Source: Blastocatellia bacterium
GTDB lineage: Bacteria > Acidobacteriota > Blastocatellia > UBA7656 > JADIYM01
Length of the DNA stretch: 64,000 bases
Assembly: GCA_021463145.1 (NCBI GenBank)
Contig: JAJTWZ010000003.1
Coordinates: forward strand, 99,319 to 163,318
Direction of reading: 5' to 3'
The translations under genes and the position numbers were made by a program. The notes beneath the pieces are model-generated. The model had not been told where the DNA came from, did no database searches, and saw only the letters and a program-made list of their open reading frames with translations. This document shows positions 1-64,000 of the stretch, in pieces (positions within the stretch are counted from its first letter, which is position 1; each line of letters opens with the position of its first letter).

Positions 1-718
1 GAATCGTACCGCCACGGGGCAGCAGCCCACCGACGTCGTTCGTGGTAAGGAGGCGCGTGCGCGTCTCGCCAAGAAGTCCGTCGAAACCGCCTTCGACTCC
101 CAGTACTTCCCAGTTGCGGTCGATGTTCGAGGTCTTGACGATGGCACGGATCACCGCGTTCAGGCCCGGCGCGTCGCCGCCACCGGTGACGATTGCAATG
201 CGACGAATTTCGGGAGCGGCGCCACTGACGAACGTGGATCGAGTGGTTGAGAATGCCCGGGCATCGGCGGGCCGTCCATTGACTAGCAGCGCGAGCCGGC
301 GTCTTCCTTCGTCGGTCAATCCAGCCCGGAGGCACGCCCGAATAGCCGCCGCGTCATCCGCCCGCACCAGCCTCTCCACGCGCCAGGCAGCCGTGGTGCG
401 GAACAGGAATGCGACGGCAGCGTGTAGCGCTTCGAAACCGGCTGCTGCCGGAACTTCCGATTTGCCCAATTTGAGAAGGCCAAGGCGCAGCGTCGTGGCA
501 ACCGGCGGCGAGTCGGGGCACCAGAAACTCGAGATGAAAGTGTCGTCACCCAGGACGAACAGTGCTGTTGCGCAACCAGTTCGGCAACGGCCTCCCACGC
601 TTTCAGGGATTCCAAGCGCTGGGATCTCGCGCTCGATATCGTCTCGGTCCGGACGGGCCCGCAGTCGATTCAGCAGCTCGGCCGGAACGGGTTCGGGATG
701 TACGTCGGCGAACCTCAT
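1..718 (-). CDS. 6-phosphofructokinase-like protein, N-terminal part (cut by window edge)
   Basis: The open frame runs off the left edge on the minus strand. From about residue 174 it reads RRIAIVTGGGDAPGLNAVIR, the nucleotide/PPi-binding start of the phosphofructokinase family, followed by a stretch ending LLPRGGTI that also fits the family. The enzyme would phosphorylate fructose 6-phosphate in glycolysis; the catalytic part lies outside the window, so ATP or PPi dependence cannot be judged. The odd feature is about 170 residues ahead of the PFK domain, whereas normal PFKs begin within a few residues of the glycine loop. The ATG at 718 was chosen as the only clear one upstream, but it lacks a convincing ribosome site. 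A start nearer the PFK domain (for example a TTG) is possible. Confidence 0.75.
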   Translation of the reverse strand, partial: MRFADVHPEPVPAELLNRLRARPDRDDIEREIPALGIPESVGGRCRTGCATALFVLGDDTFISSFWCPDSPPVATTLRLGLLKLGKSEVPAAAGFEALHAAVAFLFRTTAAWRVERLVRADDAAAIRACLRAGLTDEGRRRLALLVNGRPADARAFSTTRSTFVSGAAPEIRRIAIVTGGGDAPGLNAVIRAIVKTSNIDRNWEVLGVEGGFDGLLGETRTRLLTTNDVGGLLPRGGTI

Positions 719-891
719 CAGGTCCGCAACTCTACTGTATTCAATAGTCTGCGGCAAGCATGAGAGATGTGAGGCGGACGCGGTCCCGTGTGGTGGCCGC
801 GTCGAGTTCCGGCTCAGTGCGAGCGGCGTAACCGGGCTGGAATCCGCCGACCTTGACCTGGTGCGGGGGTGCCAGCCCGGAGTCCGGAGGA

Positions 892-1380
892 CTACTTGAC
901 CGCGTAAGCGGTCACGGTAGCGGAGCCGGATATATTCCTTGCGGTCACTCGGATGACGGTCCTGCTGTTGAACACGTTCCAGACGAAGGCACGTCCACTC
1001 GACTTGCCGGCCGATATCGGAACTTCCATTTCGCCGATCTCTACTTCCTGTTCGCCCTCGTTCACAAACGCGTTGACCATCAAGGAAGATCCGGTGGCGC
1101 GGTTCTCCTTCTTGGAATCGGCGCCCATCGAAACGACGAGGCGAATTTCGCGGAAACCGAGCGTGTCGATGGTCCAGCTGGTGGTCGCGTTGTTCTCCAT
1201 TCGGGCACCGGTCGCGAGCTTGTAGAACTGGGTGTCCGGGTTCACGTTCAGGTTCAATTCAGTGACGGCCGGTCTTGGGTCGGCCGGCCGGCTCTCCTGA
1301 GTTGGCTTTGCGGGGGATTGGGCGCCGGCTTGCAGCGAGAAGATCAGGATGAGCGGAATGGAAAGCAGGGCTCGATGCAT
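892..1380 (-). CDS. Small exported protein, function unknown
   Basis: A 162-residue protein with a clear signal peptide (MHRALLSIPLILIFSLQAGA) followed by a Pro/Arg-rich linker. The remainder looks beta-rich, with alternating hydrophobic residues and segments such as SWTIDTLGFREIRLVV, and resembles a small beta-sandwich. The open frame extends upstream to 1818, but the ATG at 1380 is preceded by GGAGGA at ideal spacing and begins the signal peptide, so the upstream part is not coding. I recognise no catalytic motif. It stands alone, with about 170 bases to the PFK-like gene and over 1 kb of gene-poor DNA upstream. Likely periplasmic or secreted. Confidence 0.8.
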   Translation of the reverse strand: MHRALLSIPLILIFSLQAGAQSPAKPTQESRPADPRPAVTELNLNVNPDTQFYKLATGARMENNATTSWTIDTLGFREIRLVVSMGADSKKENRATGSSLMVNAFVNEGEQEVEIGEMEVPISAGKSSGRAFVWNVFNSRTVIRVTARNISGSATVTAYAVK

Positions 1381-2511
1381 TGTTGGTTCCTCCAGAGTCG
1401 ATAGGTGGATCTGTTGGCGGCAGGGAAACGGACTGCACGCGCCGCCGGGCGGAGAGTTGACAGACAAACTCGTGGTATTGACGATCCAGCATATAGGACG
1501 ACGTTCGGTCCGGGAAATCGCCGGCAAAGAGAATGGGCATCGTTCGCGGCCGGTTACCGCGCGAAGCGCCTTGGAGTGCGGCGTGAAGCGCCGCTTTGAA
1601 TGAGTGGGGAGAAGTCGGGCTTCGAGGTCGCGCATCGGGTTCGATTCTTCAGCTACCAATGCAGCGCTTCGCACGGCGAGAGGTGGACGCCGGTGACGCG
1701 CTCCGCTTGTGGGCGCACGCGTACTCGACCAATCAAAGGACAGAGAACACCATAGAGAATGCGTCTGATAATGAACGTTATGCATTCTACTATCTTCCGA
1801 TCCAAGAACCCTCACCAATACAACTCGCGAACTCCGCGTCCCTCATCGCCGCCGATGCGCAACACATCTGCCTCGCTAGCACGCCACCTCGGACGCAACC
1901 TGATCGCCGACTACCGTTGCCTCCCTCGAGGCACGACGGGTCTCACTGGCCGGAAGACTCTCTGACTTGCCATCGGTTCGCAACCCGAACTCGTCCAGCC
2001 GCAAATGCCAGTTCGCGGGGCCAGGAAACACGCGCGCCCCTGACCGCAAGTCAGCCAAACGTCGGCGCGCCGACTGACCGCAGGTCATGCACCGAAACAC
2101 GAGAAAATCCATGGGAATTAGCTGCGAGTGGCCGGGCCGCGGCGCCCCTTTCCTGACGCGCGGTTCGCAACGAAGCGGGCCGACCGCTGGCCCGAGTCGG
2201 ACGCATTGTCATAAATATCTAGATGATCGAAAATATGGGTTTATCGGTTCCTTCGAATACCGTCGGGCACGGCTGCAGGTTGAGGCGGAAGGCTTGTGTG
2301 GCTATGAACGTGCACAGGACTCGCGGGCGAGCCCTCGCAGGGGCAAGGTCCTGGCGCATCCCGGCACGGCAACCAACGGCGTTCCTGCTCCTGACAATCC
2401 CGTTGCAATGTCAGCTAACTGTGCACCTTGTGAGCTGGAAATGGCTCCGGCGGCACGACTTCCGCAGAAGTAGCGCGCCCGCGGCGTACTGCCGGGGCCG
2501 AAGGGCGACGC
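1381..2511. other. Gene-poor stretch of about 1.1 kb
   Basis: Several open frames cross this stretch on both strands, but none has a ribosome site, a recognisable domain or a convincing composition. AT-richer patches lie near 1740-1830 and 2200-2240 and could hold promoters or relics. A minus-strand frame at 1876-2112 has one CxxC pair, which is not enough to call. The only clear element is the dispersed repeat at 1559-1604. Confidence 0.6.
1559..1604. repeat. Dispersed intergenic repeat, copy 1
   Basis: The segment begins GCGCGAAGCGCCTTGGAGTG and contains a short inverted pair (GCGGCG / CGCCGC around a TGAA turn). The same opening, with a single C/T difference, recurs at 60465 downstream of ahcY. 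From memory, similar GCGCC-TGGAGTGCG elements are frequent between genes in Acidobacteriota and some Verrucomicrobiota genomes. It is probably a REP-like element. Confidence 0.6.
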
Positions 2512-3015
2512 TCACGTCCTTACTTCTGGCTCAACTCCGCGTGCCGCTTCTCGCCTTGCGATCACCTCAGCCCCCTGCTGCCAGACCTGCTCCAGGCGAA
2601 ACGCCTCAATTTCGGCAGGAATCGCCAAATAGGCGCTCTGCCGGCCCGCTCGCCGAATCGACCCGGCGATCCAAATACCTGAGAAATAGGCTTTCATGTA
2701 ATGTCTTAGGAAAGTCATGGCACCATCCCGTCGATATTGCCAGACGTGCACGCATTCGTGGACGAACAGGCTTCCGAATCGTTCAAGTGCAACGCGAACT
2801 TCAGGTGATTTCTGAGGTTCGTGTTCGGAGCGCCTGACGCATATGAGGGGCCCGAGGGTGATCGCGCGGGCTCTGGCCAACGCCGCGACGGCGTTGCCGA
2901 GCAGGCCGGTCGCAAGGTGCACCGGATCCAGGACGACTGCTTCTCCCGTCTGTTCGCGCAGGAAGTCTTCAACCCTGGAGACCGACCTGGCATCGGCGCG
3001 TTCGAGTCCGAACAT
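2512..3015 (-). CDS. Small HExxH zinc-peptidase-like protein (DUF4157 type)
   Basis: A 167-residue protein with FVHECVHVWQYRR, an HExxH metal-binding helix followed by the W-Q-Y pattern of small DUF4157-like minimal metalloproteases. A further helix (AYLAIPAEIEAFRLE) supplies a Glu that could be the third zinc ligand. There is no signal peptide, so it is probably cytoplasmic. The ATG at 3015 lies 34 bases after the end of the ETF:quinone oxidoreductase gene on the same strand; a TTG at 3027 is an alternative. The longer frame to 3081 would run through the oxidoreductase tail and is unlikely. The substrate is unknown; the position suggests cotranscription with the ETF genes but not a shared pathway. 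Confidence 0.75.
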   Translation of the reverse strand: MFGLERADARSVSRVEDFLREQTGEAVVLDPVHLATGLLGNAVAALARARAITLGPLICVRRSEHEPQKSPEVRVALERFGSLFVHECVHVWQYRRDGAMTFLRHYMKAYFSGIWIAGSIRRAGRQSAYLAIPAEIEAFRLEQVWQQGAEVIARREAARGVEPEVRT

Positions 3016-3049
3016 TCCGGCTACACTCAACCGGCCGCGGCCGGAAGCC

Positions 3050-4771
3050 CTACATTCGCTTGTAGTTCGGTCCCCCGCCACCCTCCGGCGGCGTCCAGTT
3101 GATTATCTGGTACGGATCCATGATGTCGCAGGTCTTGCAGTGAACGCAATTCGAGAAGTTGATCTGCAGCCTTCTGTCGCCGCCGGACCCGACCATCTCG
3201 TAGACGGCTGCCGGACAGAACCGCTCGCACGGATTCCCGAATTCTTCCGTACAACGATCGACGCAGATGCTCGTGTCGACGACCTTGAGGTGACAGGGCT
3301 GGTCCTCGTCGTGCGCGGCCCCGGAATGATAGACGTCTGTAACCTTGTCGAATGTGAGCTTGCCGTCGAACTTCAGGTCGTACTTCTGGACGTCCGTCTT
3401 GCCGTAGTACTCCTTCAGGGTTCGCATTCGCGTGTGTCCGGCGTGAATCGGCAGCCGCTTCGGGAATATCCCTTTCGTCATGAATGAGATACCGTTCGTC
3501 ACCAGGCCGGCCATCCTGCCCTTCTCGAAGGCCTGATGGAAGTTCCTCACCTCGTAAAGTTCCTTGTCGATCCAACTGGCCTTAACCTTCTGCGAATATC
3601 TAAGCATCGCGTCCGACGAGTAGTCGTCGGCGACCAGTGCGTCGAAGATGGCTTCAGCCGCCAACATTCCCGACTTCATAGCCGTGTGAAGTCCCTTGAG
3701 ACGCTGGCCATTGAGAAGACTGCCTGAGTCGCCGACGATCAGCACGCCGCCGCTGTGGAGTCTCGGGATGCTGTAGTAGCCGCCCTCGGGAATCGCCTTC
3801 GCGCCATACGAGATCATCTTGCCGCCGTCGAGCAGGCCGGCAATCCAGGGATGAGTCTTGAACCGCTGGAACTCGTGGTGCGGGTCGATCTGGGGATCCA
3901 GGCAGTCGAGACCGGTGACGAGACCGATGTCGAGCAGCCGATCCTTCATCATGTATAGAAAGCCGCCACCGAAAACCTCGCCGGAATGAGGGAAGCCGAG
4001 CGTGTGGAAGACGGTACCCGCCTCCAGACGATCGTCTGGAAGCTCCCAGATCTCCTTCACTCCAAGCGCATAAACCTGCGGATCGCTTCGGCGGTCCAGG
4101 TTCATTCTGGCGGTCAGTTCCTTGGTAAGCGTTCCGCGAGGCCCTTCTCCGAGAACGACCACCTTGGCGAGAAGGTCGACGCCGGGCTCGAAGTTTTCCT
4201 TCGGCTGTCCGTGCTTGTCGATTCCCTTGTCGCCGGTACGCACGCCGACTACCTGATCGCCGTCATACAGGAGCGATTGGCCGGGAAACTCCGGAAATAT
4301 GTTGACCCCGGCCTCCTCGCAGATCGGCGCCATCCATCGGAGAAGTTTCGAAAGACTGACTACGTAGTATCCGTGATTGTCGAGCGGCGGCGGGGTGATC
4401 GGCAGAGTGAATTTCGCCGACCCGGTCAGATACATGACCGCATCTTTGCCCACAGGCGCCTCGACCGGGCATCCACGCTCGAGGAAGTCGGGCATCAACT
4501 CGGCGAGTCCTTTCGGATCCATGACGGCACCGGAGAGTCCGTGAGCTCCGACTTCGGCGCCCTTTTCGATCACCGCAATCTCGATCTCGCCGAGGTTCCC
4601 TCCGGACGAGTTGTGCAGCTTGACGAGGTTCGCAAGGTGGAGTGCGCCTGCCAGGCTTGCCGGACCCGCGCCGACGAAAACGACGTCGAACGGAAGTTCT
4701 TCGCGCTCAAGTGGTGGCATAAGTGTCGAGTCGCTCCGGGTGGATTGCCGCCGCTGCGGACCGGTCAGCAT
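3050..4771 (-). CDS. Electron-transfer flavoprotein:ubiquinone oxidoreductase
   Basis: Passes electrons from reduced ETF to membrane quinone, linking acyl-CoA and other flavin dehydrogenases to respiration. The 573 residues match the family length. An N-terminal FAD-binding loop (VFVGAGPASLAGALHLA) starts near residue 32, and the protein ends with the family ferredoxin-like module: CVDRC, then NPCERFCPAAVYE and NCVHCKTCDI, giving the four [4Fe-4S] cysteines, then the signature WTPPEGGGGPNY. It lies downstream of etfB, etfA and a TrmJ-type methylase on the same strand, 97 bases after the latter, so it probably serves the same ETF. The ATG at 4771 is used; an ATG at residue 18 is an equally reasonable start because neither has a strong ribosome site. 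Confidence 0.96.
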   Translation of the reverse strand: MLTGPQRRQSTRSDSTLMPPLEREELPFDVVFVGAGPASLAGALHLANLVKLHNSSGGNLGEIEIAVIEKGAEVGAHGLSGAVMDPKGLAELMPDFLERGCPVEAPVGKDAVMYLTGSAKFTLPITPPPLDNHGYYVVSLSKLLRWMAPICEEAGVNIFPEFPGQSLLYDGDQVVGVRTGDKGIDKHGQPKENFEPGVDLLAKVVVLGEGPRGTLTKELTARMNLDRRSDPQVYALGVKEIWELPDDRLEAGTVFHTLGFPHSGEVFGGGFLYMMKDRLLDIGLVTGLDCLDPQIDPHHEFQRFKTHPWIAGLLDGGKMISYGAKAIPEGGYYSIPRLHSGGVLIVGDSGSLLNGQRLKGLHTAMKSGMLAAEAIFDALVADDYSSDAMLRYSQKVKASWIDKELYEVRNFHQAFEKGRMAGLVTNGISFMTKGIFPKRLPIHAGHTRMRTLKEYYGKTDVQKYDLKFDGKLTFDKVTDVYHSGAAHDEDQPCHLKVVDTSICVDRCTEEFGNPCERFCPAAVYEMVGSGGDRRLQINFSNCVHCKTCDIMDPYQIINWTPPEGGGGPNYKRM

Positions 4772-4868
4772 CCCTGTGCGGTCGTGGAGTTGTCAAGCTG
4801 GGCTTTCGAAATGCTCAGGACGTGCCGGGGAGTCTCGCAGGACGCCGTATGAGATCCGGCAAATCGAG

Positions 4869-5582
4869 TTATTTTGTAGATAGATTATCAGACGCCCGCT
4901 TCAGGAGCGTGAACAGCAACTGAATGTCGGCGGTGCTTGGGTTCGAGCGCAGCAGCAACTGGCGCAGGCGGTCAGCGGCGGCCGTGGGACGTTGCAGCCG
5001 CGACGAGCCATCTTCGGGCTCGGTCGCAGACGCAACCAGGCGTTCGACTTCGGCGACAGTCGCGCGCGCCTCACCTCGCAAGCGCGAGTATTGGAGCGGC
5101 CCATCGCCGGGAACTGGCATGCGAGCCATCTCCCACGCAACGATCGCAACGGCGTGCGAGAGGTTCATCGACGGCTGCTGGGATCGCGTCGGAATTACGA
5201 CGACAGAATGTGCTCGATCGATCTCCGCCGACGTAAGCCCGCGCTTCTCGTTGCCGAAGAGCACGGCAACGCTGCTAAGTTCGATTCCCTCGCCCGCCAC
5301 ACGACTGGCGAACTCGCGGGGGCCGATCGAGCGTCCGATCCGCCGACGCGTTGCCGCCGTTGTCGCCGCGACCAAAGTAGATTCGGCAATCGCCTCGTCG
5401 AGGGTCGAAACCGAACGGGCGTTGTCGAGCACGTGTGAAGCTCCGACGGCCGCCTTTGCCTCGCGCCACGAGGGTTCCCAGGGCTCGACCACCACGAGGT
5501 CGTCGAAACCGAAGTTGGCCATCGCCCTTGCGGCTGCTCCGATGTTGTTCGGATCACGGGGACGAACGAGAACGAAACGCAT
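4869..5582 (-). CDS. TrmJ-like tRNA/rRNA (2'-O-ribose) methyltransferase, SPOUT family
   Basis: A 237-residue SPOUT methylase. It shows the three family motifs: RPRDPNNIGAAARAMANFG at the N terminus, LFGNEKRGLTSAEI in the middle and PSMNLSHAVAIVAWEM in the knot region, which together bind S-adenosylmethionine and RNA. The length and the C-terminal helical extension fit TrmJ (tRNA position 32) better than the two-domain TrmH/RlmB proteins, but the exact target cannot be told from sequence. The ATG at 5582 starts the conserved core (MRFVLVRPRD) and has GAGAGA upstream; the longer frame to 5642 adds a non-conserved tail. It sits between etfA and the ETF oxidoreductase gene. Confidence 0.9.
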   Translation of the reverse strand: MRFVLVRPRDPNNIGAAARAMANFGFDDLVVVEPWEPSWREAKAAVGASHVLDNARSVSTLDEAIAESTLVAATTAATRRRIGRSIGPREFASRVAGEGIELSSVAVLFGNEKRGLTSAEIDRAHSVVVIPTRSQQPSMNLSHAVAIVAWEMARMPVPGDGPLQYSRLRGEARATVAEVERLVASATEPEDGSSRLQRPTAAADRLRQLLLRSNPSTADIQLLFTLLKRASDNLSTK

Positions 5583-5696
5583 GCGACGTTTCTCTCTCAA
5601 ATTCGACAGTGGCCGCAACCCTGTCGCCCCTTTCGTGAGCAACCTCCCTCCATCGGAGATCGGCTGCCCACGTTTGGACGCGACGATCTTCGAGCG

Positions 5697-6671
5697 CTAC
5701 TCCTTGAGCTTCTTGATCAGGGCGGGCACCACCTCGAACAGGTCGCCAACGACTCCAAAGTCTGCCAGGTCGAAAATAGGAGCTTCCTTGTCTTTGTTGA
5801 TCGCGACGATAGTGCCGGAATTCTTCATCCCGACAACATGCTGGATGGCGCCTGAGATTCCCACGGCAACGTATAACTGCGGAGTCACGGTCTGCCCGGA
5901 GCTTCCTATCTGGCGATCCATGGGCAGCCATCCGCTGTCGCAGATTGGTCGCGAAGCGGCGACTTCGGCTTCGAGCGCCGCCGCCAGTTCGTTCACGAGT
6001 CCGAGATTCTCGTCACTCTTGATTCCACGACCGACAGAAACGATTCGCGTCGCAGCAGACAGATCCACCGCCCCTTTAACGTCCTTGAACCGCTCCTCGA
6101 CGGTCCAACGGATCCTCACAGATCCGAGGTCGACCGAAAGCGCGCGCGTCGGCGCCGAACCGTCCCTGGCCGCATCCGTCCGGTAAGCGCCAGACTGCAG
6201 GCTGATCATTCCAGGCGCATCTGTACGACAAGTGACGTCCGCATTGATCTTGCCCTGGAAGATCTGCCGGACGAGGGTCACGTTCCCGCCCTCGACCTTC
6301 AGCTTGATGACGTCGCCGACCAACGCGCGATCCAGACGCGCCGCCACCCTGGGCGCAAAGTCGCGAACCTGGTACGAATGGCTGAAGACGACCCAGGCGG
6401 GGTCGCAATCCCGGATTGCCGCGACCATCGCGGCAGCGAAGCCGTCCGGCGTGTAGGTCGCCAGCTTTGCGTCTTCGATGGTGATCACTTCGGCTAGATC
6501 CTTCGCTGCGACCTTCGCCGCGTTGGATCCGGCGCCGTCGCCAATCAGGACGGCTCGTGCCGTCGTTCCGAGACCGGCCGCGAGTGCCTGCCCCGCAGCT
6601 ACCGACTCCCACGATGAGTTCGTCAGCTCGCCGCCGCGAATCTCTACGTAGACAAGAACTCCGTTCGCCAT
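5697..6671 (-). CDS. etfA: Electron-transfer flavoprotein alpha subunit
   Basis: A 324-residue FixB/EtfA protein that forms the FAD-carrying heterodimer with EtfB. The C-terminal FAD domain shows the family pattern: SVGRGIKSDENL, then RPICDSGWLPMDRQIGSSGQ, TVTPQLYVAVGISGAIQHV and a MKNSGTIVAINKDKEAPIF run that contacts the flavin. The N-terminal half is the nucleotide-binding-like domain. GGGAGG lies seven bases before the ATG at 6671. It follows etfB after 40 bases, and the ETF:quinone oxidoreductase lies further down on the same strand, making a complete electron route to quinone. Confidence 0.97.
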   Translation of the reverse strand: MANGVLVYVEIRGGELTNSSWESVAAGQALAAGLGTTARAVLIGDGAGSNAAKVAAKDLAEVITIEDAKLATYTPDGFAAAMVAAIRDCDPAWVVFSHSYQVRDFAPRVAARLDRALVGDVIKLKVEGGNVTLVRQIFQGKINADVTCRTDAPGMISLQSGAYRTDAARDGSAPTRALSVDLGSVRIRWTVEERFKDVKGAVDLSAATRIVSVGRGIKSDENLGLVNELAAALEAEVAASRPICDSGWLPMDRQIGSSGQTVTPQLYVAVGISGAIQHVVGMKNSGTIVAINKDKEAPIFDLADFGVVGDLFEVVPALIKKLKE

Positions 6672-6711
6672 AGTGCCTCCCGCGGATCGCGCCAGGCGCG
6701 ATCAACGCACG

Positions 6712-7494
6712 CTAGATAACTCCATTTCCTCGCAGGCGCGCGACCAGCGCGGCGGCCACCGTCTCGGCATCGCCTTCCAGCATCTCCGTCTGTTTCTCAC
6801 GTACGGGGAGATAAAGACTGCCGATCGCTTCGCGTGGCGTAAGAGCATCGGCATTCAGACCCAGGTCCGATGCCGTCCTCACGTCCACGGGCTTCTTCTT
6901 TGCGCCCATGATTCCCTTGAGGCTCGCATAGCGCGGCTTGTTGATGCCGGATTGGATCGTCACGAGCGCCGGAGTCGCCATCGAAATCCACTGGAACCAG
7001 CCATTCTCGAGCTCGCGCTTTACCCGGAGCGTCTTTCCGTCCTCGCTCGTCTCCAGTGCGATAACGATCGACGCGTGCGGCAGGTCGAGCATTTCAGCCA
7101 TCAGCACCCCGGTCTGTCCATAGCCGAGGTCGTCCGATTGCAGCCCGGTGAAGATCACATCCGGAGCCTCGGGCCCGATCGCGGCCGCCAGGGACTTCGC
7201 GGTTGCCACGGCGTCGAGTTTCTCGAAAGTGGAGTCGCACAGGTGGATTGCCCGGTCCGCGCCCTTGGCGAGACCCTCTTTGATGGTCTTGCTCGCATCG
7301 GATGGGCCGAGTGTCGCAACGATCACCTCGCCACCGTGCTTCTCCTTCAAGCGGAGAGCCTCTTCCAGCGCATACGCGTCAGACTCGTTGGCCTCGAAGC
7401 TGAGGCTGGACTCGTCGATCCACGACTTGTCCGCGTTTATTCGGAGCAGGTCGTCCCGGCGGGGCACCTGCTTGATACAGACGACGATCTTCAC
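6712..7494 (-). CDS. etfB: Electron-transfer flavoprotein beta subunit
   Basis: A 260-residue FixA/EtfB protein, beginning MKIVVCIKQVPRRDDLLRIN as the family does, with the structural AMP site segment around GLQSDDLGYGQTGVLMAEML and the LPHAS turn. The start codon is GTG at 7494, supported by GAAGGAG at seven-base spacing. It is first in the ETF cluster (etfB, etfA, TrmJ-like methylase, ETF:quinone oxidoreductase, all minus strand). The fatty-acid operon ends just upstream at a terminator, so ETF transcription probably begins in the 7495-7534 gap. Confidence 0.97.
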   Translation of the reverse strand: MKIVVCIKQVPRRDDLLRINADKSWIDESSLSFEANESDAYALEEALRLKEKHGGEVIVATLGPSDASKTIKEGLAKGADRAIHLCDSTFEKLDAVATAKSLAAAIGPEAPDVIFTGLQSDDLGYGQTGVLMAEMLDLPHASIVIALETSEDGKTLRVKRELENGWFQWISMATPALVTIQSGINKPRYASLKGIMGAKKKPVDVRTASDLGLNADALTPREAIGSLYLPVREKQTEMLEGDAETVAAALVARLRGNGVI

Positions 7495-7534
7495 TGCTTC
7501 ACTCCTTCATCGACTCCGTAAGGAAAGAACGGAG

Positions 7535-7567
7535 CAAGGCGTCCGGCAACGAACCGGCGACGCCTTG
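7535..7567 (-). terminator. Rho-independent terminator of the fabF operon
   Basis: A nine-base stem (CAAGGCGTC paired with GACGCCTTG, extended by a CGG/CCG pair) starts about 20 bases past the fabF stop. On the minus strand it is followed by CTCCGTTCTTTCC, a T-rich tail. It separates the fatty-acid operon from the ETF genes. Confidence 0.7.
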
Positions 7568-7587
7568 TCTCCAGGTATGGCGTCCGG

Positions 7588-8829
7588 CTATTCCTCGAAT
7601 CGCTTCATGAGCAGCGCGGCATTCGTTCCGCCGAACCCGAAGCTGTTCGAGAGGCCGTACCTGATTGTCTTATGCCGCGCCTCGTTCGGGACGTAATCTA
7701 AGTCACAGTCCTCATCCGGCGTCACATAGTTTATCGTTGGCGGCAAGACACCTCGCTCAATGGCAAGGGCGAGTATTCCGGCCTCGAGGCCGCCCGCGGC
7801 TCCGAGCAGATGTCCGGTCATCGACTTGGTCGAACTGACCGGAATGCTATTCGCGTGCTCTCCAAACACACGCTTGATTGCGAGGGTCTCGAGCTTGTCG
7901 TTGTACGGCGTCGAAGTGCCGTGCGCATTGATGTAATCGACGTCCTGCGGCTCGATTCCGGCATCCCGGATCGCCGCCTCCATCACGCGCCGCGCCCCGT
8001 CGGCGTTCTCGGAAGGCTGAGTGATGTGGAAGGCGTCGCCCGTCATCCCGTAGCCCACGACCTCGGCGATGATCTTTGCACCTCGGGCTTTCGCGTGCTC
8101 GAGTTCCTCGAGGACGAGCACGCCGGCCCCTTCGCCAATTACGAATCCGTCCCGGTCCTTGTCGAACGGCCGGCTTGCGAGCGCCGGCTCGTCGTTGCGG
8201 AACGAAAGCGCCCGCATCGCCGCAAACCCGCCCACGCCCATCGGGGTAATTGCAGCTTCGGCGCCTCCGCAGACCATTACGTCGGCATCGCCACGCTGGA
8301 CGATCTTGAAGCTGTCGCCCACCGCGTGCGCTCCCGACGAACAGGCAGTCGCCGTCGCCGAGTTCGGCCCTTTGAGCCCGAACTTGATGGAGACGCAGCC
8401 GCTCGCCAGGTTGATGATGGCCGCCGGAATGAAAAATGGAGAAATCCGGCTCGGTCCTCCTTTCAGGAATTCCTCGTGCTCGCGCTCGATGATCGCAAAC
8501 CCGCCGATGCCAGAGCCGATATAGGTTCCGCACCGCTCGGCGTTGGATTCGGTCACTTCGAGGCCAGATGCGTCGAGGGCTTCCTTGGCAGCTGCCACCG
8601 CATAGTGGATGAAGGTGTCGAATTTCTTGACCTCCTTCCTGGGTACGTACTGCTCAGGGTCGAAACCCTTGACCTCGCCGGCGAAGCGGCACCGAAAAGC
8701 GGACGCGTCGAAACGCGTGATGGGACCGATACCCCCGCTTCCCGCAACGAGTGAAGACCACGTCTCCTCGGCCGTCAGGCCGACGCAGCTGACGAGGCCA
8801 ATCCCCGTCACGACGACACGTCGATTCAC
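7588..8829 (-). CDS. fabF: Beta-ketoacyl-ACP synthase II
   Basis: Condenses malonyl-ACP with acyl-ACP in chain elongation. The 413 residues carry the catalytic Cys163 in [14 protein letters not shown], the first active-site His in [11 protein letters not shown] and the second in [14 protein letters not shown], plus the closing [11 protein letters not shown]. The start chosen is GTG at 8829 ([10 protein letters not shown]), which has AGAAGGAG seven bases upstream; the frame extends to 8877 but that tail is not conserved. It is last in the operon, 69 bases after acpP, and is followed by a terminator. Confidence 0.96.
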
Positions 8830-8898
8830 GACCACACTCCTTCTGGATATGACCAGCAGCCCATCGTTTCCGGCCACGCGGCCGGACGGCGCCGACGA

Positions 8899-9147
8899 CT
8901 ACTTGTCCTTCTTGTACTGCTCGATGTACGAGACGGCGTCGCGAACGCTCTGGATCTTCTCGGCGTCTTCGTCCGGGATCTCGATATCGAACTCCTCCTC
9001 GAAGCGCATTACGAGCTCGACCGTATCCAGCGAATCGGCGCCAAGATCCTCGATGAACCGTGCGTTGGCCGTCACTTCCGGTTCGTCGACTCCAAGTTCT
9101 TCGACGATGATCTGCTTAACCTTCTCCTCAACACTGATATCCGCCAT
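8899..9147 (-). CDS. acpP: Acyl carrier protein
   Basis: An 82-residue acidic carrier protein. Ser39 in the [10 protein letters not shown] motif takes the 4'-phosphopantetheine arm, and the surrounding helix II is the docking site for the synthases. The closing EQYKKDK tail is usual. GGAGGA lies just before the ATG. It sits directly between fabD (29 bases) and fabF (69 bases); fabG, often found here, is absent. Confidence 0.98.
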
Positions 9148-9176
9148 GGGATCCTCCTCGGAACGTTTGTAATAAC

Positions 9177-10133
9177 CTACACGCTCGACGGCGTATCGCC
9201 GCCAGCAGAGGCCGCAATCGCGGCCGCGAAATCTTCGGGACGCTCAACCGATTGGCACGCGGCTCCCTTTACAATCTTTCGAACCAGCCCGGCAAGCACC
9301 TTGCCCGGACCGATCTCAACCCAGCGAGTGACGCCCAGACCGGCCAGTTTCATCACCGACTGTTCCCACAAAACCGGCGCCGCAATCTGTTGGAGCAATA
9401 GTGCGCGCGCCTCGACACCGCGGGTAACGAGTTCAGCCGTGGCGTTGGCCATCACGGGAAACCGCGGATCGCGGAAGGTCACGGCTTCGAGCATCGGCTT
9501 GAGCCAATCGGCTGCCGGTTGCATGAGCGCTGTGTGAAACGGCGCGCTCACGTCCAGCGGAACTACGCGCTTGGCGCCGCGCCGCCTGGCAGCTTCACTC
9601 GCTCTGGCTACCGCTGCCGCCGCGCCGGCGATGACGACCTGGCCAGGGCTGTTGAAGTTGGCCGGGGCACAGATGTCGCCTTCCGCCGATTCGCGACACG
9701 CGGCATCGATCTCCCCGGAGTCGAGGCCGAGCACAGCCGCCATTGCGCCGTCGCCTACGGGTACGGCCTCCTGCATGAACGTGCCCCTTGCCCTCACCAG
9801 GCGAACCGCGTCCGCGAGGTCGAGCACATCGGCCGCCACGAGCGCCGAATACTCGCCAAGAGAATGGCCCGCCGCAAACTCGGGCTCGGGGGCGCCGGCC
9901 TCGCGAAAAGCCATGTACGCCGCGACCGAAACCGTCAGAATTGCCGGCTGAGTGTTCGCCGTCAGCTTGAGTTGCTCGTCGGGGCCTTCGAAACAGAGCC
10001 GCGAAATTGACTCGCCAAGCGCCGAATCGGCCTCGTCGAACACCGCGCGCGCCGCCGCGCAAGTATCCGCAAGCTCGCGCCCCATTCCGGTCGACTGGGA
10101 ACCCTGCCCGGGGAAAATATATGCCGTGGCCAT
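9177..10133 (-). CDS. fabD: Malonyl-CoA:ACP transacylase
   Basis: Loads malonate onto ACP. The 318 residues begin [18 protein letters not shown], carry the nucleophile Ser91 in [10 protein letters not shown] and the catalytic His200 in SAPFHTALM, and close with [14 protein letters not shown] as the family does. The frame continues upstream to 10724 but that part is antisense-like to plsX; the ATG at 10133 starts the conserved domain. It lies 20 bases after plsX and 29 before acpP. Confidence 0.97.
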
Positions 10134-10153
10134 GAGAAGAAGTCGCGCCCGGA

Positions 10154-11170
10154 TCAGGCGCTCGCGTGCTCCTTGGTCCGCGCGAGGTCCGTGTCTATTC
10201 GGTGGTTGAGCCCGCTCTCGCTGAATTCTTTCGCAACGCGAATTGCGTTGCGGATGGCTCGGCTGTTCGAGCGTCCGTGGCAGATAACTGTCGGCCGAGT
10301 GACGCCGAGCAAGGGCGCACCGCCGTACTCCGCGTAGTCCAGCCGTTTCTTGAAAGCCTGGAATGCCGGTCTGGAGAGAAATGCTCCGGCCATGCCCTGG
10401 AACGACCGCTGCAACTCCTCGCGGAGCATTCGAATAACGGTTTCGATGATGCCTTCGCTCACCTTGAGCGTAACGTTGCCAGTGAACCCGTCGCAGACGA
10501 TGACGTCGAAGTCGCCACTGAAAATCGCCCGCCCCTCGACGTTTCCAACGAAACGGATGGGAGCCGTCTTGAGCAGCTTGTGAGCTTCCTTGGTGAGATC
10601 GTTTCCCTTCATCTCTTCTTCGCCAATCGACAGGATCGCAACTTTGGGATCGTCGATGTGGAAGATCGCACGTGCGTATATCGATCCCATGACGCCGAAC
10701 TGCATCAACTGCTCGGGCTTGCACTCCGCGTTGGCTCCGACGTCAAGAAGAAGCGCACCCCGCCCTGACACCGTAGGCAGCACCGTCGCCAGCGCCGGCC
10801 TGTCTACCGTCTGGAGCGTACCGAGCTTGATCATCGCCACGCCCATCACGGCGCCTGTGTTTCCAGCGGAAACGAGGCCGTCGGCCCGCCCATCCGCGAC
10901 TTCCTGTGCCGCGATGTGCAGTGAACTGTTGCGCTTTCGGCGAATTGCCTGCGCGACGGGATCGCTCATGGTAATGACTTCAGAAGCGTCGAGGATGTCT
11001 ATTCCCCTGGATCCGTGCCAACCCTTGCGCCGCAGCTCTTCCCGAAGTCGCGTAGCCGCACCGACGAGCACGACTTCAACGCCGAGTTCGTTGGCGGCCT
11101 GGATGGACCCTTCGACCTCGGGACCCGGGGCGTGGTCGCCCCCCATCGCGTCGACGGCAATTCTGATCAT
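10154..11170 (-). CDS. plsX: Phosphate acyltransferase PlsX
   Basis: Makes acyl-phosphate from acyl-ACP, the first step of phospholipid synthesis by the PlsX/PlsY route. The 338 residues start MIRIAVDAMGGDHAPGPEVE and include SAGNTGAVMG, LDVGANAECKPEQL, GNVEGRAIFSGDFDVIVCDG and GGAPLLGV, all hallmark segments. The ATG at 11170 matches the conserved start; the longer frame to 11521 is spurious. Its place right after rpmF is the classic rpmF-plsX order, but the gene that usually follows, fabH, is replaced directly by fabD. Confidence 0.97.
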   Translation of the reverse strand: MIRIAVDAMGGDHAPGPEVEGSIQAANELGVEVVLVGAATRLREELRRKGWHGSRGIDILDASEVITMSDPVAQAIRRKRNSSLHIAAQEVADGRADGLVSAGNTGAVMGVAMIKLGTLQTVDRPALATVLPTVSGRGALLLDVGANAECKPEQLMQFGVMGSIYARAIFHIDDPKVAILSIGEEEMKGNDLTKEAHKLLKTAPIRFVGNVEGRAIFSGDFDVIVCDGFTGNVTLKVSEGIIETVIRMLREELQRSFQGMAGAFLSRPAFQAFKKRLDYAEYGGAPLLGVTRPTVICHGRSNSRAIRNAIRVAKEFSESGLNHRIDTDLARTKEHASA

Positions 11171-11198
11171 CAGGCGCGGGAGCTGACGGAAATCGAGG

Positions 11199-11384
11199 CT
11201 AAGCCTCGTCTTCGATCTTCTTGATCTGCCGGCCGTCGTAATGCCCGCAGCTCGGGCACATGCGGTGAGGCATCGCAGGCTGACCGCAGGTCTTGCAAAC
11301 GATAGTCTGCGGCGCGTCGATGGCGTCGTGGGCGCGGCGCATGTTGCGTCGCGACTTGGAATGTCGTCGTTTCGGATTCGGCAT
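11199..11384 (-). CDS. rpmF: 50S ribosomal protein L32
   Basis: A 61-residue basic protein starting MPNPKRRHSKSRRNMRRAHD, with two zinc-binding pairs (CKTCG and CPSCG). This is the four-cysteine form of L32, which depends on zinc. AGAGG lies nine bases before the ATG. It sits between the yceD-like gene and plsX, the order found in many bacteria, tying ribosome and lipid synthesis together. Confidence 0.97.
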   Translation of the reverse strand: MPNPKRRHSKSRRNMRRAHDAIDAPQTIVCKTCGQPAMPHRMCPSCGHYDGRQIKKIEDEA

Positions 11385-11418
11385 TGTGAGTCAACCTCTC
11401 GTCGAAATCTCGGGATTC

Positions 11419-11946
11419 TCAGGAATTTTTCAACCGCTGGAGCGCTTCCCAGCGTGGATCGATCTGGTCGGTCGTGCAGTTGCAAGACGTGGCGTTCAGA
11501 TCGACACCGCATGAAGGACATAGACCCGCGCAGGTGTCGGAACAGAGCACGTGCATTGGCGCCAGCAAGACGGCCTGCTCTCGCGCTACTTCCCGCATAT
11601 CGAGCACGCCGGACGCCAACTCTTCCAGGTCCAACTCGGAGGCTTCCACCTCCGTCTCGTCGACATCGATGCCGCTGGCGGCAGCCTCGAAGACGTAACG
11701 CTGGTCAAAGGACCCTGCCAGTACAAGTTCGAGCGGTTTCAAACATCGATCGCATTCGGCAGCAACTGTTGAGTCGACCTCGCCAGAAACGCGAACCACA
11801 CCACCCTCAGGCCGCACCCACGCCGTCAATTCGACCCGTAGAGGCCGAATCTGCTCTGGCTTCCGCAGCGCACCAGGTTCTAGCGCTTCGAAAGACACCC
11901 GAAGTCGCTGGCCTTCAGGCTCAAGGTGAAGAAGATCGATTTCCAT
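11419..11946 (-). CDS. YceD / DUF177 family protein
   Basis: A 175-residue protein with the DUF177 signature: VAAECDRCLKPLELVLAGSF in the centre, an acidic stretch of Asp/Glu, then the C-terminal CSDTCAGLCPSCGVDLN zinc-like cluster. The E. coli homologue YceD and plant homologues are linked to 23S rRNA accumulation and are encoded next to rpmF, as here (34 bases upstream). The ATG at 11946 begins the conserved domain (MEIDLLHLEPEG); the open frame to 12153 is probably noncoding. It is the likely first gene of the fatty-acid operon. Confidence 0.93.
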   Translation of the reverse strand: MEIDLLHLEPEGQRLRVSFEALEPGALRKPEQIRPLRVELTAWVRPEGGVVRVSGEVDSTVAAECDRCLKPLELVLAGSFDQRYVFEAAASGIDVDETEVEASELDLEELASGVLDMREVAREQAVLLAPMHVLCSDTCAGLCPSCGVDLNATSCNCTTDQIDPRWEALQRLKNS

Positions 11947-12160
11947 CTGACTGCCAAAAAGCGAGAAGTATACGGCCAATCCGGACTTTGTCAACCAAAC
12001 CAACCAGCGCCGCACGATGCCCCGTGAGCCCGATTCGCGCGGGCGACTTCCGGGCTGAGGCACCGGCCTCGGGCACTTCGAACATGAGCCGAACTTCAGT
12101 CCATCATTTGGTCTGCTGATATGATCTCGATCATCTTCCATCGAACGGAGCATTCTTCCA

Positions 12161-14434
12161 GTGAATAAACGAACGACTACGATCCTGATCCTGAATGCGA
12201 TCCTGCTCGCCTGTTTCCCGGCTATGCGGGTTTCAGCGAATTACACTCTCGTCTGGGATACACGCGATATCGCGCAGATGGGACAAATGACCGTCTACAA
12301 TGGCCTTGCCGAGGGTTCACTGCTCGGAATGCCCGTTGCGGCCGGCGACGTCAACGGCGACGGCTTCGACGATGTCAGCCTCGCGGCGTTCTATGGTCCT
12401 TCAGGGCCGTCGGGCGGACGCAGGGCCGCCGGTCAGGTGAACATTGCCTTCGGCTCCGCGGATGCCCTGAAGGGCACGACCGTGGATTTCTCGAAGGCCG
12501 ACCAGGGATCCTGCCGGGTCTACGGCGCGCGCGCGGACGACTTTCTCGGCAACGAGATCGCAATGGGTGACGTGAATGGCGACGGTTTCGCCGACATTAT
12601 CGCCGGAGCACAGAACGGCGACGGTTTCGACAACGATTCGAACCGCTCGCAGGCAGGGCTCGCATACATCGTCCTCGGGCAGGCCGAGTATCCGGCCGTG
12701 ATCGATCTGGTAAATCCCGGCCCCGGCGTCATCCAGATTCTCGGCGCCAAGGCCGGCGACAGACTTGGCTTCTGGGTTCACGCCGGCGACGTGACCGGCG
12801 ACGACATCGACGACATCCTCGTTTCCGCGGATCTTGCGGGCAGCAGCTCGGGGACGGGATCTGCCCGCGGCGTCCTCTACATGATTCCGGGTGGCCAGAG
12901 CTTTCCGGCAAAGATCGATCTTAGCCAGGGCTCCGTGCTCGGCAATCTTCACATCACGGCCATTTACGGCAAGGACGACCTTGATCATTTCGGTTCCTGT
13001 ATTGCCGTTGGCGATTTCGACGGCGATGGATTCGGCGACATTGCCTGCTCCGCGGGCGTCTCGCGAGCCGGTGCCGCGTATACCGGCTACGGACAGGTCA
13101 ACAACGGCATCGGCCAGGGAGGAGGCGACGGGCCGAACGACGATCGCCAGAATGCCGGCGAAGTCACGGTGCTCTACGGTCGTGCCTCGTGGCCGTCGAC
13201 GATCCAGCTTTCCAGCCCTCCAGGCGATGCGACCATCGTCTACGGCGATCAGGCGGGCGGCTACTTCGGCGAAGACGTCAACGCAGGCGATTTCGACGGT
13301 GACGGCCTGGACGAGCTCGTCGTCGGAGCGCTCGTGGCGGACGCACCTGGAGGCCGGAATGGCGCCGGAATCGGCTACGTCGTCTGGGGTGACGGATTCG
13401 ACCGTGGCGATCGTATCGACATTCGAAGCGCTTCGGGCGCGCGGGTTTTGACGATCTACGGAGAAAATGCGGGCGACATCGGCGCCGACTCGATCCGCCT
13501 CGCAGATATCGACGGCGACGGATTCGAGGACATTCTCTTCGGAAGTCCGATCAATGCCGCCTCGGGTCGAGAGGCCGCCGGCGACCTCAAGATCATCTAC
13601 GGGACCGAAGCGCCGATGCCGGCAGTAGTCGATACGGCGAACAATCCTGCGTCGGTGCCAATATTCCAGGTCGTAGCGCCCGATGCCGGCGATATGTTCA
13701 CCTACTCGCTCACAACTGGCGACATCGACGGAGACGGGTTCATCGACCTCGTCCCGAATGCGATGGGTGGCGACGGCGCCGGCAACCGGCTCGATGCGTG
13801 CGGCGAGTCATACATCATCTCTGGACGGATCTTCTCCCAGCGCACCGGCCGGGGAACGCAGAATGCACCGATTCTCAGTTCGGTGACGGTCTTTCCCGAT
13901 CGCAAGAAGATCTACGCCGGCGAGTCGGGAATCGTCCTCACACTCAACAACACGTCTCCCGATACGGAACGTCTCTTCACCGTCGGTTCCACCGCTGTCG
14001 TCAACGACGTCGACGTGCCGACCGAGTTCGTCGACATGCGAACACTCCGGGTTTCGCTCGACGAAGCGCCCGACATCAGGAACACGCCGGGCAGTCTGGT
14101 CGTCCAGGCGCGTAACCCCGGCAGCGACCCTTCGGTTGCGATCGTATCCGTACTGCTGATAGGTCCAATCGTGAAGAAGGTCACTTCCTTGACTACAGAC
14201 GTGATCACGTTGACGGTCAAGGGCAAGAACGCTCTGGACGGCGCATCGGTCGACGTGCGACTGGCGGAGGTGCCGGACATGAGCGTACCGGTTATGTCGA
14301 TCGACCGCACGAACAAGAAGACGTTCAAGGTGCGTATCGGACGCCAGTACATCGCTCCGGGATCCCGGGTCGAAGTTCGGATCGTGAACCCCGGGCCTGC
14401 CTACTCGCAGCCCGGCAGTGTCATCGTGATGTAG
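12161..14434 (+). CDS. Exported FG-GAP repeat (integrin-like beta-propeller) protein
   Basis: A 757-residue protein with a signal peptide (hydrophobic core ILILNAILLACF) and about seven FG-GAP repeats, each with a calcium-binding loop such as GDVNGDGFDD, GDVNGDGFAD, GDFDGDGFGD, GDFDGDGLDE, ADIDGDGFED and GDIDGDGFID. These would fold into a seven-bladed integrin-alpha-like propeller. The final 170 residues hold two beta-sandwich-like parts (starting near SSVTVFPDRKKIYAG). It is probably cell-surface or secreted, for adhesion or binding. The start is GTG at 12161 with GGAG 11 bases upstream. It is transcribed divergently from the fatty-acid operon and convergently with the M14 peptidase. Confidence 0.88.
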   Translation: MNKRTTTILILNAILLACFPAMRVSANYTLVWDTRDIAQMGQMTVYNGLAEGSLLGMPVAAGDVNGDGFDDVSLAAFYGPSGPSGGRRAAGQVNIAFGSADALKGTTVDFSKADQGSCRVYGARADDFLGNEIAMGDVNGDGFADIIAGAQNGDGFDNDSNRSQAGLAYIVLGQAEYPAVIDLVNPGPGVIQILGAKAGDRLGFWVHAGDVTGDDIDDILVSADLAGSSSGTGSARGVLYMIPGGQSFPAKIDLSQGSVLGNLHITAIYGKDDLDHFGSCIAVGDFDGDGFGDIACSAGVSRAGAAYTGYGQVNNGIGQGGGDGPNDDRQNAGEVTVLYGRASWPSTIQLSSPPGDATIVYGDQAGGYFGEDVNAGDFDGDGLDELVVGALVADAPGGRNGAGIGYVVWGDGFDRGDRIDIRSASGARVLTIYGENAGDIGADSIRLADIDGDGFEDILFGSPINAASGREAAGDLKIIYGTEAPMPAVVDTANNPASVPIFQVVAPDAGDMFTYSLTTGDIDGDGFIDLVPNAMGGDGAGNRLDACGESYIISGRIFSQRTGRGTQNAPILSSVTVFPDRKKIYAGESGIVLTLNNTSPDTERLFTVGSTAVVNDVDVPTEFVDMRTLRVSLDEAPDIRNTPGSLVVQARNPGSDPSVAIVSVLLIGPIVKKVTSLTTDVITLTVKGKNALDGASVDVRLAEVPDMSVPVMSIDRTNKKTFKVRIGRQYIAPGSRVEVRIVNPGPAYSQPGSVIVM

Positions 14435-14449
14435 CTGCATCCCGCGTCT

Positions 14450-14483
14450 GCGGTTCGTCTGGCGAGATTGCCGGGCGAACCGC
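14450..14483. terminator. Hairpin between convergent genes, likely bidirectional terminator
   Basis: GCGGTTCG pairs with CGAACCGC, and the stem extends inward to 14 pairs with two G-T wobbles around a six-base loop (GAGATT). It lies 16 bases past the FG-GAP gene stop and 28 bases past the M14 peptidase stop. There is no long T run on either strand. Confidence 0.55.
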
Positions 14484-14511
14484 CAGCGGGTTCCCTTCTC
14501 GGCCGGGCCGG

Positions 14512-16311
14512 TCAGTTCGCCGGCAACGCCTGCGTGATCCGGACGACCGGGTAGGCGCCGAGCGTCGGGTCGCGATAGGGCGATCTTTCATAGAAGAACC
14601 ACAGCCGCGCACGCGAATTCTCACGAAACGCCGCGTCGGTCTCGAGCCTCTTCTCGAACTCCGCCTTCAACGCGGGATCGGCGGCGAGCATCTTGCGGGC
14701 GAGCTTCTCGAGGACGTAACCCTCGGCGTACTCCTTCTGCTCGAAAATCGGGTCGAAGAACCCCCAAGCCGCCAGTGCATCCGGAGCGCCCGGCTCGAGC
14801 AGGTGGATCGCGATGCGGGCATTCGGCTGATCGAGCGGCACGATGACCGAGCCAGCCGGCAGCGTGCGTTTCTCGGTCACCGGCTCTACGGAGTACCGGA
14901 GCGGATGACGGCCTTCGTACGACGGGGCCTGCCACACGGGCTTCGTGAGCCTGTACGTTTCGAACTCCGCAGTGACCGGCCGCGAGAGCACCCGTGTCCG
15001 AAGGCCGTGAAGCGCAAGCCTCTCGATGACCGTCTTCCACTCCGGCGGCACCGCGTAAGCGAGTGGCGGCGCGACGGTCACGGTTGGCCGGACGTCGTCG
15101 AATAGTGGAATTTCGACGTCCCGGGGCGTCGAGCCGTAAGAAATCCAGCTCGATCCACTCACGTCGCTCTGCGCGATGGTGAAATCGGTCCCGCGGAACG
15201 TGATCTTCCGGCTACTGTCGGTGAGTTCCAGACGAAGCGTTTCACGGCGAGCCGGATCGTAGCTGCGCCCGTCCGCCGTCGTCCCGGCGTCGGCAGTCGC
15301 GACGGCGTTTCTCAGCGCCTCGGGCTTCGCGTTCACCGCCACGAGCAGTTCGGTGAGCAGGTCGTATGTCGCGCGCACCCGGACGCCGAATGACTTGAGC
15401 ATGTGAGTCTCGACCAGAACGACCGGCCGGTTCCGGAGTGCTCCGTAACCATTCGAGAACCGAGGCGTAAATACCTGCCGTTCGACGCCCTTAGAAAGAT
15501 CCGCCGAGTCTCGCAGGTTGAAGTACGACTCGACGATATGTCCCTTCTTTTCGACCGCGGGTCTCACCATCGGCTGCAGAACACCCGTGACGTATTCGGC
15601 AACCGGCCTGGCCACGTATCCGCTCGACTCGACCGTAAACAGAACGTCGTACTGAAAGTCCGCACCGTCCGTCACGTGGGTGTCGATGTAGAGGTCCGGG
15701 GACCAGGCGCCGAACAGGGCCAACATCGCCCGCATTTCCGGCGAGTCGGCCTTCATGTAATCGCGGTTCAGGTTCAATCCCTGAGCCGTCGAGCGCCATC
15801 CCATCTCGTCCGGACCATCCTGATTGATCCGATTGTATGGGCCCGATCGCTCGTGCCCGTCGACGTTGAAGATCGGAACCACGAGTACTGTTGCGTGCTC
15901 GACCAGGCTGGCGAGCTGCTTCTTCACGGCAATGTCCCGGACGAGCGCCAGCGAGGCTTCCTTACCGTCTATCTCACCGGAGTGAATACCGTTCTGAATC
16001 AGGACTATCGGCTTCCCAGAGCGCCGCGCCGCCTCTGGCGTGAATGCCCGATCGCGCGAGACCACGAGCAGCGGGAGAGGCCGGCCCTGCGGAGAGGTTC
16101 CGAATGTCGAGTACGAGACCCACGGCGACGCGGCCGCAAGCTTCTTGCAGTATGCGATCGTCTCGTCGTACGTCGAGGTCTTGTGGTAGCCCGTTCGCTC
16201 GGCCGTCGTCTGCCAGGGATCGTCGGCGCCGAAAACCGTCTGGCAGTTGGCAAGCGCAAGGGCGAGGCAGACTACTGTGAGCGCGTTGCGGAACGATGGA
16301 ATGAGAGTCAC
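14512..16311 (-). CDS. Exported M14-family zinc carboxypeptidase
   Basis: A 599-residue protein with a signal peptide (core ALTVVCLALALA). The catalytic domain shows the M14 zinc motif IHSGEIDGKE (His and Glu ligands), the asparagine/arginine segment NLNRDYMKAD, the third ligand in YIDTHVTDGADFQYD and a catalytic Glu in LVETHMLKSF. It probably cleaves C-terminal residues from peptides in the periplasm or outside; the C-terminal 250 residues are an unassigned accessory region. The start is GTG at 16311, where the signal peptide begins; the frame continues to 16488 but overlaps the upstream gene. It follows the HD-domain gene after 59 bases. Confidence 0.88.
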   Translation of the reverse strand: MTLIPSFRNALTVVCLALALANCQTVFGADDPWQTTAERTGYHKTSTYDETIAYCKKLAAASPWVSYSTFGTSPQGRPLPLLVVSRDRAFTPEAARRSGKPIVLIQNGIHSGEIDGKEASLALVRDIAVKKQLASLVEHATVLVVPIFNVDGHERSGPYNRINQDGPDEMGWRSTAQGLNLNRDYMKADSPEMRAMLALFGAWSPDLYIDTHVTDGADFQYDVLFTVESSGYVARPVAEYVTGVLQPMVRPAVEKKGHIVESYFNLRDSADLSKGVERQVFTPRFSNGYGALRNRPVVLVETHMLKSFGVRVRATYDLLTELLVAVNAKPEALRNAVATADAGTTADGRSYDPARRETLRLELTDSSRKITFRGTDFTIAQSDVSGSSWISYGSTPRDVEIPLFDDVRPTVTVAPPLAYAVPPEWKTVIERLALHGLRTRVLSRPVTAEFETYRLTKPVWQAPSYEGRHPLRYSVEPVTEKRTLPAGSVIVPLDQPNARIAIHLLEPGAPDALAAWGFFDPIFEQKEYAEGYVLEKLARKMLAADPALKAEFEKRLETDAAFRENSRARLWFFYERSPYRDPTLGAYPVVRITQALPAN

Positions 16312-16370
16312 GGCGCCGGAGCATATTTCAACTCTGGCCGCTTGGCGAAAGCGAAAATCCACCCCGGCGA

Positions 16371-17495
16371 TCAACCGGCCGCTTTTCCCGCCGCTCCCGA
16401 CTCCAGTTCGTCGACCAGGCGCTGCCATTCGTCGACGAGTGGCCCGCGCGCTTTGGACTTGTAGGCCTTGAGCATCGCCCGCTGGCACCAGAAGAACCGC
16501 TCACGATGCTTGTCCGAATCTCCGAGCGCCTCGGCGCCCAGTGCTCGCCAGGCGCGCTGGATGGTCGCGAGGTTGGCGATCCGGTAGCAGATCGAGACGA
16601 GAAACGCATCAGGCGGCGCGGTCTGCAGTTGATTGAACCACGCCCGATCGCGCTGGTCCCACGGATCGATCTGCTTCATCCACCCACACCATTCGAGAAG
16701 GCCCGCGACCTCCGGACCGAACTCGTCGATCACTTCCTGCTGGCGTTCTCCGCCGCCCGTACCTTCACAAACATCGTGAAGCGCCGCGGCGATCGTCGCG
16801 TTCTCGTCCGCGCCACCTTCGATCGCTAGCACCGTCGCTGCGAGAGGCGCCGCCAGCGGCACGCCGGCCGACTGCGAAGCCGCAACGGCGAAAGCCAGCG
16901 CCTGACCGATTCTGCCGCCTCGAGCAGGCGACAGCGACGGACCCGCCGCGGCACCGGGCGTGTCCAACTCGACCGAGTATGTCAGTTGGCCGAAGACACC
17001 GTCGGCAGCATCGTATGCGTCGAGCGCCGAAGAGGTCTGGCTTGCGGGAGATTCGACTACGTCGACATCGAAAACGACCTCCACGTCGTCATCGAAGCCC
17101 GGCATCGCCACACCAACCGGAGCGACCAGTTTTCCGGAAGCAGCAGACTGCAGTTCCGCGGGCGGTGGCGATGTCAGGTCGAGGTCCCCGAAAACCAGCA
17201 GTCCGTCGAACGCTTCGTCCGCGCCCTCGGGGGGCGTATCGGCCGCGGTTCCAGCGCCCTCCGAAATGTAGAGCTTTTCCGCCCAGCGGTATTTCTCGAC
17301 TGCGTCTTGCGCTTCCGCCTTCAATTCGAACAGGTGATCGCGGAGTTCCTTGATCCTGTCCGGGTTCGTCTCCTTCTTCAGTTCCTCGGCCGCCAGCGCG
17401 AGTTTGATATTCAGCGACGCGAGTTTTGCCCGGATTTCGTTACGAAGTGCCACGGGCACCTTGCTGGAATGACCTGACGGCTGTTCCTGCTGCAT
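16371..17495 (-). CDS. Degenerate SpoT-like HD-domain protein with N-terminal coiled coil
   Basis: A 374-residue protein. Residues near 20-80 form a charged coiled coil (LALAAEELKKETNPDRIKEL), followed by an acidic, Pro/Ala-rich linker. The C-terminal half resembles the (p)ppGpp-hydrolase HD fold: AAALHDVCEGTG followed by VIDEFGPEVAGLLEW and a YRIANLATI helix. The HD pair is kept, but the usual ED after it reads EG, and the ADRLHN helix reads CYRIAN, losing its Asp. Catalysis therefore looks doubtful. The ATG at 17495 has GAGG just upstream; a TTG at 17528 is the alternative. It is cytoplasmic, upstream of and probably cotranscribed with the M14 peptidase. Confidence 0.75.
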   Translation of the reverse strand: MQQEQPSGHSSKVPVALRNEIRAKLASLNIKLALAAEELKKETNPDRIKELRDHLFELKAEAQDAVEKYRWAEKLYISEGAGTAADTPPEGADEAFDGLLVFGDLDLTSPPPAELQSAASGKLVAPVGVAMPGFDDDVEVVFDVDVVESPASQTSSALDAYDAADGVFGQLTYSVELDTPGAAAGPSLSPARGGRIGQALAFAVAASQSAGVPLAAPLAATVLAIEGGADENATIAAALHDVCEGTGGGERQQEVIDEFGPEVAGLLEWCGWMKQIDPWDQRDRAWFNQLQTAPPDAFLVSICYRIANLATIQRAWRALGAEALGDSDKHRERFFWCQRAMLKAYKSKARGPLVDEWQRLVDELESGAAGKAAG

Positions 17496-17531
17496 GCGGG
17501 CCTCGGCGGGATACTGAAGGATTTCCAAGGA

Positions 17532-17571
17532 CCGGCGCGCGCCACCGCTAGTGAGCGATGGCGCGCGCCGG
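17532..17571 (-). terminator. Long GC hairpin after the TonB receptor gene
   Basis: A perfect 13-base stem, CCGGCGCGCGCCA paired with TGGCGCGCGCCGG, around a 14-base loop, 60 bases downstream of the TonB receptor stop on the minus strand. It is only weakly T-rich after the stem, so it may slow or end transcription before the HD-domain gene. Confidence 0.5.
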
Positions 17572-17631
17572 ACCAGACATACGAGCTTCTTTCGACAGAA
17601 AACTGTTGAAGCGGCTGGAGTATAGCCGCCG

Positions 17632-19953
17632 TCAGTTCTTTCCGAAAAGACGAATGGTCACACCGGCAGTGATGGTGAACGGATACCCGGGCGTGGCGTG
17701 AATTCGCGAAACGACCGGATCGCCCGGCCGCAGCCTCGACTCGAAGTAGTTCTGCGTTTCGAAATATCGCTTGTTGGTCAGGTTGTCGACGGATAGGTTC
17801 AGGTCCACGTTGCCCGTAAGGCGCTTCGTGAAGCTGAGATCGACAACATCCAGGCCGGCGGCCCGAATTGTCGCATCCTCACCGTCGAGCCGGTAGTTGC
17901 CGGTATGGCGATATCGCAGGGATCCCGAAAAACCATGCCAGTCGGAGAGCGTCAGGCCGGCGTTCGCCACCGAATGCGGAGCGCTGTCGACGTACTGAAT
18001 TGGATCGGTACCCCTGAAGAACGCGTTGGTGACCTGCGTGAGGCCTCCGTTCGCTGTCAGGTATCGATTGAGCCGCGCCGAGAACTTCGCCTCCCAACCG
18101 TAGCTTCTCGAGGGTCCGGCGAACTCGATGCTCGCATCGTCCGCGATGTATACCTGTTCGTTCGACCTGTCGATCAGGAACATTGTCGTGGCAAGAGAGA
18201 AGTTCCTGAAACTGGTCGACTGGCCAATCTGGTAGAAGTCGGTCGTGGCGATTGGCGGTCCGGACGTGTCGCTGACCACACCCCTCGCGTCCTGGCTCGA
18301 GATCCCTCGGCCGTAATTGCCGTAGATCGTGACCGGTACGCGGTGGGTCGGCGTCCACGCAATGCTGGCCTTTGGCTGGAAGCGCGAGGACGTTTCTGTT
18401 CCGGAGGAAGCCGGGTCCACTTTGTCATCGACGTCGAAGCGGAACACGTCGAAGCGCAATCCGCCCTCGACGTGCAGATGTCCATCGAAGAAGTTCAACG
18501 CCTGCTGCACGTAGCCCGCGCCGTTCGTCACGTGGGCCCGGGCGCTCGTAACTGTTGCGAAGGGATCGCGATTGCGCGCGCTGTAAAGGCCGACGTTGAT
18601 CTGATTGTCGTGGAAATTTCCGCCGCCCGTCAGCAGCGCTTTTCCGCCGAACAGATCGTAAGGCACTACGACCTGGACGTTCGCGCCTTCCTGGAGCCGC
18701 GAATCGTGCTGCTGGATACCGTCGCCGTTCACCTGGTCCTTGAGGAAGAAGGTGAAGTTCGAATAGATGTCGAAGAGCGACCGGCCGATGAATCCATCGG
18801 CTTTGACCACCGCACCGGACTCGAGCTCACGGCGATAGGCAGCGGAAAAGACGAATGTATCGACAAGGCCGCCGTTCGTGGGATCGATGAAGCCAAACCG
18901 GTCGAGACGGTTCGCTGCTACTTCGTCGAGCGGAATCTGACCGGAAGAGGTGTAGTCGTTACGGCCATAGTTCAGCCGGAAGGAGAGCGCCTGCTTCTCG
19001 CCAAGCGGAATGGTCAGGTTGCCCGTAACGTTGTCGCGCTTGTAGTCGAGAGGATTGAGGAACGGCCCGTCCGTTCGGCTGCCCTCGTAGGCGATGAATG
19101 CTTTGGAACGCCCGAGATCCGGGCTGTACGCAATGAATGACCGGAACGTGTTGAAGGTTCCGCCCGCCAGGCGAACCGTGAGAACGTCAGGCAGAGATTC
19201 ACGCTGTCTGATGTGAACCACGCCGAGGCCCGAGAAATCCCCGTACTGCGCGCTGAATGGTCCATTGAGGATGTCGACGTCCTCGACGAGCTCGGGAGTC
19301 AGGCTCTTTAGCTGACCGAGATAGCCCTGGCCGTGGCCCTGCGTTCCCTGGTTCTGCTGGAAGTTGTCCACGAGAACCTTCAATCCTCCGCCCACGCCAC
19401 CGTGGTCGAGGTTGAACCCGTAACGCCGGATCTCGAGCGACTTCCCCCCGCCTTCGTGCTGCCCCGCGTTGATTCCCGCGTCGAGGGTGTGAAAGATCTG
19501 ATCGTCGCGCGAGAACAGCGTGTCGCGGTAAACGCGCTCGTTGCGCCGGTCGATGCCAGGATCCAGCGTCGTATCGACGATCGTGACGCTCTCCTGAACC
19601 GGAGGAACCAGGTACGCGACCACGAGACGAAGATCCCCGAGCGGCTCGCCGGGCCTGAGTGTCCTCTTGAAGCCAGCGAGGTCGGCACCGGATACTTCGA
19701 TCGTGATCTCTCCGTCCGCACCCGCTGTCGACGAGAAGCCGCCATCCGAGTCAGTTGTCGCCTCGGACGTCTGCCCACCGGCCGTAACTCTCACGGTCGC
19801 ACCATTGACGACCTCTCCGTTGGCTGTTTCCACGTGGCCAGAAACGATTCTTTCAGTCTGCGCACGCGCAGCGATTGAATACCCACTGGAGAAAGACAGC
19901 GCGACGAGCGCGATCGCAATCGCACGGGGCAGTCCTGCGAAGTCGATATGCAT
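17632..19953 (-). CDS. TonB-dependent outer-membrane receptor with N-terminal carboxypeptidase-regulatory-like domain
   Basis: A 773-residue outer-membrane protein: signal peptide, then a Cna-B/carboxypeptidase-regulatory-like beta-sandwich (residues about 35-110: VSGHVETANGEVVNGATVRV), a plug domain (LEIRRYGFNLDHGGVG, VEDVDILNGPFSAQYGDFSG) and a 22-strand-type barrel ending in an aromatic-rich strand (FTITAGVTIRLFGKN). It takes up a ligand using TonB energy; the ligand cannot be read from sequence. Copper-related genes lie just upstream on the other strand (cytochrome/Cu monooxygenase and CusF-SCO), which makes a metal ligand possible but unproven. AGGAG lies 12 bases before the ATG. Confidence 0.92.
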   Translation of the reverse strand: MHIDFAGLPRAIAIALVALSFSSGYSIAARAQTERIVSGHVETANGEVVNGATVRVTAGGQTSEATTDSDGGFSSTAGADGEITIEVSGADLAGFKRTLRPGEPLGDLRLVVAYLVPPVQESVTIVDTTLDPGIDRRNERVYRDTLFSRDDQIFHTLDAGINAGQHEGGGKSLEIRRYGFNLDHGGVGGGLKVLVDNFQQNQGTQGHGQGYLGQLKSLTPELVEDVDILNGPFSAQYGDFSGLGVVHIRQRESLPDVLTVRLAGGTFNTFRSFIAYSPDLGRSKAFIAYEGSRTDGPFLNPLDYKRDNVTGNLTIPLGEKQALSFRLNYGRNDYTSSGQIPLDEVAANRLDRFGFIDPTNGGLVDTFVFSAAYRRELESGAVVKADGFIGRSLFDIYSNFTFFLKDQVNGDGIQQHDSRLQEGANVQVVVPYDLFGGKALLTGGGNFHDNQINVGLYSARNRDPFATVTSARAHVTNGAGYVQQALNFFDGHLHVEGGLRFDVFRFDVDDKVDPASSGTETSSRFQPKASIAWTPTHRVPVTIYGNYGRGISSQDARGVVSDTSGPPIATTDFYQIGQSTSFRNFSLATTMFLIDRSNEQVYIADDASIEFAGPSRSYGWEAKFSARLNRYLTANGGLTQVTNAFFRGTDPIQYVDSAPHSVANAGLTLSDWHGFSGSLRYRHTGNYRLDGEDATIRAAGLDVVDLSFTKRLTGNVDLNLSVDNLTNKRYFETQNYFESRLRPGDPVVSRIHATPGYPFTITAGVTIRLFGKN

Positions 19954-20125
19954 TACGGGTCAAAGCTCCTTGCCGATATCTCGAGTCTCCAAGTAATTCC
20001 GGACTACGCGTGGGACTCGCGGATCGGATCTTCCGGTTCCCGGGCGTTGAGTCTACGGCCGCGACCGAAGTATAGTTTTGCCCGGTTGGTGTGCGGCCAG
20101 ATCAGACCCCTCGAGAGATCCCGGC

Positions 20126-21664
20126 ATGAAACTGCGTATCGTTCTGATTGCGTTGGGTATTGCGCTCGCGGGCGGCGGCTATTCCGTTATCGACTTGTCG
20201 ATGACCCGCGCTTCCGCTCCTGCGGACCCGGTGACGTTCTCTGACCAGGTGGTGCGGATTTTTCAACGGAACTGCCAGACTTGCCACCATCCGGGCGATA
20301 TCGCGCCGTTCTCCTTGATGACCTATGAGGAAGCTGCTCCCTGGGCCGATTCCATCAGGTCGAAAACGGCATCGCGAACCATGCCGCCCTGGAAGCCCGT
20401 CGGTGGCTGCGGCGAGTTCGCGAACACGCGTGGACTTACGGACGAAGAGATCGCGACGATTGGAGAATGGGTAGCGACCGGGGCACTGGAGGGCAATCCG
20501 GCGGATCTGCCCGAACCCCTCGTCTTCGACGACGGCTGGAAGCTCGGCGTTCCGGACGTCGAGCTGCGAACGGTCCAGACCGGGTATCGCGTTCCCGCCA
20601 GTGCCACGTCGGATATCTATCGTTGCTTCACTATTCCGACCAATTTCGACGCCGACCGGTTCATTACGGCAGTCGAGGTGGCCCCGAGCAACCGGAAAAT
20701 CGTTCATCACGTAATCCTCTACATTGACACGACTGGCGTATCCGTTTCGCTTGACCAGCAGGACCCGGGCCCAGGCTACACCAGTTTCGGAGGTCCCGGC
20801 TTTGCTACCGTCGGAACGCTTGGCGGGTGGGCGCCAGGCGCGCCGCCGCAGGTGCTTCGCGACGGAACGGGCTATCTGGTTCCAAAGGGCGCCCGGATCG
20901 TCGCCCAGGTGCATTACAAACCTAATGGCCAGGATGAGGTTGACACGACGTCCATTGCCCTCAAGTTTGCCCGGTCACCGGTTTACCAGGACGTCATCAT
21001 CCTCCCGATCATCAACCAGGACTTCACTATTCCCGCGAACGCACGTGACTTTCCGGTGACTGCGTCGTTCACATTGCCACCGCTGGTGGACGTGAAGATC
21101 GAATACGTTGCGCCACACATGCATCTGCTCGGGCGCGAGATGCAGATCACGGCACGAAATCTGGTTACCGGCGAACGTAAGTGCCTGATCTACATCGACG
21201 ACTGGGACTCTCACTGGCAAGGCTCCTACAGATATGTCGAGCCCCTCGCGATTCCGGGAGCGACGGTATTCGAATTGACCGCCCGGTACGACAACAGCGA
21301 ACTGAACCACAATCAGCCGTCGATCCCTCCCGTCGACGTGTCCTGGGGCGAGAAGACAACTGACGAAATGTGCATCGGATTCCTCGGCCTCACGATCGAT
21401 GCCGAACATCGCGAGCCGTCTGCGCCGATCCTCTCGGAAGTACGCGTCCAGGGATCGAAGCTAGTCGTCGAGGGCGCCGACATCCGTCCGGGAAGTCTGA
21501 TCACGGTCGACGGCGAGCTGGTGCGCGACACGCGCGTGAAGTCGCGGAGAAAGGCGCTCTCGAAGTCGGCTTGGGCTTCCGCAATTCCCGCCGGTGTCAC
21601 AGTGCGGATTCAGGTTCTGAATCCGGATGGTGCGGCGTCGCCGGAGTTTCTTTTCGCGCGCTAG
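20126..21664 (+). CDS. Exported cytochrome c / copper type II monooxygenase-like protein
   Basis: A 512-residue exported protein starting with a hydrophobic signal (RIVLIALGIALAGGGYSV). Residues 50-54 form a heme-binding site (CQTCHH, Cys50, Cys53, His54) in a cytochrome c-like domain. It is followed by two sandwich domains resembling peptidylglycine/dopamine monooxygenases: VHHVILYIDT, VHYKPNG and APHMHLLGREMQ carry the candidate copper ligands. About 70 residues at the end form an extra beta domain (APILSEVRVQGSKLVVEG). Family members oxidise C-H bonds using copper; here the heme domain could deliver electrons. GAGAG precedes the ATG at 20126. The neighbouring CusF-SCO gene fits copper delivery. 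Confidence 0.85.
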   Translation: MKLRIVLIALGIALAGGGYSVIDLSMTRASAPADPVTFSDQVVRIFQRNCQTCHHPGDIAPFSLMTYEEAAPWADSIRSKTASRTMPPWKPVGGCGEFANTRGLTDEEIATIGEWVATGALEGNPADLPEPLVFDDGWKLGVPDVELRTVQTGYRVPASATSDIYRCFTIPTNFDADRFITAVEVAPSNRKIVHHVILYIDTTGVSVSLDQQDPGPGYTSFGGPGFATVGTLGGWAPGAPPQVLRDGTGYLVPKGARIVAQVHYKPNGQDEVDTTSIALKFARSPVYQDVIILPIINQDFTIPANARDFPVTASFTLPPLVDVKIEYVAPHMHLLGREMQITARNLVTGERKCLIYIDDWDSHWQGSYRYVEPLAIPGATVFELTARYDNSELNHNQPSIPPVDVSWGEKTTDEMCIGFLGLTIDAEHREPSAPILSEVRVQGSKLVVEGADIRPGSLITVDGELVRDTRVKSRRKALSKSAWASAIPAGVTVRIQVLNPDGAASPEFLFAR

Positions 21665-21706
21665 GCGAGTGTCGACTCGGAGCCTTTCTGAATCCGATCC
21701 GCCGGC

Positions 21707-22573
21707 TCAACGCATTCCGCCAGCTTTCCTCAGTTCGGCGACGGCTTCCTCAGCGGTCCAGGAGTTTCCCCTCAGGATTGCCGCGACACGCCCGTCGGGC
21801 GATACGACGATCGTTCGGAGCGAATGGACGATCTGCCCCGAGCGCGTCTCGTAACTCAGTCCGCAAAAGGACGCGATGTCGCGAATGGACTTGGTACTGC
21901 CGGTTGCGAATGTCCAGCGATCGACGGGAGACTGCTGCGAAACGCGCTTGCGGGCATACTCCCGAAGCACCTCCGGACTGTCGTAATCCGGATCGATCGA
22001 GATGACCAGCAGCGCCGGTGCATTGTCCCCAGCCGCCTTCAACTCGAGTGCGACCGATTCGAAGTTCGACGTCATACGCTCGCAATAGTCGGGCAACGGA
22101 CACCGCGTGTAGATAAAGGTCAAGAGCGTGGGACGGCCTGCAAATCGCTGCGGACCGAAGGAGTCACCATTCGAATCAACCAGCTCGAAATCCGGAAGGA
22201 CAGCGCCGATTTCGGGCTCACGTCCTCCCTCGACTTCGAATCCGGCGGCTTCGCCGTCGAGGCGCTCCAGGTTCTCGATCCACGAGCGATCGCCGGCGAC
22301 GACTAGCGTGGCCCGCAGTCGGTCACCCATTGCGAGCGTCGAGACGTCTGATCGCGGTTCGACCGCGAACTCCATCGTCATCGCGTCCATGTAGCCCGGA
22401 ACGGCCTTGTGCGCGACGGTGACGCGGCCGCTTGCTTCGTCGATGGCGACGACTCTGCCGGTCAGTTCGTATCGCTCTGCACGCGACGCCGGATCTACCC
22501 TTGCCGAGCAAGCTGCGAAATGGAGGGCGCCGGCCACCGCCAGAATCGCCGGGAAGAACGCCCTCCCTGTCAT
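21707..22573 (-). CDS. CusF-SCO1 fusion, periplasmic copper chaperone / redoxin
   Basis: A 288-residue exported protein with a signal or lipoprotein leader. Residues about 35-100 resemble the copper-binding CusF fold (YELTGRVVAIDEASGRVTVA, then PGYMDAMTMEFAVE with the Met pair). From about residue 120 it is a SCO1/SenC thioredoxin fold with TRCPLPDYCERM (two Cys spaced further apart than the classic CxxxC) and the copper-binding His in QIVHSLRTIVV. SCO proteins deliver copper to cytochrome oxidase CuA or act as thiol reductants. It begins three bases after the M28 peptidase stop, so the two are cotranscribed, and it converges with the copper monooxygenase-like gene. Confidence 0.9.
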   Translation of the reverse strand: MTGRAFFPAILAVAGALHFAACSARVDPASRAERYELTGRVVAIDEASGRVTVAHKAVPGYMDAMTMEFAVEPRSDVSTLAMGDRLRATLVVAGDRSWIENLERLDGEAAGFEVEGGREPEIGAVLPDFELVDSNGDSFGPQRFAGRPTLLTFIYTRCPLPDYCERMTSNFESVALELKAAGDNAPALLVISIDPDYDSPEVLREYARKRVSQQSPVDRWTFATGSTKSIRDIASFCGLSYETRSGQIVHSLRTIVVSPDGRVAAILRGNSWTAEEAVAELRKAGGMR

Positions 22574-22576
22574 CGA

Positions 22577-24703
22577 CTAGAGCCCGTTCCAGTCGCCACG
22601 CACCGGAGTCAGGCCGGAAGGCCCGTATCCGAAGACGATTGTTCCCACTCCGGAGCTGTTCGAGTTACGCAGGAACCAGTTGCCGGTGGCAGGATCGTAC
22701 AGTCCGACCGTCTGCGCATTGTCGTTGTTCCAGTCGCCGACGATCGGCTTCCAGCCAACTCCCGCGGGTCCGTAACCGAAAGTGATATCGGCAGCGCCAG
22801 GGGTGTTCGAATTGCGCAGGAACCACACCGACGTCGAACTGACGAAGATTCCGATCGTCGACGTGCCGCTTCCGTCCCAGTCGCCAACCACCGGTGTCGC
22901 GTTCGGAGGACCGAAAGTGAACAGGAAGTCAGCAGGTCCCGGCGTATTCGAATTCCGCAGGAAGAATGCACCGCTCGACGGCTGATACAGTCCGGCGGTG
23001 TCGGTGCCGTTCCCGTCCCAGTCGCCAACCAGTGGCACGTACCCCGCGCCGCTGGCGCCGAACGAGAAAAACACGTCCGCTCCGCCCGGACTGTTCGCAT
23101 TGCGAAGGAAGAACGTCGACGTAGCCGGATCGTAGATGCCGATCGTATCGACCCCGTCTCCGTTCCAGTCTCCCGAGAGCGGGACGAATCCGCCGCCTCC
23201 GGCGCCGAACTGGAACGCCGTGTCGGCGCTGCCAGGCGAATTCGAGTTGCGAAGGAAGAACGTTCCGGTAGCCTGCGAATAGACCCCGGCGGATTCGAGA
23301 CCGAGTCCGGCCGGAGCCGTTCCGACCAGCTGCGAGATCGTAGCCACGTACATCTTCATGATCTGCACGGCCATTTCGATCGTGAGATTCGTCGAGACGT
23401 CCGTCGACTGGTGATATCCCGGGTAGGTGCCGTAGTCATTTTCGATCGCAAGAATCGCGGGCATCGAGCGGTCCAGATACGGCGCGTGATCGGAACAGCA
23501 CGGACTGAGCGAGGTAACGAGGACCAGCGACGTGTACTGGGCCGCAGCCGCGATGCAGGCGTCCATCAACGACTGGCCTATCGCGCGGGTCTCGAGCCGA
23601 CAGTCCAGTTCGGCATCGCCCGTGTAGCCGATCATGTCTATGTTGAACATGCCCTTGACCTTGGCGGTGTTACCGGAATTGACGATCGACTGAGCGTGTG
23701 CCTTCGAGCCATAGAGTCCCTGCTCTTCCCCGGCATAACAGATGAACATGATCGTCGCGTCGGGTGGATTGGCCGTGAAAATCCGGGCGAGTTCGAGCAC
23801 ACCCGCTGTGCCCGAGCCATTGTCCTCGGCGCCCGGGGCAGTGGCGTGCCCGTTGTCATTAGAAATAGAGTCGTAATGCGCGCCAATGATGTACCAGTCG
23901 TCGGGCCTCGTCGTCCCCTGAATCGTGGCGATGACGTTGTAGGCCGTTACTTGCGGGTTAGGAGCGCTCGCCGGCACCGTAAACGGCTGCGTCGTCACCG
24001 TCAGCCCCGGCATTGCCTGGAACTGCGATACCAGCCAGTCGCGGGCATTGAGTATTCCGGAACCACGGGTCCAGCGGTTGAAGCCAGTGAGTGTCTGGTT
24101 GTCCGCATACCACCTCGGACCGTTCACGGCGTCTACCATCCCCTGAATTGCCGCATTGAACTGCGCGGACTCGACTGCCCTGCTGTTGGCCGCCTGGTGC
24201 GAAAGCTGGATGTTCGCCTGGAAGGGGCGGATCGACGCGTGGCCGCGGCATCCCTCCTCCTCATCGCCGGAGTGAAGATCCTCGAGCGCAGCGGCCTGTG
24301 CCGGTGTCGCCCGAATCACACTGATGCTTCCGTCCGTCACGAGAATCCTGGAGCCGACGGTCTCGATCGCATTCGCCGGTATACGGTTGGTGAAGAAAAG
24401 CTCTTCCGGCGAAGGGACGCCGTCGAGGAGCCGGTACTCGAATCTGCCGTCGAGCAATGTCGCGAGAGCAGATCGTTCGCCGGCAACGAGCATGTGCTTG
24501 TCCACCTCGACCCACCAGGACACGGCCAGGCTCGACGTGATTGCATTCCAACGGTCGAATCCGATCCTGTCGATCGTCACGACCGCCAGAGTATCAACAC
24601 GTTCGGTCCGCTTCCGGACGGGAGCCGGAACAGCGAAAGTCATAGGCGCAAGCAAGGCGCACAGCGCCGTGACCGTCAGAATGGAGCGGCAAACTCTGAT
24701 CAT
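22577..24703 (-). CDS. Exported M28 aminopeptidase with five C-terminal 48-residue repeats
   Basis: A 708-residue exported zinc peptidase. After the signal peptide (MIRVCRSILTVTALCALLAP) and about 200 residues of prodomain comes the M28 core: GAHYDSIS, then APGAEDNGSGTAG (bridging Asp), CYAGEEQGLYGS (catalytic Glu-Glu), NIDMIGY and YHQSTD. It should remove N-terminal residues from peptides outside the cytoplasm. The last 240 residues are five tandem repeats with the pattern GIYDPAT-FFLRNSN-PG-AD-F-FG-P-GDWNGDG. The same repeats end the divergent neighbour at 24897. GGGGGA lies six bases before the ATG at 24703. Confidence 0.92.
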   Translation of the reverse strand: MIRVCRSILTVTALCALLAPMTFAVPAPVRKRTERVDTLAVVTIDRIGFDRWNAITSSLAVSWWVEVDKHMLVAGERSALATLLDGRFEYRLLDGVPSPEELFFTNRIPANAIETVGSRILVTDGSISVIRATPAQAAALEDLHSGDEEEGCRGHASIRPFQANIQLSHQAANSRAVESAQFNAAIQGMVDAVNGPRWYADNQTLTGFNRWTRGSGILNARDWLVSQFQAMPGLTVTTQPFTVPASAPNPQVTAYNVIATIQGTTRPDDWYIIGAHYDSISNDNGHATAPGAEDNGSGTAGVLELARIFTANPPDATIMFICYAGEEQGLYGSKAHAQSIVNSGNTAKVKGMFNIDMIGYTGDAELDCRLETRAIGQSLMDACIAAAAQYTSLVLVTSLSPCCSDHAPYLDRSMPAILAIENDYGTYPGYHQSTDVSTNLTIEMAVQIMKMYVATISQLVGTAPAGLGLESAGVYSQATGTFFLRNSNSPGSADTAFQFGAGGGGFVPLSGDWNGDGVDTIGIYDPATSTFFLRNANSPGGADVFFSFGASGAGYVPLVGDWDGNGTDTAGLYQPSSGAFFLRNSNTPGPADFLFTFGPPNATPVVGDWDGSGTSTIGIFVSSTSVWFLRNSNTPGAADITFGYGPAGVGWKPIVGDWNNDNAQTVGLYDPATGNWFLRNSNSSGVGTIVFGYGPSGLTPVRGDWNGL

Positions 24704-24896
24704 TGAAGTCCCCCGAAGTTCCGATGAACTGATTGGTATGCCGGCAATTCTACGGGCCGTTACGCTGAAGCTCAAGCGCGGCCCCCAGCCACGTTGACGA
24801 TCCAGGCCCGATCGCTGACAATTCCCCGGTTGGTCCCCACTTTCCAGGCGTAAGCACCCCACAACCTTTCCGTCCGCCCCCGGATTGGAGACGCAC

Positions 24897-27794
24897 ATGC
24901 TCACTCACCCGTCGCCCCGACGTGCACCTCGGCCTTTTGTCGCGAAGCTCCTCTTCGCCACCCTGATCGCTTCATTCGTGATCGTCGCACTGCCACCGGT
25001 CAGGGGCTCGGCCGAGACGATGGTCGTCCCTGCGATCCTGTTCTGCACGCAGGCGCCTTTCGGCGCCGACTTCACGAGCACGAACGCCACGTTCGGAAAC
25101 CACGAGGCCAACACAGGCTCGACACCCCGCGGCGGGGATCTCTGGATTCGATATGCGGACGGGACGTTGCGCAACCTGACCCAGCAGGCGGGTCTCGGGA
25201 CGGCTCCACTTCAGGATATCGCCGTCCGCGAGCCTTCGGTTCACTGGGATGGTACCAAAGCGCTCGTTTCGATCGTCATCGGCGGTACGACGAAGGATGA
25301 TTACGCGCCGGTCTACTGGCAGATATACGAGGTTACCGGCATCGGCCAGGGACAGACCGTGTCCTTCCGCAAGATCGCTCAGCCTGCCAATTACAACAAC
25401 GTTTCGCCGATCTACGGTACGAACGACCGAATCCTGTTCACATCGGATCGGCCAAGGAACGGCAAGCGCTCGAGCTATCCGCAACTGGACGAGTACGAGT
25501 CGCAACCGACGAACACCGGAATCTGGTCGATGAACCCGGACGGCACCGACCTGCGGCTCCTCGATCACGCGATCTCGGGCGCGTTCACTCCGATCGTCGC
25601 AAGCGACGGCCGCATCATCTTTACGCGGTGGGACCATCTGCAGCGCGACCAGCAGAACGACGAAGGCACGAACGACTATGGCGCGTTCAACTACGCTTCC
25701 GAGTCCTCGACTCTGAACACCGGCAGTACTGCCGAGATCTATCCCGAACTGCGCACAATGCCGAGTTCGGCATACGAGCACGGACACACGATCAACCAGT
25801 TCTTCCCCTGGCAGGTGAACGAGGACGGATCGGCGCTGGAGACGCTCAATCACGTAGGCCGGCACGAATTGCTCAGCTATTTCGACTCGGCCAATGACGA
25901 CCTGCCCGAGTTCATCGCTCCCGAGAATCGGCGCACCGCGACCAACACGTTCCACTTCAAGGAGGATCCGCTCGTTCCGGGCCGCTACTACGCGACCCGA
26001 GCGCCCGAATTCGGTACTCACGCGGCGGGCCAGATCGTGGCCATCAACGGCGGCGAGTCCGTCAATCCCGACAACATGCAGTTCGACTACATCACGGATC
26101 CGAATACGGCGAATCCGATTCCCGACGGCCAGACGCCGCCGGCGAATTACGCCGGGCACTTCCGAAACCCGACACCGCTCACGGACGGAACCCTGATTGC
26201 CATCCGAACGACAGCCGCCTACGACGACAACCAGCTTGGATCGCCGCTGTCGTCGATCTACGACTTCCATCTGGTTCGACTGACTCCAGGCGCGCCGTAT
26301 TACACACCCGGGACGAAGCTTCTCGCCGCGCCGATAACCAAGACGATCAGCTACTGGGACAACTACACGTACTCGCAGCTTTCTTACAGCGGACCGCTCT
26401 GGGAACTCGATCCGGTGGAAGTGCGCTCCAGGACCAGACCGGCGGTGCACCAGAACCCGCTTCCTTCGATCGAGAACCAGATCCTGCTGGACGAACTTGG
26501 TGGTCAGATCGGCGCCGACAGGCTCCGGTCATGGCTTACAGCGCATCGTGTCGCGCTGATCACGTCGCGAAACGTCACACGCCGCGCCGACCGGCAGCAG
26601 CCGTTCAACCTCAGGATAGCGGGGGGCGGTACTCAGACCGCGCTTCCAGGATCGTCGGTCACCGACCTGCTCTATGCCCAGTTCTTCCAGGGAGACCTGG
26701 TTCGCGGCTACACGGTGATCAATGAAGGTGGTCGCCGGCCAATCGGTCAGGTGATGCACGAAGGGCGAAACCCGGCCCTGACCAATGCGCCGGCGGGCAG
26801 CACACAACTCGGCCTCGACGGAAGCATGGCGGCAATCGTGCCGGCAAGGCGGGCGTTATCGTGGCAGCTCACCACGCCCGCTGGTGTTCCTGTCATTCGG
26901 GAACGCTACTGGCTGACGTTTGCAGCCGGCGAAATCCGATCCTGCTCGAACTGCCACGGCATCAATTCGACCGACACTGTTCTCAATCAGCCGGCGCCGA
27001 CGAATCCCCCTCAGGCGTTCCGGGATCTTGTTCGATGGTGGCGCGACAATTCGGCCGGCGGCACGGTCGGCGACACGGTGGGCGTGTTCTCACCCTCTTC
27101 GTCGGCGTTTTTCCTTCGCAATTCTCACGCAGGGGGCGGCGCGGATCTTGCCTTCGGATTCGGTCCCGCCAACTCCGGCTGGACTCCACTGTCCGGCGAC
27201 TGGAATGGAGACGGTTACGACACTCCAGGCTTCTACGTCCCGTCAACGGGCACGTTCTTTCTGAAAAACACCTCTGCTCCTGGACCGGCCGACATCGTGT
27301 TTTCGTTCGGCGCCGGGAATGCCGGGTACATTCCGGTTGCCGGCGACTGGGACAACGACGGGCGCGATACGATCGGTATCTATCAACCTGCGACCGGAAC
27401 TTTCTTCCTTCGCAATCTGAACCTGCCAGGCGGCGCCGACGTCGTTTTCGGCTACGGGCCGGCGGGCGCCTTCCCTCTCGCCGGCGACTGGGATGGAGAC
27501 GGCGAAGACTCGGTTGGCATTTACATTTCGGCGACCGGTGCGTTCTTCCTTCGCAACTCGACCACACCCGGTAACGCCGATGTCGTGTTCACATTCGGTC
27601 CGGGTGGCGCTGGATGGACACCGATCGCCGGCGATTGGAATGCGGACGCGGTGGATTCCGTCGGCATATACCTGGGGACGTCGGGAACTTTCTTCCTCCG
27701 AAACGCTCTCTCGAGCGGGGCCGCCGACAACGCCTTTTCATTCGGGCCTGGATCTGGTGTCCTGCCAATTCGCGGCAACTGGAATGGCGCCTAG
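24897..27794 (+). CDS. Exported TolB/WD40-like, single-heme protein with five C-terminal 48-residue repeats
   Basis: A 965-residue exported protein. After a signal peptide (core LLFATLIASFVIVAL) come propeller-like segments (GDLWIRYADGTLRNLT, GIWSMNPDGTDLRLL, IIFTRWDHLQRDQQND), then a C-type heme site CSNCHG at residues 683-687. The arrangement resembles proteins annotated as related to the hydrazine synthase alpha subunit or PD40 proteins; I cannot assign a reaction. The final 240 residues are five repeats of the FFLRN / GDWNGDG type shared with the divergent M28 peptidase. GGAG lies six bases before the ATG at 24897. Confidence 0.82.
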   Translation: MLTHPSPRRAPRPFVAKLLFATLIASFVIVALPPVRGSAETMVVPAILFCTQAPFGADFTSTNATFGNHEANTGSTPRGGDLWIRYADGTLRNLTQQAGLGTAPLQDIAVREPSVHWDGTKALVSIVIGGTTKDDYAPVYWQIYEVTGIGQGQTVSFRKIAQPANYNNVSPIYGTNDRILFTSDRPRNGKRSSYPQLDEYESQPTNTGIWSMNPDGTDLRLLDHAISGAFTPIVASDGRIIFTRWDHLQRDQQNDEGTNDYGAFNYASESSTLNTGSTAEIYPELRTMPSSAYEHGHTINQFFPWQVNEDGSALETLNHVGRHELLSYFDSANDDLPEFIAPENRRTATNTFHFKEDPLVPGRYYATRAPEFGTHAAGQIVAINGGESVNPDNMQFDYITDPNTANPIPDGQTPPANYAGHFRNPTPLTDGTLIAIRTTAAYDDNQLGSPLSSIYDFHLVRLTPGAPYYTPGTKLLAAPITKTISYWDNYTYSQLSYSGPLWELDPVEVRSRTRPAVHQNPLPSIENQILLDELGGQIGADRLRSWLTAHRVALITSRNVTRRADRQQPFNLRIAGGGTQTALPGSSVTDLLYAQFFQGDLVRGYTVINEGGRRPIGQVMHEGRNPALTNAPAGSTQLGLDGSMAAIVPARRALSWQLTTPAGVPVIRERYWLTFAAGEIRSCSNCHGINSTDTVLNQPAPTNPPQAFRDLVRWWRDNSAGGTVGDTVGVFSPSSSAFFLRNSHAGGGADLAFGFGPANSGWTPLSGDWNGDGYDTPGFYVPSTGTFFLKNTSAPGPADIVFSFGAGNAGYIPVAGDWDNDGRDTIGIYQPATGTFFLRNLNLPGGADVVFGYGPAGAFPLAGDWDGDGEDSVGIYISATGAFFLRNSTTPGNADVVFTFGPGGAGWTPIAGDWNADAVDSVGIYLGTSGTFFLRNALSSGAADNAFSFGPGSGVLPIRGNWNGA

Positions 27795-28002
27795 ACCGCC
27801 GTTCCAATAGCGAGGCGAGCGGACTGCGGCGCTCCGAAGGCGATTGTATCGCGCTCCGGGCGCCGCCAGCCCGCACGATGAAGCGCTTACTCGGCTTGAA
27901 CCTGCTGTGAACAAAGAGCTTTCCGCGACACGCTCGCGCGGTTCCGAAACCGTCTGATAGACTCGGCACCCTGCGCGATTTCGACCCGTGGAGGACTCTT
28001 TC

Positions 28003-29154
28003 ATGACCGCGCCAGCCAAGCCCGATATCCGAATGATCGCCCGACTTGTTGCCCCCGAGGGCAATCTCGTGCAGGGTCAATCCGAGTTGCCGCTTCCACC
28101 GGCGCTGGCTCGCGCCGCGGCCGAGGCTATTTCCGGCGGACAGAACCACTACACGTTCTTCGAAGGCGTACCGCAGCTTCGGACGGTTCTCGCTGAGAAG
28201 GTGCTGGCGCACAACGGGATCACGGTTGACGCGACGGCCTCGCCGGTCGAGGTGATGATCACGCCTGGCGCGACGGGCGCACTGGTTTCGGCCGCAAACG
28301 CATTCCTCAAGGGTCAGTCCGCGTTGTTGTTCGAGCCCTATTACCCATATCACCAGCGCATTCTCGAGTCTGCGGGCGCCCGAGCCGAAATTTTCCCGCT
28401 CCGCGGCGACCGGCTCGAGATCGATCCGGACGAGTTCCGCACCCGGTGCCGGGTAGCCGCGCGACGCGTAGATCATCCGCTCAAGGCCATCGTCGTCTGC
28501 TCGCCGTCGAACCCTACCGGCAAGTCGATGACCGCAGCAGAGCTGGAGCTCGTCGCGAGCGTCTGTCAGGAACTCGACCTGATCTGCATCAGCGACGAGG
28601 TCTACGAACATTTCGTGGTCAATCCGGAAGATCACATCTCGATCGCCACCCTTCCGGGGATGTTCGAACGGACCGTCACGTGCAACTCCTTTTCGAAGTC
28701 GTGGCGCATCTCGGGTTGGCGGCTCGGTTATGCGTTCGGGTACGGCCCTCTGGTCAGCCGGCTGCACGGACCTGGAAACGTCTTCTATGTGTGCGCGCCG
28801 ACTCCTCTGCAGTTCGCGCTTTCCCAGGTGCTGATGGCCGAGCCGGCGTACTACGACGCCCAGCGGCTCGAATTCCGCTCCAAGCGCGAGCGCGCCACGG
28901 CGACGCTGGAGCGTCTGGGTTTCCAGATCTACCCTTCGGCCTCTTCGTTCTACCTGTGGGTTCGCATCCCGCCTGGCTTCAGTGACGCGATGCAGCTCAA
29001 TGCGCAACTCCTCGAGCGAGAGGGAGTGGCTGGAGTCCCGGGAAGCGCGTTTGCCGACGATCCTGCGTGGAACCAGTGGATGCGCCTCTGCATCGCGCGA
29101 GAAGACGCCTTGCTCGACGGAGCGCTTGCACGTATAGAGCGCGCACTCGCCTGA
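28003..29154 (+). CDS. PLP-dependent class I/II aminotransferase
   Basis: A 383-residue fold-type I aminotransferase. Visible features are the substrate-loop NHYTFFEG, VCSPSNPTGKSM, the cofactor Asp/Tyr in CISDEVYEHF, the Schiff-base lysine in NSFSKSWRISGWRLGY and the C-terminal Arg region (QWMRLCIA). The overall pattern is that of aspartate/aromatic aminotransferases of the AAT-I subgroup; the amino acid used cannot be fixed. GGAGG sits eight bases before the ATG at 28003. It is followed after 39 bases by two unrecognised genes with good ribosome sites, so it may head a small operon. Confidence 0.93.
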   Translation: MTAPAKPDIRMIARLVAPEGNLVQGQSELPLPPALARAAAEAISGGQNHYTFFEGVPQLRTVLAEKVLAHNGITVDATASPVEVMITPGATGALVSAANAFLKGQSALLFEPYYPYHQRILESAGARAEIFPLRGDRLEIDPDEFRTRCRVAARRVDHPLKAIVVCSPSNPTGKSMTAAELELVASVCQELDLICISDEVYEHFVVNPEDHISIATLPGMFERTVTCNSFSKSWRISGWRLGYAFGYGPLVSRLHGPGNVFYVCAPTPLQFALSQVLMAEPAYYDAQRLEFRSKRERATATLERLGFQIYPSASSFYLWVRIPPGFSDAMQLNAQLLEREGVAGVPGSAFADDPAWNQWMRLCIAREDALLDGALARIERALA

Positions 29155-29193
29155 AACGCGCTCGCCGGCACTTCGAAACATCAGGAGACCCCT

Positions 29194-29757
29194 ATGTCTG
29201 CCGAGGAACTCGAGAAAGTATTCGTCTCGCTCGTTGACGCCAGCTGGAAGAAGTACAACGAGCGCCAGCAGAACACCCACATGGATGAGCTGCTGCTCGG
29301 GTCGGTGATCGCGTCCACCGTCGAGCAGGGCTATTCGCTCATCGACTTGAATTCCGACGGTGTGAACCATTTCCTCCGGTTCGAGCATCTGCCTTCGAAG
29401 ACTCGCCTCATCTTTCAGCTCACGAACCAGAGCGAAGACCTGGTAACGGCGAAAGTGATCGGCCGGCAGGCTCGCGTCGTGATCGGGTATGGACAGATGG
29501 TCCAGAACCCGGGAGCGATCTGGCAGGCGCTCAAGTCGGAATTCAAGAGTGGATTCCTGGATGCGGCCGAGCCTGGGGTGATCACGTGCGACGCAGATCT
29601 TGCAAGCGGATACATCTACGTGCAGGTACCTCTGATCATCGACCTCGACACCTACTTCTCGGCCGGCTACGAGGTGAACTACCCGCTGCTCCAACAGCAC
29701 ATCGGCGCAACGGTCCATTCGCTTTCGAAGTACCTGCGCGGCCGTCTGGGCGCCTGA
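29194..29757 (+). CDS. Conserved-looking cytoplasmic protein, unknown function (pair gene 1)
   Basis: I do not recognise the 187 residues. The protein has no signal peptide or membrane segment and looks like mixed alpha/beta: an N-terminal helix (MSAEELEKVFVSLVDASW), a central beta-rich part (HFLRFEHLPSKTRLIFQL) and a segment with valines and isoleucines (GYIYVQVPLIIDLDTYF). CAGGAG lies just before the ATG. It is 39 bases after the aminotransferase and 13 bases before the next unrecognised gene, so the three are probably cotranscribed. The two proteins have similar size and may form a complex, but that is a guess from position only. Confidence 0.8.
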   Translation: MSAEELEKVFVSLVDASWKKYNERQQNTHMDELLLGSVIASTVEQGYSLIDLNSDGVNHFLRFEHLPSKTRLIFQLTNQSEDLVTAKVIGRQARVVIGYGQMVQNPGAIWQALKSEFKSGFLDAAEPGVITCDADLASGYIYVQVPLIIDLDTYFSAGYEVNYPLLQQHIGATVHSLSKYLRGRLGA

Positions 29758-29770
29758 CCGGAGGATTCCA

Positions 29771-30301
29771 ATGCTGTCGTTTCTGAATCAGTTCAAACAC
29801 GGTCAGGAGATGCGCGAGAGCAAGGACGAGATCCTCGTCGGCGAGCTCGTGCGGGCAATGGCGCGGCTGAAGAGCCCGGCAATCGGGTTCGTGGCGAATT
29901 CCGGCGCCCAGATGGTCAGGTTCAAACCGCTTGGCGATCCGATCCTCCACTCGATCGTGATCATCGTCGATCGCAAGACCGGGGGTTCGATGATCCAGCA
30001 GGCCGTAATCGGGTCGAAGGCCACGATCCAGGTGCAGGCCGAGGTCAAGAACTACCTGTCCGACCCGGACGACCTGGTGGCGATGTATCGCACCGACCTC
30101 GCCAACATTTTCAAGATGCCGATGCTGGGCGACGTGAAGCTGGACCACCAGATGAATTCGGTCTTCGCGACGAAGCGCGTGATGATCGACATCGACGACT
30201 ACATCCTCAAGGGCGAGGAAAGCATCGGCCGGATGACTCAGCTCATCACGGCCATCGTCGGTGAACTGAAACAAAAGCTCACGCAGTACAAAAAGTCTTA
30301 G
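29771..30301 (+). CDS. Unknown cytoplasmic protein (pair gene 2)
   Basis: A 176-residue protein with no recognised domain. It starts with a helix (MLSFLNQFKHGQEMRESKDE), has a beta-rich centre (ILHSIVIIVDRKTGGSMIQQ) and ends in a long amphipathic helix (GELKQKLTQYKKS) that may form a coiled coil. A strong CCGGAGG site lies eight bases upstream. It follows the preceding unknown gene by 13 bases and converges with a small gene at 30351. There is no signal peptide. Confidence 0.8.
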   Translation: MLSFLNQFKHGQEMRESKDEILVGELVRAMARLKSPAIGFVANSGAQMVRFKPLGDPILHSIVIIVDRKTGGSMIQQAVIGSKATIQVQAEVKNYLSDPDDLVAMYRTDLANIFKMPMLGDVKLDHQMNSVFATKRVMIDIDDYILKGEESIGRMTQLITAIVGELKQKLTQYKKS

Positions 30302-30350
30302 CCGCTATGGGCAGCGCGGGTTCGCGTTGTCCCAGGCGTCCGATGCGCGC

Positions 30351-30626
30351 TCATTCGTCCAGATCGATGACCTGATCCGGCTCGTCCAGCGTGAAATAAC
30401 GGTCGAACACCTCTGCCGTTCGATCCAGTTCGAATCCCTGGTAGTCGAATTCCGAGTCGAGAAAGCGCTCTTTCACCTGACGCTGGAAATCGGCGACACC
30501 CTGGGCGAATCCGCCCTGAGCCAAGGTGACTACGATCCGTTCGACCGAGTCCTCCGGCATCCCGAGCATTGCCGCGTAGGCGGGCTTCCACGTGACAATG
30601 TAGATGGCCTTATCCGTGGTAGCCAA
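30351..30626 (-). CDS. Small acidic protein, unknown function
   Basis: A 91-residue acidic protein (tail EPDQVIDLDE) with a beta-like N terminus (TTDKAIYIVTWKP) and a helical middle. The start proposed is TTG at 30626, which overlaps the end of the CgeB-like glycosyltransferase gene by 17 bases and has GGAAG seven bases upstream, so it is probably translationally coupled. The open frame to 30776 lies inside the glycosyltransferase gene and is not conserved in character. Function unknown; position suggests a partner of the glycosyltransferase. Confidence 0.6.
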   Translation of the reverse strand: MATTDKAIYIVTWKPAYAAMLGMPEDSVERIVVTLAQGGFAQGVADFQRQVKERFLDSEFDYQGFELDRTAEVFDRYFTLDEPDQVIDLDE

Positions 30627-31671
30627 CGTAGTACTTCCGCGCCACGCGCTGCTCGAACTTGGTGGACTGACGCAGCTTGACGTAGTCGCCAAGGACTCGT
30701 TTCTCTGCGTTCGTCGCCAATCCGCGGAGATGATCGTCTCCGATGTGTGAAAGGAACGGAACGAGATCGGCGCCACGCTCGGGCACGATGATCTCGCGGC
30801 CGGGCTCGAAAACGTCTGACAGTCCCGGACAATCGATCACGGCGCACGCCGCTCCGCACGCTGCCGGTTCGAGGACCTCGTATGGCAGGGCGTAATCGAT
30901 GGCGTGTTGTCCGGGCGGCACCAGAACGATGCGCGCAGAAGAGTAGATGTCCGCTCGCAACTGGGCGCTACCGGCAAGCATGAGATCCACGTTGCCGGGC
31001 CAACTCTCGATCCCATCCCATCCATCGCCGAACACGATGAACCGGTGCGACGGCAGCGCGCGCGCCGCGACGAGAAGGTAGTTCTCGAGAACCGCCTCGG
31101 ATGCCGCGTATCTGTCGGCCACGAGTGCCAGATCGCACGAAAGGTCGTCCTCGGGCGACCGGGGGTGAAAAATCGCGGTGTCGATCGACTCGTAGAGCGT
31201 CACGGCTTCCTGCGCACCATAACGCTCGGCGTACGGCTGGATCGCGGGCCCGCCTGCAATCGAGAATACGAGGTCGAATGCCGGGATCTGATCCTTCCGC
31301 AACCACGGCGCGGCGCCGGTAGCGTCGAGACCTTGAAGCGTGATCCACGGATCCAGGTCGTAAAAGACCCGCGCGGGGACCGGCTGATCGAATAGCCACT
31401 CGACGGCTTCGACGCCGGCGCCGAAGCCGGAAAGCACGACGTATGCGCTCGCGTCCGCCAACTCTCGTTCGACCGACTCGCGGGCGGCCGTCCACACGCC
31501 ATACCTCGAATCCGTCGCGAACGGAAGCACGACGGCGTCGTCACCTTCCGGCTGCACGAATACGATCTGATGTCCCCGGTCGGCGATACCTTCGAGCAGA
31601 GTGTAGAGTATGCGGGTCCGATGGTCCGAGGAGGTCCGCGTCAGCTTGGAACCGAAGAAGACGAATTTCAT
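30610..31671 (-). CDS. CgeB-like glycosyltransferase family protein
   Basis: A 353-residue GT-B-type protein. The N-terminal Rossmann part begins MKFVFFGSKLTRTSSDHRTR; the C-terminal part has the nucleotide-sugar-binding pattern PPGQHAIDYALPYEVLEPAACGAACAV, reduced to its usual order: a surface-cleft segment, E of the EAxACG motif, then a loop PGREIIVP. The same pattern is seen in the CgeB / Glyco_trans_1_2 group, which glycosylate surface or spore-coat targets. The acceptor is unknown. It has no signal peptide. ATG at 31671 was chosen by homology of the opening strand; the ribosome site is weak. It partly overlaps the small gene at 30351. Confidence 0.8.
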   Translation of the reverse strand: MKFVFFGSKLTRTSSDHRTRILYTLLEGIADRGHQIVFVQPEGDDAVVLPFATDSRYGVWTAARESVERELADASAYVVLSGFGAGVEAVEWLFDQPVPARVFYDLDPWITLQGLDATGAAPWLRKDQIPAFDLVFSIAGGPAIQPYAERYGAQEAVTLYESIDTAIFHPRSPEDDLSCDLALVADRYAASEAVLENYLLVAARALPSHRFIVFGDGWDGIESWPGNVDLMLAGSAQLRADIYSSARIVLVPPGQHAIDYALPYEVLEPAACGAACAVIDCPGLSDVFEPGREIIVPERGADLVPFLSHIGDDHLRGLATNAEKRVLGDYVKLRQSTKFEQRVARKYYVGYHG

Positions 31672-31802
31672 GTCGCACGCAATCCGATATCAGGGATGAA
31701 AGACACCGCAGGTTATCGCCGATTCGAGGTCGGCGCAACGTCGGGCATCGGAGCGGCTCCGGACGGGCCGGCCTTGGGATTCATCTGCGGCGAGAGGATG
31801 CC

Positions 31803-32960
31803 ATGACGAGAAGCGAGGCAGCTGCAATCGACTGGAATGCCGAGTTCGAAGAGCGCGCCAGCCTGATGATCGGCGACTTGAGGTCGCTAGTGGAGCTCGA
31901 ATCGCCTTCGCGCGATCCGGAAGCTATCCGGCCCGTGGCCCTGGCGGTGTCGAAGATGCTTGCTGCCTCGGGCGCGTCGGTCGATATCGTCGAAGAACAT
32001 GCGAACGGACCGAACATAGTTGCGAAATTCGGCAAGGGCGAGCGCCCGGTCCTGATTCTCGGCCACCTGGACACGGTCTGGAAGCGAGGCACGCTCGCAT
32101 CGATGCCCTGGCGGATCGAAGACGGTCGCGCCTACGGGCCAGGTGTTCTCGACATGAAGTCGGGCCTGGTAATCGTAGCGGAAGCACTCAACGGTCTCCG
32201 CCGGCACGACATTGCAGTTCCAGTGACAGTCGTTTTCAACTGTGACGAGGAGATCGGGAGCGAATCGACGCGATCTCTCGTCGCTGAGCAGGCGCAAAAT
32301 GCTCGCGCTGCCCTCGTTTTCGAGCCCGCAATAACAGGCGGCGCGGCGAAGACCTCGCGCTCTGGAATAGCGGCATATCGAATCCACGTTCGCGGGCGGG
32401 CCTCACACGCAGGTGTGGATCCCGAAAAAGGCGTGAGCGCGATCCTCGAGGCCGCCCGGATAGTCGTCGAGCTTCACGCAATGAACGACCTGTCGTCCGG
32501 TCTTTCGGTCAACGCGGGAATCATCGAGGGAGGCACTCGCGCAAACGTCGTCGCAGCGGAAGCACGCATGGATGTCGACGTTCGTTTCAGGACTAGCGAC
32601 CAGGCAATCCGTATCGTTGACGCCATCTCGGGACTCGCGGGGGCTCGTGGAGGGGCGCTCGTGACAGTAGCGGGAGGGATCGATCGACCTCCGTTCGAAG
32701 CGACACCGGAAAGCCTCGAACTGTTTGCTCGTGCCGCGGCCGCAGCGCGCGAATCCGGATTCGAACTTGGTCGCGGTCACGTCGGTGGCGTCAGTGACGG
32801 CAACTTCACGGCGGCGCTGGGAATTCCGACGCTCGACGGCCTGGGACCGGACGGTGCGGGAGCACACGCGGATCACGAGCACATAGTGATCGCCGACCTC
32901 TCCCGCCGAGCCGCTATGCTCACAAGACTGCTGATCGACATCGGCGGGGACCGACAATGA
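31803..32960 (+). CDS. M20-family metallopeptidase (carboxypeptidase G2-like)
   Basis: A 385-residue dizinc hydrolase. Metal ligands and catalytic residues are visible in order: ILGHLDTVW (His, Asp), GPGVLDMKSGL (bridging Asp), CDEEIGSES (general base Glu and ligand Glu), FEPA (ligand Glu) and the late HADHEHI (ligand His). RASHAGVDPEKG marks the dimerisation lid domain. The pattern is closest to glutamate carboxypeptidase / CPDG2-like enzymes, which cleave C-terminal residues from N-acyl amino acids; there is no signal peptide, so it is likely cytoplasmic. GAGAGG precedes the ATG at 31803. Confidence 0.93.
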   Translation: MTRSEAAAIDWNAEFEERASLMIGDLRSLVELESPSRDPEAIRPVALAVSKMLAASGASVDIVEEHANGPNIVAKFGKGERPVLILGHLDTVWKRGTLASMPWRIEDGRAYGPGVLDMKSGLVIVAEALNGLRRHDIAVPVTVVFNCDEEIGSESTRSLVAEQAQNARAALVFEPAITGGAAKTSRSGIAAYRIHVRGRASHAGVDPEKGVSAILEAARIVVELHAMNDLSSGLSVNAGIIEGGTRANVVAAEARMDVDVRFRTSDQAIRIVDAISGLAGARGGALVTVAGGIDRPPFEATPESLELFARAAAAARESGFELGRGHVGGVSDGNFTAALGIPTLDGLGPDGAGAHADHEHIVIADLSRRAAMLTRLLIDIGGDRQ

Positions 32961-33027
32961 GGGCATACGGCCTGCGAGGCGCATCGCTGGTAAGCCCGCT
33001 AATGTACGGGAGTAGGATTGCCGATAG

Positions 33028-34683
33028 ATGAGCCACATGTCTTCGATCATGAAGAGGCTGCGCGAACTCAAGGGGGAGTTCGACGCGATGGGCTCGATCG
33101 CCCTCCTGCCCGCCGAAGACTTCGGTGAATTCGGGCGGCTCTGTCTCGAACTGCTCTACCTGACCGAAGACCTGGCCGCCCCTCCCGCCGCGGACGACTC
33201 TCCAGAGGATTGCATCGATCAGCTGGTGGTGATCGCCTTGACGCTTCGTCGTTCCGGTGACGACGTCACGGCAACCGAGATCTTCCTGCGGACCGCGTGC
33301 TTTGCGGATACGCGTGGCCTCGGCCGCCTGTCTTCACTCGCGTACAACCTGGCTGGCATCAGTTTCTACAATCTCGGGCAGTACGAATCGGCGATCGAAT
33401 CGTTCGAGCAGGCGCTGGAGAGGCTCACGGACGACGAGCACGGTCTGGTTCGTTCGACGATCATACGGCTGAACTGGGGCAACGTGCTTCACGACCAGAG
33501 AAGGTTCGACGAAGCGGAATGTGTCTACGAAAGCGTTCTAAAGCAGGTCGACGAGATTCCGGCGGACGTATTCTCTGGCAATTCCGCGTTCGAGTCCGAC
33601 CGGATGAGGGGAATGCTCTGCAACAACCTGGGCGCAAATCGGACCGAGTGGGCCCGCAGCGATTCGGGCCACGGTGCGGAGTCGTGTCCGCACCTCACAA
33701 TTGCGGAACACTTCCTGTCTCGGGCCATCGCCGCGCCACTATCGCCCAACGAGCACCTGCAGGCACGCACGAACTTCGCTCACTCGCTCATCCTGAGAGG
33801 ACGGCCCGATGAGGCCGAGCGCGAACTTCGCCAACTCGCCAGCCAATGCGCGGCCGACCGCGACTTGATGTTGCAACTCCCCGAGATCTACAGGTTCACC
33901 GCCGAGTCACGGGTAGCCCAGGGCGATCATCGGGGGGCACTCACCGACTGTTACCGGGCGCTCGAGTCCAGCCTGGCCGTCGCGGACCGTCTCCAGGAGA
34001 GAAAGGTCGTCGATACCTTCGTCGCCGCGATGAAGGTCACTTCGAGCGTATTGATAGATGGATCGGATACTCGCGAGCGAAAGGCGGAGCGTCTCATGAA
34101 CGAGGCATCCGATTTCGTCGACCGGCTCGTGGATTTCCTGGAAAGAAAGGATCTGTACACGGGTCTGAATCATTCCAAGGCAGTGCAAACGTTATCGGTC
34201 CGAACGGCGCGAGTACTCGTTTCCGACACCGGACCTGCCGGCGAGCGGGCCCGCCGCGAGGTCGAGATGCATTCGCTGGGACTTGCCGCGGCCCTTCACG
34301 ACATCGGCAAACTCTTCGTTCCCTGGAGCCTGCTCAACAAGCTCATCCCTCTAAACGAGGGCGAACGGTCGATTCTGAGAAAGCACTCGGAAAATGGACG
34401 GTACATTCTCGAGCAGGTCGGCCTGCCGGAAATCGGTGCGATCGTCGTGGAGCATCACGAGGCGCCTGACGGCTCGGGATATCCTACTGGCCGGCGGGAT
34501 AGTTCGCTGATGGGCGCTACCATTGCCGTTGCGGACGCCTTCGAGGCGATGACGACAGTCAACCGCCATTACCGCCGGGCCAAGTCCCGAGCGGAGGCCG
34601 TAGCGGAGATCAAGGGACTCGCACACGCGCAGTTCGACGGAGACGCCGCTCGAGCGCTCGAGGTGGCGCTCTCTCGAGCGTAG
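33028..34683 (+). CDS. TPR-HD-GYP protein, probable cyclic di-GMP phosphodiesterase
   Basis: A 551-residue cytoplasmic protein. Residues about 90-340 are tetratricopeptide-like helical repeats (for example YNLAGISFYNLGQYESAIES). The C-terminal 180 residues are an HD-GYP domain: metal pair His424-Asp425 in ALHDIGKLFVP, then EHHEAPDGSGYPTG (HHE and GYP at 484-486), and IAVADAFEAMTT. All motif residues needed for cyclic di-GMP or cyclic GMP-AMP hydrolysis look intact. The TPR part should sense a protein or peptide partner. The ATG at 33028 is followed by a second in-frame ATG at residue 4. Its 3' end is overlapped by the antisense ZAS gene. Confidence 0.92.
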   Translation: MSHMSSIMKRLRELKGEFDAMGSIALLPAEDFGEFGRLCLELLYLTEDLAAPPAADDSPEDCIDQLVVIALTLRRSGDDVTATEIFLRTACFADTRGLGRLSSLAYNLAGISFYNLGQYESAIESFEQALERLTDDEHGLVRSTIIRLNWGNVLHDQRRFDEAECVYESVLKQVDEIPADVFSGNSAFESDRMRGMLCNNLGANRTEWARSDSGHGAESCPHLTIAEHFLSRAIAAPLSPNEHLQARTNFAHSLILRGRPDEAERELRQLASQCAADRDLMLQLPEIYRFTAESRVAQGDHRGALTDCYRALESSLAVADRLQERKVVDTFVAAMKVTSSVLIDGSDTRERKAERLMNEASDFVDRLVDFLERKDLYTGLNHSKAVQTLSVRTARVLVSDTGPAGERARREVEMHSLGLAAALHDIGKLFVPWSLLNKLIPLNEGERSILRKHSENGRYILEQVGLPEIGAIVVEHHEAPDGSGYPTGRRDSSLMGATIAVADAFEAMTTVNRHYRRAKSRAEAVAEIKGLAHAQFDGDAARALEVALSRA

Positions 34684-34895
34684 CTCCCGCGCTGGTCGTA
34701 GGCGGCAGGAAGGCGCCCGAGTCGCAACGCTTCCTCGCATAGCCGCAAGGTCGTCAGGCAGGCACGGCAGCCGGAAACGTGCGAGGCCACGTCGCTTGCA
34801 AGAGTCGATCCCAGGCGGCCAGAGGCAAGGGCAACTGCTTCCGGAACACGCGGACAGGCAAGAATCACCTTCTGCGAGGTAACCACGCCGCTCAC
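34569..34895 (-). CDS. ZAS zinc-finger protein, anti-sigma-like
   Basis: A 108-residue protein whose N-terminal half matches the zinc-binding anti-sigma (ZAS) pattern: Cys14, then about 30 residues on HVSGCRAC, which is exactly H-x3-C-x2-C. Such domains hold ECF sigma factors or act as redox switches. There is no transmembrane segment, and no sigma factor gene is adjacent. Its start is a GTG whose first bases overlap the TGA of the 60-residue gene upstream (GTGA), a sign of translational coupling. The last 115 bases run antisense through the 3' end of the HD-GYP gene, so the true C terminus may be shorter or the locus eroded. Confidence 0.6.
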   Translation of the reverse strand: MSGVVTSQKVILACPRVPEAVALASGRLGSTLASDVASHVSGCRACLTTLRLCEEALRLGRLPAAYDQRGSYARESATSSARAASPSNCACASPLISATASARDLARR

Positions 34896-35074
34896 GCCGC
34901 CTTTCTGTACGTAGCCTCGGCAGAATGGCCAACCCGCGCCGCGACGCGATTCGGGTTGCCACGATCCGGCCGGTCCCCGGGCCGGACGATTTCAATTGCC
35001 TTCCGGGAAACGTCTCGATGCCAGGGACAAGGCTCCTCGATTCGACGGTTTATTGCTGAATCTAATGTTTTCAT
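34892..35074 (-). CDS. 60-residue protein coupled to the ZAS gene
   Basis: A 60-residue basic protein (starts MKTLDSAINRRIEEPCPWHR) with no recognised domain. AAGGG lies before the ATG at 35074, and its stop codon overlaps the GTG start of the ZAS gene, so the two are made together. A single CPWH could bind metal. The frame continues to 35173 but without a better start. It is too short to be a sigma factor; it might be a small partner of the ZAS protein. Confidence 0.55.
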   Translation of the reverse strand: MKTLDSAINRRIEEPCPWHRDVSRKAIEIVRPGDRPDRGNPNRVAARVGHSAEATYRKAA

Positions 35075-35448
35075 TTTTGCACCCTTACTGTGAATACTGA
35101 GACGCTGTTCGTCTGGCCAAGCGCAAGAGTACTCCAAGAAAGTTGCATATACAATAGTCACTTTCGCCGCCAAGTCGCACGCCTAACCAGGACCAGCAAA
35201 GCTAAACAGTCCAAATCGCGAAACAGCACCTGACTATGGGTACTTTTTCTTTCTTCATCTCAAGCAGTTCATGCTAGCCTAAGCATCGTCTCGGAACAAC
35301 AGGAGCGACCGCAATACGAGGCCGGGCTTTGCCGACAATCTGCCCAGGTCTCGGCGATCCATTCGACTCAGTCTTGCTTAAGCAACAATGCAAATAGCCT
35401 CTTGTTTCGCTGAGCAGCCGACTCGCTCTTTTCCTTGGGGGAACTAAG
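35075..35448. other. Intergenic region between divergent small genes
   Basis: About 370 bases, AT-richer than the surroundings (for example TTGCATATACAATAG near 35142 and TACTTTTTCTTTC near 35240). It should hold promoters for the minus-strand ZAS pair and for the plus-strand exported peptide. I see no reliable gene or RNA in it. Confidence 0.5.
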
Positions 35449-35667
35449 ATGAAGAAGACAACGAAGACGGGACGAGTTTTCCTATGCGGCGCCGCGGCGC
35501 TCGCGATCATGTTCGGTGCGGCCAACGTGAAGGTCGCTCACGCGGAAGACGACAGCCCCGGGCACAGTACTCCCGGAAGAAGCCAAAAGGCCGTGCACCA
35601 GGATGATTCCGTACTCGACTCTTTCCTCGACGCAGTTCAGATCATCCGGCTATTTCTTCCAGTGTAG
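35449..35667 (+). CDS. Small exported peptide (72 residues)
   Basis: Starts MKKTTKTGRVFLCGAAALAI, a standard signal peptide with a likely cut after VAHA. The predicted mature part is about 40 residues, hydrophilic at first (EDDSPGHSTPGRSQKAVHQ) and ending in a hydrophobic stretch (FLDAVQIIRLFLPV). GGGGGA lies before the ATG. It converges with, and overlaps by 18 bases, the gene for the TPR-Fis regulator. That arrangement resembles peptide-sensing TPR regulator systems, although in those the helix-turn-helix comes first. Function is unknown; a pheromone-like or toxin-like role is speculative. Confidence 0.75.
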   Translation: MKKTTKTGRVFLCGAAALAIMFGAANVKVAHAEDDSPGHSTPGRSQKAVHQDDSVLDSFLDAVQIIRLFLPV

Positions 35668-37182
35668 CTTTCGAGGCCGGCGCCTCGCTACTGGCGCGTC
35701 CGGGTCGGGATTTCGACCCGGACGTGTTGGTAAGCCCTGAAGCGCTCGACCAAGACAGTGCATTTGAAATGGGCTTGCTCCGATCAATCGACCTGCCGCT
35801 GAAGCATTCCCACCTGTTTCTCGCATTGAACGGTCGAACAGAAAGCGTTCGACAGCTTCCCGTGCATCCTTGAGATTCGGGAAGCCCAATCGCGAATCAA
35901 TGATGAGCGAGTCTCCGTCGATCCTGATCGGCACTCGCTCCAGATCGGAGCTTATTCGATCGACGATCGGCTTCAGCCATCCGACGGACCCAAAAATCGG
36001 AGAGGCCAATACTTCAGCTGTCAACGCCTTAGCTTCAACTGTGGAGCCAACTACGAGCGATTCCGCCAGGTAGACTCGAGACTCGAGCCGCTGGAACTCC
36101 GTTCCCGACGAGTCGGCACTTCGAACCGCGGCACGAAGCCTTTCAACCGCGTCGACATCGTGAACCTTCGACGAGATCCGGGCGAGTTGCATTTCGCCAT
36201 CAAGCTGGGCCGCGGGCAAACCCAGCGTGGCGCCAAGTCGTGCAAGCTCTTCCGCACTCGCTCTCGCCTCGGAGAACTTGCGCTGTTCGATCTGTGAAAC
36301 AGTCAGCATCACCAAGGTATCGAGCTCGGTTACCGAGTCGGCCGTAAGCCGCTCCCACCCAATTAGATCCGCGAGGCGTCGCTCTGCCTCCGCCGGACGC
36401 CCAAGCACCAGCATCGCCCTTCCTATGTTGTTGGCGACTGGCATCATGTCTCGAGCGATGCCGAGATCGGCCGCTATCTTCTCCGCGGCTTCAAGCATGG
36501 CGACCCCTTCGTCGGCCCTGTTCAGGTCGCACAAGGACGAGCCCAGCACGCCGTAAGCCATCCCCGCGTATCGTAAATTCTCGGAAGCAACCAAGACATC
36601 GAGTGCTCCCTGCAGCAGATCCCTCGCCTCTTCAATACGGCCAGTGTGGAGAAGAGTGGTCCCCTCAAAGTACTTGACGAGTCCGAGTTGAAACGGCGTC
36701 CCCTGATTCTTAGCGAGATCGTGGACCGTCGACAGGTAACCAACTGCCGATGTGTAGTCGCCTTGATTCCTGGCTATGCGGCCGAGATCGATAAAAGCGC
36801 GAATCTGATTCGAAGCGTCGTCGGCAAGCAGAGCCGCTTTGGCGGCCTTCGCCGCCAGATCTCGCGCGAAAACGAACTCACCTCGAAAGTGAGCGATCTC
36901 TGCCCGGACCAGCAGCTTCCGCCTGGACAACGTTCCAAGGCTGCCCTCGTCGGCGACAAATTCGTCCAGATCGGTTCCAAGCTCCGCGAGATGGTCGGCG
37001 GCGGCCTCCAGCCGGTCCAGATAGAGCGCTACCTCGGCCCTCCAGAACTGTCCCATCAACCCCGATACCGGCGAGCCTTCGACCTCGAAAGTGACGATTG
37101 CCTCTGCGTATCGGCCGGAATCTAGCGCTGCCAATGCGTCTTCAAGGAACCCGAGATTTGCTTTATCAGCGACTGTGATCAT
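35650..37182 (-). CDS. TPR protein with C-terminal Fis-type helix-turn-helix
   Basis: A 510-residue cytoplasmic regulator-like protein. Most of it is tetratricopeptide-like helical repeats (LAALDSGRYAEAIVTFE, NQGDYTSAVGYLSTVHDLA, LLHTGRIEEARDLLQGALDV). Near residues 440-490 it has LKDAREAVERFLFDRSMRET followed by GGNASAAGRLIGASPFQMH, the pattern of the Fis / sigma-54-activator DNA-binding helix-turn-helix (E-x2-GGN-xxAA-LG). No AAA+ domain is present, so it is not a sigma-54 activator; it probably binds DNA in response to a partner of its TPR part. The ATG at 37182 was chosen over a GTG at 37224. It converges with the exported-peptide gene. Confidence 0.82.
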   Translation of the reverse strand: MITVADKANLGFLEDALAALDSGRYAEAIVTFEVEGSPVSGLMGQFWRAEVALYLDRLEAAADHLAELGTDLDEFVADEGSLGTLSRRKLLVRAEIAHFRGEFVFARDLAAKAAKAALLADDASNQIRAFIDLGRIARNQGDYTSAVGYLSTVHDLAKNQGTPFQLGLVKYFEGTTLLHTGRIEEARDLLQGALDVLVASENLRYAGMAYGVLGSSLCDLNRADEGVAMLEAAEKIAADLGIARDMMPVANNIGRAMLVLGRPAEAERRLADLIGWERLTADSVTELDTLVMLTVSQIEQRKFSEARASAEELARLGATLGLPAAQLDGEMQLARISSKVHDVDAVERLRAAVRSADSSGTEFQRLESRVYLAESLVVGSTVEAKALTAEVLASPIFGSVGWLKPIVDRISSDLERVPIRIDGDSLIIDSRLGFPNLKDAREAVERFLFDRSMRETGGNASAAGRLIGASPFQMHCLGRALQGLPTRPGRNPDPDAPVARRRPRKLHWKK

Positions 37183-37373
37183 GGTGATACCCCACGACGT
37201 ACTTTGCCCGATGCTACCACGCAAGCGTCAAAGCGTATCCGAAAAAGGAGATGAAGGAATCGGCCCGGTCCGGGGCGTTCAAGAATCCCCGTCGATGGCA
37301 ATCATCGGCCTTCCCTCTTTCAAGCAAAAATCCCTGCCCAACCAACACTGTCTAGAATGGGCATAATGCACAT

Positions 37374-38204
37374 CTATTGCGCCTGTCGCAACCTCTCTAT
37401 GTCGTTCAGGATCGATCGGACAAGGACCTCGAGCACGCGCACGCCCTTCGCTCTAGTGGCAAGAGTCGCATCGCCGTATACCCCGGACGCGGAGTACGTG
37501 CCCGAACCGCCCGGTGACCTTGTGAGCCGGCCCTGACCGGGATGGTAGTCCTTGACCGCCTTTCGCATGTCAACTGTCCGCGGCGCAATCACAAGCATCA
37601 TCGACGTCTCGATCTCGTCGGCGTGAGTGCCGCCCTCCTGCTTCCCAACCTCTTTCTCCACCGGCCCGAGAGTAGTCAAAAGGTCCGTGTAGGCCATCTT
37701 GATGCCGTCGGCGGCAAGCGCCTCGACGGCCGGCGCGAGCGCCCGATTCGTCGAAACACCGGTATTGAGCACGTAAAAGCGCTTGGGGCCAAAACGGGAG
37801 AGACTCCGGCAGATGTCGACGACGAGGTCCCTGGCGGTCTCGAGCCGCAGTCCCGTCGAGCCGGGATACTCAACGAATGCCGGATAAAAGTGATAGTTCA
37901 CGGTTGGTGCAATCACGACATCTGCCTGCAACAGAACTTTGACCTTCAGATATTCGGCAATCAGCAGGTCGTTCTTTAGCTTCAAGTGAGGCCCGTGCTC
38001 CTTCGACGCCGCGCCGAGCGGTATGACGACGACGGTGTCTGGCGTAAGTCGCTTCTCCGCTTCGACCCACGTCAGGTTCTCGAGCAGCACTCCTCTAGCC
38101 TTCCTGGCCTTCACGGGACGTCGCGCGCCCGCCAGTGCACTGCAGACAAATCCCAGCAAAACCACGACGACGGCGAGGCTTACGTAAACTTTTTTCATTT
38201 TCAT
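37374..38204 (-). CDS. Exported creatininase-family amidohydrolase
   Basis: A 276-residue protein with a signal peptide (YVSLAVVVVLLGFVCSALA), followed by the creatininase fold: IPLGAASKEHGPHLKLKND (Glu69, His70, His73, Asp79 as metal ligands) and GGTHADEIETSMML. Members hydrolyse cyclic or linear amides (creatinine, mycofactocin or coenzyme F420 precursors); which one cannot be told. Most creatininases are cytoplasmic, so the export signal is notable. It starts 42 bases from, and diverges from, the giant kinase-ATPase-SBP gene, so the two may share a regulatory region. Confidence 0.9.
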   Translation of the reverse strand: MKMKKVYVSLAVVVVLLGFVCSALAGARRPVKARKARGVLLENLTWVEAEKRLTPDTVVVIPLGAASKEHGPHLKLKNDLLIAEYLKVKVLLQADVVIAPTVNYHFYPAFVEYPGSTGLRLETARDLVVDICRSLSRFGPKRFYVLNTGVSTNRALAPAVEALAADGIKMAYTDLLTTLGPVEKEVGKQEGGTHADEIETSMMLVIAPRTVDMRKAVKDYHPGQGRLTRSPGGSGTYSASGVYGDATLATRAKGVRVLEVLVRSILNDIERLRQAQ

Positions 38205-38246
38205 GTCGATAAGTGCGGCCGGAATGGAACAGCACGGACGGCAACT

Positions 38247-41200
38247 ATGATCGGGACGCTTCTCGCCAACCGGTACGAAATCGTGCGCGAGCTCGGCCGC
38301 GGCGGCATGGGAATCGTCTATCTCGCGCGTGACACAGTACTGGAGCGCGAGGTTGCTGTGAAGCTGCTTCCGCCGGCGATGCTAGGCCCGGAAGCCGAAG
38401 AGCGCTTCCGTCGCGAAGCGCGCGTCGCCGGTCGAATGGACCATCCGGGAATCGTTCCCCTGCACGACATCGCGAAACACGGCGACTCCGTCTTCCTCGT
38501 CATGCCGTTCGTGCACGGGGCGCCGCTCCGCAAGCTCCTGACAGATCGTTCCGTTTCGGTTCGCGACGTCATAGAGATCGGCATCCGCGTTGCCGAAGCG
38601 CTGGAGCACAGTCACGGGCTCGGAGTCATCCACCGGGACATCAAGCCGGAAAACGTCATGGTCGACCGCGACGGCGACGACTCGCTTCGAGTTCGGGTCG
38701 CGGACTTCGGGGTTGCCGCCGCCGAATTCGAGGAGCGTGTGACGAAGTCAGGCGTCATCGTCGGCACGGGCTCGTATCTGAGCCCCGAGCAGGTGTCGGA
38801 AGGCATCGTCGATGCCCGCTCCGACATATTCTCGCTCGGCGTGCTGCTATACGAGTCGCTCGCGGGCGCATTGCCGTTCTCGGGAAGCGGAGCTTCGCTT
38901 TACTACCGCATTGCATTCACTGCTCCCAAGTCCCTTCGATCGTTCAACCCGGACGTCCCGGCCGAGCTCGACGAGCTCGTCCTCAAGTGTCTCGACAAGT
39001 CACCGGCCGCCCGGCCGCAGACGGCGCGACAACTCGCCGTCTCGCTGCGCTCGCTGCAACCGGGCTCGTCGGACTCGATTGCTCTTCCTTCTTCTTCGTC
39101 AGTTCCCGGACAGCGCATCGGGAGCTTAGCTGCCGGACAGGCCGCGTTCGTCGGCCGCGAGCGGGAGCTGGCGTCGCTCGTCGACCGACTGACCCGAGCC
39201 GAGGCCGGAGAGGCGCAACTCGTGCTCGTGGGCGGAGCGGCCGGAATCGGCAAGTCTCGCCTCGTCGACGAAGTGGATAGGGTAGCCCGCGGCCGGGGCG
39301 CGCGAGTACTGCACGGAAGGTTCCTGGACAGAGACCAGACGTTTCCCTTCCAGGGGTTCTGCGACGCCTTCCAGGAGTATTTCCTGTCCGAAGCGTTGAC
39401 CGCAGCCAGCGCTCCGGCCGAGCTCGCCGACCTGCTCCCTGAACTCATCAATCTATTTCCTTCGCTTGGCGAACTCTCGCCGGCCAGGACGACCACCTCC
39501 GGTCCGGTCGAGAATCTGACGTCTGGAGCCAACGCTTCCAGGATTTTCGTCGAGCGCTCCGAAGTGTTCGATCTGCTCGCCAAGACGATCGCGCGCATCG
39601 GGGCTGGCCGGCTCCTCGTCCTTCTGTTCGAGGATCTACACGCCAGCGACGGTTCAGTCGAGGCGCTCCAGTACGTGTTCCGCCGCTGTTCCGCAACGCC
39701 GACGCTTCTCGTCGCTACGTTTCGCGACGAAGACGCGTCGCCATCCGATCCCATCGGGACCCTTCTCGAGTCCATGCATGGCGACCGGCGATTCGAGGCG
39801 CTGCGGGTAGCCCCGCTAGGCGCCGAGTCACACCGGCAACTCGTCGCGTCCAGCATCGGCTCCGACTCCATTGATGAATCTCTTGTCGAGCGCCTTTACG
39901 AGATCACCGAGGGCAACCCGTTTTTCACGACCGAACTCGTCAAGTCGCTCCGCGATGCGGGCGACATTACTTCGTCGGCAACTGGCGATTGGCACATCAC
40001 GAGCTCGGACGGCATCACCCCGGAATCCCTGCCCGACACGATTCAGCGAGCCGTGGAGCATCGGATCAGGCGGCTAACCGACGCACAGCGCAACCTGATG
40101 TCCGTGGCCGCAGTGCTTGGTCGCACTTTCGCATTTCGCGATCTCGAAATGCTCGGGGACGACCTGCCCGTACTTGAACGCACAGTCGACGGGCTGGTCG
40201 ACGCCGGTTATTTCGTCGAGGAGCGTGAATCGCGCGGCGACCGCTTGACGTTTTCGAGCGGCATCGTGCGCGACGTGCTCTACGCCGGACTCGCCCGCCG
40301 CCGGCGCCGGTCGCTTCATCGGACGTTCGCTCAACGGCTGGAGCAACGCAGCGCAGCACGGATCGAGCTCGTCCTCCCCGATCTGCTGCACCATTTCGTC
40401 CAGGGGGACGTACCCGAAAAGGTCGTCAAGTTTGGAACTGCACTCGCTAAACGATACCTTGGCGCTTACAGTCCGCTCGAAGCGCGGCGGGCGGCCGATG
40501 CGGTGCTGGAATTTGCAAGCCGGACGGCACTCGAAGACCCGTCGGCCGAAGCTGAGGTTCGGGGCATACGGGCTCGAGCGCTCTGGATGGCCGGCATCCG
40601 GCAGCCGGCGCTCGACGAGTTCCAACTAGCCATAGCCGGATTCCGGAACGCCGGCGACGCCAGCGCCGAGTTGGCTACCATCGCGGCCGCAGCTGAGTCG
40701 GCGTGGGCAGGCCGATACGCAGTCGCCACTGCCGCCCTCGTCGAACGCGGTCTGGAACTAGGGCGCAAAGTGCTGCGTCCTGGGGACGGTGACGGTGAGA
40801 CGCTCGATGAAGATCGCGCCAGTTTCGGCCGGATTCTCAAACTTGGCGCAACTGGCGCGAACCTGCGGGGCGAGTTCGAGCTTGCTTCTCGCCTGTTGAC
40901 CGAACGCGACAATCTGTTCGATTCCAAGGAGGACCGGCAAATCGAGCTCGATCGTGGAGCGACCCTGCGCCTGGCCGTTCCGCCCGCGATTCAGGCCCGC
41001 CATCCTGTCAATTGCAGAACAAGAGGCGACATCGAGACACTTGCGGCCTCTTTCGAGACTCTTCTGGTGACGGACTCGAACGGCGTTCTCATTCCCAACC
41101 TCGTCGACAGGTGGGAATGCCAGGAAGACGGACGACGATTCCGGCTGCACTTGCGAACCGGCATTAGTTCACACGACGGAAGCCCGGTCACTGCCGATGT

Positions 41201-43940
41201 AGTTCGATCTGCAATCGCGCACGCAATTCGCGTGTGCGAGCCAGGACGCGACCTGCCGCCTGCTTTCTCGTTGCTGCAGGACGTCGCATCGTTCCGCAAT
41301 GGGAAGAGTCCAACGCTGGATGCGCTCGCGGCGGACGGTCAGACGCTGACCGTCGAGTTGGACCGGCCGCTTCCGATCTTCCCCTCTCTGCTAACGGACA
41401 TTCGCGCTGCCATCGCCGTGCCACTCGGCGACGGATCCGACGAAGTGGCCGGCACAGGGCCGTTCATGATTCGTACAATCGGCGACGACAGGGTTGCGCT
41501 CGCGCGAAACGCCCAGCCCTGGCGCGGATCGCCGGCAAACGTGGCGGCAATCGAGGTCGTCGGGAGGTTGAACGGGCAGGAGCTTGCCGCACGCGCCGCA
41601 TCGGGCGAGTCCGACATCGTCCGCGGCGTGCCGGGGCTCGAGATCGAAGAGTTGCTCCAGGATCGCCGCCGGCGATATCGGCTGATCGAAGCCCCTGGCT
41701 CCAACATCTGGTTCCTGCTCTTCAACCGCCGGCGCGAATCGGCCGTCGGTCCGGAACTGCGCGCGGCCATGTGCGCAATCCTGCAGGTGCACGACGTCGT
41801 CAAGACGCACATTGGCAGATTCGCGATCCCGGCGGAAGGCGTCATCCCGCCGCGGACGCTTGGACACGATCCGAACCGCCGCCGTCATCCGGTTACCCAC
41901 GACCAGATCGATGTCTGGCTCGCTTCGAGCCCGTCGCCGCGCAAGCTGACAGCGCACGTGGACTACGGATTCTGCCATCGTCACCGGAGGTTGATCGACG
42001 CGATAGTAGGGCTCTGGTCGGACTATGGAATCGACGTCGAAACCCTGGACGCGCCCGATGCCAATCCCTGTCATCTGGAGTCCCTCGCCGACACCGTCGA
42101 CGTAGCGTTCAGCGGATGGGCCGGCGATTACTCGGATCCGGACGCATTCACCTACGCGCTCTTCCACTCGCGTGATGGCGAACTGCGACGGTTCGTCGAA
42201 GGAACGGAACTAGACGAGAGCCTCGAGGCCGCGCGCGCCGAGCAAACGGCGGAGCGGCGCGAGTTGCTGTACCGCGACATCGAGGACAGGCTACAGGCCG
42301 GCAACTTCGTCCTGCCGTTGTTCCACGAGAACGATCACAGGCTCGTTTCCCAACGCGTTCGCCGGCTAGCGCTCAAGAGTGACGCGCCGTACCTGAATTT
42401 CGAGGCCGTGGGAAAAACTCCGGCCAGGTCGGTCGCGGAGCAGCGTGTACGCGGTGGCGGACGGATTCACGTTCCGGTGCCGGTTGGCTGCGACCTTCAG
42501 TCGCTCGATCCATCGTTGATTCGAATGGACATCGAGTCCGAAGTGCTCGGCACCGTATTCGAGCCGCTCGTCCGTAATCCTGACGGTGCGCGGGTGGTCC
42601 CGTGGCTTGCGCGGTCCTTCGCCATCGAGGATGGAGGACGCAGATTTCGGTTCGTCTTGCGGGACGATGTCACATTTCACAACGGGCGATCGCTGACGGC
42701 TCGCGACGTGCGCTTCACGCTCGAACGCCTGATGCGAAACCCGGAGAGCCAGTTCCGCTGGCATCTGGCGCCCATCCGCGGCGCGACCGCACTCCTCAAT
42801 GGGACGGCGAGCGAACTGGAAGGATTCCGAATCGTCTCGCGCCTCGAGTTCACCATCGAGCTCGACAATCCGGTTGCGTTCTTCGTTTCCCTGCTGACCG
42901 ATCCAGCCGTGGCGATCGTTCCGGAAACCTCGTCGCCACAGTCTGGCGTGTTGAAGGAAGCCGCCGTAGGCACGGGACCATTCCACGTCGTGCGATTCGA
43001 ACCAGGGAAGCGACTGGAGCTTGACGCCAACCCGACCTACTGGAGAGACGGCCTGCCCAAGGCTGACGGCGTAACGTTCCTGTTCGGCAGCACGCCCCAT
43101 TCGACCGCCGAGTCCTTCCGTGCCGGCCGCGCCTCGATCGCATGGAACCTGCTGCCGGAGGACGAAGCGCTCCTGCGGACCGATCCGGCCGTCGCCGCCA
43201 GCTATACCGAATCGCCCGGACTGCATACGGTCATGCTCGCGTTCAACTGCCATTCCGGCCCGCTTGCGGACGAAGCCATCCGTCAGCACATCGTCGGATC
43301 GCTGGATGTGGACTCGATAGTGCGACGTGCGGCCGGACCGTATGCGACCGTAGCCAACAGCATTGTTCCGCCCGGGCTCCTCGGGCACGGCTGCGGCAAT
43401 TTCACGACTACGGGCACTTCGATCAGGCCCGCACCCCTCGGGCGCGACCTCGAGCTGAGCTGCCTGATGCGGCCGCTCTACACCGAAGGCGCTGAAAAGT
43501 CGCTTCGCGAATCGCTGTTCGATGCCCTCGCGGAAATTGGAGTTCGAGTGCGCATCAACTGCCCGCAGGGCGACGACTGGGAAGCCGCTCGCGCCGCAGC
43601 CGTTGACGACATGTTCCTGTTCGGCTGGCTTGCCGACTATCCGGACGCCGATTCCTTCATCCACGGACTCCTCCGGTCCGGGCGCGGCTGGATTGGAAAG
43701 CTCTGCGGCGCTCCCGATATCGACAGGCTTATCGACCGGAGCCGCACCGCAATCGATCCCGAACTGCGCCACGACCTGTATCGCGAAATCGAGGCCGTCG
43801 TCGCACGGCGAGCGCTGTTGCTGCCGCTCGTTCATTCGCGCAGCTACAGGTACGTCCGTCCCGAGGTCCGGGGCCTGGAAGTCTCGCTCGCCCTGCCCTA
43901 CGTCGCATACGAGAAACTCTGGATCGACTCGTCACGTTGA
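38247..43940 (+). CDS. Giant fusion: Ser/Thr kinase, AAA/STAND-type ATPase, helical region and two SBP_bac_5 domains
   Basis: A 1,897-residue protein. Residues about 9-270 form a Hanks-type kinase with all key residues (GRGGMG loop, Lys39 in VAVK, HRDIKPEN at 129-136, DFG at 153-155, SPEQVSEGIVDARSDIFSLG). Residues about 300-640 form an AAA_16/STAND-like ATPase: Walker A GGAAGIGKS at 329-337, Walker B LLVLLFEDLH near 456-465, and GNPFFTTELV. About 650-890 are helical, TPR-like. From about 905 and from about 1402 come two solute-binding domains of the SBP_bac_5 type, with GTGPFMIR and GTGPFHVVRFEPGKRLELD motifs and YW-R-GLPKADGV. No transmembrane segment is seen, so all parts look cytoplasmic, as in SgrR. 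The likely role is ligand-sensing signalling; partners and ligand are unknown. ATG at 38247 has GGACGG upstream. Confidence 0.9.
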   Translation: MIGTLLANRYEIVRELGRGGMGIVYLARDTVLEREVAVKLLPPAMLGPEAEERFRREARVAGRMDHPGIVPLHDIAKHGDSVFLVMPFVHGAPLRKLLTDRSVSVRDVIEIGIRVAEALEHSHGLGVIHRDIKPENVMVDRDGDDSLRVRVADFGVAAAEFEERVTKSGVIVGTGSYLSPEQVSEGIVDARSDIFSLGVLLYESLAGALPFSGSGASLYYRIAFTAPKSLRSFNPDVPAELDELVLKCLDKSPAARPQTARQLAVSLRSLQPGSSDSIALPSSSSVPGQRIGSLAAGQAAFVGRERELASLVDRLTRAEAGEAQLVLVGGAAGIGKSRLVDEVDRVARGRGARVLHGRFLDRDQTFPFQGFCDAFQEYFLSEALTAASAPAELADLLPELINLFPSLGELSPARTTTSGPVENLTSGANASRIFVERSEVFDLLAKTIARIGAGRLLVLLFEDLHASDGSVEALQYVFRRCSATPTLLVATFRDEDASPSDPIGTLLESMHGDRRFEALRVAPLGAESHRQLVASSIGSDSIDESLVERLYEITEGNPFFTTELVKSLRDAGDITSSATGDWHITSSDGITPESLPDTIQRAVEHRIRRLTDAQRNLMSVAAVLGRTFAFRDLEMLGDDLPVLERTVDGLVDAGYFVEERESRGDRLTFSSGIVRDVLYAGLARRRRRSLHRTFAQRLEQRSAARIELVLPDLLHHFVQGDVPEKVVKFGTALAKRYLGAYSPLEARRAADAVLEFASRTALEDPSAEAEVRGIRARALWMAGIRQPALDEFQLAIAGFRNAGDASAELATIAAAAESAWAGRYAVATAALVERGLELGRKVLRPGDGDGETLDEDRASFGRILKLGATGANLRGEFELASRLLTERDNLFDSKEDRQIELDRGATLRLAVPPAIQARHPVNCRTRGDIETLAASFETLLVTDSNGVLIPNLVDRWECQEDGRRFRLHLRTGISSHDGSPVTADVVRSAIAHAIRVCEPGRDLPPAFSLLQDVASFRNGKSPTLDALAADGQTLTVELDRPLPIFPSLLTDIRAAIAVPLGDGSDEVAGTGPFMIRTIGDDRVALARNAQPWRGSPANVAAIEVVGRLNGQELAARAASGESDIVRGVPGLEIEELLQDRRRRYRLIEAPGSNIWFLLFNRRRESAVGPELRAAMCAILQVHDVVKTHIGRFAIPAEGVIPPRTLGHDPNRRRHPVTHDQIDVWLASSPSPRKLTAHVDYGFCHRHRRLIDAIVGLWSDYGIDVETLDAPDANPCHLESLADTVDVAFSGWAGDYSDPDAFTYALFHSRDGELRRFVEGTELDESLEAARAEQTAERRELLYRDIEDRLQAGNFVLPLFHENDHRLVSQRVRRLALKSDAPYLNFEAVGKTPARSVAEQRVRGGGRIHVPVPVGCDLQSLDPSLIRMDIESEVLGTVFEPLVRNPDGARVVPWLARSFAIEDGGRRFRFVLRDDVTFHNGRSLTARDVRFTLERLMRNPESQFRWHLAPIRGATALLNGTASELEGFRIVSRLEFTIELDNPVAFFVSLLTDPAVAIVPETSSPQSGVLKEAAVGTGPFHVVRFEPGKRLELDANPTYWRDGLPKADGVTFLFGSTPHSTAESFRAGRASIAWNLLPEDEALLRTDPAVAASYTESPGLHTVMLAFNCHSGPLADEAIRQHIVGSLDVDSIVRRAAGPYATVANSIVPPGLLGHGCGNFTTTGTSIRPAPLGRDLELSCLMRPLYTEGAEKSLRESLFDALAEIGVRVRINCPQGDDWEAARAAAVDDMFLFGWLADYPDADSFIHGLLRSGRGWIGKLCGAPDIDRLIDRSRTAIDPELRHDLYREIEAVVARRALLLPLVHSRSYRYVRPEVRGLEVSLALPYVAYEKLWIDSSR

Positions 43941-44069
43941 CATCGGACGGGCCGGAACGGAGAATGCGGCGCCCGCAGGGGTCTCCAGCTCGCGAGCAGG
44001 CGACGTAACAGCTGTACAGTCAGTGCTTTGCGGCTTATATAAATGATGATGCGATCGAGCGGAAGGTAC

Positions 44070-45311
44070 ATGAGGAAGCACACGAGAAGGTCGTTGCGTC
44101 GAATCCTTGCGGTAATGTTTTCATCGACGCTCCTGGTTTCTGCCGGCTGTGGTGTGTCGGCTCCATCCGGGAATGGCAATGCCGCTCCGGCGAACTCGAA
44201 TTCGACCGGTGTCGAGGGCGCAACAGCGCACGTGGATGCGACGGGAACGCTGCCGTACGACCTCGTGGCCGTGGATTTCGTGTCGAATGCAACCGGGTTT
44301 CTCGTCGGCAACGATGGGGAGAACAACGTAAGCGTGATCTGCCGGACCGTGAACGGCGGCGCGACCTGGGTGGCTGTGCTCGAGATCGTAGGAGAGTCGC
44401 TGCTCGACGTGGATTTCGTCGACGAGGAGAAAGGTTGGGCCGTCGGAGCCGAAGGCCTTATCTACGCGACGGCGGACGGTGGAAAATCGTGGACCGAGGA
44501 ATCGCCCGCGACGGTCTGGAAGGCTCAGCGTGTCACGGAACCGGTAACGGTCAGGCCGAAGACCGGCGACGGATCTGGACCGCCGATGATCACGAGCGAG
44601 AGCATCGCGTCGGTGTTCTTCATCGACTCGAGGACGGGATGGGCGGCTGGAGACGTCCCGACGGGAGAAAGCGTCGACGTGCGCGGCATCGTTCTTGGAA
44701 CGAAGGATGGCGGAGCGTCCTGGACCGAACTGAAACAACCCGATGGGGCGCCTGTCATTCCGGTTGCGGTAAATGACGTTCATTTCGTGAGCCGGAACGA
44801 AGGATGGGCCGCTGCGGGGAACCTGGAGAATGGCGAGGAAGACATGCTCTTCCACACGACGGACGGCGGCTCGACGTGGGCGCGGCAGCCCGCAGTTGGC
44901 GGCCAGTACCTTCGTGCTGTTCATTTCGTCTCCCAGACGCGAGGTTTCGCGGTAGGAATGACGATCGACTCGGTCACGGAGCTTCCGGGGCCGTCAAAGA
45001 TCCTCGCTACGACGGACGGCGGAGCCACGTGGAAGGTCGCCCTCGTTGCGGAGCGCAGTTTTTTCGACGTGACGTTCGTCGACTCGAACCGTGGCTGGGC
45101 CGTGGGCGATCGGGCATCGGTTTACGCGACAACGGACGGCGGAGCCACGTGGAAGCAGCAATCGAAATTCGTCGTCACGGATGTTCCGAACCGGCAGCGG
45201 CCTCCAAAGAGACCAGGTGCGCCTACGGCTCGGGCGTTCCGGACAGTGCTTGCGTTGTCGGCCGCCGATGTCTGGGCCGCGGGTGAGGGCCAGATCCTGC
45301 GGAGGAAATGA
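44070..45311 (+). CDS. Ycf48-like BNR-repeat beta-propeller lipoprotein
   Basis: A 413-residue exported protein. The leader RRILAVMFSSTLLVSAGCG looks like a lipoprotein signal (Cys near residue 28), although the lipobox is not perfect. The rest is about seven propeller blades with BNR/Asp-box motifs such as TTDGGATWK and TVNGGATWV, alternating with YCF48-type strands (VDFVDEEKGWAVGAEG, VTFVDSNRGWAVGD). Ycf48/HCF136 proteins help assemble photosystem II in phototrophs; in other bacteria such proteins are of unknown use, usually surface or periplasmic. ATG at 44070 has GGAAGG immediately upstream; an ATG run at 44043 is an alternative. Confidence 0.85.
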   Translation: MRKHTRRSLRRILAVMFSSTLLVSAGCGVSAPSGNGNAAPANSNSTGVEGATAHVDATGTLPYDLVAVDFVSNATGFLVGNDGENNVSVICRTVNGGATWVAVLEIVGESLLDVDFVDEEKGWAVGAEGLIYATADGGKSWTEESPATVWKAQRVTEPVTVRPKTGDGSGPPMITSESIASVFFIDSRTGWAAGDVPTGESVDVRGIVLGTKDGGASWTELKQPDGAPVIPVAVNDVHFVSRNEGWAAAGNLENGEEDMLFHTTDGGSTWARQPAVGGQYLRAVHFVSQTRGFAVGMTIDSVTELPGPSKILATTDGGATWKVALVAERSFFDVTFVDSNRGWAVGDRASVYATTDGGATWKQQSKFVVTDVPNRQRPPKRPGAPTARAFRTVLALSAADVWAAGEGQILRRK

Positions 45312-45424
45312 GTCCGGGCCGGGATATCGGCGGGACGTGAGCGGCGAACTCGCGCCCGCGACGTGACTCCTCCCGCGTGCGGGAATTCCTCGAGCGGCCA
45401 GCCAGGACAGCAATCGCGAACCCG

Positions 45425-46093
45425 TCAGAACAGCAGGTTACGCAGCCCGAAGTAAGCCCCCGCGATAACGATCGCCGCGATAGCGAGCGAGACGAAGACG
45501 TACTTCCGCTTGCCGCCCGTGTACCACAAGTGCAACCGGTGGCCGAACGCGCGCGCCGCGTAAGCAATGGAGAAGAACCGCACGATACGGCCGCAGACGA
45601 ATACGAGCAGGAACCCCCAGAACGGGACGTGAGCAGCGCCGGCCGCCATCGACACCAGCTTCATCGAGCCCGGTCCGACGGCGACGAAGGCAACCGGAAG
45701 AATCCACCACCTCCCCTGCGCCAACTCGAGCACGCGAGCCCAGGACTCTTCCTCGCCCCAGAACTGAATAATCGGAAGTCCGATCGTCGGGAAGAACAGA
45801 TATCCGACGATGTAGGTGAATACTCCGCCCAGAACGGAACCCGTTGCAAAACAGATTGCAAACCGGCGCCACAGCGCCGGCAGGTTGGTAACGAGAACGA
45901 TCAGGAAGGGCTCCAGAGCAATCGGCACGAAAGCCGAAGCCGCGAACGCAAGGCCTACGATTCCAACCGCTCCCTGCGGCGAAGAGGCCTCCCTGAGGAT
46001 CCAGAGGCCCGCTCGTCCCCTCAGGTCCCTGAACCATCCGTTCCGCGGCCTGGCGGCGTCACTCGACTCGTCCCGACTCGGCCGCGACGCCAT
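45425..46093 (-). CDS. YqaA/DedA-like (SNARE-associated) membrane protein
   Basis: A 222-residue inner-membrane protein with about five hydrophobic segments (for example GIVGLAFAASAFVPIALEPF and FVSLAIAAIVIAGAYFG). The DedA/YqaA pattern is visible: an N-terminal re-entrant-like P-containing helix, F-GSVLGGVFTYIVGYLF, and the R-RF-R helix (GRIVRFFSIAYAARA). Family members move undecaprenyl phosphate or other lipids, or affect proton balance. GGAAGG precedes the ATG. It follows the small membrane protein gene after 18 bases. Confidence 0.82.
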   Translation of the reverse strand: MASRPSRDESSDAARPRNGWFRDLRGRAGLWILREASSPQGAVGIVGLAFAASAFVPIALEPFLIVLVTNLPALWRRFAICFATGSVLGGVFTYIVGYLFFPTIGLPIIQFWGEEESWARVLELAQGRWWILPVAFVAVGPGSMKLVSMAAGAAHVPFWGFLLVFVCGRIVRFFSIAYAARAFGHRLHLWYTGGKRKYVFVSLAIAAIVIAGAYFGLRNLLF

Positions 46094-46111
46094 CGAAGAC
46101 CTTCCGGCCGA

Positions 46112-46324
46112 TCAGGCGTCCCGCCCGTTCCGTCCCGACGGGATGCCGATGTCAAACGCCACGACCACGAAAAACGCCGTAAGAACAAGAGTCATAGCTA
46201 TGTAGCCCACGGAGAGGTTGCCGCTGTATACCGTAGCGCCCACGAGCACCGCGATGCCGATGAGCGCAAGAACCTGCTTGAAGGAGATGTTCCACCCGAA
46301 TGTCTTGTTGTCGGTAATCGGCAT
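46112..46324 (-). CDS. Small membrane protein (70 residues)
   Basis: Two hydrophobic helices (VLALIGIAVLVGATVYSG and GYIAMTLVLTAFFVVVAFDI) separated by a short loop and ending in a charged tail (PSGRNGRDA). GGAGGAAC lies eight bases before the ATG. It is 18 bases upstream of the YqaA/DedA-like gene on the same strand, so the two are probably cotranscribed. Function unknown; I do not recognise the family. Confidence 0.75.
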   Translation of the reverse strand: MPITDNKTFGWNISFKQVLALIGIAVLVGATVYSGNLSVGYIAMTLVLTAFFVVVAFDIGIPSGRNGRDA

Positions 46325-46401
46325 GATGTCGGTTCCTCCGTGAGCCGGGAATCGGCGAGTCTAGCAGCGGCCAATCCTGGTGGTCAATTGTGTGGTTCAG
46401 A

Positions 46402-46448
46402 CGTCCGTGGCGGAACCGGCCCGAATCGAGTCGCTTCCGCCACGGACG
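46402..46448 (-). terminator. Perfect 14-base inverted repeat, likely terminator
   Basis: CGTCCGTGGCGGAA pairs perfectly with TTCCGCCACGGACG around a 19-base loop. It lies 26 bases past the LysM gene stop on the minus strand and before the small membrane protein gene. The sequence beyond the stem is not T-rich, so it might also be an RNA-processing or protein-binding site. Confidence 0.5.
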
Positions 46449-46473
46449 CCCGTCGACTGCGCCTGACCGGCGC

Positions 46474-46845
46474 CTAGCCCTTTGGAATCCGGAGCTTCTG
46501 GCCCGGGAAGATCTTGTCGGGATCGTCCAGTTGGTCGCGATTCGCCTCAAAAATCTCGCGCCACGAGACTCCCTCGTAGTGAGTCGCAATCTTGCTGAGC
46601 GAATCTCCCGGCTTCACTTCGTAGACCTCGTCGCCGCCACCCTCGACGACCTGCAGATCGAGCAGGAGGTCGCCAGAACCCATGTCGGGATCGAGTCGCG
46701 CGTATTCCTCCCATATCGACTGCTTTGCGGCCTCGCCATTCACCGTGCCCGATACGGCCAGGACGTCGCCACGATCTTCAATGGAGATGTTCCCGTGGGC
46801 TCGGGCCATGTCTATCAACGACTGATACTTGTCTGTAAGTGCCAT
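46474..46845 (-). CDS. LysM-domain protein with BON-like N terminus (Kbp/YgaU type)
   Basis: A 123-residue cytoplasmic protein: a BON-like region (SIEDRGDVLAVSGTVNGEAA) and a C-terminal LysM domain (YEVKPGDSLSKIATHYEG, then PGQKLRIPKG). This order matches the E. coli potassium-binding protein Kbp (YgaU), which also has one BON and one LysM domain and no signal peptide. It may bind potassium or peptidoglycan fragments. GGAGGGAACATG precedes the start. It sits 15 bases after the BON lipoprotein gene. Confidence 0.88.
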   Translation of the reverse strand: MALTDKYQSLIDMARAHGNISIEDRGDVLAVSGTVNGEAAKQSIWEEYARLDPDMGSGDLLLDLQVVEGGGDEVYEVKPGDSLSKIATHYEGVSWREIFEANRDQLDDPDKIFPGQKLRIPKG

Positions 46846-46860
46846 GTTCCCTCCTTCCGG

Positions 46861-47385
46861 TTACTTCTCGGTCAGTTCTGCCGCAACCACTTTGGCGGGC
46901 TTCGGATTCGCTTCGTTTGCAGCCTGCATCGCCTTGATCTTGGAGCCCTTGGCAACTTCACCCTTGAGCGTCACGACTCCAGCAGCCACGTCAACCGTAA
47001 CGCCTGTGATTCCGGCCTTGGTCAGACTGTCCGTGACCGCTTTCTTGATCGCGGCATCGTTGCCCGCGTCGGCCGGCGCTGCGGCTGCGGCAGGCGGTTT
47101 GACAGTGATGTCGTTCTTGACGGACTTCACGCCTTCCACTGCTTTCGCGATGCCCTCTGCCGCCGCCTTGGCTGCATCGTTGTCGGCCGTGCCGGTCAAG
47201 GTGACAGCTCCGTCCTTCACGGCAACCTCGATCTTGGCGCCGGCAAGGTTCGCCGCGGACTGGATCTTCGCCTTGACGGACTGCGTCAAAGCCGCATCGT
47301 CAGGTCCGCTCTTGCACGCCCCGGCGGCGATTGCGAGTGTCAGGACCATCCCCGTCACGAGTATGGATCGCATTCGATTGATCAT
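46861..47385 (-). CDS. Exported BON-domain protein
   Basis: A 174-residue protein with a signal or lipoprotein leader (ILVTGMVLTLAIAAGACKSG) and two BON domains (VKAKIQSAANLAGAKIEVAV ... TLTGTADN, and a second, VKDSLTKAG-like, GVVTLKGEVAKG). BON domains bind phospholipid or anionic partners and are common in osmotic-shock proteins such as OsmY. AGGAG lies eight bases before the ATG at 47385. It is followed by the Kbp-like LysM gene, which may be its functional partner, as both families answer osmotic change. The frame to 47481 upstream is not used. Confidence 0.87.
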   Translation of the reverse strand: MINRMRSILVTGMVLTLAIAAGACKSGPDDAALTQSVKAKIQSAANLAGAKIEVAVKDGAVTLTGTADNDAAKAAAEGIAKAVEGVKSVKNDITVKPPAAAAAPADAGNDAAIKKAVTDSLTKAGITGVTVDVAAGVVTLKGEVAKGSKIKAMQAANEANPKPAKVVAAELTEK

Positions 47386-47441
47386 CGATAATCTCCTGTC
47401 TTTGTAACTATTCGTGAAACAGAGACCACCCTGCGCCGGAC

Positions 47442-47654
47442 TCAGGGGTCCGTTGGAGTAACGGCGGCGCGATGGCGGCATTCGTCGAGTTGGGCGCTCA
47501 AACGGTCGATTTCGGAATCCATCCGATCGGCCACTCTGCGCAGGTCCGGCAGGAAACGGCCAAGGTCGCCCATGGAATCCATCGAATCCATCAACGACCC
47601 CAGTTCCTGCCGCGCCAGTTCAAGGTGCCGGTGCCTTAGTGCCCAGTCGGTCAT
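47442..47654 (-). CDS. 70-residue helical protein coupled to the radical SAM gene
   Basis: A small acidic helical protein (starts MTDWALRHRHLELARQELGS, then MDSMDSMGDLGRFLPDL, DRMDSEIDRLSAQLDECRHR) with a single Cys near the end. Its ATG overlaps the stop codon of the radical SAM gene (ATGA), so translation is coupled. It has no signal peptide. It might be a partner or, less likely, a substrate of the radical SAM enzyme; no core peptide rich in Cys, Ser or Thr is present. Confidence 0.65.
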   Translation of the reverse strand: MTDWALRHRHLELARQELGSLMDSMDSMGDLGRFLPDLRRVADRMDSEIDRLSAQLDECRHRAAVTPTDP

Positions 47655-48817
47655 GAACCGATCGTCGCGGGCTCCGGCATCGAAGCGGCCGCGGCTTCAA
47701 GCTCGCGACGCGCGGATTTCATCTGCCGCTCGAGCTTCTTGATCTCAACAAGATGCTTGGGATTGAAGGCGAGCGACGGGTAATAGCAATTTGACTCGTG
47801 GGTGCAGAAGCATCCGTTCGCCGCGTGCTTGCGCCGCTCCTGCATCGCAGACGAGAGCCACAATTTCTGGAAGTCCCATTCCACGTCGCGCAGGTTGCCG
47901 ATCGCGTCAAGGTTCTCGCAGCTCGAGAGCGTGCCCTCGTCGTAAATCACGGCCCCCGCGGTTCCTGCGTAACAGGTGAGCTGCGCTTTCTTCTCCTTCT
48001 CGGTACGGGCAATCAACTCGTGCATGTGGATGTCGATCGCAGCCTTGAAAAAGCCTGCGTCACCCGCGTAGTTGTTCTTGATCGCCGCAGTGCGCGAGTC
48101 GTCGTCGATCAGCCGTCCGAGCCTGTGATAGCGCTCGATGTCGATATCGAGCTCCCTTGGATCCGCGGACGGAGGACGGATGTAATTCACGTTGACCTTG
48201 TCGGGCCTGAGCTCGTACTTGAGAAAATCGTACCACTCGAAAATTCGGTCCTGGTTACTGTTCATCAGACACGTGCAGGTCTGTACATCCAGTTGCGGAT
48301 AGGTCTTCTTGAGCTCCTGCAGCTTTCGAGCGGTGTCGATTGCGATATCCCAGGACCCCGGTTTCTGCCGGATCTTGTCGTGATCCTCCTTGAGTCCGTC
48401 GATCCCGAGAGCGACAGCGACGTTCAGATTGGGACATTCCTGCAGGATCTTTTCGACGTCCGGAAGTATGCGCTTCTGAATCTGGCCATTCGACATCAGA
48501 TAAACCGACTCGAGCCGGTTGTTCTCGTAGAATGCCTTGACGATCTGTGGCAGGTCGCGACGCGTGAACGGCTCGCCGCCGGCGATGATAAGGACGCTCA
48601 GATTGCCCCCGAGTGTCTCGCTGATGCGCTCGAGCTCGTGCGTCTTCATCTGCAGCTTTTTTCGGGGCGCGTCGTCGAGCTCCTCGGTAAAGAAGCAGTG
48701 GACGCAGCGCATGTCACACACCGACGTGCAGAGAATGTTCAGAACTACCGGCGCAAACGGCTTGCCCATTGCGAGCTTCCCGTAGCGCTTCAGCAGTTCC
48801 TTCGTCGTGAAGTCCAT
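47651..48817 (-). CDS. Radical SAM enzyme with SPASM-like C terminus
   Basis: A 388-residue cytoplasmic enzyme. The cluster-binding motif is SVCDMRCVHCFF (CxxxCxxC), followed by GGEPFTRRDL and a typical TIM-barrel pattern. The C-terminal part has further cysteines (CYAGTAGAVIYDEGTL-SSC and CFCTHESNC), which could bind extra Fe-S clusters as in SPASM enzymes that modify peptides. The last 30 residues form a helical tail. GAGGAGG precedes the ATG at 48817. It diverges from the enoyl-CoA hydratase gene, and a coupled small gene follows. The substrate is unknown. Confidence 0.9.
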   Translation of the reverse strand: MDFTTKELLKRYGKLAMGKPFAPVVLNILCTSVCDMRCVHCFFTEELDDAPRKKLQMKTHELERISETLGGNLSVLIIAGGEPFTRRDLPQIVKAFYENNRLESVYLMSNGQIQKRILPDVEKILQECPNLNVAVALGIDGLKEDHDKIRQKPGSWDIAIDTARKLQELKKTYPQLDVQTCTCLMNSNQDRIFEWYDFLKYELRPDKVNVNYIRPPSADPRELDIDIERYHRLGRLIDDDSRTAAIKNNYAGDAGFFKAAIDIHMHELIARTEKEKKAQLTCYAGTAGAVIYDEGTLSSCENLDAIGNLRDVEWDFQKLWLSSAMQERRKHAANGCFCTHESNCYYPSLAFNPKHLVEIKKLERQMKSARRELEAAAASMPEPATIGS

Positions 48818-49003
48818 TCTGGCCTCCTCAATCCCGCCATCGCCGCAATTCCAAGCCGACGAGTTTAGCGAACGAATCCGGCATTGTCCACGAACCCGAA
48901 ACCGGTGAATTTGGCCCGTTTGACAGCCATGCGGCCACGGCGGTAACGTCCGGGTTCGGCCGGATCACATACGGCTGCGAGGAACCGGGGAGCGTGCGCG
49001 GAC

Positions 49004-49792
49004 ATGGTTTATTCCAACATCTCGGTTGATCGAGCCGACTCGATAGCCCGGCTGACGCTGACGCGGCCCGAGGCGCTCAATGCATTGGACAAGGCGACCG
49101 GAGAGGAACTGCTCGACGCTCTGGAATCGCTCAGGACGGACGCCAGTGTTCGGGTGGTCGTCCTCACCGGCGCCGGCCGCGCATTCTCTGCCGGTGGCGA
49201 CATCAAGGAGATGGGACAGGCGGGCGAGCTTCCCGAATCGTTTTTCGAAGAGTTGCTGGCGACGCTGAATCGAGTAGTAGTCGCCCTGACCGAAATGCCG
49301 AAACCGGTCATCGCGGCGGTGAACGGAATTGCGGCTGGACTCGGCTTCAATCTTGCGTTGGCCTGCGACATTCGAATCGCGGCCCGGGGCGCCGAATTCA
49401 CCCAGGCATTCCTTCGCATCGGCCTGATTCCCGACGGCGGGGGCACGTACCATCTGCCCAGGATTGTAGGATGGGCACGCGCCATGGAACTCATCCTCAC
49501 TGCGCGGACGGTCTCGTCGGAAGAGGCACTTCGGCTTGGGCTCGTGACGACCGTGGTCGATGAAACGGATTTCGACGAAACGGTCGACGTCATGGCCCGG
49601 CAACTCGCCGCTGCGCCGACGTCGGCAATTGGCAGGGTGAAACAGCTGCTTGCTCATAGCCTCACGGCCGACCTCAAGTCGCAGTTGAGGCTCGAGCGCG
49701 AGATGCAGATGGAGAGCGGCAGGTCGAACGACTTCACCGAAGGCATCGCGGCGTTCCTCGAAAAACGTTCGCCGAGATTCACCGGCTCGTGA
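49004..49792 (+). CDS. Enoyl-CoA hydratase/isomerase family protein
   Basis: A 262-residue crotonase-fold protein. Oxyanion-hole segments are visible: SAGGDIKEMG (residues about 62-71) and AAVNGIAAGLGFNLALACD. The catalytic region LRIGLIPDGGGTYHLPRIVG has Asp where hydratases have Glu, as in PaaG-type isomerases, so an isomerase or a dehydratase-poor activity is possible. It probably acts in fatty-acid or aromatic acid breakdown, which would feed electrons to the ETF system encoded elsewhere in the window. GGGGAGCG lies before the ATG at 49004. Confidence 0.9.
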   Translation: MVYSNISVDRADSIARLTLTRPEALNALDKATGEELLDALESLRTDASVRVVVLTGAGRAFSAGGDIKEMGQAGELPESFFEELLATLNRVVVALTEMPKPVIAAVNGIAAGLGFNLALACDIRIAARGAEFTQAFLRIGLIPDGGGTYHLPRIVGWARAMELILTARTVSSEEALRLGLVTTVVDETDFDETVDVMARQLAAAPTSAIGRVKQLLAHSLTADLKSQLRLEREMQMESGRSNDFTEGIAAFLEKRSPRFTGS

Positions 49793-49962
49793 CGGGCTCG
49801 GTCTGGAGATTGGCGTAGCCGGGTCTGAAAGCTGCAGTCTGGCCTGCTGTCCGCGACGCCTCCGATGAGGAACCTGCCTCCTCCGGACGCGCCGCGTCAG
49901 GTTAACGATTGAGGCGCCGCCCCGTCCCACACTCGGCGGCGCTTCAGAGGATCGAGGATGTC

Positions 49963-51255
49963 GTGACCGTCGTGACGACGATGACCTACCGCAGACTCCT
50001 GAAGGAGAACGTCGAGTTCAGAAGGCTCTGGCTTGGCCAACTGGTAAGCGAGCTCGGCACCTGGTTCGCGTTCATCGCCGAGCTGGGCCTCGTTCGCTCA
50101 CTTTCGGGCACCGCTGTCTCGGCGAGCCTGATCGTTGCCGCGCACTTCCTTCCCTACTGCCTCGCAGGACCGGTTGCAGGCGCCCTGGCGGACCGGCTGC
50201 CGCGCCGAATGCTGATGGTCGCAGCCGACCTCGGCCGCGCGCTTTTCGCGCTGGGGTTCCTGCTCGCAACCAGCCCGGACCGGCTTTGGATCGCCTACTT
50301 CTGCGCTGCGGGGCTCTCCTCTCTCAACGCATTCTTCGACGCGGCAAAGAATGCATCGATGCCGAATCTCGCCAAGGGAGAGCAGTTACTTCCGGCGAAC
50401 GCATTGATCCACGCGATGCGATTCCTCCAGATGTCGGTCGGCGCCGTCGTTGCCGGATTGGTGACCGAGTGGTTCGGCTACAACGCCGCTTTCGGCATGA
50501 ACGCGGCCTCATTCTGCGTGTCGGCGTATTTCGTCGGGCGAATAGCAACCAATGCCCTCGAGCCGGACAATCGGGGACAGGCGGAAATGCCTGCCGCTTC
50601 GGTGGCGTCCCTGACTGCGGACCTGAGAGAGGCGGTCGTGTTCATATGGCGGACGCCGCTGGTGTTTGCAATTACGGCAATCAATTTTGGATGGGCGCTT
50701 GGCGGCGGAATGGCGCAAGTCATCAACGACCGATTCGGCGGCATCGTCTTTGCGGAGGCCGGCCAGAATGGCGACCGCGGCGTCGCAATTCTGAACGCGG
50801 GCGCCGGAATCGGATTGATGCTGGGAATGGTCATCTCGAACCGTGTGGGTGCGTGGGTTGCCGCTCGCAGGATCGTCGGCGCTTTCATTGGCTGGATGCT
50901 CATTGGCTCCGGCCTGGTATTCGCGCTTGCGGCGCTGGCGCCGAACATCTGGGTAATGGCCGTCGTGTTCGCCGTAAATCGGATGATTCTCAGCGCGGAA
51001 TACGCGATCCAGGACACTGTGCTCATGATCGCAATACCCGATGGGCTGCGAGGCAAGGTCTACACGATCGACAGGTCGATCGAACTCGCGATCGTGGGCG
51101 TTTCGGCTCTGGCGGCCGGCGGGCTTTTTACGGTTCTGGAGCCAGGACTAGTGCCGGCGATCGCGGGCATCCTGATGGCTGCGCCCGGCGTCATCTGGCT
51201 TTCGGCACTGGCGAGAGGTCGCATCAGGATTGGACGCGAAGCGCTTCGGCTATGA
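49963..51255 (+). CDS. MFS permease, EntS/NreB-like (MFS_3)
   Basis: A 430-residue inner-membrane transporter with about twelve hydrophobic helices. It shows the MFS loop 2-3 signature GALADRLPRRMLMVAADLGR and the early segment LWLGQLVSELGTWF typical of the MFS_3 group, whose members export siderophores or drugs. GTG at 49963 follows GAGGA at four bases; ATG at 49981 is the alternative. An inverted repeat (GCGCCGCC / GGCGGCGC, 49914-49942) lies in its leader and could be a terminator of the preceding gene or a regulatory hairpin. Its end overlaps lpxC by six bases, tail to tail. Confidence 0.87.
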   Translation: MTVVTTMTYRRLLKENVEFRRLWLGQLVSELGTWFAFIAELGLVRSLSGTAVSASLIVAAHFLPYCLAGPVAGALADRLPRRMLMVAADLGRALFALGFLLATSPDRLWIAYFCAAGLSSLNAFFDAAKNASMPNLAKGEQLLPANALIHAMRFLQMSVGAVVAGLVTEWFGYNAAFGMNAASFCVSAYFVGRIATNALEPDNRGQAEMPAASVASLTADLREAVVFIWRTPLVFAITAINFGWALGGGMAQVINDRFGGIVFAEAGQNGDRGVAILNAGAGIGLMLGMVISNRVGAWVAARRIVGAFIGWMLIGSGLVFALAALAPNIWVMAVVFAVNRMILSAEYAIQDTVLMIAIPDGLRGKVYTIDRSIELAIVGVSALAAGGLFTVLEPGLVPAIAGILMAAPGVIWLSALARGRIRIGREALRL

Positions 51256-52140
51256 AAGGGCGCCGGCAGCGTCGGGGATCTGCGACGAGACGATCATCCA
51301 GGCGGATTCGTCTCGCGCGACCTTTGCGACCAGTTGAGTGTGCAGCGCGTGACCTGCGCGGTCGGCGATGACGTGTCCAAGCACCGGCATGCCGAAGAGC
51401 GCAAGGTCGCCCACGATGTCGATCATCTTGTGGCGCACGAATTCGTCGGGCCAGCGCAATGGGACCTCGTTCAGCATTCCACCCTGCGGAGTCAGCACGA
51501 TGGCGTTCTCGGTCGAGCCTCCCTGAACGAGACCCGCCTGACGAAGCGCTTCGATCTCGTGCACGAAGCCGAACGTTCGCGCGGCCGCGAGCTCAGAGAC
51601 GAACTCGCCGTCCGTTATGGACACTGACCGGCGCTGATTTCCAACAACCGGGTGATCGAATTCGATCCGACAGGTGATCCGATACTCTTCGGCCGGCTCT
51701 ATGCGAATCGAGCGATGAGCCTCGACGATCTCCACCGGGCGGCAAATCCGAAGGAACTGGCGCGCCGCCTCCAATTCGCGCACGCCGGCATCTTCGATCA
51801 GATCCACCCATCCCTCTGCACTGCCATCGAGGATCGGAACCTCCATGCCGTCGATCTCGACGATGCAGTTGTCGACGCGGCATCCAACGAGCGCGGCGAG
51901 CAGGTGTTCGACAGTCGACACCATCACGCCCTGCCGCATCAGCGTAGTCGCGTAACTGACCCTGGCAACGGAGTGTGGCGCGGCGGGAACGTCGAATTCT
52001 CCCAGATCGGTCCGGCGAAAGACGTAGCCGGTAAATGCCGGCGCCGGTGTCAATCGAACCGAAACGTGAGTTCCTGTGTGAAGACCGACTCCCGCTACTT
52101 CGGCCGTAGTGTCCAACGTCGTTTGCCGGGATGAGAGAAT
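51250..52140 (-). CDS. lpxC: UDP-3-O-acyl-N-acetylglucosamine deacetylase
   Basis: Second, committed step of lipid A synthesis; zinc-dependent. The protein shows the family motifs: VAGVGLHTGTHVSVRLTPAP near the start, STVEHLLAALVG (Glu base and zinc His), EFVRHKMIDIVGDLALFG (zinc His and Asp) and RAGHALHTQLV. With a TTG start at 52116 the first strand would be missing. Extending the frame gives SRQTTLDTTAEVAGVG, which aligns with the E. coli start (MIKQRTLKRIV...), and places an ATT codon at 52140 six bases after a perfect AGGAGG. I therefore propose an ATT start, giving 296 residues. Start assignment is less certain than the identity. Confidence 0.95.
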   Translation of the reverse strand: MLSSRQTTLDTTAEVAGVGLHTGTHVSVRLTPAPAFTGYVFRRTDLGEFDVPAAPHSVARVSYATTLMRQGVMVSTVEHLLAALVGCRVDNCIVEIDGMEVPILDGSAEGWVDLIEDAGVRELEAARQFLRICRPVEIVEAHRSIRIEPAEEYRITCRIEFDHPVVGNQRRSVSITDGEFVSELAAARTFGFVHEIEALRQAGLVQGGSTENAIVLTPQGGMLNEVPLRWPDEFVRHKMIDIVGDLALFGMPVLGHVIADRAGHALHTQLVAKVARDESAWMIVSSQIPDAAGALS

Positions 52141-52146
52141 AAAATG

Positions 52147-52152
52147 CCTCCT
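52147..52152 (-). promoter_or_regulatory. Strong ribosome-binding site AGGAGG ahead of an ATT start of lpxC
   Basis: AGGAGG is followed by a six-base spacer (CATTTT) and then ATTCTCTCATCCCGGCAAAC in the lpxC frame. No ATG, GTG or TTG lies in that frame between the ribosome site and codon 9 (TTG). ATT starts are rare; the known case is infC, where the codon serves feedback control. Confidence 0.65.
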
Positions 52153-52423
52153 GTACGCCTATCGAGCCTACGAACTGACATGAACAGGAGCAATTCGCAT
52201 GCCTCGGTTCACTGACCACCAACTCCCGAGAAAAGTCCAAGACTGGCAATTGTGCAGTCGCCGGATCGTCGCATTCACGCAACACCATTGAGGCGGCCAC
52301 GCAACACTTCTGTGACATCGGTTCGGATTCGAAAGCCTGCTCTTCACGTCACGAAGCGCGGTGGAGCGGTTGTACGCCGGCTTACCACAAGCTGAGTCCG
52401 CGACACGCCGGCTTTTCACGCGA

Positions 52424-52699
52424 CTATTTCAACGACGCGCGCTGAGCGACGACTCCGACAATCACCAATGCAATCGCGACTGCGACGATCCCCCATAGCA
52501 ACGCCGAGAGCCACGGCGGCGGATCCGACCAGAGGCTGCGCCTGGCCGACTGCGACGGATCCCGTCGCTTCATGAAGCGGTTCTTGCAACTGCTGCACCG
52601 ATATGGATAGACACCGGCTGCGCTGAGCACGAACTGTTCGACGAAGCCCTTTCGTCGCGAGCGATGCACCCGGTTTTCGCTGCATTGGGGACAGATCAT
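52424..52699 (-). CDS. Zinc-ribbon protein with a C-terminal membrane segment
   Basis: A 91-residue protein: zinc ribbon made by CPQC near residue 3 and CSSC near residue 38, then a basic stretch (RNRFMKRRDPS-like), then one membrane helix (ALLWGIVAVAIALVIVGVVA). The ATG at 52699 starts at the first Cys pair; a longer frame to 52786 exists but overlaps the polA start. It is divergent to polA and its function is unknown. The upstream region to lpxC (52153-52423) shows no gene. Confidence 0.75.
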   Translation of the reverse strand: MICPQCSENRVHRSRRKGFVEQFVLSAAGVYPYRCSSCKNRFMKRRDPSQSARRSLWSDPPPWLSALLWGIVAVAIALVIVGVVAQRASLK

Positions 52700-52775
52700 T
52701 TGCGTCTTTGAGCGGCGTGTCGCCTGCGATTGCAGTTCGAGAATCGCCGGCCTCGGGAGTGTACAATAACGCGCC

Positions 52776-55505
52776 ATGCCTGACACAACCGATGCGCTCT
52801 ACCTTGTCGACGGGATGTCGCACATTTTCCGGGCCTATTACGCGATCCGCGGCCTGTCGAACGCGGCCGGGCTCTCCACGAACGCGGTATACGGCTTCAC
52901 GATGATGGTTCGAAAGCTCATCTCGCAGGAGAAGCCGAAATACCTAGGCATCGTGCTCGACAGTGCGGAGCCTACGTTCCGACACGAAGCCTACCCGGAG
53001 TACAAGGCAACGCGCGGTCAGATGCCGGACGATCTTGCGGCGCAGATTCCGTACATTCTCAAGGTCTGCGAGGTGTTCCGTCTGCCTGTGGTGCGGGTTC
53101 CCGGGCTCGAGGCGGACGACCTCATCGGCACTCTGGCTCACAAGGCTCAGGATGCCGGAATTCGCACGGTCATCGTTTCCCAGGACAAGGATCTCTGCCA
53201 GCTCGTCACCGATCGCATCTCTATCCTGCGCGAGGAACGTGATCGTTCAGTGACTCGCGTAGATCGCGGCGGTGTCGTCAAACGGATGGGCGTTCCACCC
53301 GAACAGGTCGTCGATCTGCTCGGCCTTCAGGGAGACACATCCGACAACATTCCCGGGGCTCCCGGGATCGGCGAAAAAGGCGCGCTGCAGATTCTCGAGC
53401 AGTTCGGATCTATTGAAGCCGCTCTCGCAGGCTGGGAAGGCGTTTCGCGAAAGTCGTACCGCGAGTCTCTGCGTGACAATGCGGACATCATCAGGCTCTC
53501 GCGCGAACTCGCGACGATCAAAACAGACTGCCCTGTCGATCTGGACCTCCAGGACCTGGAAGTCTGCGAACCTGATGCAGCCGCAGCTCACGAGCTCTTC
53601 GCCGAACTCGAGATCAACTCTCTTGCCAGGGAGTTCGAGAAGCTCGCCGGAGCAAGCTCCCAGGCGCCCACCGCTGCGGCCCCGAAAGCGGGCTCGATTC
53701 GCGATTACGCCACTGCGGTAACCGCCGCAGCAGCCGCGGCTGCCGTTGCGAAAGCGACCGATGCGGGCCGGTGCGCCATCGCGTTGGCCACTTCAATCAA
53801 CGGTGACGTCTCCGGCGTCGCTATCAGTCACGCCGATGGCGCCGGTATTTTCATCGACGTTCGGAACTCGGACGAGCCAGAGGCTTCGCTCCAGAGAATC
53901 GTGGAGCTGCTGGCGGACTCGAAGGTGGAGAAGGCCGTTCACGATGCGAAGACGGTTCTGCACGGGCTGAACAGGCTGTTCGAGTCGCGGCACGAAGACC
54001 GGAAGCGCACCGTGCTCGCGGCAATCGCGTCCTGCGGAAGCAGGTATCCCTGGGGTGGCGGGGTGCGAATCGCGCCGATCAAGGATGACACGCTGCTCAT
54101 GGCCTACCTTCTCGATCCGAACAGGGGAAAGTATGCGCTGGCCGATATCTCACGCGACACGTTGCAATTCGAGCCGCTCACCCGCGTGGAAGGAGTTGGC
54201 GCCGAGGCCCTGGTGGCCATCAACGACGCCGATGCGACGCTCCAATTGGCAACCAGCCAGCGCGCCCTCATCGAATCGAAGGGGCTGGTCGAAGTCTACG
54301 AACTGCTCGAACTGCCGCTCGTCGAGTTGCTGTACGAGATCGAACGAATCGGACTTCGGCTCGACCCCGCTGCGCTCGAGGAAACCGGCAAGGAGATGGA
54401 TTCCGAGATGGCGCGCCTCGCCGCGCGAATTTACGAACTTGCCGGGCAGACGTTCAATATCAACAGCCCGTCTCAGCTCGGAGACATTCTGGAGCGGCTG
54501 AACTTTCCGATGAAGCGCCGCACCTCGACCGGCAAAATTTCAACCAGCAAGGACATTCTCGAGGAGCTGGCGGCGGAGTTCGAGTTGCCGCGACAGGTCA
54601 TCGAGTATCGTGAGCTGGCGAAGTTGAAGGGGACTTACGTGGACGCTCTTCCCCTTTCAATCGATCGCGAGACCGGCCGCGTTCACACCAGCCTCAACCA
54701 GGCCGGCGCCGCTACCGGCCGGCTTTCGTCATCGAATCCGAACCTCCAGAATATTCCGGTACGCACCGAGGCGGGGCGCTCCATCCGTCGCGCCTTCGTT
54801 GCCCCCGAAGGATGCGAATTCGTGTCAGTCGATTACTCGCAGATCGAGCTTCGCGTTCTCGCGCACATTGCCAACGACGAACGGATGCGTGAAGCCTTCC
54901 AGCGGGGCGAAGACATCCACGCGGCGACGGCTCGCGAAGTGTTCGGCGCTACAACCATCGCCGAGGAGAAGGAGAAGCGCCGCCTCGCGAAGATCGTGAA
55001 CTTCGCCATCGCGTACAGCGTCGGCGCCTTCGGTCTCGCCCAACGTACCGGGCTATCTCGCAAGCAGGCACGCGAGGCGATCGACCGCTACTTCGCGTCG
55101 TTCACGGGGGTGCGAACCTACATGGACGAGACCCCGGAGCGCGCCAGGAAGACCGGCGACGTCCGAACGATCTTCGGCCGGCTTCGTCAGATTCCGGACA
55201 TAGACAACAAGAACCCTGGCCTGCGCGCCCGTGCCGAACGCGAGGCCATCAACATGCCAATCCAGGGCACGGCCGCCGACATCATGAAGCTCGCGATGAT
55301 CGCCTCGCGGGAGGCGCTGGCCTCGTCGGACCTGAAGGCGCGAGTGGTCATGCAGGTGCACGACGAACTCCTGATCGAGGCCGCGCGCGATGACGTCGAA
55401 GCCACGAAGGCGCTCGTGAAGTCCGCGATGGAGAACGTCTACAACCTGTCGGTGCCGCTCGTCGTCGATTCCGGCTCGGGCGCCAACTGGATGGAAGCGA
55501 AGTAG
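52776..55505 (+). CDS. polA: DNA polymerase I
   Basis: A 909-residue family A polymerase. The N-terminal 5'-nuclease has VSQDKDLCQLV and DLLGLQGDTSDNIPGAPGIG; the polymerase has VDYSQIELRVLAH, RLAKIVNFAIAYSVGAFGL and QVHDELLIEA. The middle 3'-5' exonuclease domain looks inactive: the expected DTE motif reads ALATS near residue 335, and the second motif reads KAVHDAKTVLHGL without the metal-binding Asp, so the enzyme is probably Taq-like. The O-helix has Tyr-Ser where most have Tyr-Gly. ATG at 52776. It acts in repair and Okazaki fragment maturation. Confidence 0.96.
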   Translation: MPDTTDALYLVDGMSHIFRAYYAIRGLSNAAGLSTNAVYGFTMMVRKLISQEKPKYLGIVLDSAEPTFRHEAYPEYKATRGQMPDDLAAQIPYILKVCEVFRLPVVRVPGLEADDLIGTLAHKAQDAGIRTVIVSQDKDLCQLVTDRISILREERDRSVTRVDRGGVVKRMGVPPEQVVDLLGLQGDTSDNIPGAPGIGEKGALQILEQFGSIEAALAGWEGVSRKSYRESLRDNADIIRLSRELATIKTDCPVDLDLQDLEVCEPDAAAAHELFAELEINSLAREFEKLAGASSQAPTAAAPKAGSIRDYATAVTAAAAAAAVAKATDAGRCAIALATSINGDVSGVAISHADGAGIFIDVRNSDEPEASLQRIVELLADSKVEKAVHDAKTVLHGLNRLFESRHEDRKRTVLAAIASCGSRYPWGGGVRIAPIKDDTLLMAYLLDPNRGKYALADISRDTLQFEPLTRVEGVGAEALVAINDADATLQLATSQRALIESKGLVEVYELLELPLVELLYEIERIGLRLDPAALEETGKEMDSEMARLAARIYELAGQTFNINSPSQLGDILERLNFPMKRRTSTGKISTSKDILEELAAEFELPRQVIEYRELAKLKGTYVDALPLSIDRETGRVHTSLNQAGAATGRLSSSNPNLQNIPVRTEAGRSIRRAFVAPEGCEFVSVDYSQIELRVLAHIANDERMREAFQRGEDIHAATAREVFGATTIAEEKEKRRLAKIVNFAIAYSVGAFGLAQRTGLSRKQAREAIDRYFASFTGVRTYMDETPERARKTGDVRTIFGRLRQIPDIDNKNPGLRARAEREAINMPIQGTAADIMKLAMIASREALASSDLKARVVMQVHDELLIEAARDDVEATKALVKSAMENVYNLSVPLVVDSGSGANWMEAK

Positions 55506-55685
55506 GCCCGTTTAGAGCCCGTCGCGGCCTCCCCACTCCGGCTGTGCGACTGCGGAGTTGGCGAATGACCGCCAGGTACGACCTTGGCGCGCGCGCGCCC
55601 TATCACCGCGAGATGGCGGGGCCCAGGCGCAACGAACCGCTCCGCAGACGAGGCTACGCCCCCGGGATCACAACACGCCTTCGAA

Positions 55686-57728
55686 TCAGAACTCCGTCCG
55701 GAATCGATGCGCGAGTTCCACTCTCCTCGATTCTTCCGACGCCGGGATCAGGTTGTACCGATCGCCGGACAGCGCATACGCATCCACGCTTTCCGATCCG
55801 CACTTCGGGCATTCGCCGTGGACACCCGTCGCCGGCGCGTCACACGCATTGCAGAACGTGAATTCAGGAGCGAAAACCAGGGCGCCGACCCCCGATTGGT
55901 AGAAACCCTGCGATATCAGAAGCGCGGCCTGCTCCGCGCTCGGGGGCGGCGCGTTGAACCAGATCTCAGAGCGAGCGTTGAGCAGCCCGGGAACGTGAAG
56001 CTCACCCTCGGCCTTCAGCCGATCCAGCGGCGCAAGCGGCGCCGTAGCGGCGAGCCTGCACCCGGTCGTGTAGGTCGCGCCAGCGCCGTCAGCTCCCATG
56101 ACTTCGGCCGCCGCGCTTCCGAAAAATCTGAGATCGAGACGCGCCAGCCGGCGAGCGGTCGACCCGTCCGAGGACTCGCTTAGCAGGAACCGCACGCGAT
56201 GCTTGTCCGACAGGCGCCCGATCTCGCGACTCAGATGCCCCATGACACGCCGCCCGAACTCCAGCGCCGCCGGGTCCGCGTGAAGTTCCTTACCGGTGAC
56301 GCTCCTGGCCAGTTCGTTCAATCCAACTGGCGCGATCGGGTGCGATGTCCACGCAAGCCGCAGAAACGGTTTCCCTGCGACTGCCATCGCAAGCAGCGAC
56401 AGCGGTCCGAACTCGCCGCGCGCAAGCAGCTTCTCGAGGAAGATGCGCTTCTCGAGGTGCGCCTGAGCAGCCGCTTCCACGACCCGAGTCAGTTCCTCGA
56501 ACACGCGGACCTGATCGCCACCGGCGAGATATCCGACGCGCGGCAGATTTATCGCAACGGCAGCAAGAGCAGCGGAGCGCCAGTTCTCGGTTTCGGTCTT
56601 CGCGATGGCGGATGGATCGGAGACGCCGAAGCGCTCGAAGAATGCCGACTCTCCATCCCGGTCGAATGCGATAGTGAGGCCGCCACGCTCGGTTGCCACG
56701 CGGCTTGCGAGATCGAGAACCACCCTGTATCCCGCCCGCTCGGTGAACCTGGAGTTGATATGAAGTATTGCCCGCGGGGACACGAACGGACGTTGTCGCG
56801 CGTCTCCGGTGAGACAGACTTCGAAGAACGCGCGCAGGAATCGATGCGCCGCCTCCGTGTACTCGCTGTAGGTGCGAACCAGCTGCGCGCCACCCGGACC
56901 GACTGCCGGCCGGCTCGCCATGTCCTCGGGAGCACGCCAGTCGAGATGTATGTCGCAAGAAATAGCCTGGCCTCCGCGAGCGACAGCCGGAGACGACAAG
57001 TCGTGCAACAACATCTCCGCAAGTTGGCACAGATCGCGGTGCGAATGGTTCTCGATGAACGGCGCGAGACCGAAGTTAAGACTGTCCCATACGATCGGGC
57101 CGGAGGCGTATCCCTGCAATGCGGCCGTGAACTTCACGATGTGCGAGACGAGAACCTCGGGCCGCCGTGCCGGCGCGGCATTCGCGAAGCCCTTCGGCAG
57201 CACGACGCCGTGCCTTTTCACGTGGTCGAGCGAGCACGTGAGTGAGTAAGGACGGTCGATCGAGCCAAGATGGAGGATGTGAATGTCGCCGACGAGGTGG
57301 GCGTTTGCCGACTGCTCGGAGAGGACGGCAACGATTCCGAACTCGCGCTTGATGGCTTCGGCCAGGTGGAGACTGGTGCCCTCCGGACCGTGAGGCCGGC
57401 CGACGTCGTCACGCCGGGATCCGTGCATCAGCCGGTCGACGTCGTACAGCGGAACTCCGAGACGGGCGTGCGCGCGATGCGCGTCTTCCATACCGTACTC
57501 GAGCAACTTTGCGTCGACCAGGCCGCGAATGACGGACGAACTGAGCGTACGCAGGCCGACCCTCTCGATAAAGCCGCGTATCTCGACGCTCAACTGCTGC
57601 GCGCGTTCCCGATCCAGGTGTGCCTCGCGAACCAGCGTCTCGACGATCCGCGTGGAGTCGAATAGAGCCACGTCCTCGTCACTGCGCCGGACCAGGAGTT
57701 CGAGCTCCACGGCGTCGCCCGCGGACAT
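55686..57728 (-). CDS. NrdD-like ribonucleotide reductase homologue, active-site residues diverged
   Basis: A 680-residue protein: an ATP-cone-like N terminus (residues about 8-95, ending [11 protein letters not shown]), then a barrel with NrdD hallmarks ([29 protein letters not shown]) and a C-terminal zinc ribbon (Cys626, 629, 640, 643: CNACD and CPKCG). A class III reductase should then have R-V-x-G-Y with the glycyl radical, but here the tail reads [20 protein letters not shown]. The cysteine expected just before INLPR is replaced by [11 protein letters not shown]. Either this is a catalytically changed subgroup or an inactive regulator. Start ATG 57728; the frame beyond it is antisense to metK. 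No activase gene (nrdG) is near. Confidence 0.78.
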
Positions 57729-57877
57729 TGTGAAATCGGACGGATTGGGACGATCGGGGTCCACCCGGCAGACAATACCGACGCGACAATTCGGGCGCAA
57801 GCAGGGCGCCGGATGGCTTCCTTGACGCTCCATGGACCGTGTGCTACGCTGCCCGGCTTTTTTGGAACCAGGAAAGT

Positions 57878-57895
57878 TTCCTGTCGCGACAGGAA
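57878..57895. promoter_or_regulatory. Perfect 18-base palindrome upstream of metK
   Basis: TTCCTGTCGCGACAGGAA lies 47 bases before the metK start and 150 bases before the divergent NrdD-like gene start. Symmetric palindromes of this length are typical repressor operators or, in RNA, a hairpin. It may control metK, the divergent gene, or both. Confidence 0.5.
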
Positions 57896-57941
57896 GCCTC
57901 TGCGCATAGGGATATCCAGCACGAATGGAGGCCATCAGGAA

Positions 57942-59087
57942 GTGAGCAACCGTAGATTCCTTTTCACCTCGGAGTCGGTCACGGAGGGGCATCCGGACAA
58001 GATCGCGGATCAGATTTCCGACGCGATTCTTGACGCAGTTCTCTCGGACGACCCCGAAGGGCGTGTCGCGTGCGAGACGCTCGTTACGACCGGACTTATT
58101 TTTGTCGCCGGCGAAATCACGACGAATACGTATGTCGACTTTCCGCGCGTCGCGCGCGAGACGGTTCGTGAGATCGGATACACCCGCGCGAAGTACGGCT
58201 TCGACTGCGATACGTGCGCGGTCGTTTCGTCCATCGACGCCCAGTCGGGCGACATCGCGATGGGCGTGGACGTCGGCGGCGCCGGCGACCAGGGACTCAT
58301 GTTCGGCTATGCGTGCAACGAGACGCCGAGCCTCATGCCGATGCCGATCGACCTGGCGCATCGCCTTTCCCGCCGGCTCGCGGAGGTCCGGAAGGAAGGC
58401 ACGGTCGACTACCTCCGTCCCGATGGCAAGTCGCAGGTGACGGTGGAGTACGACGAGCACCGCAATCCCGTGCGTATTCCGACGGTCGTCATCTCGACGC
58501 AGCACGGTGAGGACGTCTCGAACGACCAGATCCGTCACGACATCGTCGAGCACGTCATCAAGCCGACGCTGCCCGAGGGCCTCACGACGGACGGCGTGAA
58601 GTACCACATCAACCCGACGGGCCGGTTCGTGACCGGCGGTCCGCAGGGCGACACGGGCCTGACGGGGCGCAAGATCATCGTCGACACGTACGGCGGCATG
58701 GGCGCCCACGGCGGCGGCGCGTTCTCGGGCAAGGATCCCACGAAGGTGGACCGCTCGGCGTCGTACATGGCCCGCTACATCGCGAAGAACATCGTCGCGG
58801 CGGGTATCGCGGACCGCGCGGAGATCCAGCTCGCGTACGCCATCGGCGTCGCCGATCCGGTCTCGGTCTTCGTCGACACCAAGGGTACGGGCAAGATCGA
58901 CGACTTCCAGCTGTCGGACATCGTGCGTCAGAACTTCAAGCTTACGCCGCGCGACATCATCGAGACGCTCGAGCTGCGCAGGCCGGTGTACAAGGCGACC
59001 GCTGCCTACGGACACTTCGGCCGTGCCGAGTTCTCTTGGGAGCGCACCGACAAGGCCGACCAGCTCCGCGCCGACGCGGGACTCTAG
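57942..59087 (+). CDS. metK: S-adenosylmethionine synthetase
   Basis: Makes S-adenosylmethionine from methionine and ATP. The 381 residues show the family motifs: [32 protein letters not shown] (ATP/methionine loop) and [17 protein letters not shown] (triphosphatase region). Length is normal. The start is GTG at 57942 ([11 protein letters not shown]); the longer frame to 57813 is not conserved. GGAGG lies about ten bases upstream. ahcY follows in the same orientation after 87 bases, so the SAM production and SAH recycling genes are linked. Codon use is strongly GC-ending, consistent with high expression. Confidence 0.98.
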
Positions 59088-59108
59088 AGCCAATCCGGCG
59101 CCGATCTT

Positions 59109-60455
<1,347 letters not shown>

Positions 60456-60464
60456 GCGAATCCC

Positions 60465-60515
60465 GCGCGAAGCGCCCTGGAGTGCGACGTTTCACGCCGC
60501 ACCCCAGGGTCGCGC
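60465..60515. repeat. Dispersed intergenic repeat, copy 2 (hairpin form)
   Basis: Shares GCGCGAAGCGCC(C)TGGAGTGCG with the element at 1559. Here the element is an inverted repeat: CCCTGGAGTGCG pairs with CGCACCCCAGGG (one mismatch) and outer GCGCGA pairs with TCGCGC. It sits between the convergent ends of ahcY and the exported protein at 60545, where it could end transcription from both sides. Confidence 0.65.
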
Positions 60516-60544
60516 ACCGCGAAGCTTCCCGCGTCTGACCGCGA

Positions 60545-61150
60545 CTATCGGCGCCGGTCGAAGAGATCGACGATTGCCAGCGCCTGCGAGAGCGAGAACG
60601 ATCCGCCGATCGTCAAAACTCCCTCCTCGTTGGTCGGGTCCAGGCTGCCGGCCCAGAGCACTTTGCCACCCGACACCAATGCCACGCAGCCTTCCGAATC
60701 ACCCGAAATGTGGGCATCGGCCTTGGTTACGCCGTCCGGAGACAGCTTCAACTGGACGATGTACGTGCTGGCTCCGTCAGCCGCTGTCTGGAACGTTGCG
60801 ACGAGCACATCCCCGCGGTTGATGAACGGCACGCGACGCACGGCGATGTAGGACAGATCGAGTCCCGCCACTTCTGCAGACCCGAGTACCGGAAGCACGT
60901 CGTCACCGGCGACCGCGAACTTCCGGCCGCCCGCCTTTCCGTACCCCATGTCGCATACCGAGCCTCGGAGTTGGATGTCACGGGCATTGAACGGCCATCC
61001 GTCGGGAAGCGGCGTGAGCGGCTGATCGAGCGATGAGTTCGTCATCGTCGGAATGTCGCCCCGCTGTCCGGCTGCCGAGGCTGGCCCGAACGCGCCCACC
61101 GCAAAACAACCAAGTGCTACCAGCGCAAAAGCACGAATGCTTGACTGCAT
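60545..61150 (-). CDS. Exported protein, unknown function
   Basis: A 201-residue protein with a signal peptide (IRAFALVALGCFAVGAFG). The mature part has one internal Cys pair (CDMGYGKAG... and GCVALVSGG) and looks beta-rich (NRGDVLVATFQTAADGAST). I do not recognise a family. AGAGG lies six bases before the ATG at 61150; the frame to 61255 upstream is not used. It is 31 bases after the purine nucleoside phosphorylase gene on the same strand, so it may end that operon. Confidence 0.78.
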   Translation of the reverse strand: MQSSIRAFALVALGCFAVGAFGPASAAGQRGDIPTMTNSSLDQPLTPLPDGWPFNARDIQLRGSVCDMGYGKAGGRKFAVAGDDVLPVLGSAEVAGLDLSYIAVRRVPFINRGDVLVATFQTAADGASTYIVQLKLSPDGVTKADAHISGDSEGCVALVSGGKVLWAGSLDPTNEEGVLTIGGSFSLSQALAIVDLFDRRR

Positions 61151-61181
61151 GGCATACCTCTTGAAGGAGTTTTCCACCTCA

Positions 61182-62015
61182 TCAGGTCGCGAGCTTTTCA
61201 CAGAACCCTTCAAGAAGCGCTTGAAAGGCCCCTGCGGAGCGCAACGCGGTATCAATGACTTCAGTGTGCGAGAGGGGGCTGCTGGCCTCGCCAGCTGCTG
61301 CGTTCGTTATACACGAAATGCCTGCCAATCGCAGCCCGCTATGTCGGGCGACGATAGCTTCGTGGACAGTCGACATTCCGACGGCATGCGCACCGAGTGC
61401 CCGGAGCATACGAACTTCGGCGGGCGTCTCGTAATTCGGGCCGGATACTCCAGCGTAGACTCCGCTCCGAATCGACAGGCCCAGCTTTGCCGCGGCGAGG
61501 TTGAATGTGTCACGCGAGGCCTGGTCCCAGGCGTTCGTCATGTCCGGAAATCGCGGGCCCAGCCGGTCGTCGTTCGGTCCGATGAGCGCGTTGGAGCCCG
61601 TGAGATTCAGGTGGTCCTCGATCAGCATCAGGTCGCCGGCGGCGAGCATTGGATCCACGCCCCCCGCCGCATTGGTAAGAACGACCAATTCGATCCCGAA
61701 CGCAGCCATGACGCGAATCGGAAACGTGACTTCCGCGAGATCCCACCCTTCGTACGGATGCAGGCGTCCGGACATAACCAGCACCGGCAGTCCTCGAACC
61801 GTGCCGGCGACGAAGCGGCCGGCGTGTCCTTCCGCGGTCGGAGAACGTAGATGCGGAACCTCGTCGAATGGCACGGACACCGCATCGGTCACGGCATCCG
61901 CGAAGGGGCCGAGCGCGGTGCCAAGCACGAACGCGGTGCGCGGATCGCGGCCGTCGAGATGCTCTCGAAGCACGGAAGTAGCAAGTTGGATTCGTGAATA
62001 CGCGTCCGTCGTCAT
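61182..62015 (-). CDS. Purine nucleoside phosphorylase (trimeric, PNP/MTAP family)
   Basis: Phosphorolyses inosine and guanosine in purine salvage. The 277 residues carry the family pattern: LGTALGPFADAV (phosphate loop), GRLHPYEGWDLAEVTFPIRV, VLTNAAGGVDP, EDHLNLTGSNAL and GVSGPNYETPAEVRMLRALG followed by MSTVHEAIVARHSG. The phosphate-binding Ser usually after the first Gly (GSGLG) is Thr here, which is common in the group. ATG at 62015 is used; a GTG at 62021 is next to the preceding gene end. It lies two bases after the gene at 62018, with GGAG inside that gene's tail. Confidence 0.95.
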   Translation of the reverse strand: MTTDAYSRIQLATSVLREHLDGRDPRTAFVLGTALGPFADAVTDAVSVPFDEVPHLRSPTAEGHAGRFVAGTVRGLPVLVMSGRLHPYEGWDLAEVTFPIRVMAAFGIELVVLTNAAGGVDPMLAAGDLMLIEDHLNLTGSNALIGPNDDRLGPRFPDMTNAWDQASRDTFNLAAAKLGLSIRSGVYAGVSGPNYETPAEVRMLRALGAHAVGMSTVHEAIVARHSGLRLAGISCITNAAAGEASSPLSHTEVIDTALRSAGAFQALLEGFCEKLAT

Positions 62016-62017
62016 GC

Positions 62018-62320
62018 TCACTCCAGGTCTATTGGTCTGATCGGCTTCTCATCCTTCATGTCCTTCGCCCGCTTGACCGCCTCCTGCAACTTCTCCTCCA
62101 GCAGACGATCGCGGTCCTTGACCGAGTCCATCTCACGCTTGAAGAGTTGCTCCGACGAAGCCTTCTTCGACGCGAGTCCCTGCAGGATGTCGGCGATCGA
62201 GCCGCTTCCCTTCGCGTCCGGCTTCGGGTCGTGCCGGATGATCGAACCGGTAGCGCGGTCGACGAGGATTCGGGCTTCGCAGCACGGACAGACGACTTCG
62301 ATGGATACAGTATCGGTCAC
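62018..62320 (-). CDS. Small zinc-finger/coiled-coil protein
   Basis: A 100-residue protein: an N-terminal CPCC pair (VVCPCCEARILVDRATG), followed by a basic helical region (SSEQLFKREMDSVKDRDRLL) that should form a coiled coil. One Cys pair only, so a metal site would need a dimer. The start is GTG at 62320, whose bases overlap the TGA of the HEAT-repeat gene (GTGA). It ends two bases before the PNP gene. Function unknown; it looks like part of a tightly coupled operon. Confidence 0.75.
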   Translation of the reverse strand: MTDTVSIEVVCPCCEARILVDRATGSIIRHDPKPDAKGSGSIADILQGLASKKASSEQLFKREMDSVKDRDRLLEEKLQEAVKRAKDMKDEKPIRPIDLE

Positions 62321-63081
62321 GGCTGGGGCTCCCTGGCCAGAAGCCGGAGCGCGGCAATGGCCTCTCTTGCAACATAAGGGTCCGGGTCGTGGACGGCCCT
62401 CGCAAGCGCCTGTTCCGCAGCGCGATCGCCGATGCGTCCGAGCGCTTCGGCTGCACTTCGCCTGACATCGGCGTCCCTGTCCTCGAGTCTCTCGACGAGG
62501 ACACGGACGACGGCATTTGCGCCCAATCGGCCAAGCGCGCGAACCGCTTCGCGACGCACGAACGATCTCTTGTCGCGAAGACAAGTCAGGACCTGTGCGG
62601 CGACTGAAGGATCGCCAAGCGCACCGAGGGCGGTCAGGATCGCGGCACGAACCTCGGCCTCCTTTTCACTGCCAAGTCGCTCGGCAAGCGCGGACGCGGG
62701 GCCCGGACTGCCGATCTCTCCGATGGCCGCTGCAGCGGTCCGCCGTACGAACTTCTTCTTGTCCTTCGTCGCGGCCTTCAACAGGGCCGGCACGGCCGCG
62801 TGATCGCCGAGATGTCCCAGTTCGCCAGCTGCCGTAGCGCGAACGACTTCGATCCGGTCGTCGAGGAGTGGAGTCACCAGCGCGACGGCATCCGGATCAC
62901 GGCGGGCGACGAGGCGCATCGCAGAGTCGCGCCGGACTTCTGCATCGGGCGAACGAAGCCCGGCAACCAGTTCGGCGCGCGATGCCGCAACTTCCGGGAT
63001 TCCCTGTGCCGGCAAATCGATCGGGATCAGCGTGACCGCGGCTACAGCGGCCGAACACCAGGCGAGACCGGCGAACCTCAC
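62317..63081 (-). CDS. Exported HEAT-repeat (PBS lyase-like) protein
   Basis: A 254-residue protein with a signal peptide (LAWCSAAVAAVTLIPIDLPA) and about six HEAT repeats of roughly 31 residues (VRRDSAMRLVARRDPDAVAL, VRATAAGELGHLGDHAAVPA, VRRTAAAAIGEIGSPGPASA, VRAAILTALGALGDPSVAAQ and so on). HEAT proteins of this type act as binding scaffolds. It overlaps the next upstream gene by four bases (ATGA) and the downstream zinc-finger gene by four (GTGA). Confidence 0.9.
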   Translation of the reverse strand: MRFAGLAWCSAAVAAVTLIPIDLPAQGIPEVAASRAELVAGLRSPDAEVRRDSAMRLVARRDPDAVALVTPLLDDRIEVVRATAAGELGHLGDHAAVPALLKAATKDKKKFVRRTAAAAIGEIGSPGPASALAERLGSEKEAEVRAAILTALGALGDPSVAAQVLTCLRDKRSFVRREAVRALGRLGANAVVRVLVERLEDRDADVRRSAAEALGRIGDRAAEQALARAVHDPDPYVAREAIAALRLLAREPQP

Positions 63082-63353
63082 GCGAGATACGAGGTAGTAG
63101 GCGCCGAAGAGAAGGACCCGCGCACCGAGCGACGGCGGGCGCGGCCCAGTGAAGCCGCCATCTCGGCGGCACGGGCGCCGGCGCCTGATGCGAGCAGCGA
63201 GGCGACCTCGTCCTCGAAAAGACCTGGCGAAGCGAGTTGGTCCCGCATCGACTCCATGATCTTGATGTATTCGAGAAGCTCAGCGACTTCGAGATCCGAA
63301 AGCGAGCTGATCTTGGAAGCCAGATGATCCCGCGCTGATGACGGCTCGACCAT
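63078..63353 (-). CDS. Small helical protein heading the HEAT-PNP operon
   Basis: A 91-residue protein, mostly helical (ISSLSDLEVAELLEYIKIME), with a basic, Ala/Arg-rich tail (GAGARAAEMAASLGRARRRS). No signal peptide and no recognised domain. AGGAG lies nine bases before the ATG at 63353, and its stop overlaps the start of the HEAT gene (ATGA). It is probably the first gene of a five-gene minus-strand transcript. Function unknown. Confidence 0.75.
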   Translation of the reverse strand: MVEPSSARDHLASKISSLSDLEVAELLEYIKIMESMRDQLASPGLFEDEVASLLASGAGARAAEMAASLGRARRRSVRGSFSSAPTTSYLA

Positions 63354-63522
63354 CGTCCGGTTCTCCTTGCTTGTCTTGTGCTTGGCCGGAGGAAACTCTA
63401 CACCCGGCCGTCAATATGCGGCAAGAAATGAGTAATTGGAGGATGGGAGACGGCGCGCCGGGGACCTCGTAGCGGCGCGCGGCGGTGACCGCGTGTCGAC
63501 CCGTGTCGTTGATTCGGATCAA

Positions 63523-64000
63523 CCACGGCTATTTCATCGACCGCTCCGCGGTCGCGGGCTCGCCTGCGCGCGACCCACGGCTATTTCATCGACCGCTCCG
63601 CAATCGCGGACTCGCCTGCGCGCGACCCACGGCTTTTTAATCGACCGCTCCGCGGTCGGTCCGCTCGTCTGGGTCGATGGGACCGCGAAGCGGTCACAGA
63701 CGATAGCCGGGGGTCACGGCGGTGAGCGAAGCGATCCGCCGTCACCCCCGGTACGCACCCCAATCAGGATCTCGACCGCGGAGCGGTCGCACTGATTCTT
63801 GAAGGATGTAACGTCCGCCGTGCTAGTCGCGATGGCGCCGGTGCGACCGCTCCGCGGTCGGCGCGAATGGACTGGCGTTTCCGCGGGTCGCGCGCCGCGG
63901 CTCGTTGCACTCGCCTGCGCGCGACCCACGGCTATTCTATCGACCGCTCCGCGGTCGCGGACTCGCGTGCGCGCGACCCACGGCTATTCCACCGACCGCA
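63523..64000. repeat. 52-bp direct repeats, array continuing past the window edge
   Basis: Units start at 63523, 63575, 63627, 63926 and 63978 (the last cut), each opening CCACGGCTATTTCATCGACC, with exactly 52 bases between neighbouring starts in both groups. Each carries a GACCGCTCCGCGGTC palindrome near base 17. Between the groups lie degenerate material and more palindromes. There is no gene. The spacing and lack of unique spacers rule out a CRISPR array; it looks like a minisatellite. Confidence 0.85.
63707..63751. repeat. Long imperfect inverted repeat within the repeat region
   Basis: CCGGGGGTCACGGCGG pairs with CCGCCGTCACCCCCGG (15 of 16 bases) around a 13-base loop (TGAGCGAAGCGAT). 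It lies between two groups of the 52-bp units. It could form a stable cruciform or RNA hairpin. Confidence 0.6.

Follow-up and report, generated by a model that had tools for sequence, protein, structure and literature searches.

The window, that is, the whole 64,000-nucleotide stretch of Blastocatellia DNA analysed here, encodes one intact chain of 1,897 residues that joins a Ser/Thr kinase, a STAND-type NTPase and two family-5 solute-binding protein (SBP) modules. We consider it probable that this protein is a soluble STAND transducer, in which the SBP pair would be the sensor, the ATPase the switch and phosphorylation by the kinase the output. At least 22 complete proteins, the window protein included, have the same domain order.

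Domain architecture

The open reading frame and its domains are as follows:

38247..43940, forward strand: whole open reading frame, 1,897 aa, kinase-STAND-SBP_A-SBP_B (frame reading, Pfam, homologues)
38274..39026, forward strand: Hanks-type Ser/Thr kinase domain, residues 10–260 (Pfam PF00069, 2e-47; motif table)
39147..39710, forward strand: STAND/AAA_16 NTPase core, residues 301–488 (Pfam PF13191, 8e-21; GRE, Walker A, Walker B)
39711..40949, forward strand: helical lid carrying EGNPFF, a winged helix and TPR-like hairpins of helices, residues 489–901 (AlphaFold2, Foldseek)
40953..42431, forward strand: SBP_bac_5 module A, residues ~903–1395 (Pfam; GTGPF at 1069, amino-anchor Asp at 1294)
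42450..43940, forward strand: SBP_bac_5 module B, residues 1402–1897 (Pfam; GTGPF at 1575, amino-anchor Asp at 1797)

The frame begins with ATG at 38247, ends with its stop at 43940 and contains no internal stop. It stays open upstream as far as a GTG at 37986, and the starts of homologues match 38247. The kinase and ATPase motifs named in the preliminary description were all located in the translation. The kinase has VAVK at residues 36–39, HRDIKPEN at 129–136 and DFG at 153–155, so that the catalytic set is intact, and the protein shows the hallmarks of Hanks-type kinases (a Pkinase domain with VAxK, HRDxKPxN, DFG and APE/SPE). The second domain carries GRE (303–305), the Walker A motif GGAAGIGKS (329–337), the Walker B motif LLVLLFED (456–463) and EGNPFF (555–560), which together represent the motif set of STAND NTPases (GRExE-like, Walker A, Walker B acidic pair, downstream GNP). 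SBP_bac_5 (PF00496) matches in two stretches (320 bits, combined E 2.4e-95, cut-off 32.4) within the last ~990 residues, and each module contains the GTGPF motif and the Asp of a DY motif that had been claimed for it.

The binding modules had been predicted to be cytoplasmic, and the hydropathy profile agrees. The highest 19-residue Kyte-Doolittle mean of the window protein is 1.57, and we find no signal peptide and no membrane segment between domains, including near residue 900, on the basis of a simple hydropathy scan rather than a trained predictor (no stretch reaches 1.6). The marks that accompany export of ABC-transporter SBPs, a signal peptide and a lipobox, are absent from the protein. 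In 48 further fused proteins the linker preceding the first SBP never exceeds a mean of 1.42. A few open frames have a hydrophobic stretch before the first domain. In L016 and L174 its position is at the likely start or ahead of it; some frames of the chemoreceptor type described below (L202, L204 and L210) also have one upstream of the first domain.

The STAND core

STAND proteins sense with their C-terminal part and act with their N-terminal part; in the window protein the SBPs lie at the sensing end. In the AlphaFold2 model of residues 299–935 (mean pLDDT 80.7) the ATPase is accompanied by a region resembling a winged helix and by about ten helices arranged in pairs. The middle of the protein, previously described only as helical, is indeed so and can be refined in the model to a winged helix followed by TPR-like hairpins (mean pLDDT 81). 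A Foldseek search with this model returned 6mfv, a STAND protein with TPRs, as the best match, followed by Apaf-1, CED-4, plant NLRs and resistosomes, and MalT; as the TM-scores are low (0.2–0.3), these matches speak for the fold class but not for the mechanism. The modeled structure thus appears to follow the STAND layout of a core succeeded by a winged helix and superstructure repeats. TPR_MalT matches in the homologues are weak, and a sequence search of the PDB with the STAND-core profile gave no match.

Distribution of the family

An SBP-B profile was searched over 396 sampled Acidobacteriota genomes and the surrounding DNA was fetched for reading. The four-part order occurs in about 15 of these 396, a lower bound, as scoring was restricted to the top few candidates of each genome. 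The same design is found in two of 284 genomes of the phylum of a Myxococcales MAG (L017), one of these Myxococcota cases, on a contig of >250 kb, being judged by frame length and a double SBP match alone. The preliminary description had treated the window protein as a single odd chain; it belongs to a family that spans phyla. The nearest named full-length relative is L016, from an Acidobacteriota MAG. Complete relatives share 47–55% identity with the window protein in the kinase, 41–50% in the ATPase, 30–36% in the helical arm, 32–36% in SBP-A and 38–47% in SBP-B. The kinase HRD is intact in 26 of 27 aligned members, and Walker A in all 27.

Gemmatimonadota hold close free SBPs. Over 249 genomes of the phylum of the Gemmatimonadota MAG L021, the SBP-B profile finds almost only frames of 460–715 aa; those read have a lipoprotein-like leader, unlike the window protein. 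Among the listed matches beyond 1e-70 no Gemmatimonadota fusion was found, one 1281-aa frame being set aside. L175 (2545-8973, reverse strand) is a family member with two tandem kinase domains ahead of the STAND core, and two Thermoplasmata MAGs (L020:8001-10214 and L082:8001-10202) encode a kinase with a STAND-like region matching residues 3–755 of the window protein.

The tandem SBP modules

A midpoint-rooted FastTree phylogeny with 83 SBP domains places every one of the 26 A copies in a single clade (support 1.0) and every one of the 29 B copies in a second (0.94); A and B together stand apart from chemoreceptor-linked and free SBPs (1.0). Adding the free SBPs of Gemmatimonadota left these clades unchanged. 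Because the A and B clades jointly exclude free SBPs, the tandem probably arose once in the fused lineage and was then retained. Four single-SBP versions (L187, L191, L130 and L195) carry an SBP of B type, which suggests either that A was lost or that an ancestor had B alone.

Among solved structures, SBP-A is closest in sequence to MppA and OppA, and SBP-B to a peptide-binding protein from Mesorhizobium and to OppA. Both modules align with OppA, MppA and DppA over nearly the full chain; the AlphaFold model of the pair is poor (pLDDT 58.5). In OppA, the Asp of the "ADY" motif holds the amino end of the peptide. A residue aligned with this Asp (of "GWCADY" in OppA) is present in 21 of 26 A copies, 25 of 29 B copies and 19 of 20 chemoreceptor-fused SBPs. 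As it is gone from five A and four B copies, the two sites may have different ligands, or not all of them may bind one.

Exchange of output domains

In L138 and L195 a Trans_reg_C domain (an OmpR-type DNA-binding domain) stands where the kinase is otherwise found. In the ATPase tree these two proteins do not group together but lie at separate places among the kinase proteins (moderate support), a placement that fits an exchanged N-terminal domain. Two paralogues in the window's own genome have altered kinases: HRALRPEN replaces HRDIKPEN in L129, and the kinase of L130 has no activation segment. L129 (10068-14362, forward strand; listed together with L136), a probable pseudokinase, runs off contig C94; a 469-aa SBP-B fragment on contig C74 may be its tail. 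The STAND-SBP part is thus constant and the outputs are variable, as expected for a sensor module.

Chemoreceptor and other SBP fusions

A methyl-accepting chemotaxis protein (MCP) signaling region is followed by one C-terminal SBP_bac_5 domain in 20 proteins of ~1,000–1,200 aa, among them:

L140:7468-10587, reverse strand: MCP-SBP_bac_5 fusion
L142:7485-10580, reverse strand: MCP-SBP_bac_5 fusion
L127:6228-9695, forward strand: MCP-SBP_bac_5 fusion
L128:7729-10809, reverse strand: MCP-SBP_bac_5 fusion

The window's own genome has two such fusions and one CheA-type match. These proteins are apparently soluble chemoreceptors with an OppA-like sensor. Their SBPs form a clade of their own (18 of 20 together), which indicates a recruitment separate from that of the STAND-SBP family. 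SBP_bac is among the ligand-binding domains of archaeal chemoreceptors (PMC9680633), and given this precedent the chemoreceptor fusion is the less new half of our observations. Within the window's order, fusions of ~1,030 aa occur in all seven same-order genomes (G001–G007), their presence in G006 and G007 being judged by frame length alone. In L127 (contig C118) one search gives the chemoreceptor-SBP frame a length of 1,446 aa that includes a single in-frame TAG, versus 1,155 aa open, and the start or end of this gene may be disrupted. Frames of 865–953 aa at L198 (7860-10721, reverse strand), L199 (6840-9491, forward strand) and L200 (7880-10477, reverse strand) contain ~370–460 residues with no Pfam match ahead of SBP_bac_5; they are possibly another SBP fusion, or open frames that exceed the gene.

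Genomic context

The window gene lies between a creatininase gene (37374-38204, reverse strand) and a gene for a YCF48/BNR-repeat protein (44043-45311, forward strand); further neighboring frames have no Pfam match. Nearby, 33028-34683 (forward strand) encodes one protein in which an HD_5 (HD-GYP-like) domain comes after TPR repeats. When the neighbors of ~30 loci were clustered, no family recurred at more than three loci, and thus no pathway is indicated by genomic context. Large upstream genes were considered as a shared partner and rejected, as they are unrelated to each other (kinase-TPR, sulfatase, polyphosphate kinase). Comparison of the permease list with the fused loci of the window's own genome revealed no permease beside a fused SBP gene; in the same genome, BPD_transp_1 permeases adjoin two unfused SBP_bac_5 genes, on contigs C110 and C112.

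Comparison with known systems

The parallels drawn at the outset, with SgrR and with PknK-type proteins, hold. The SBP-like domain of SgrR, the E. coli sugar-phosphate stress regulator, is cytosolic. Like the window protein, SgrR joins a cytosolic family-5 SBP-like domain to an output domain, but it binds DNA, has a single SBP and lacks both ATPase and kinase. The window protein is not a member of the SgrR family (34.3 bits versus a cut-off of 476 for NF010149), and its N-terminus is a kinase. MalT, PknK and NLR/Apaf-1-type proteins share with it the succession of an effector, an NTPase with GRE, Walker and GNP motifs, a winged helix with a TPR-like arm, and a sensor. Their sensors, however, are TPR, WD40 or LRR superstructures, whereas in the window family one or two SBPs follow the TPR-like arm. 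What looks new is the SBP-pair sensor within the known class of STAND signal transducers.

Other systems share single elements. TOMM kinase/cyclase fusions (TIGR03903) also combine a kinase with an AAA_16-type region, and the window protein scores 224.3 bits against that model, below its cut-off of 705.75. Periplasmic OppA, MppA and DppA have the SBP_bac_5 fold and the amino-anchor Asp, whereas the window protein is fused to a kinase and has no signal peptide, lipobox or adjacent permease. In the GlnH-GlnX-PknG system of Actinobacteria an SBP-family protein likewise controls a Ser/Thr kinase, but that SBP is an extracytoplasmic lipoprotein acting via a membrane protein, while the window protein is one soluble chain (PMC9769921). 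TPR and WD40 are common partners of Planctomycetota Ser/Thr kinases in a survey from which SBPs are absent (PMC11032199), and SBPs are not mentioned in a survey of Myxococcaceae signaling (PMC7694542). A word-matched search of the open-access literature found no description of a kinase-STAND-SBP chain.

Proposed function and alternatives

We propose that the two C-terminal modules bind, in the cytosol, a small ligand that is either imported or recycled; the most likely candidates are a short peptide and other compounds whose amino group is free. When the SBPs close, the TPR-like arm would transmit the change to the ATPase, and the ATPase would exchange nucleotide and self-associate. Self-association would gather the N-terminal kinase domains and allow their activation by trans-autophosphorylation, and the activated kinases would phosphorylate downstream targets. 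In this scheme we infer the ligand class, the direction of control, the oligomerization and the kinase substrates. The earlier suggestion that an imported ligand is sensed and phosphorylation is the output is plausible, and is strengthened by the swapping of outputs, the conservation of STAND motifs and the retention of the amino-anchor Asp.

The SBP modules might instead have ceased to bind small ligands and act as interaction or dimerization scaffolds that recruit kinase substrates, with another signal driving the STAND core. Loss of the anchor Asp in some copies, the lower conservation of module A than of module B between the window protein and its homologues, and the existence of single-SBP variants would fit such a role. 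A scaffold, however, would need neither a near full-length match to OppA/MppA over both lobes nor an anchor motif so largely conserved, and we regard this reading as rather unlikely. A transducer of the same architecture and logic could also respond to a non-peptide ligand, such as a sugar phosphate, an opine, a metal chelate or another metabolite, a kind of ligand also supposed for the SBP-like domain of SgrR. Ligands of SBP_bac_5 relatives include nickel complexes, haem and agrocinopines; SgrR regulates the response to glucose-phosphate stress and acts under it (PMC4021124). Yet the closest solved relatives bind peptides or murein tripeptide. The mostly retained anchor Asp and the OppA-like relatives favor a ligand in the cytosol that carries a free amino group, peptides first, and make a non-peptide ligand unlikely.

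An NLR-like antiphage system, in which the SBPs would recognize a phage product and the kinase would kill or arrest the infected cell, seems highly improbable. STAND NTPases and kinases are both known in defence, and PADLOC returns kinase matches such as PD-T4-6, but the best 25 of its 34 matches all fall within residues 1–340, the generic kinase region, and none of these 25 reveals a defence family beyond the generic kinase domain. The kinase-free homologue L138 has no PADLOC match, no defence-like context was seen around the loci inspected, and the forms with chemoreceptor or transcription-factor outputs suggest a role in metabolic sensing. Finally, the window's own genome is split into 173 contigs, and a chimeric assembly or read-through of two or more genes might be suspected. 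The probability of such an artefact is negligible: the frame has no internal stop, and the order is repeated in independent genomes, several on contigs of >180 kb. Homologues with equal domain order rule out an assembly chimera or gene read-through, and the persistence of the four-part order in distant relatives excludes chance and frameshift fusion as well. The claim that the chain is not split into separate genes therefore stands.

To our knowledge, family-5 SBPs are known almost wholly as extracytoplasmic scavengers for ABC importers, with SgrR as the standard cytosolic exception. The recurrence of one design with swapped outputs in distant bacteria suggests a sensor of nutrients or peptides inside the cell that has so far gone undescribed. 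More tentatively, family-5 SBPs may have been recruited on more than one occasion to serve as cytosolic sensors, with three outputs (STAND-kinase, STAND-transcription factor and soluble chemoreceptor), by which Acidobacteriota and a few Myxococcota would gain intracellular peptide sensing through NLR-like assembly triggered by an SBP pair. With an SBP pair as the sensor end of a STAND protein, and with interchangeable outputs, the ligand could be identified with standard binding assays and structural work. If the SBP-sensor reading is true, how a ligand opens a bacterial NLR-like ATPase would become a directly testable question.
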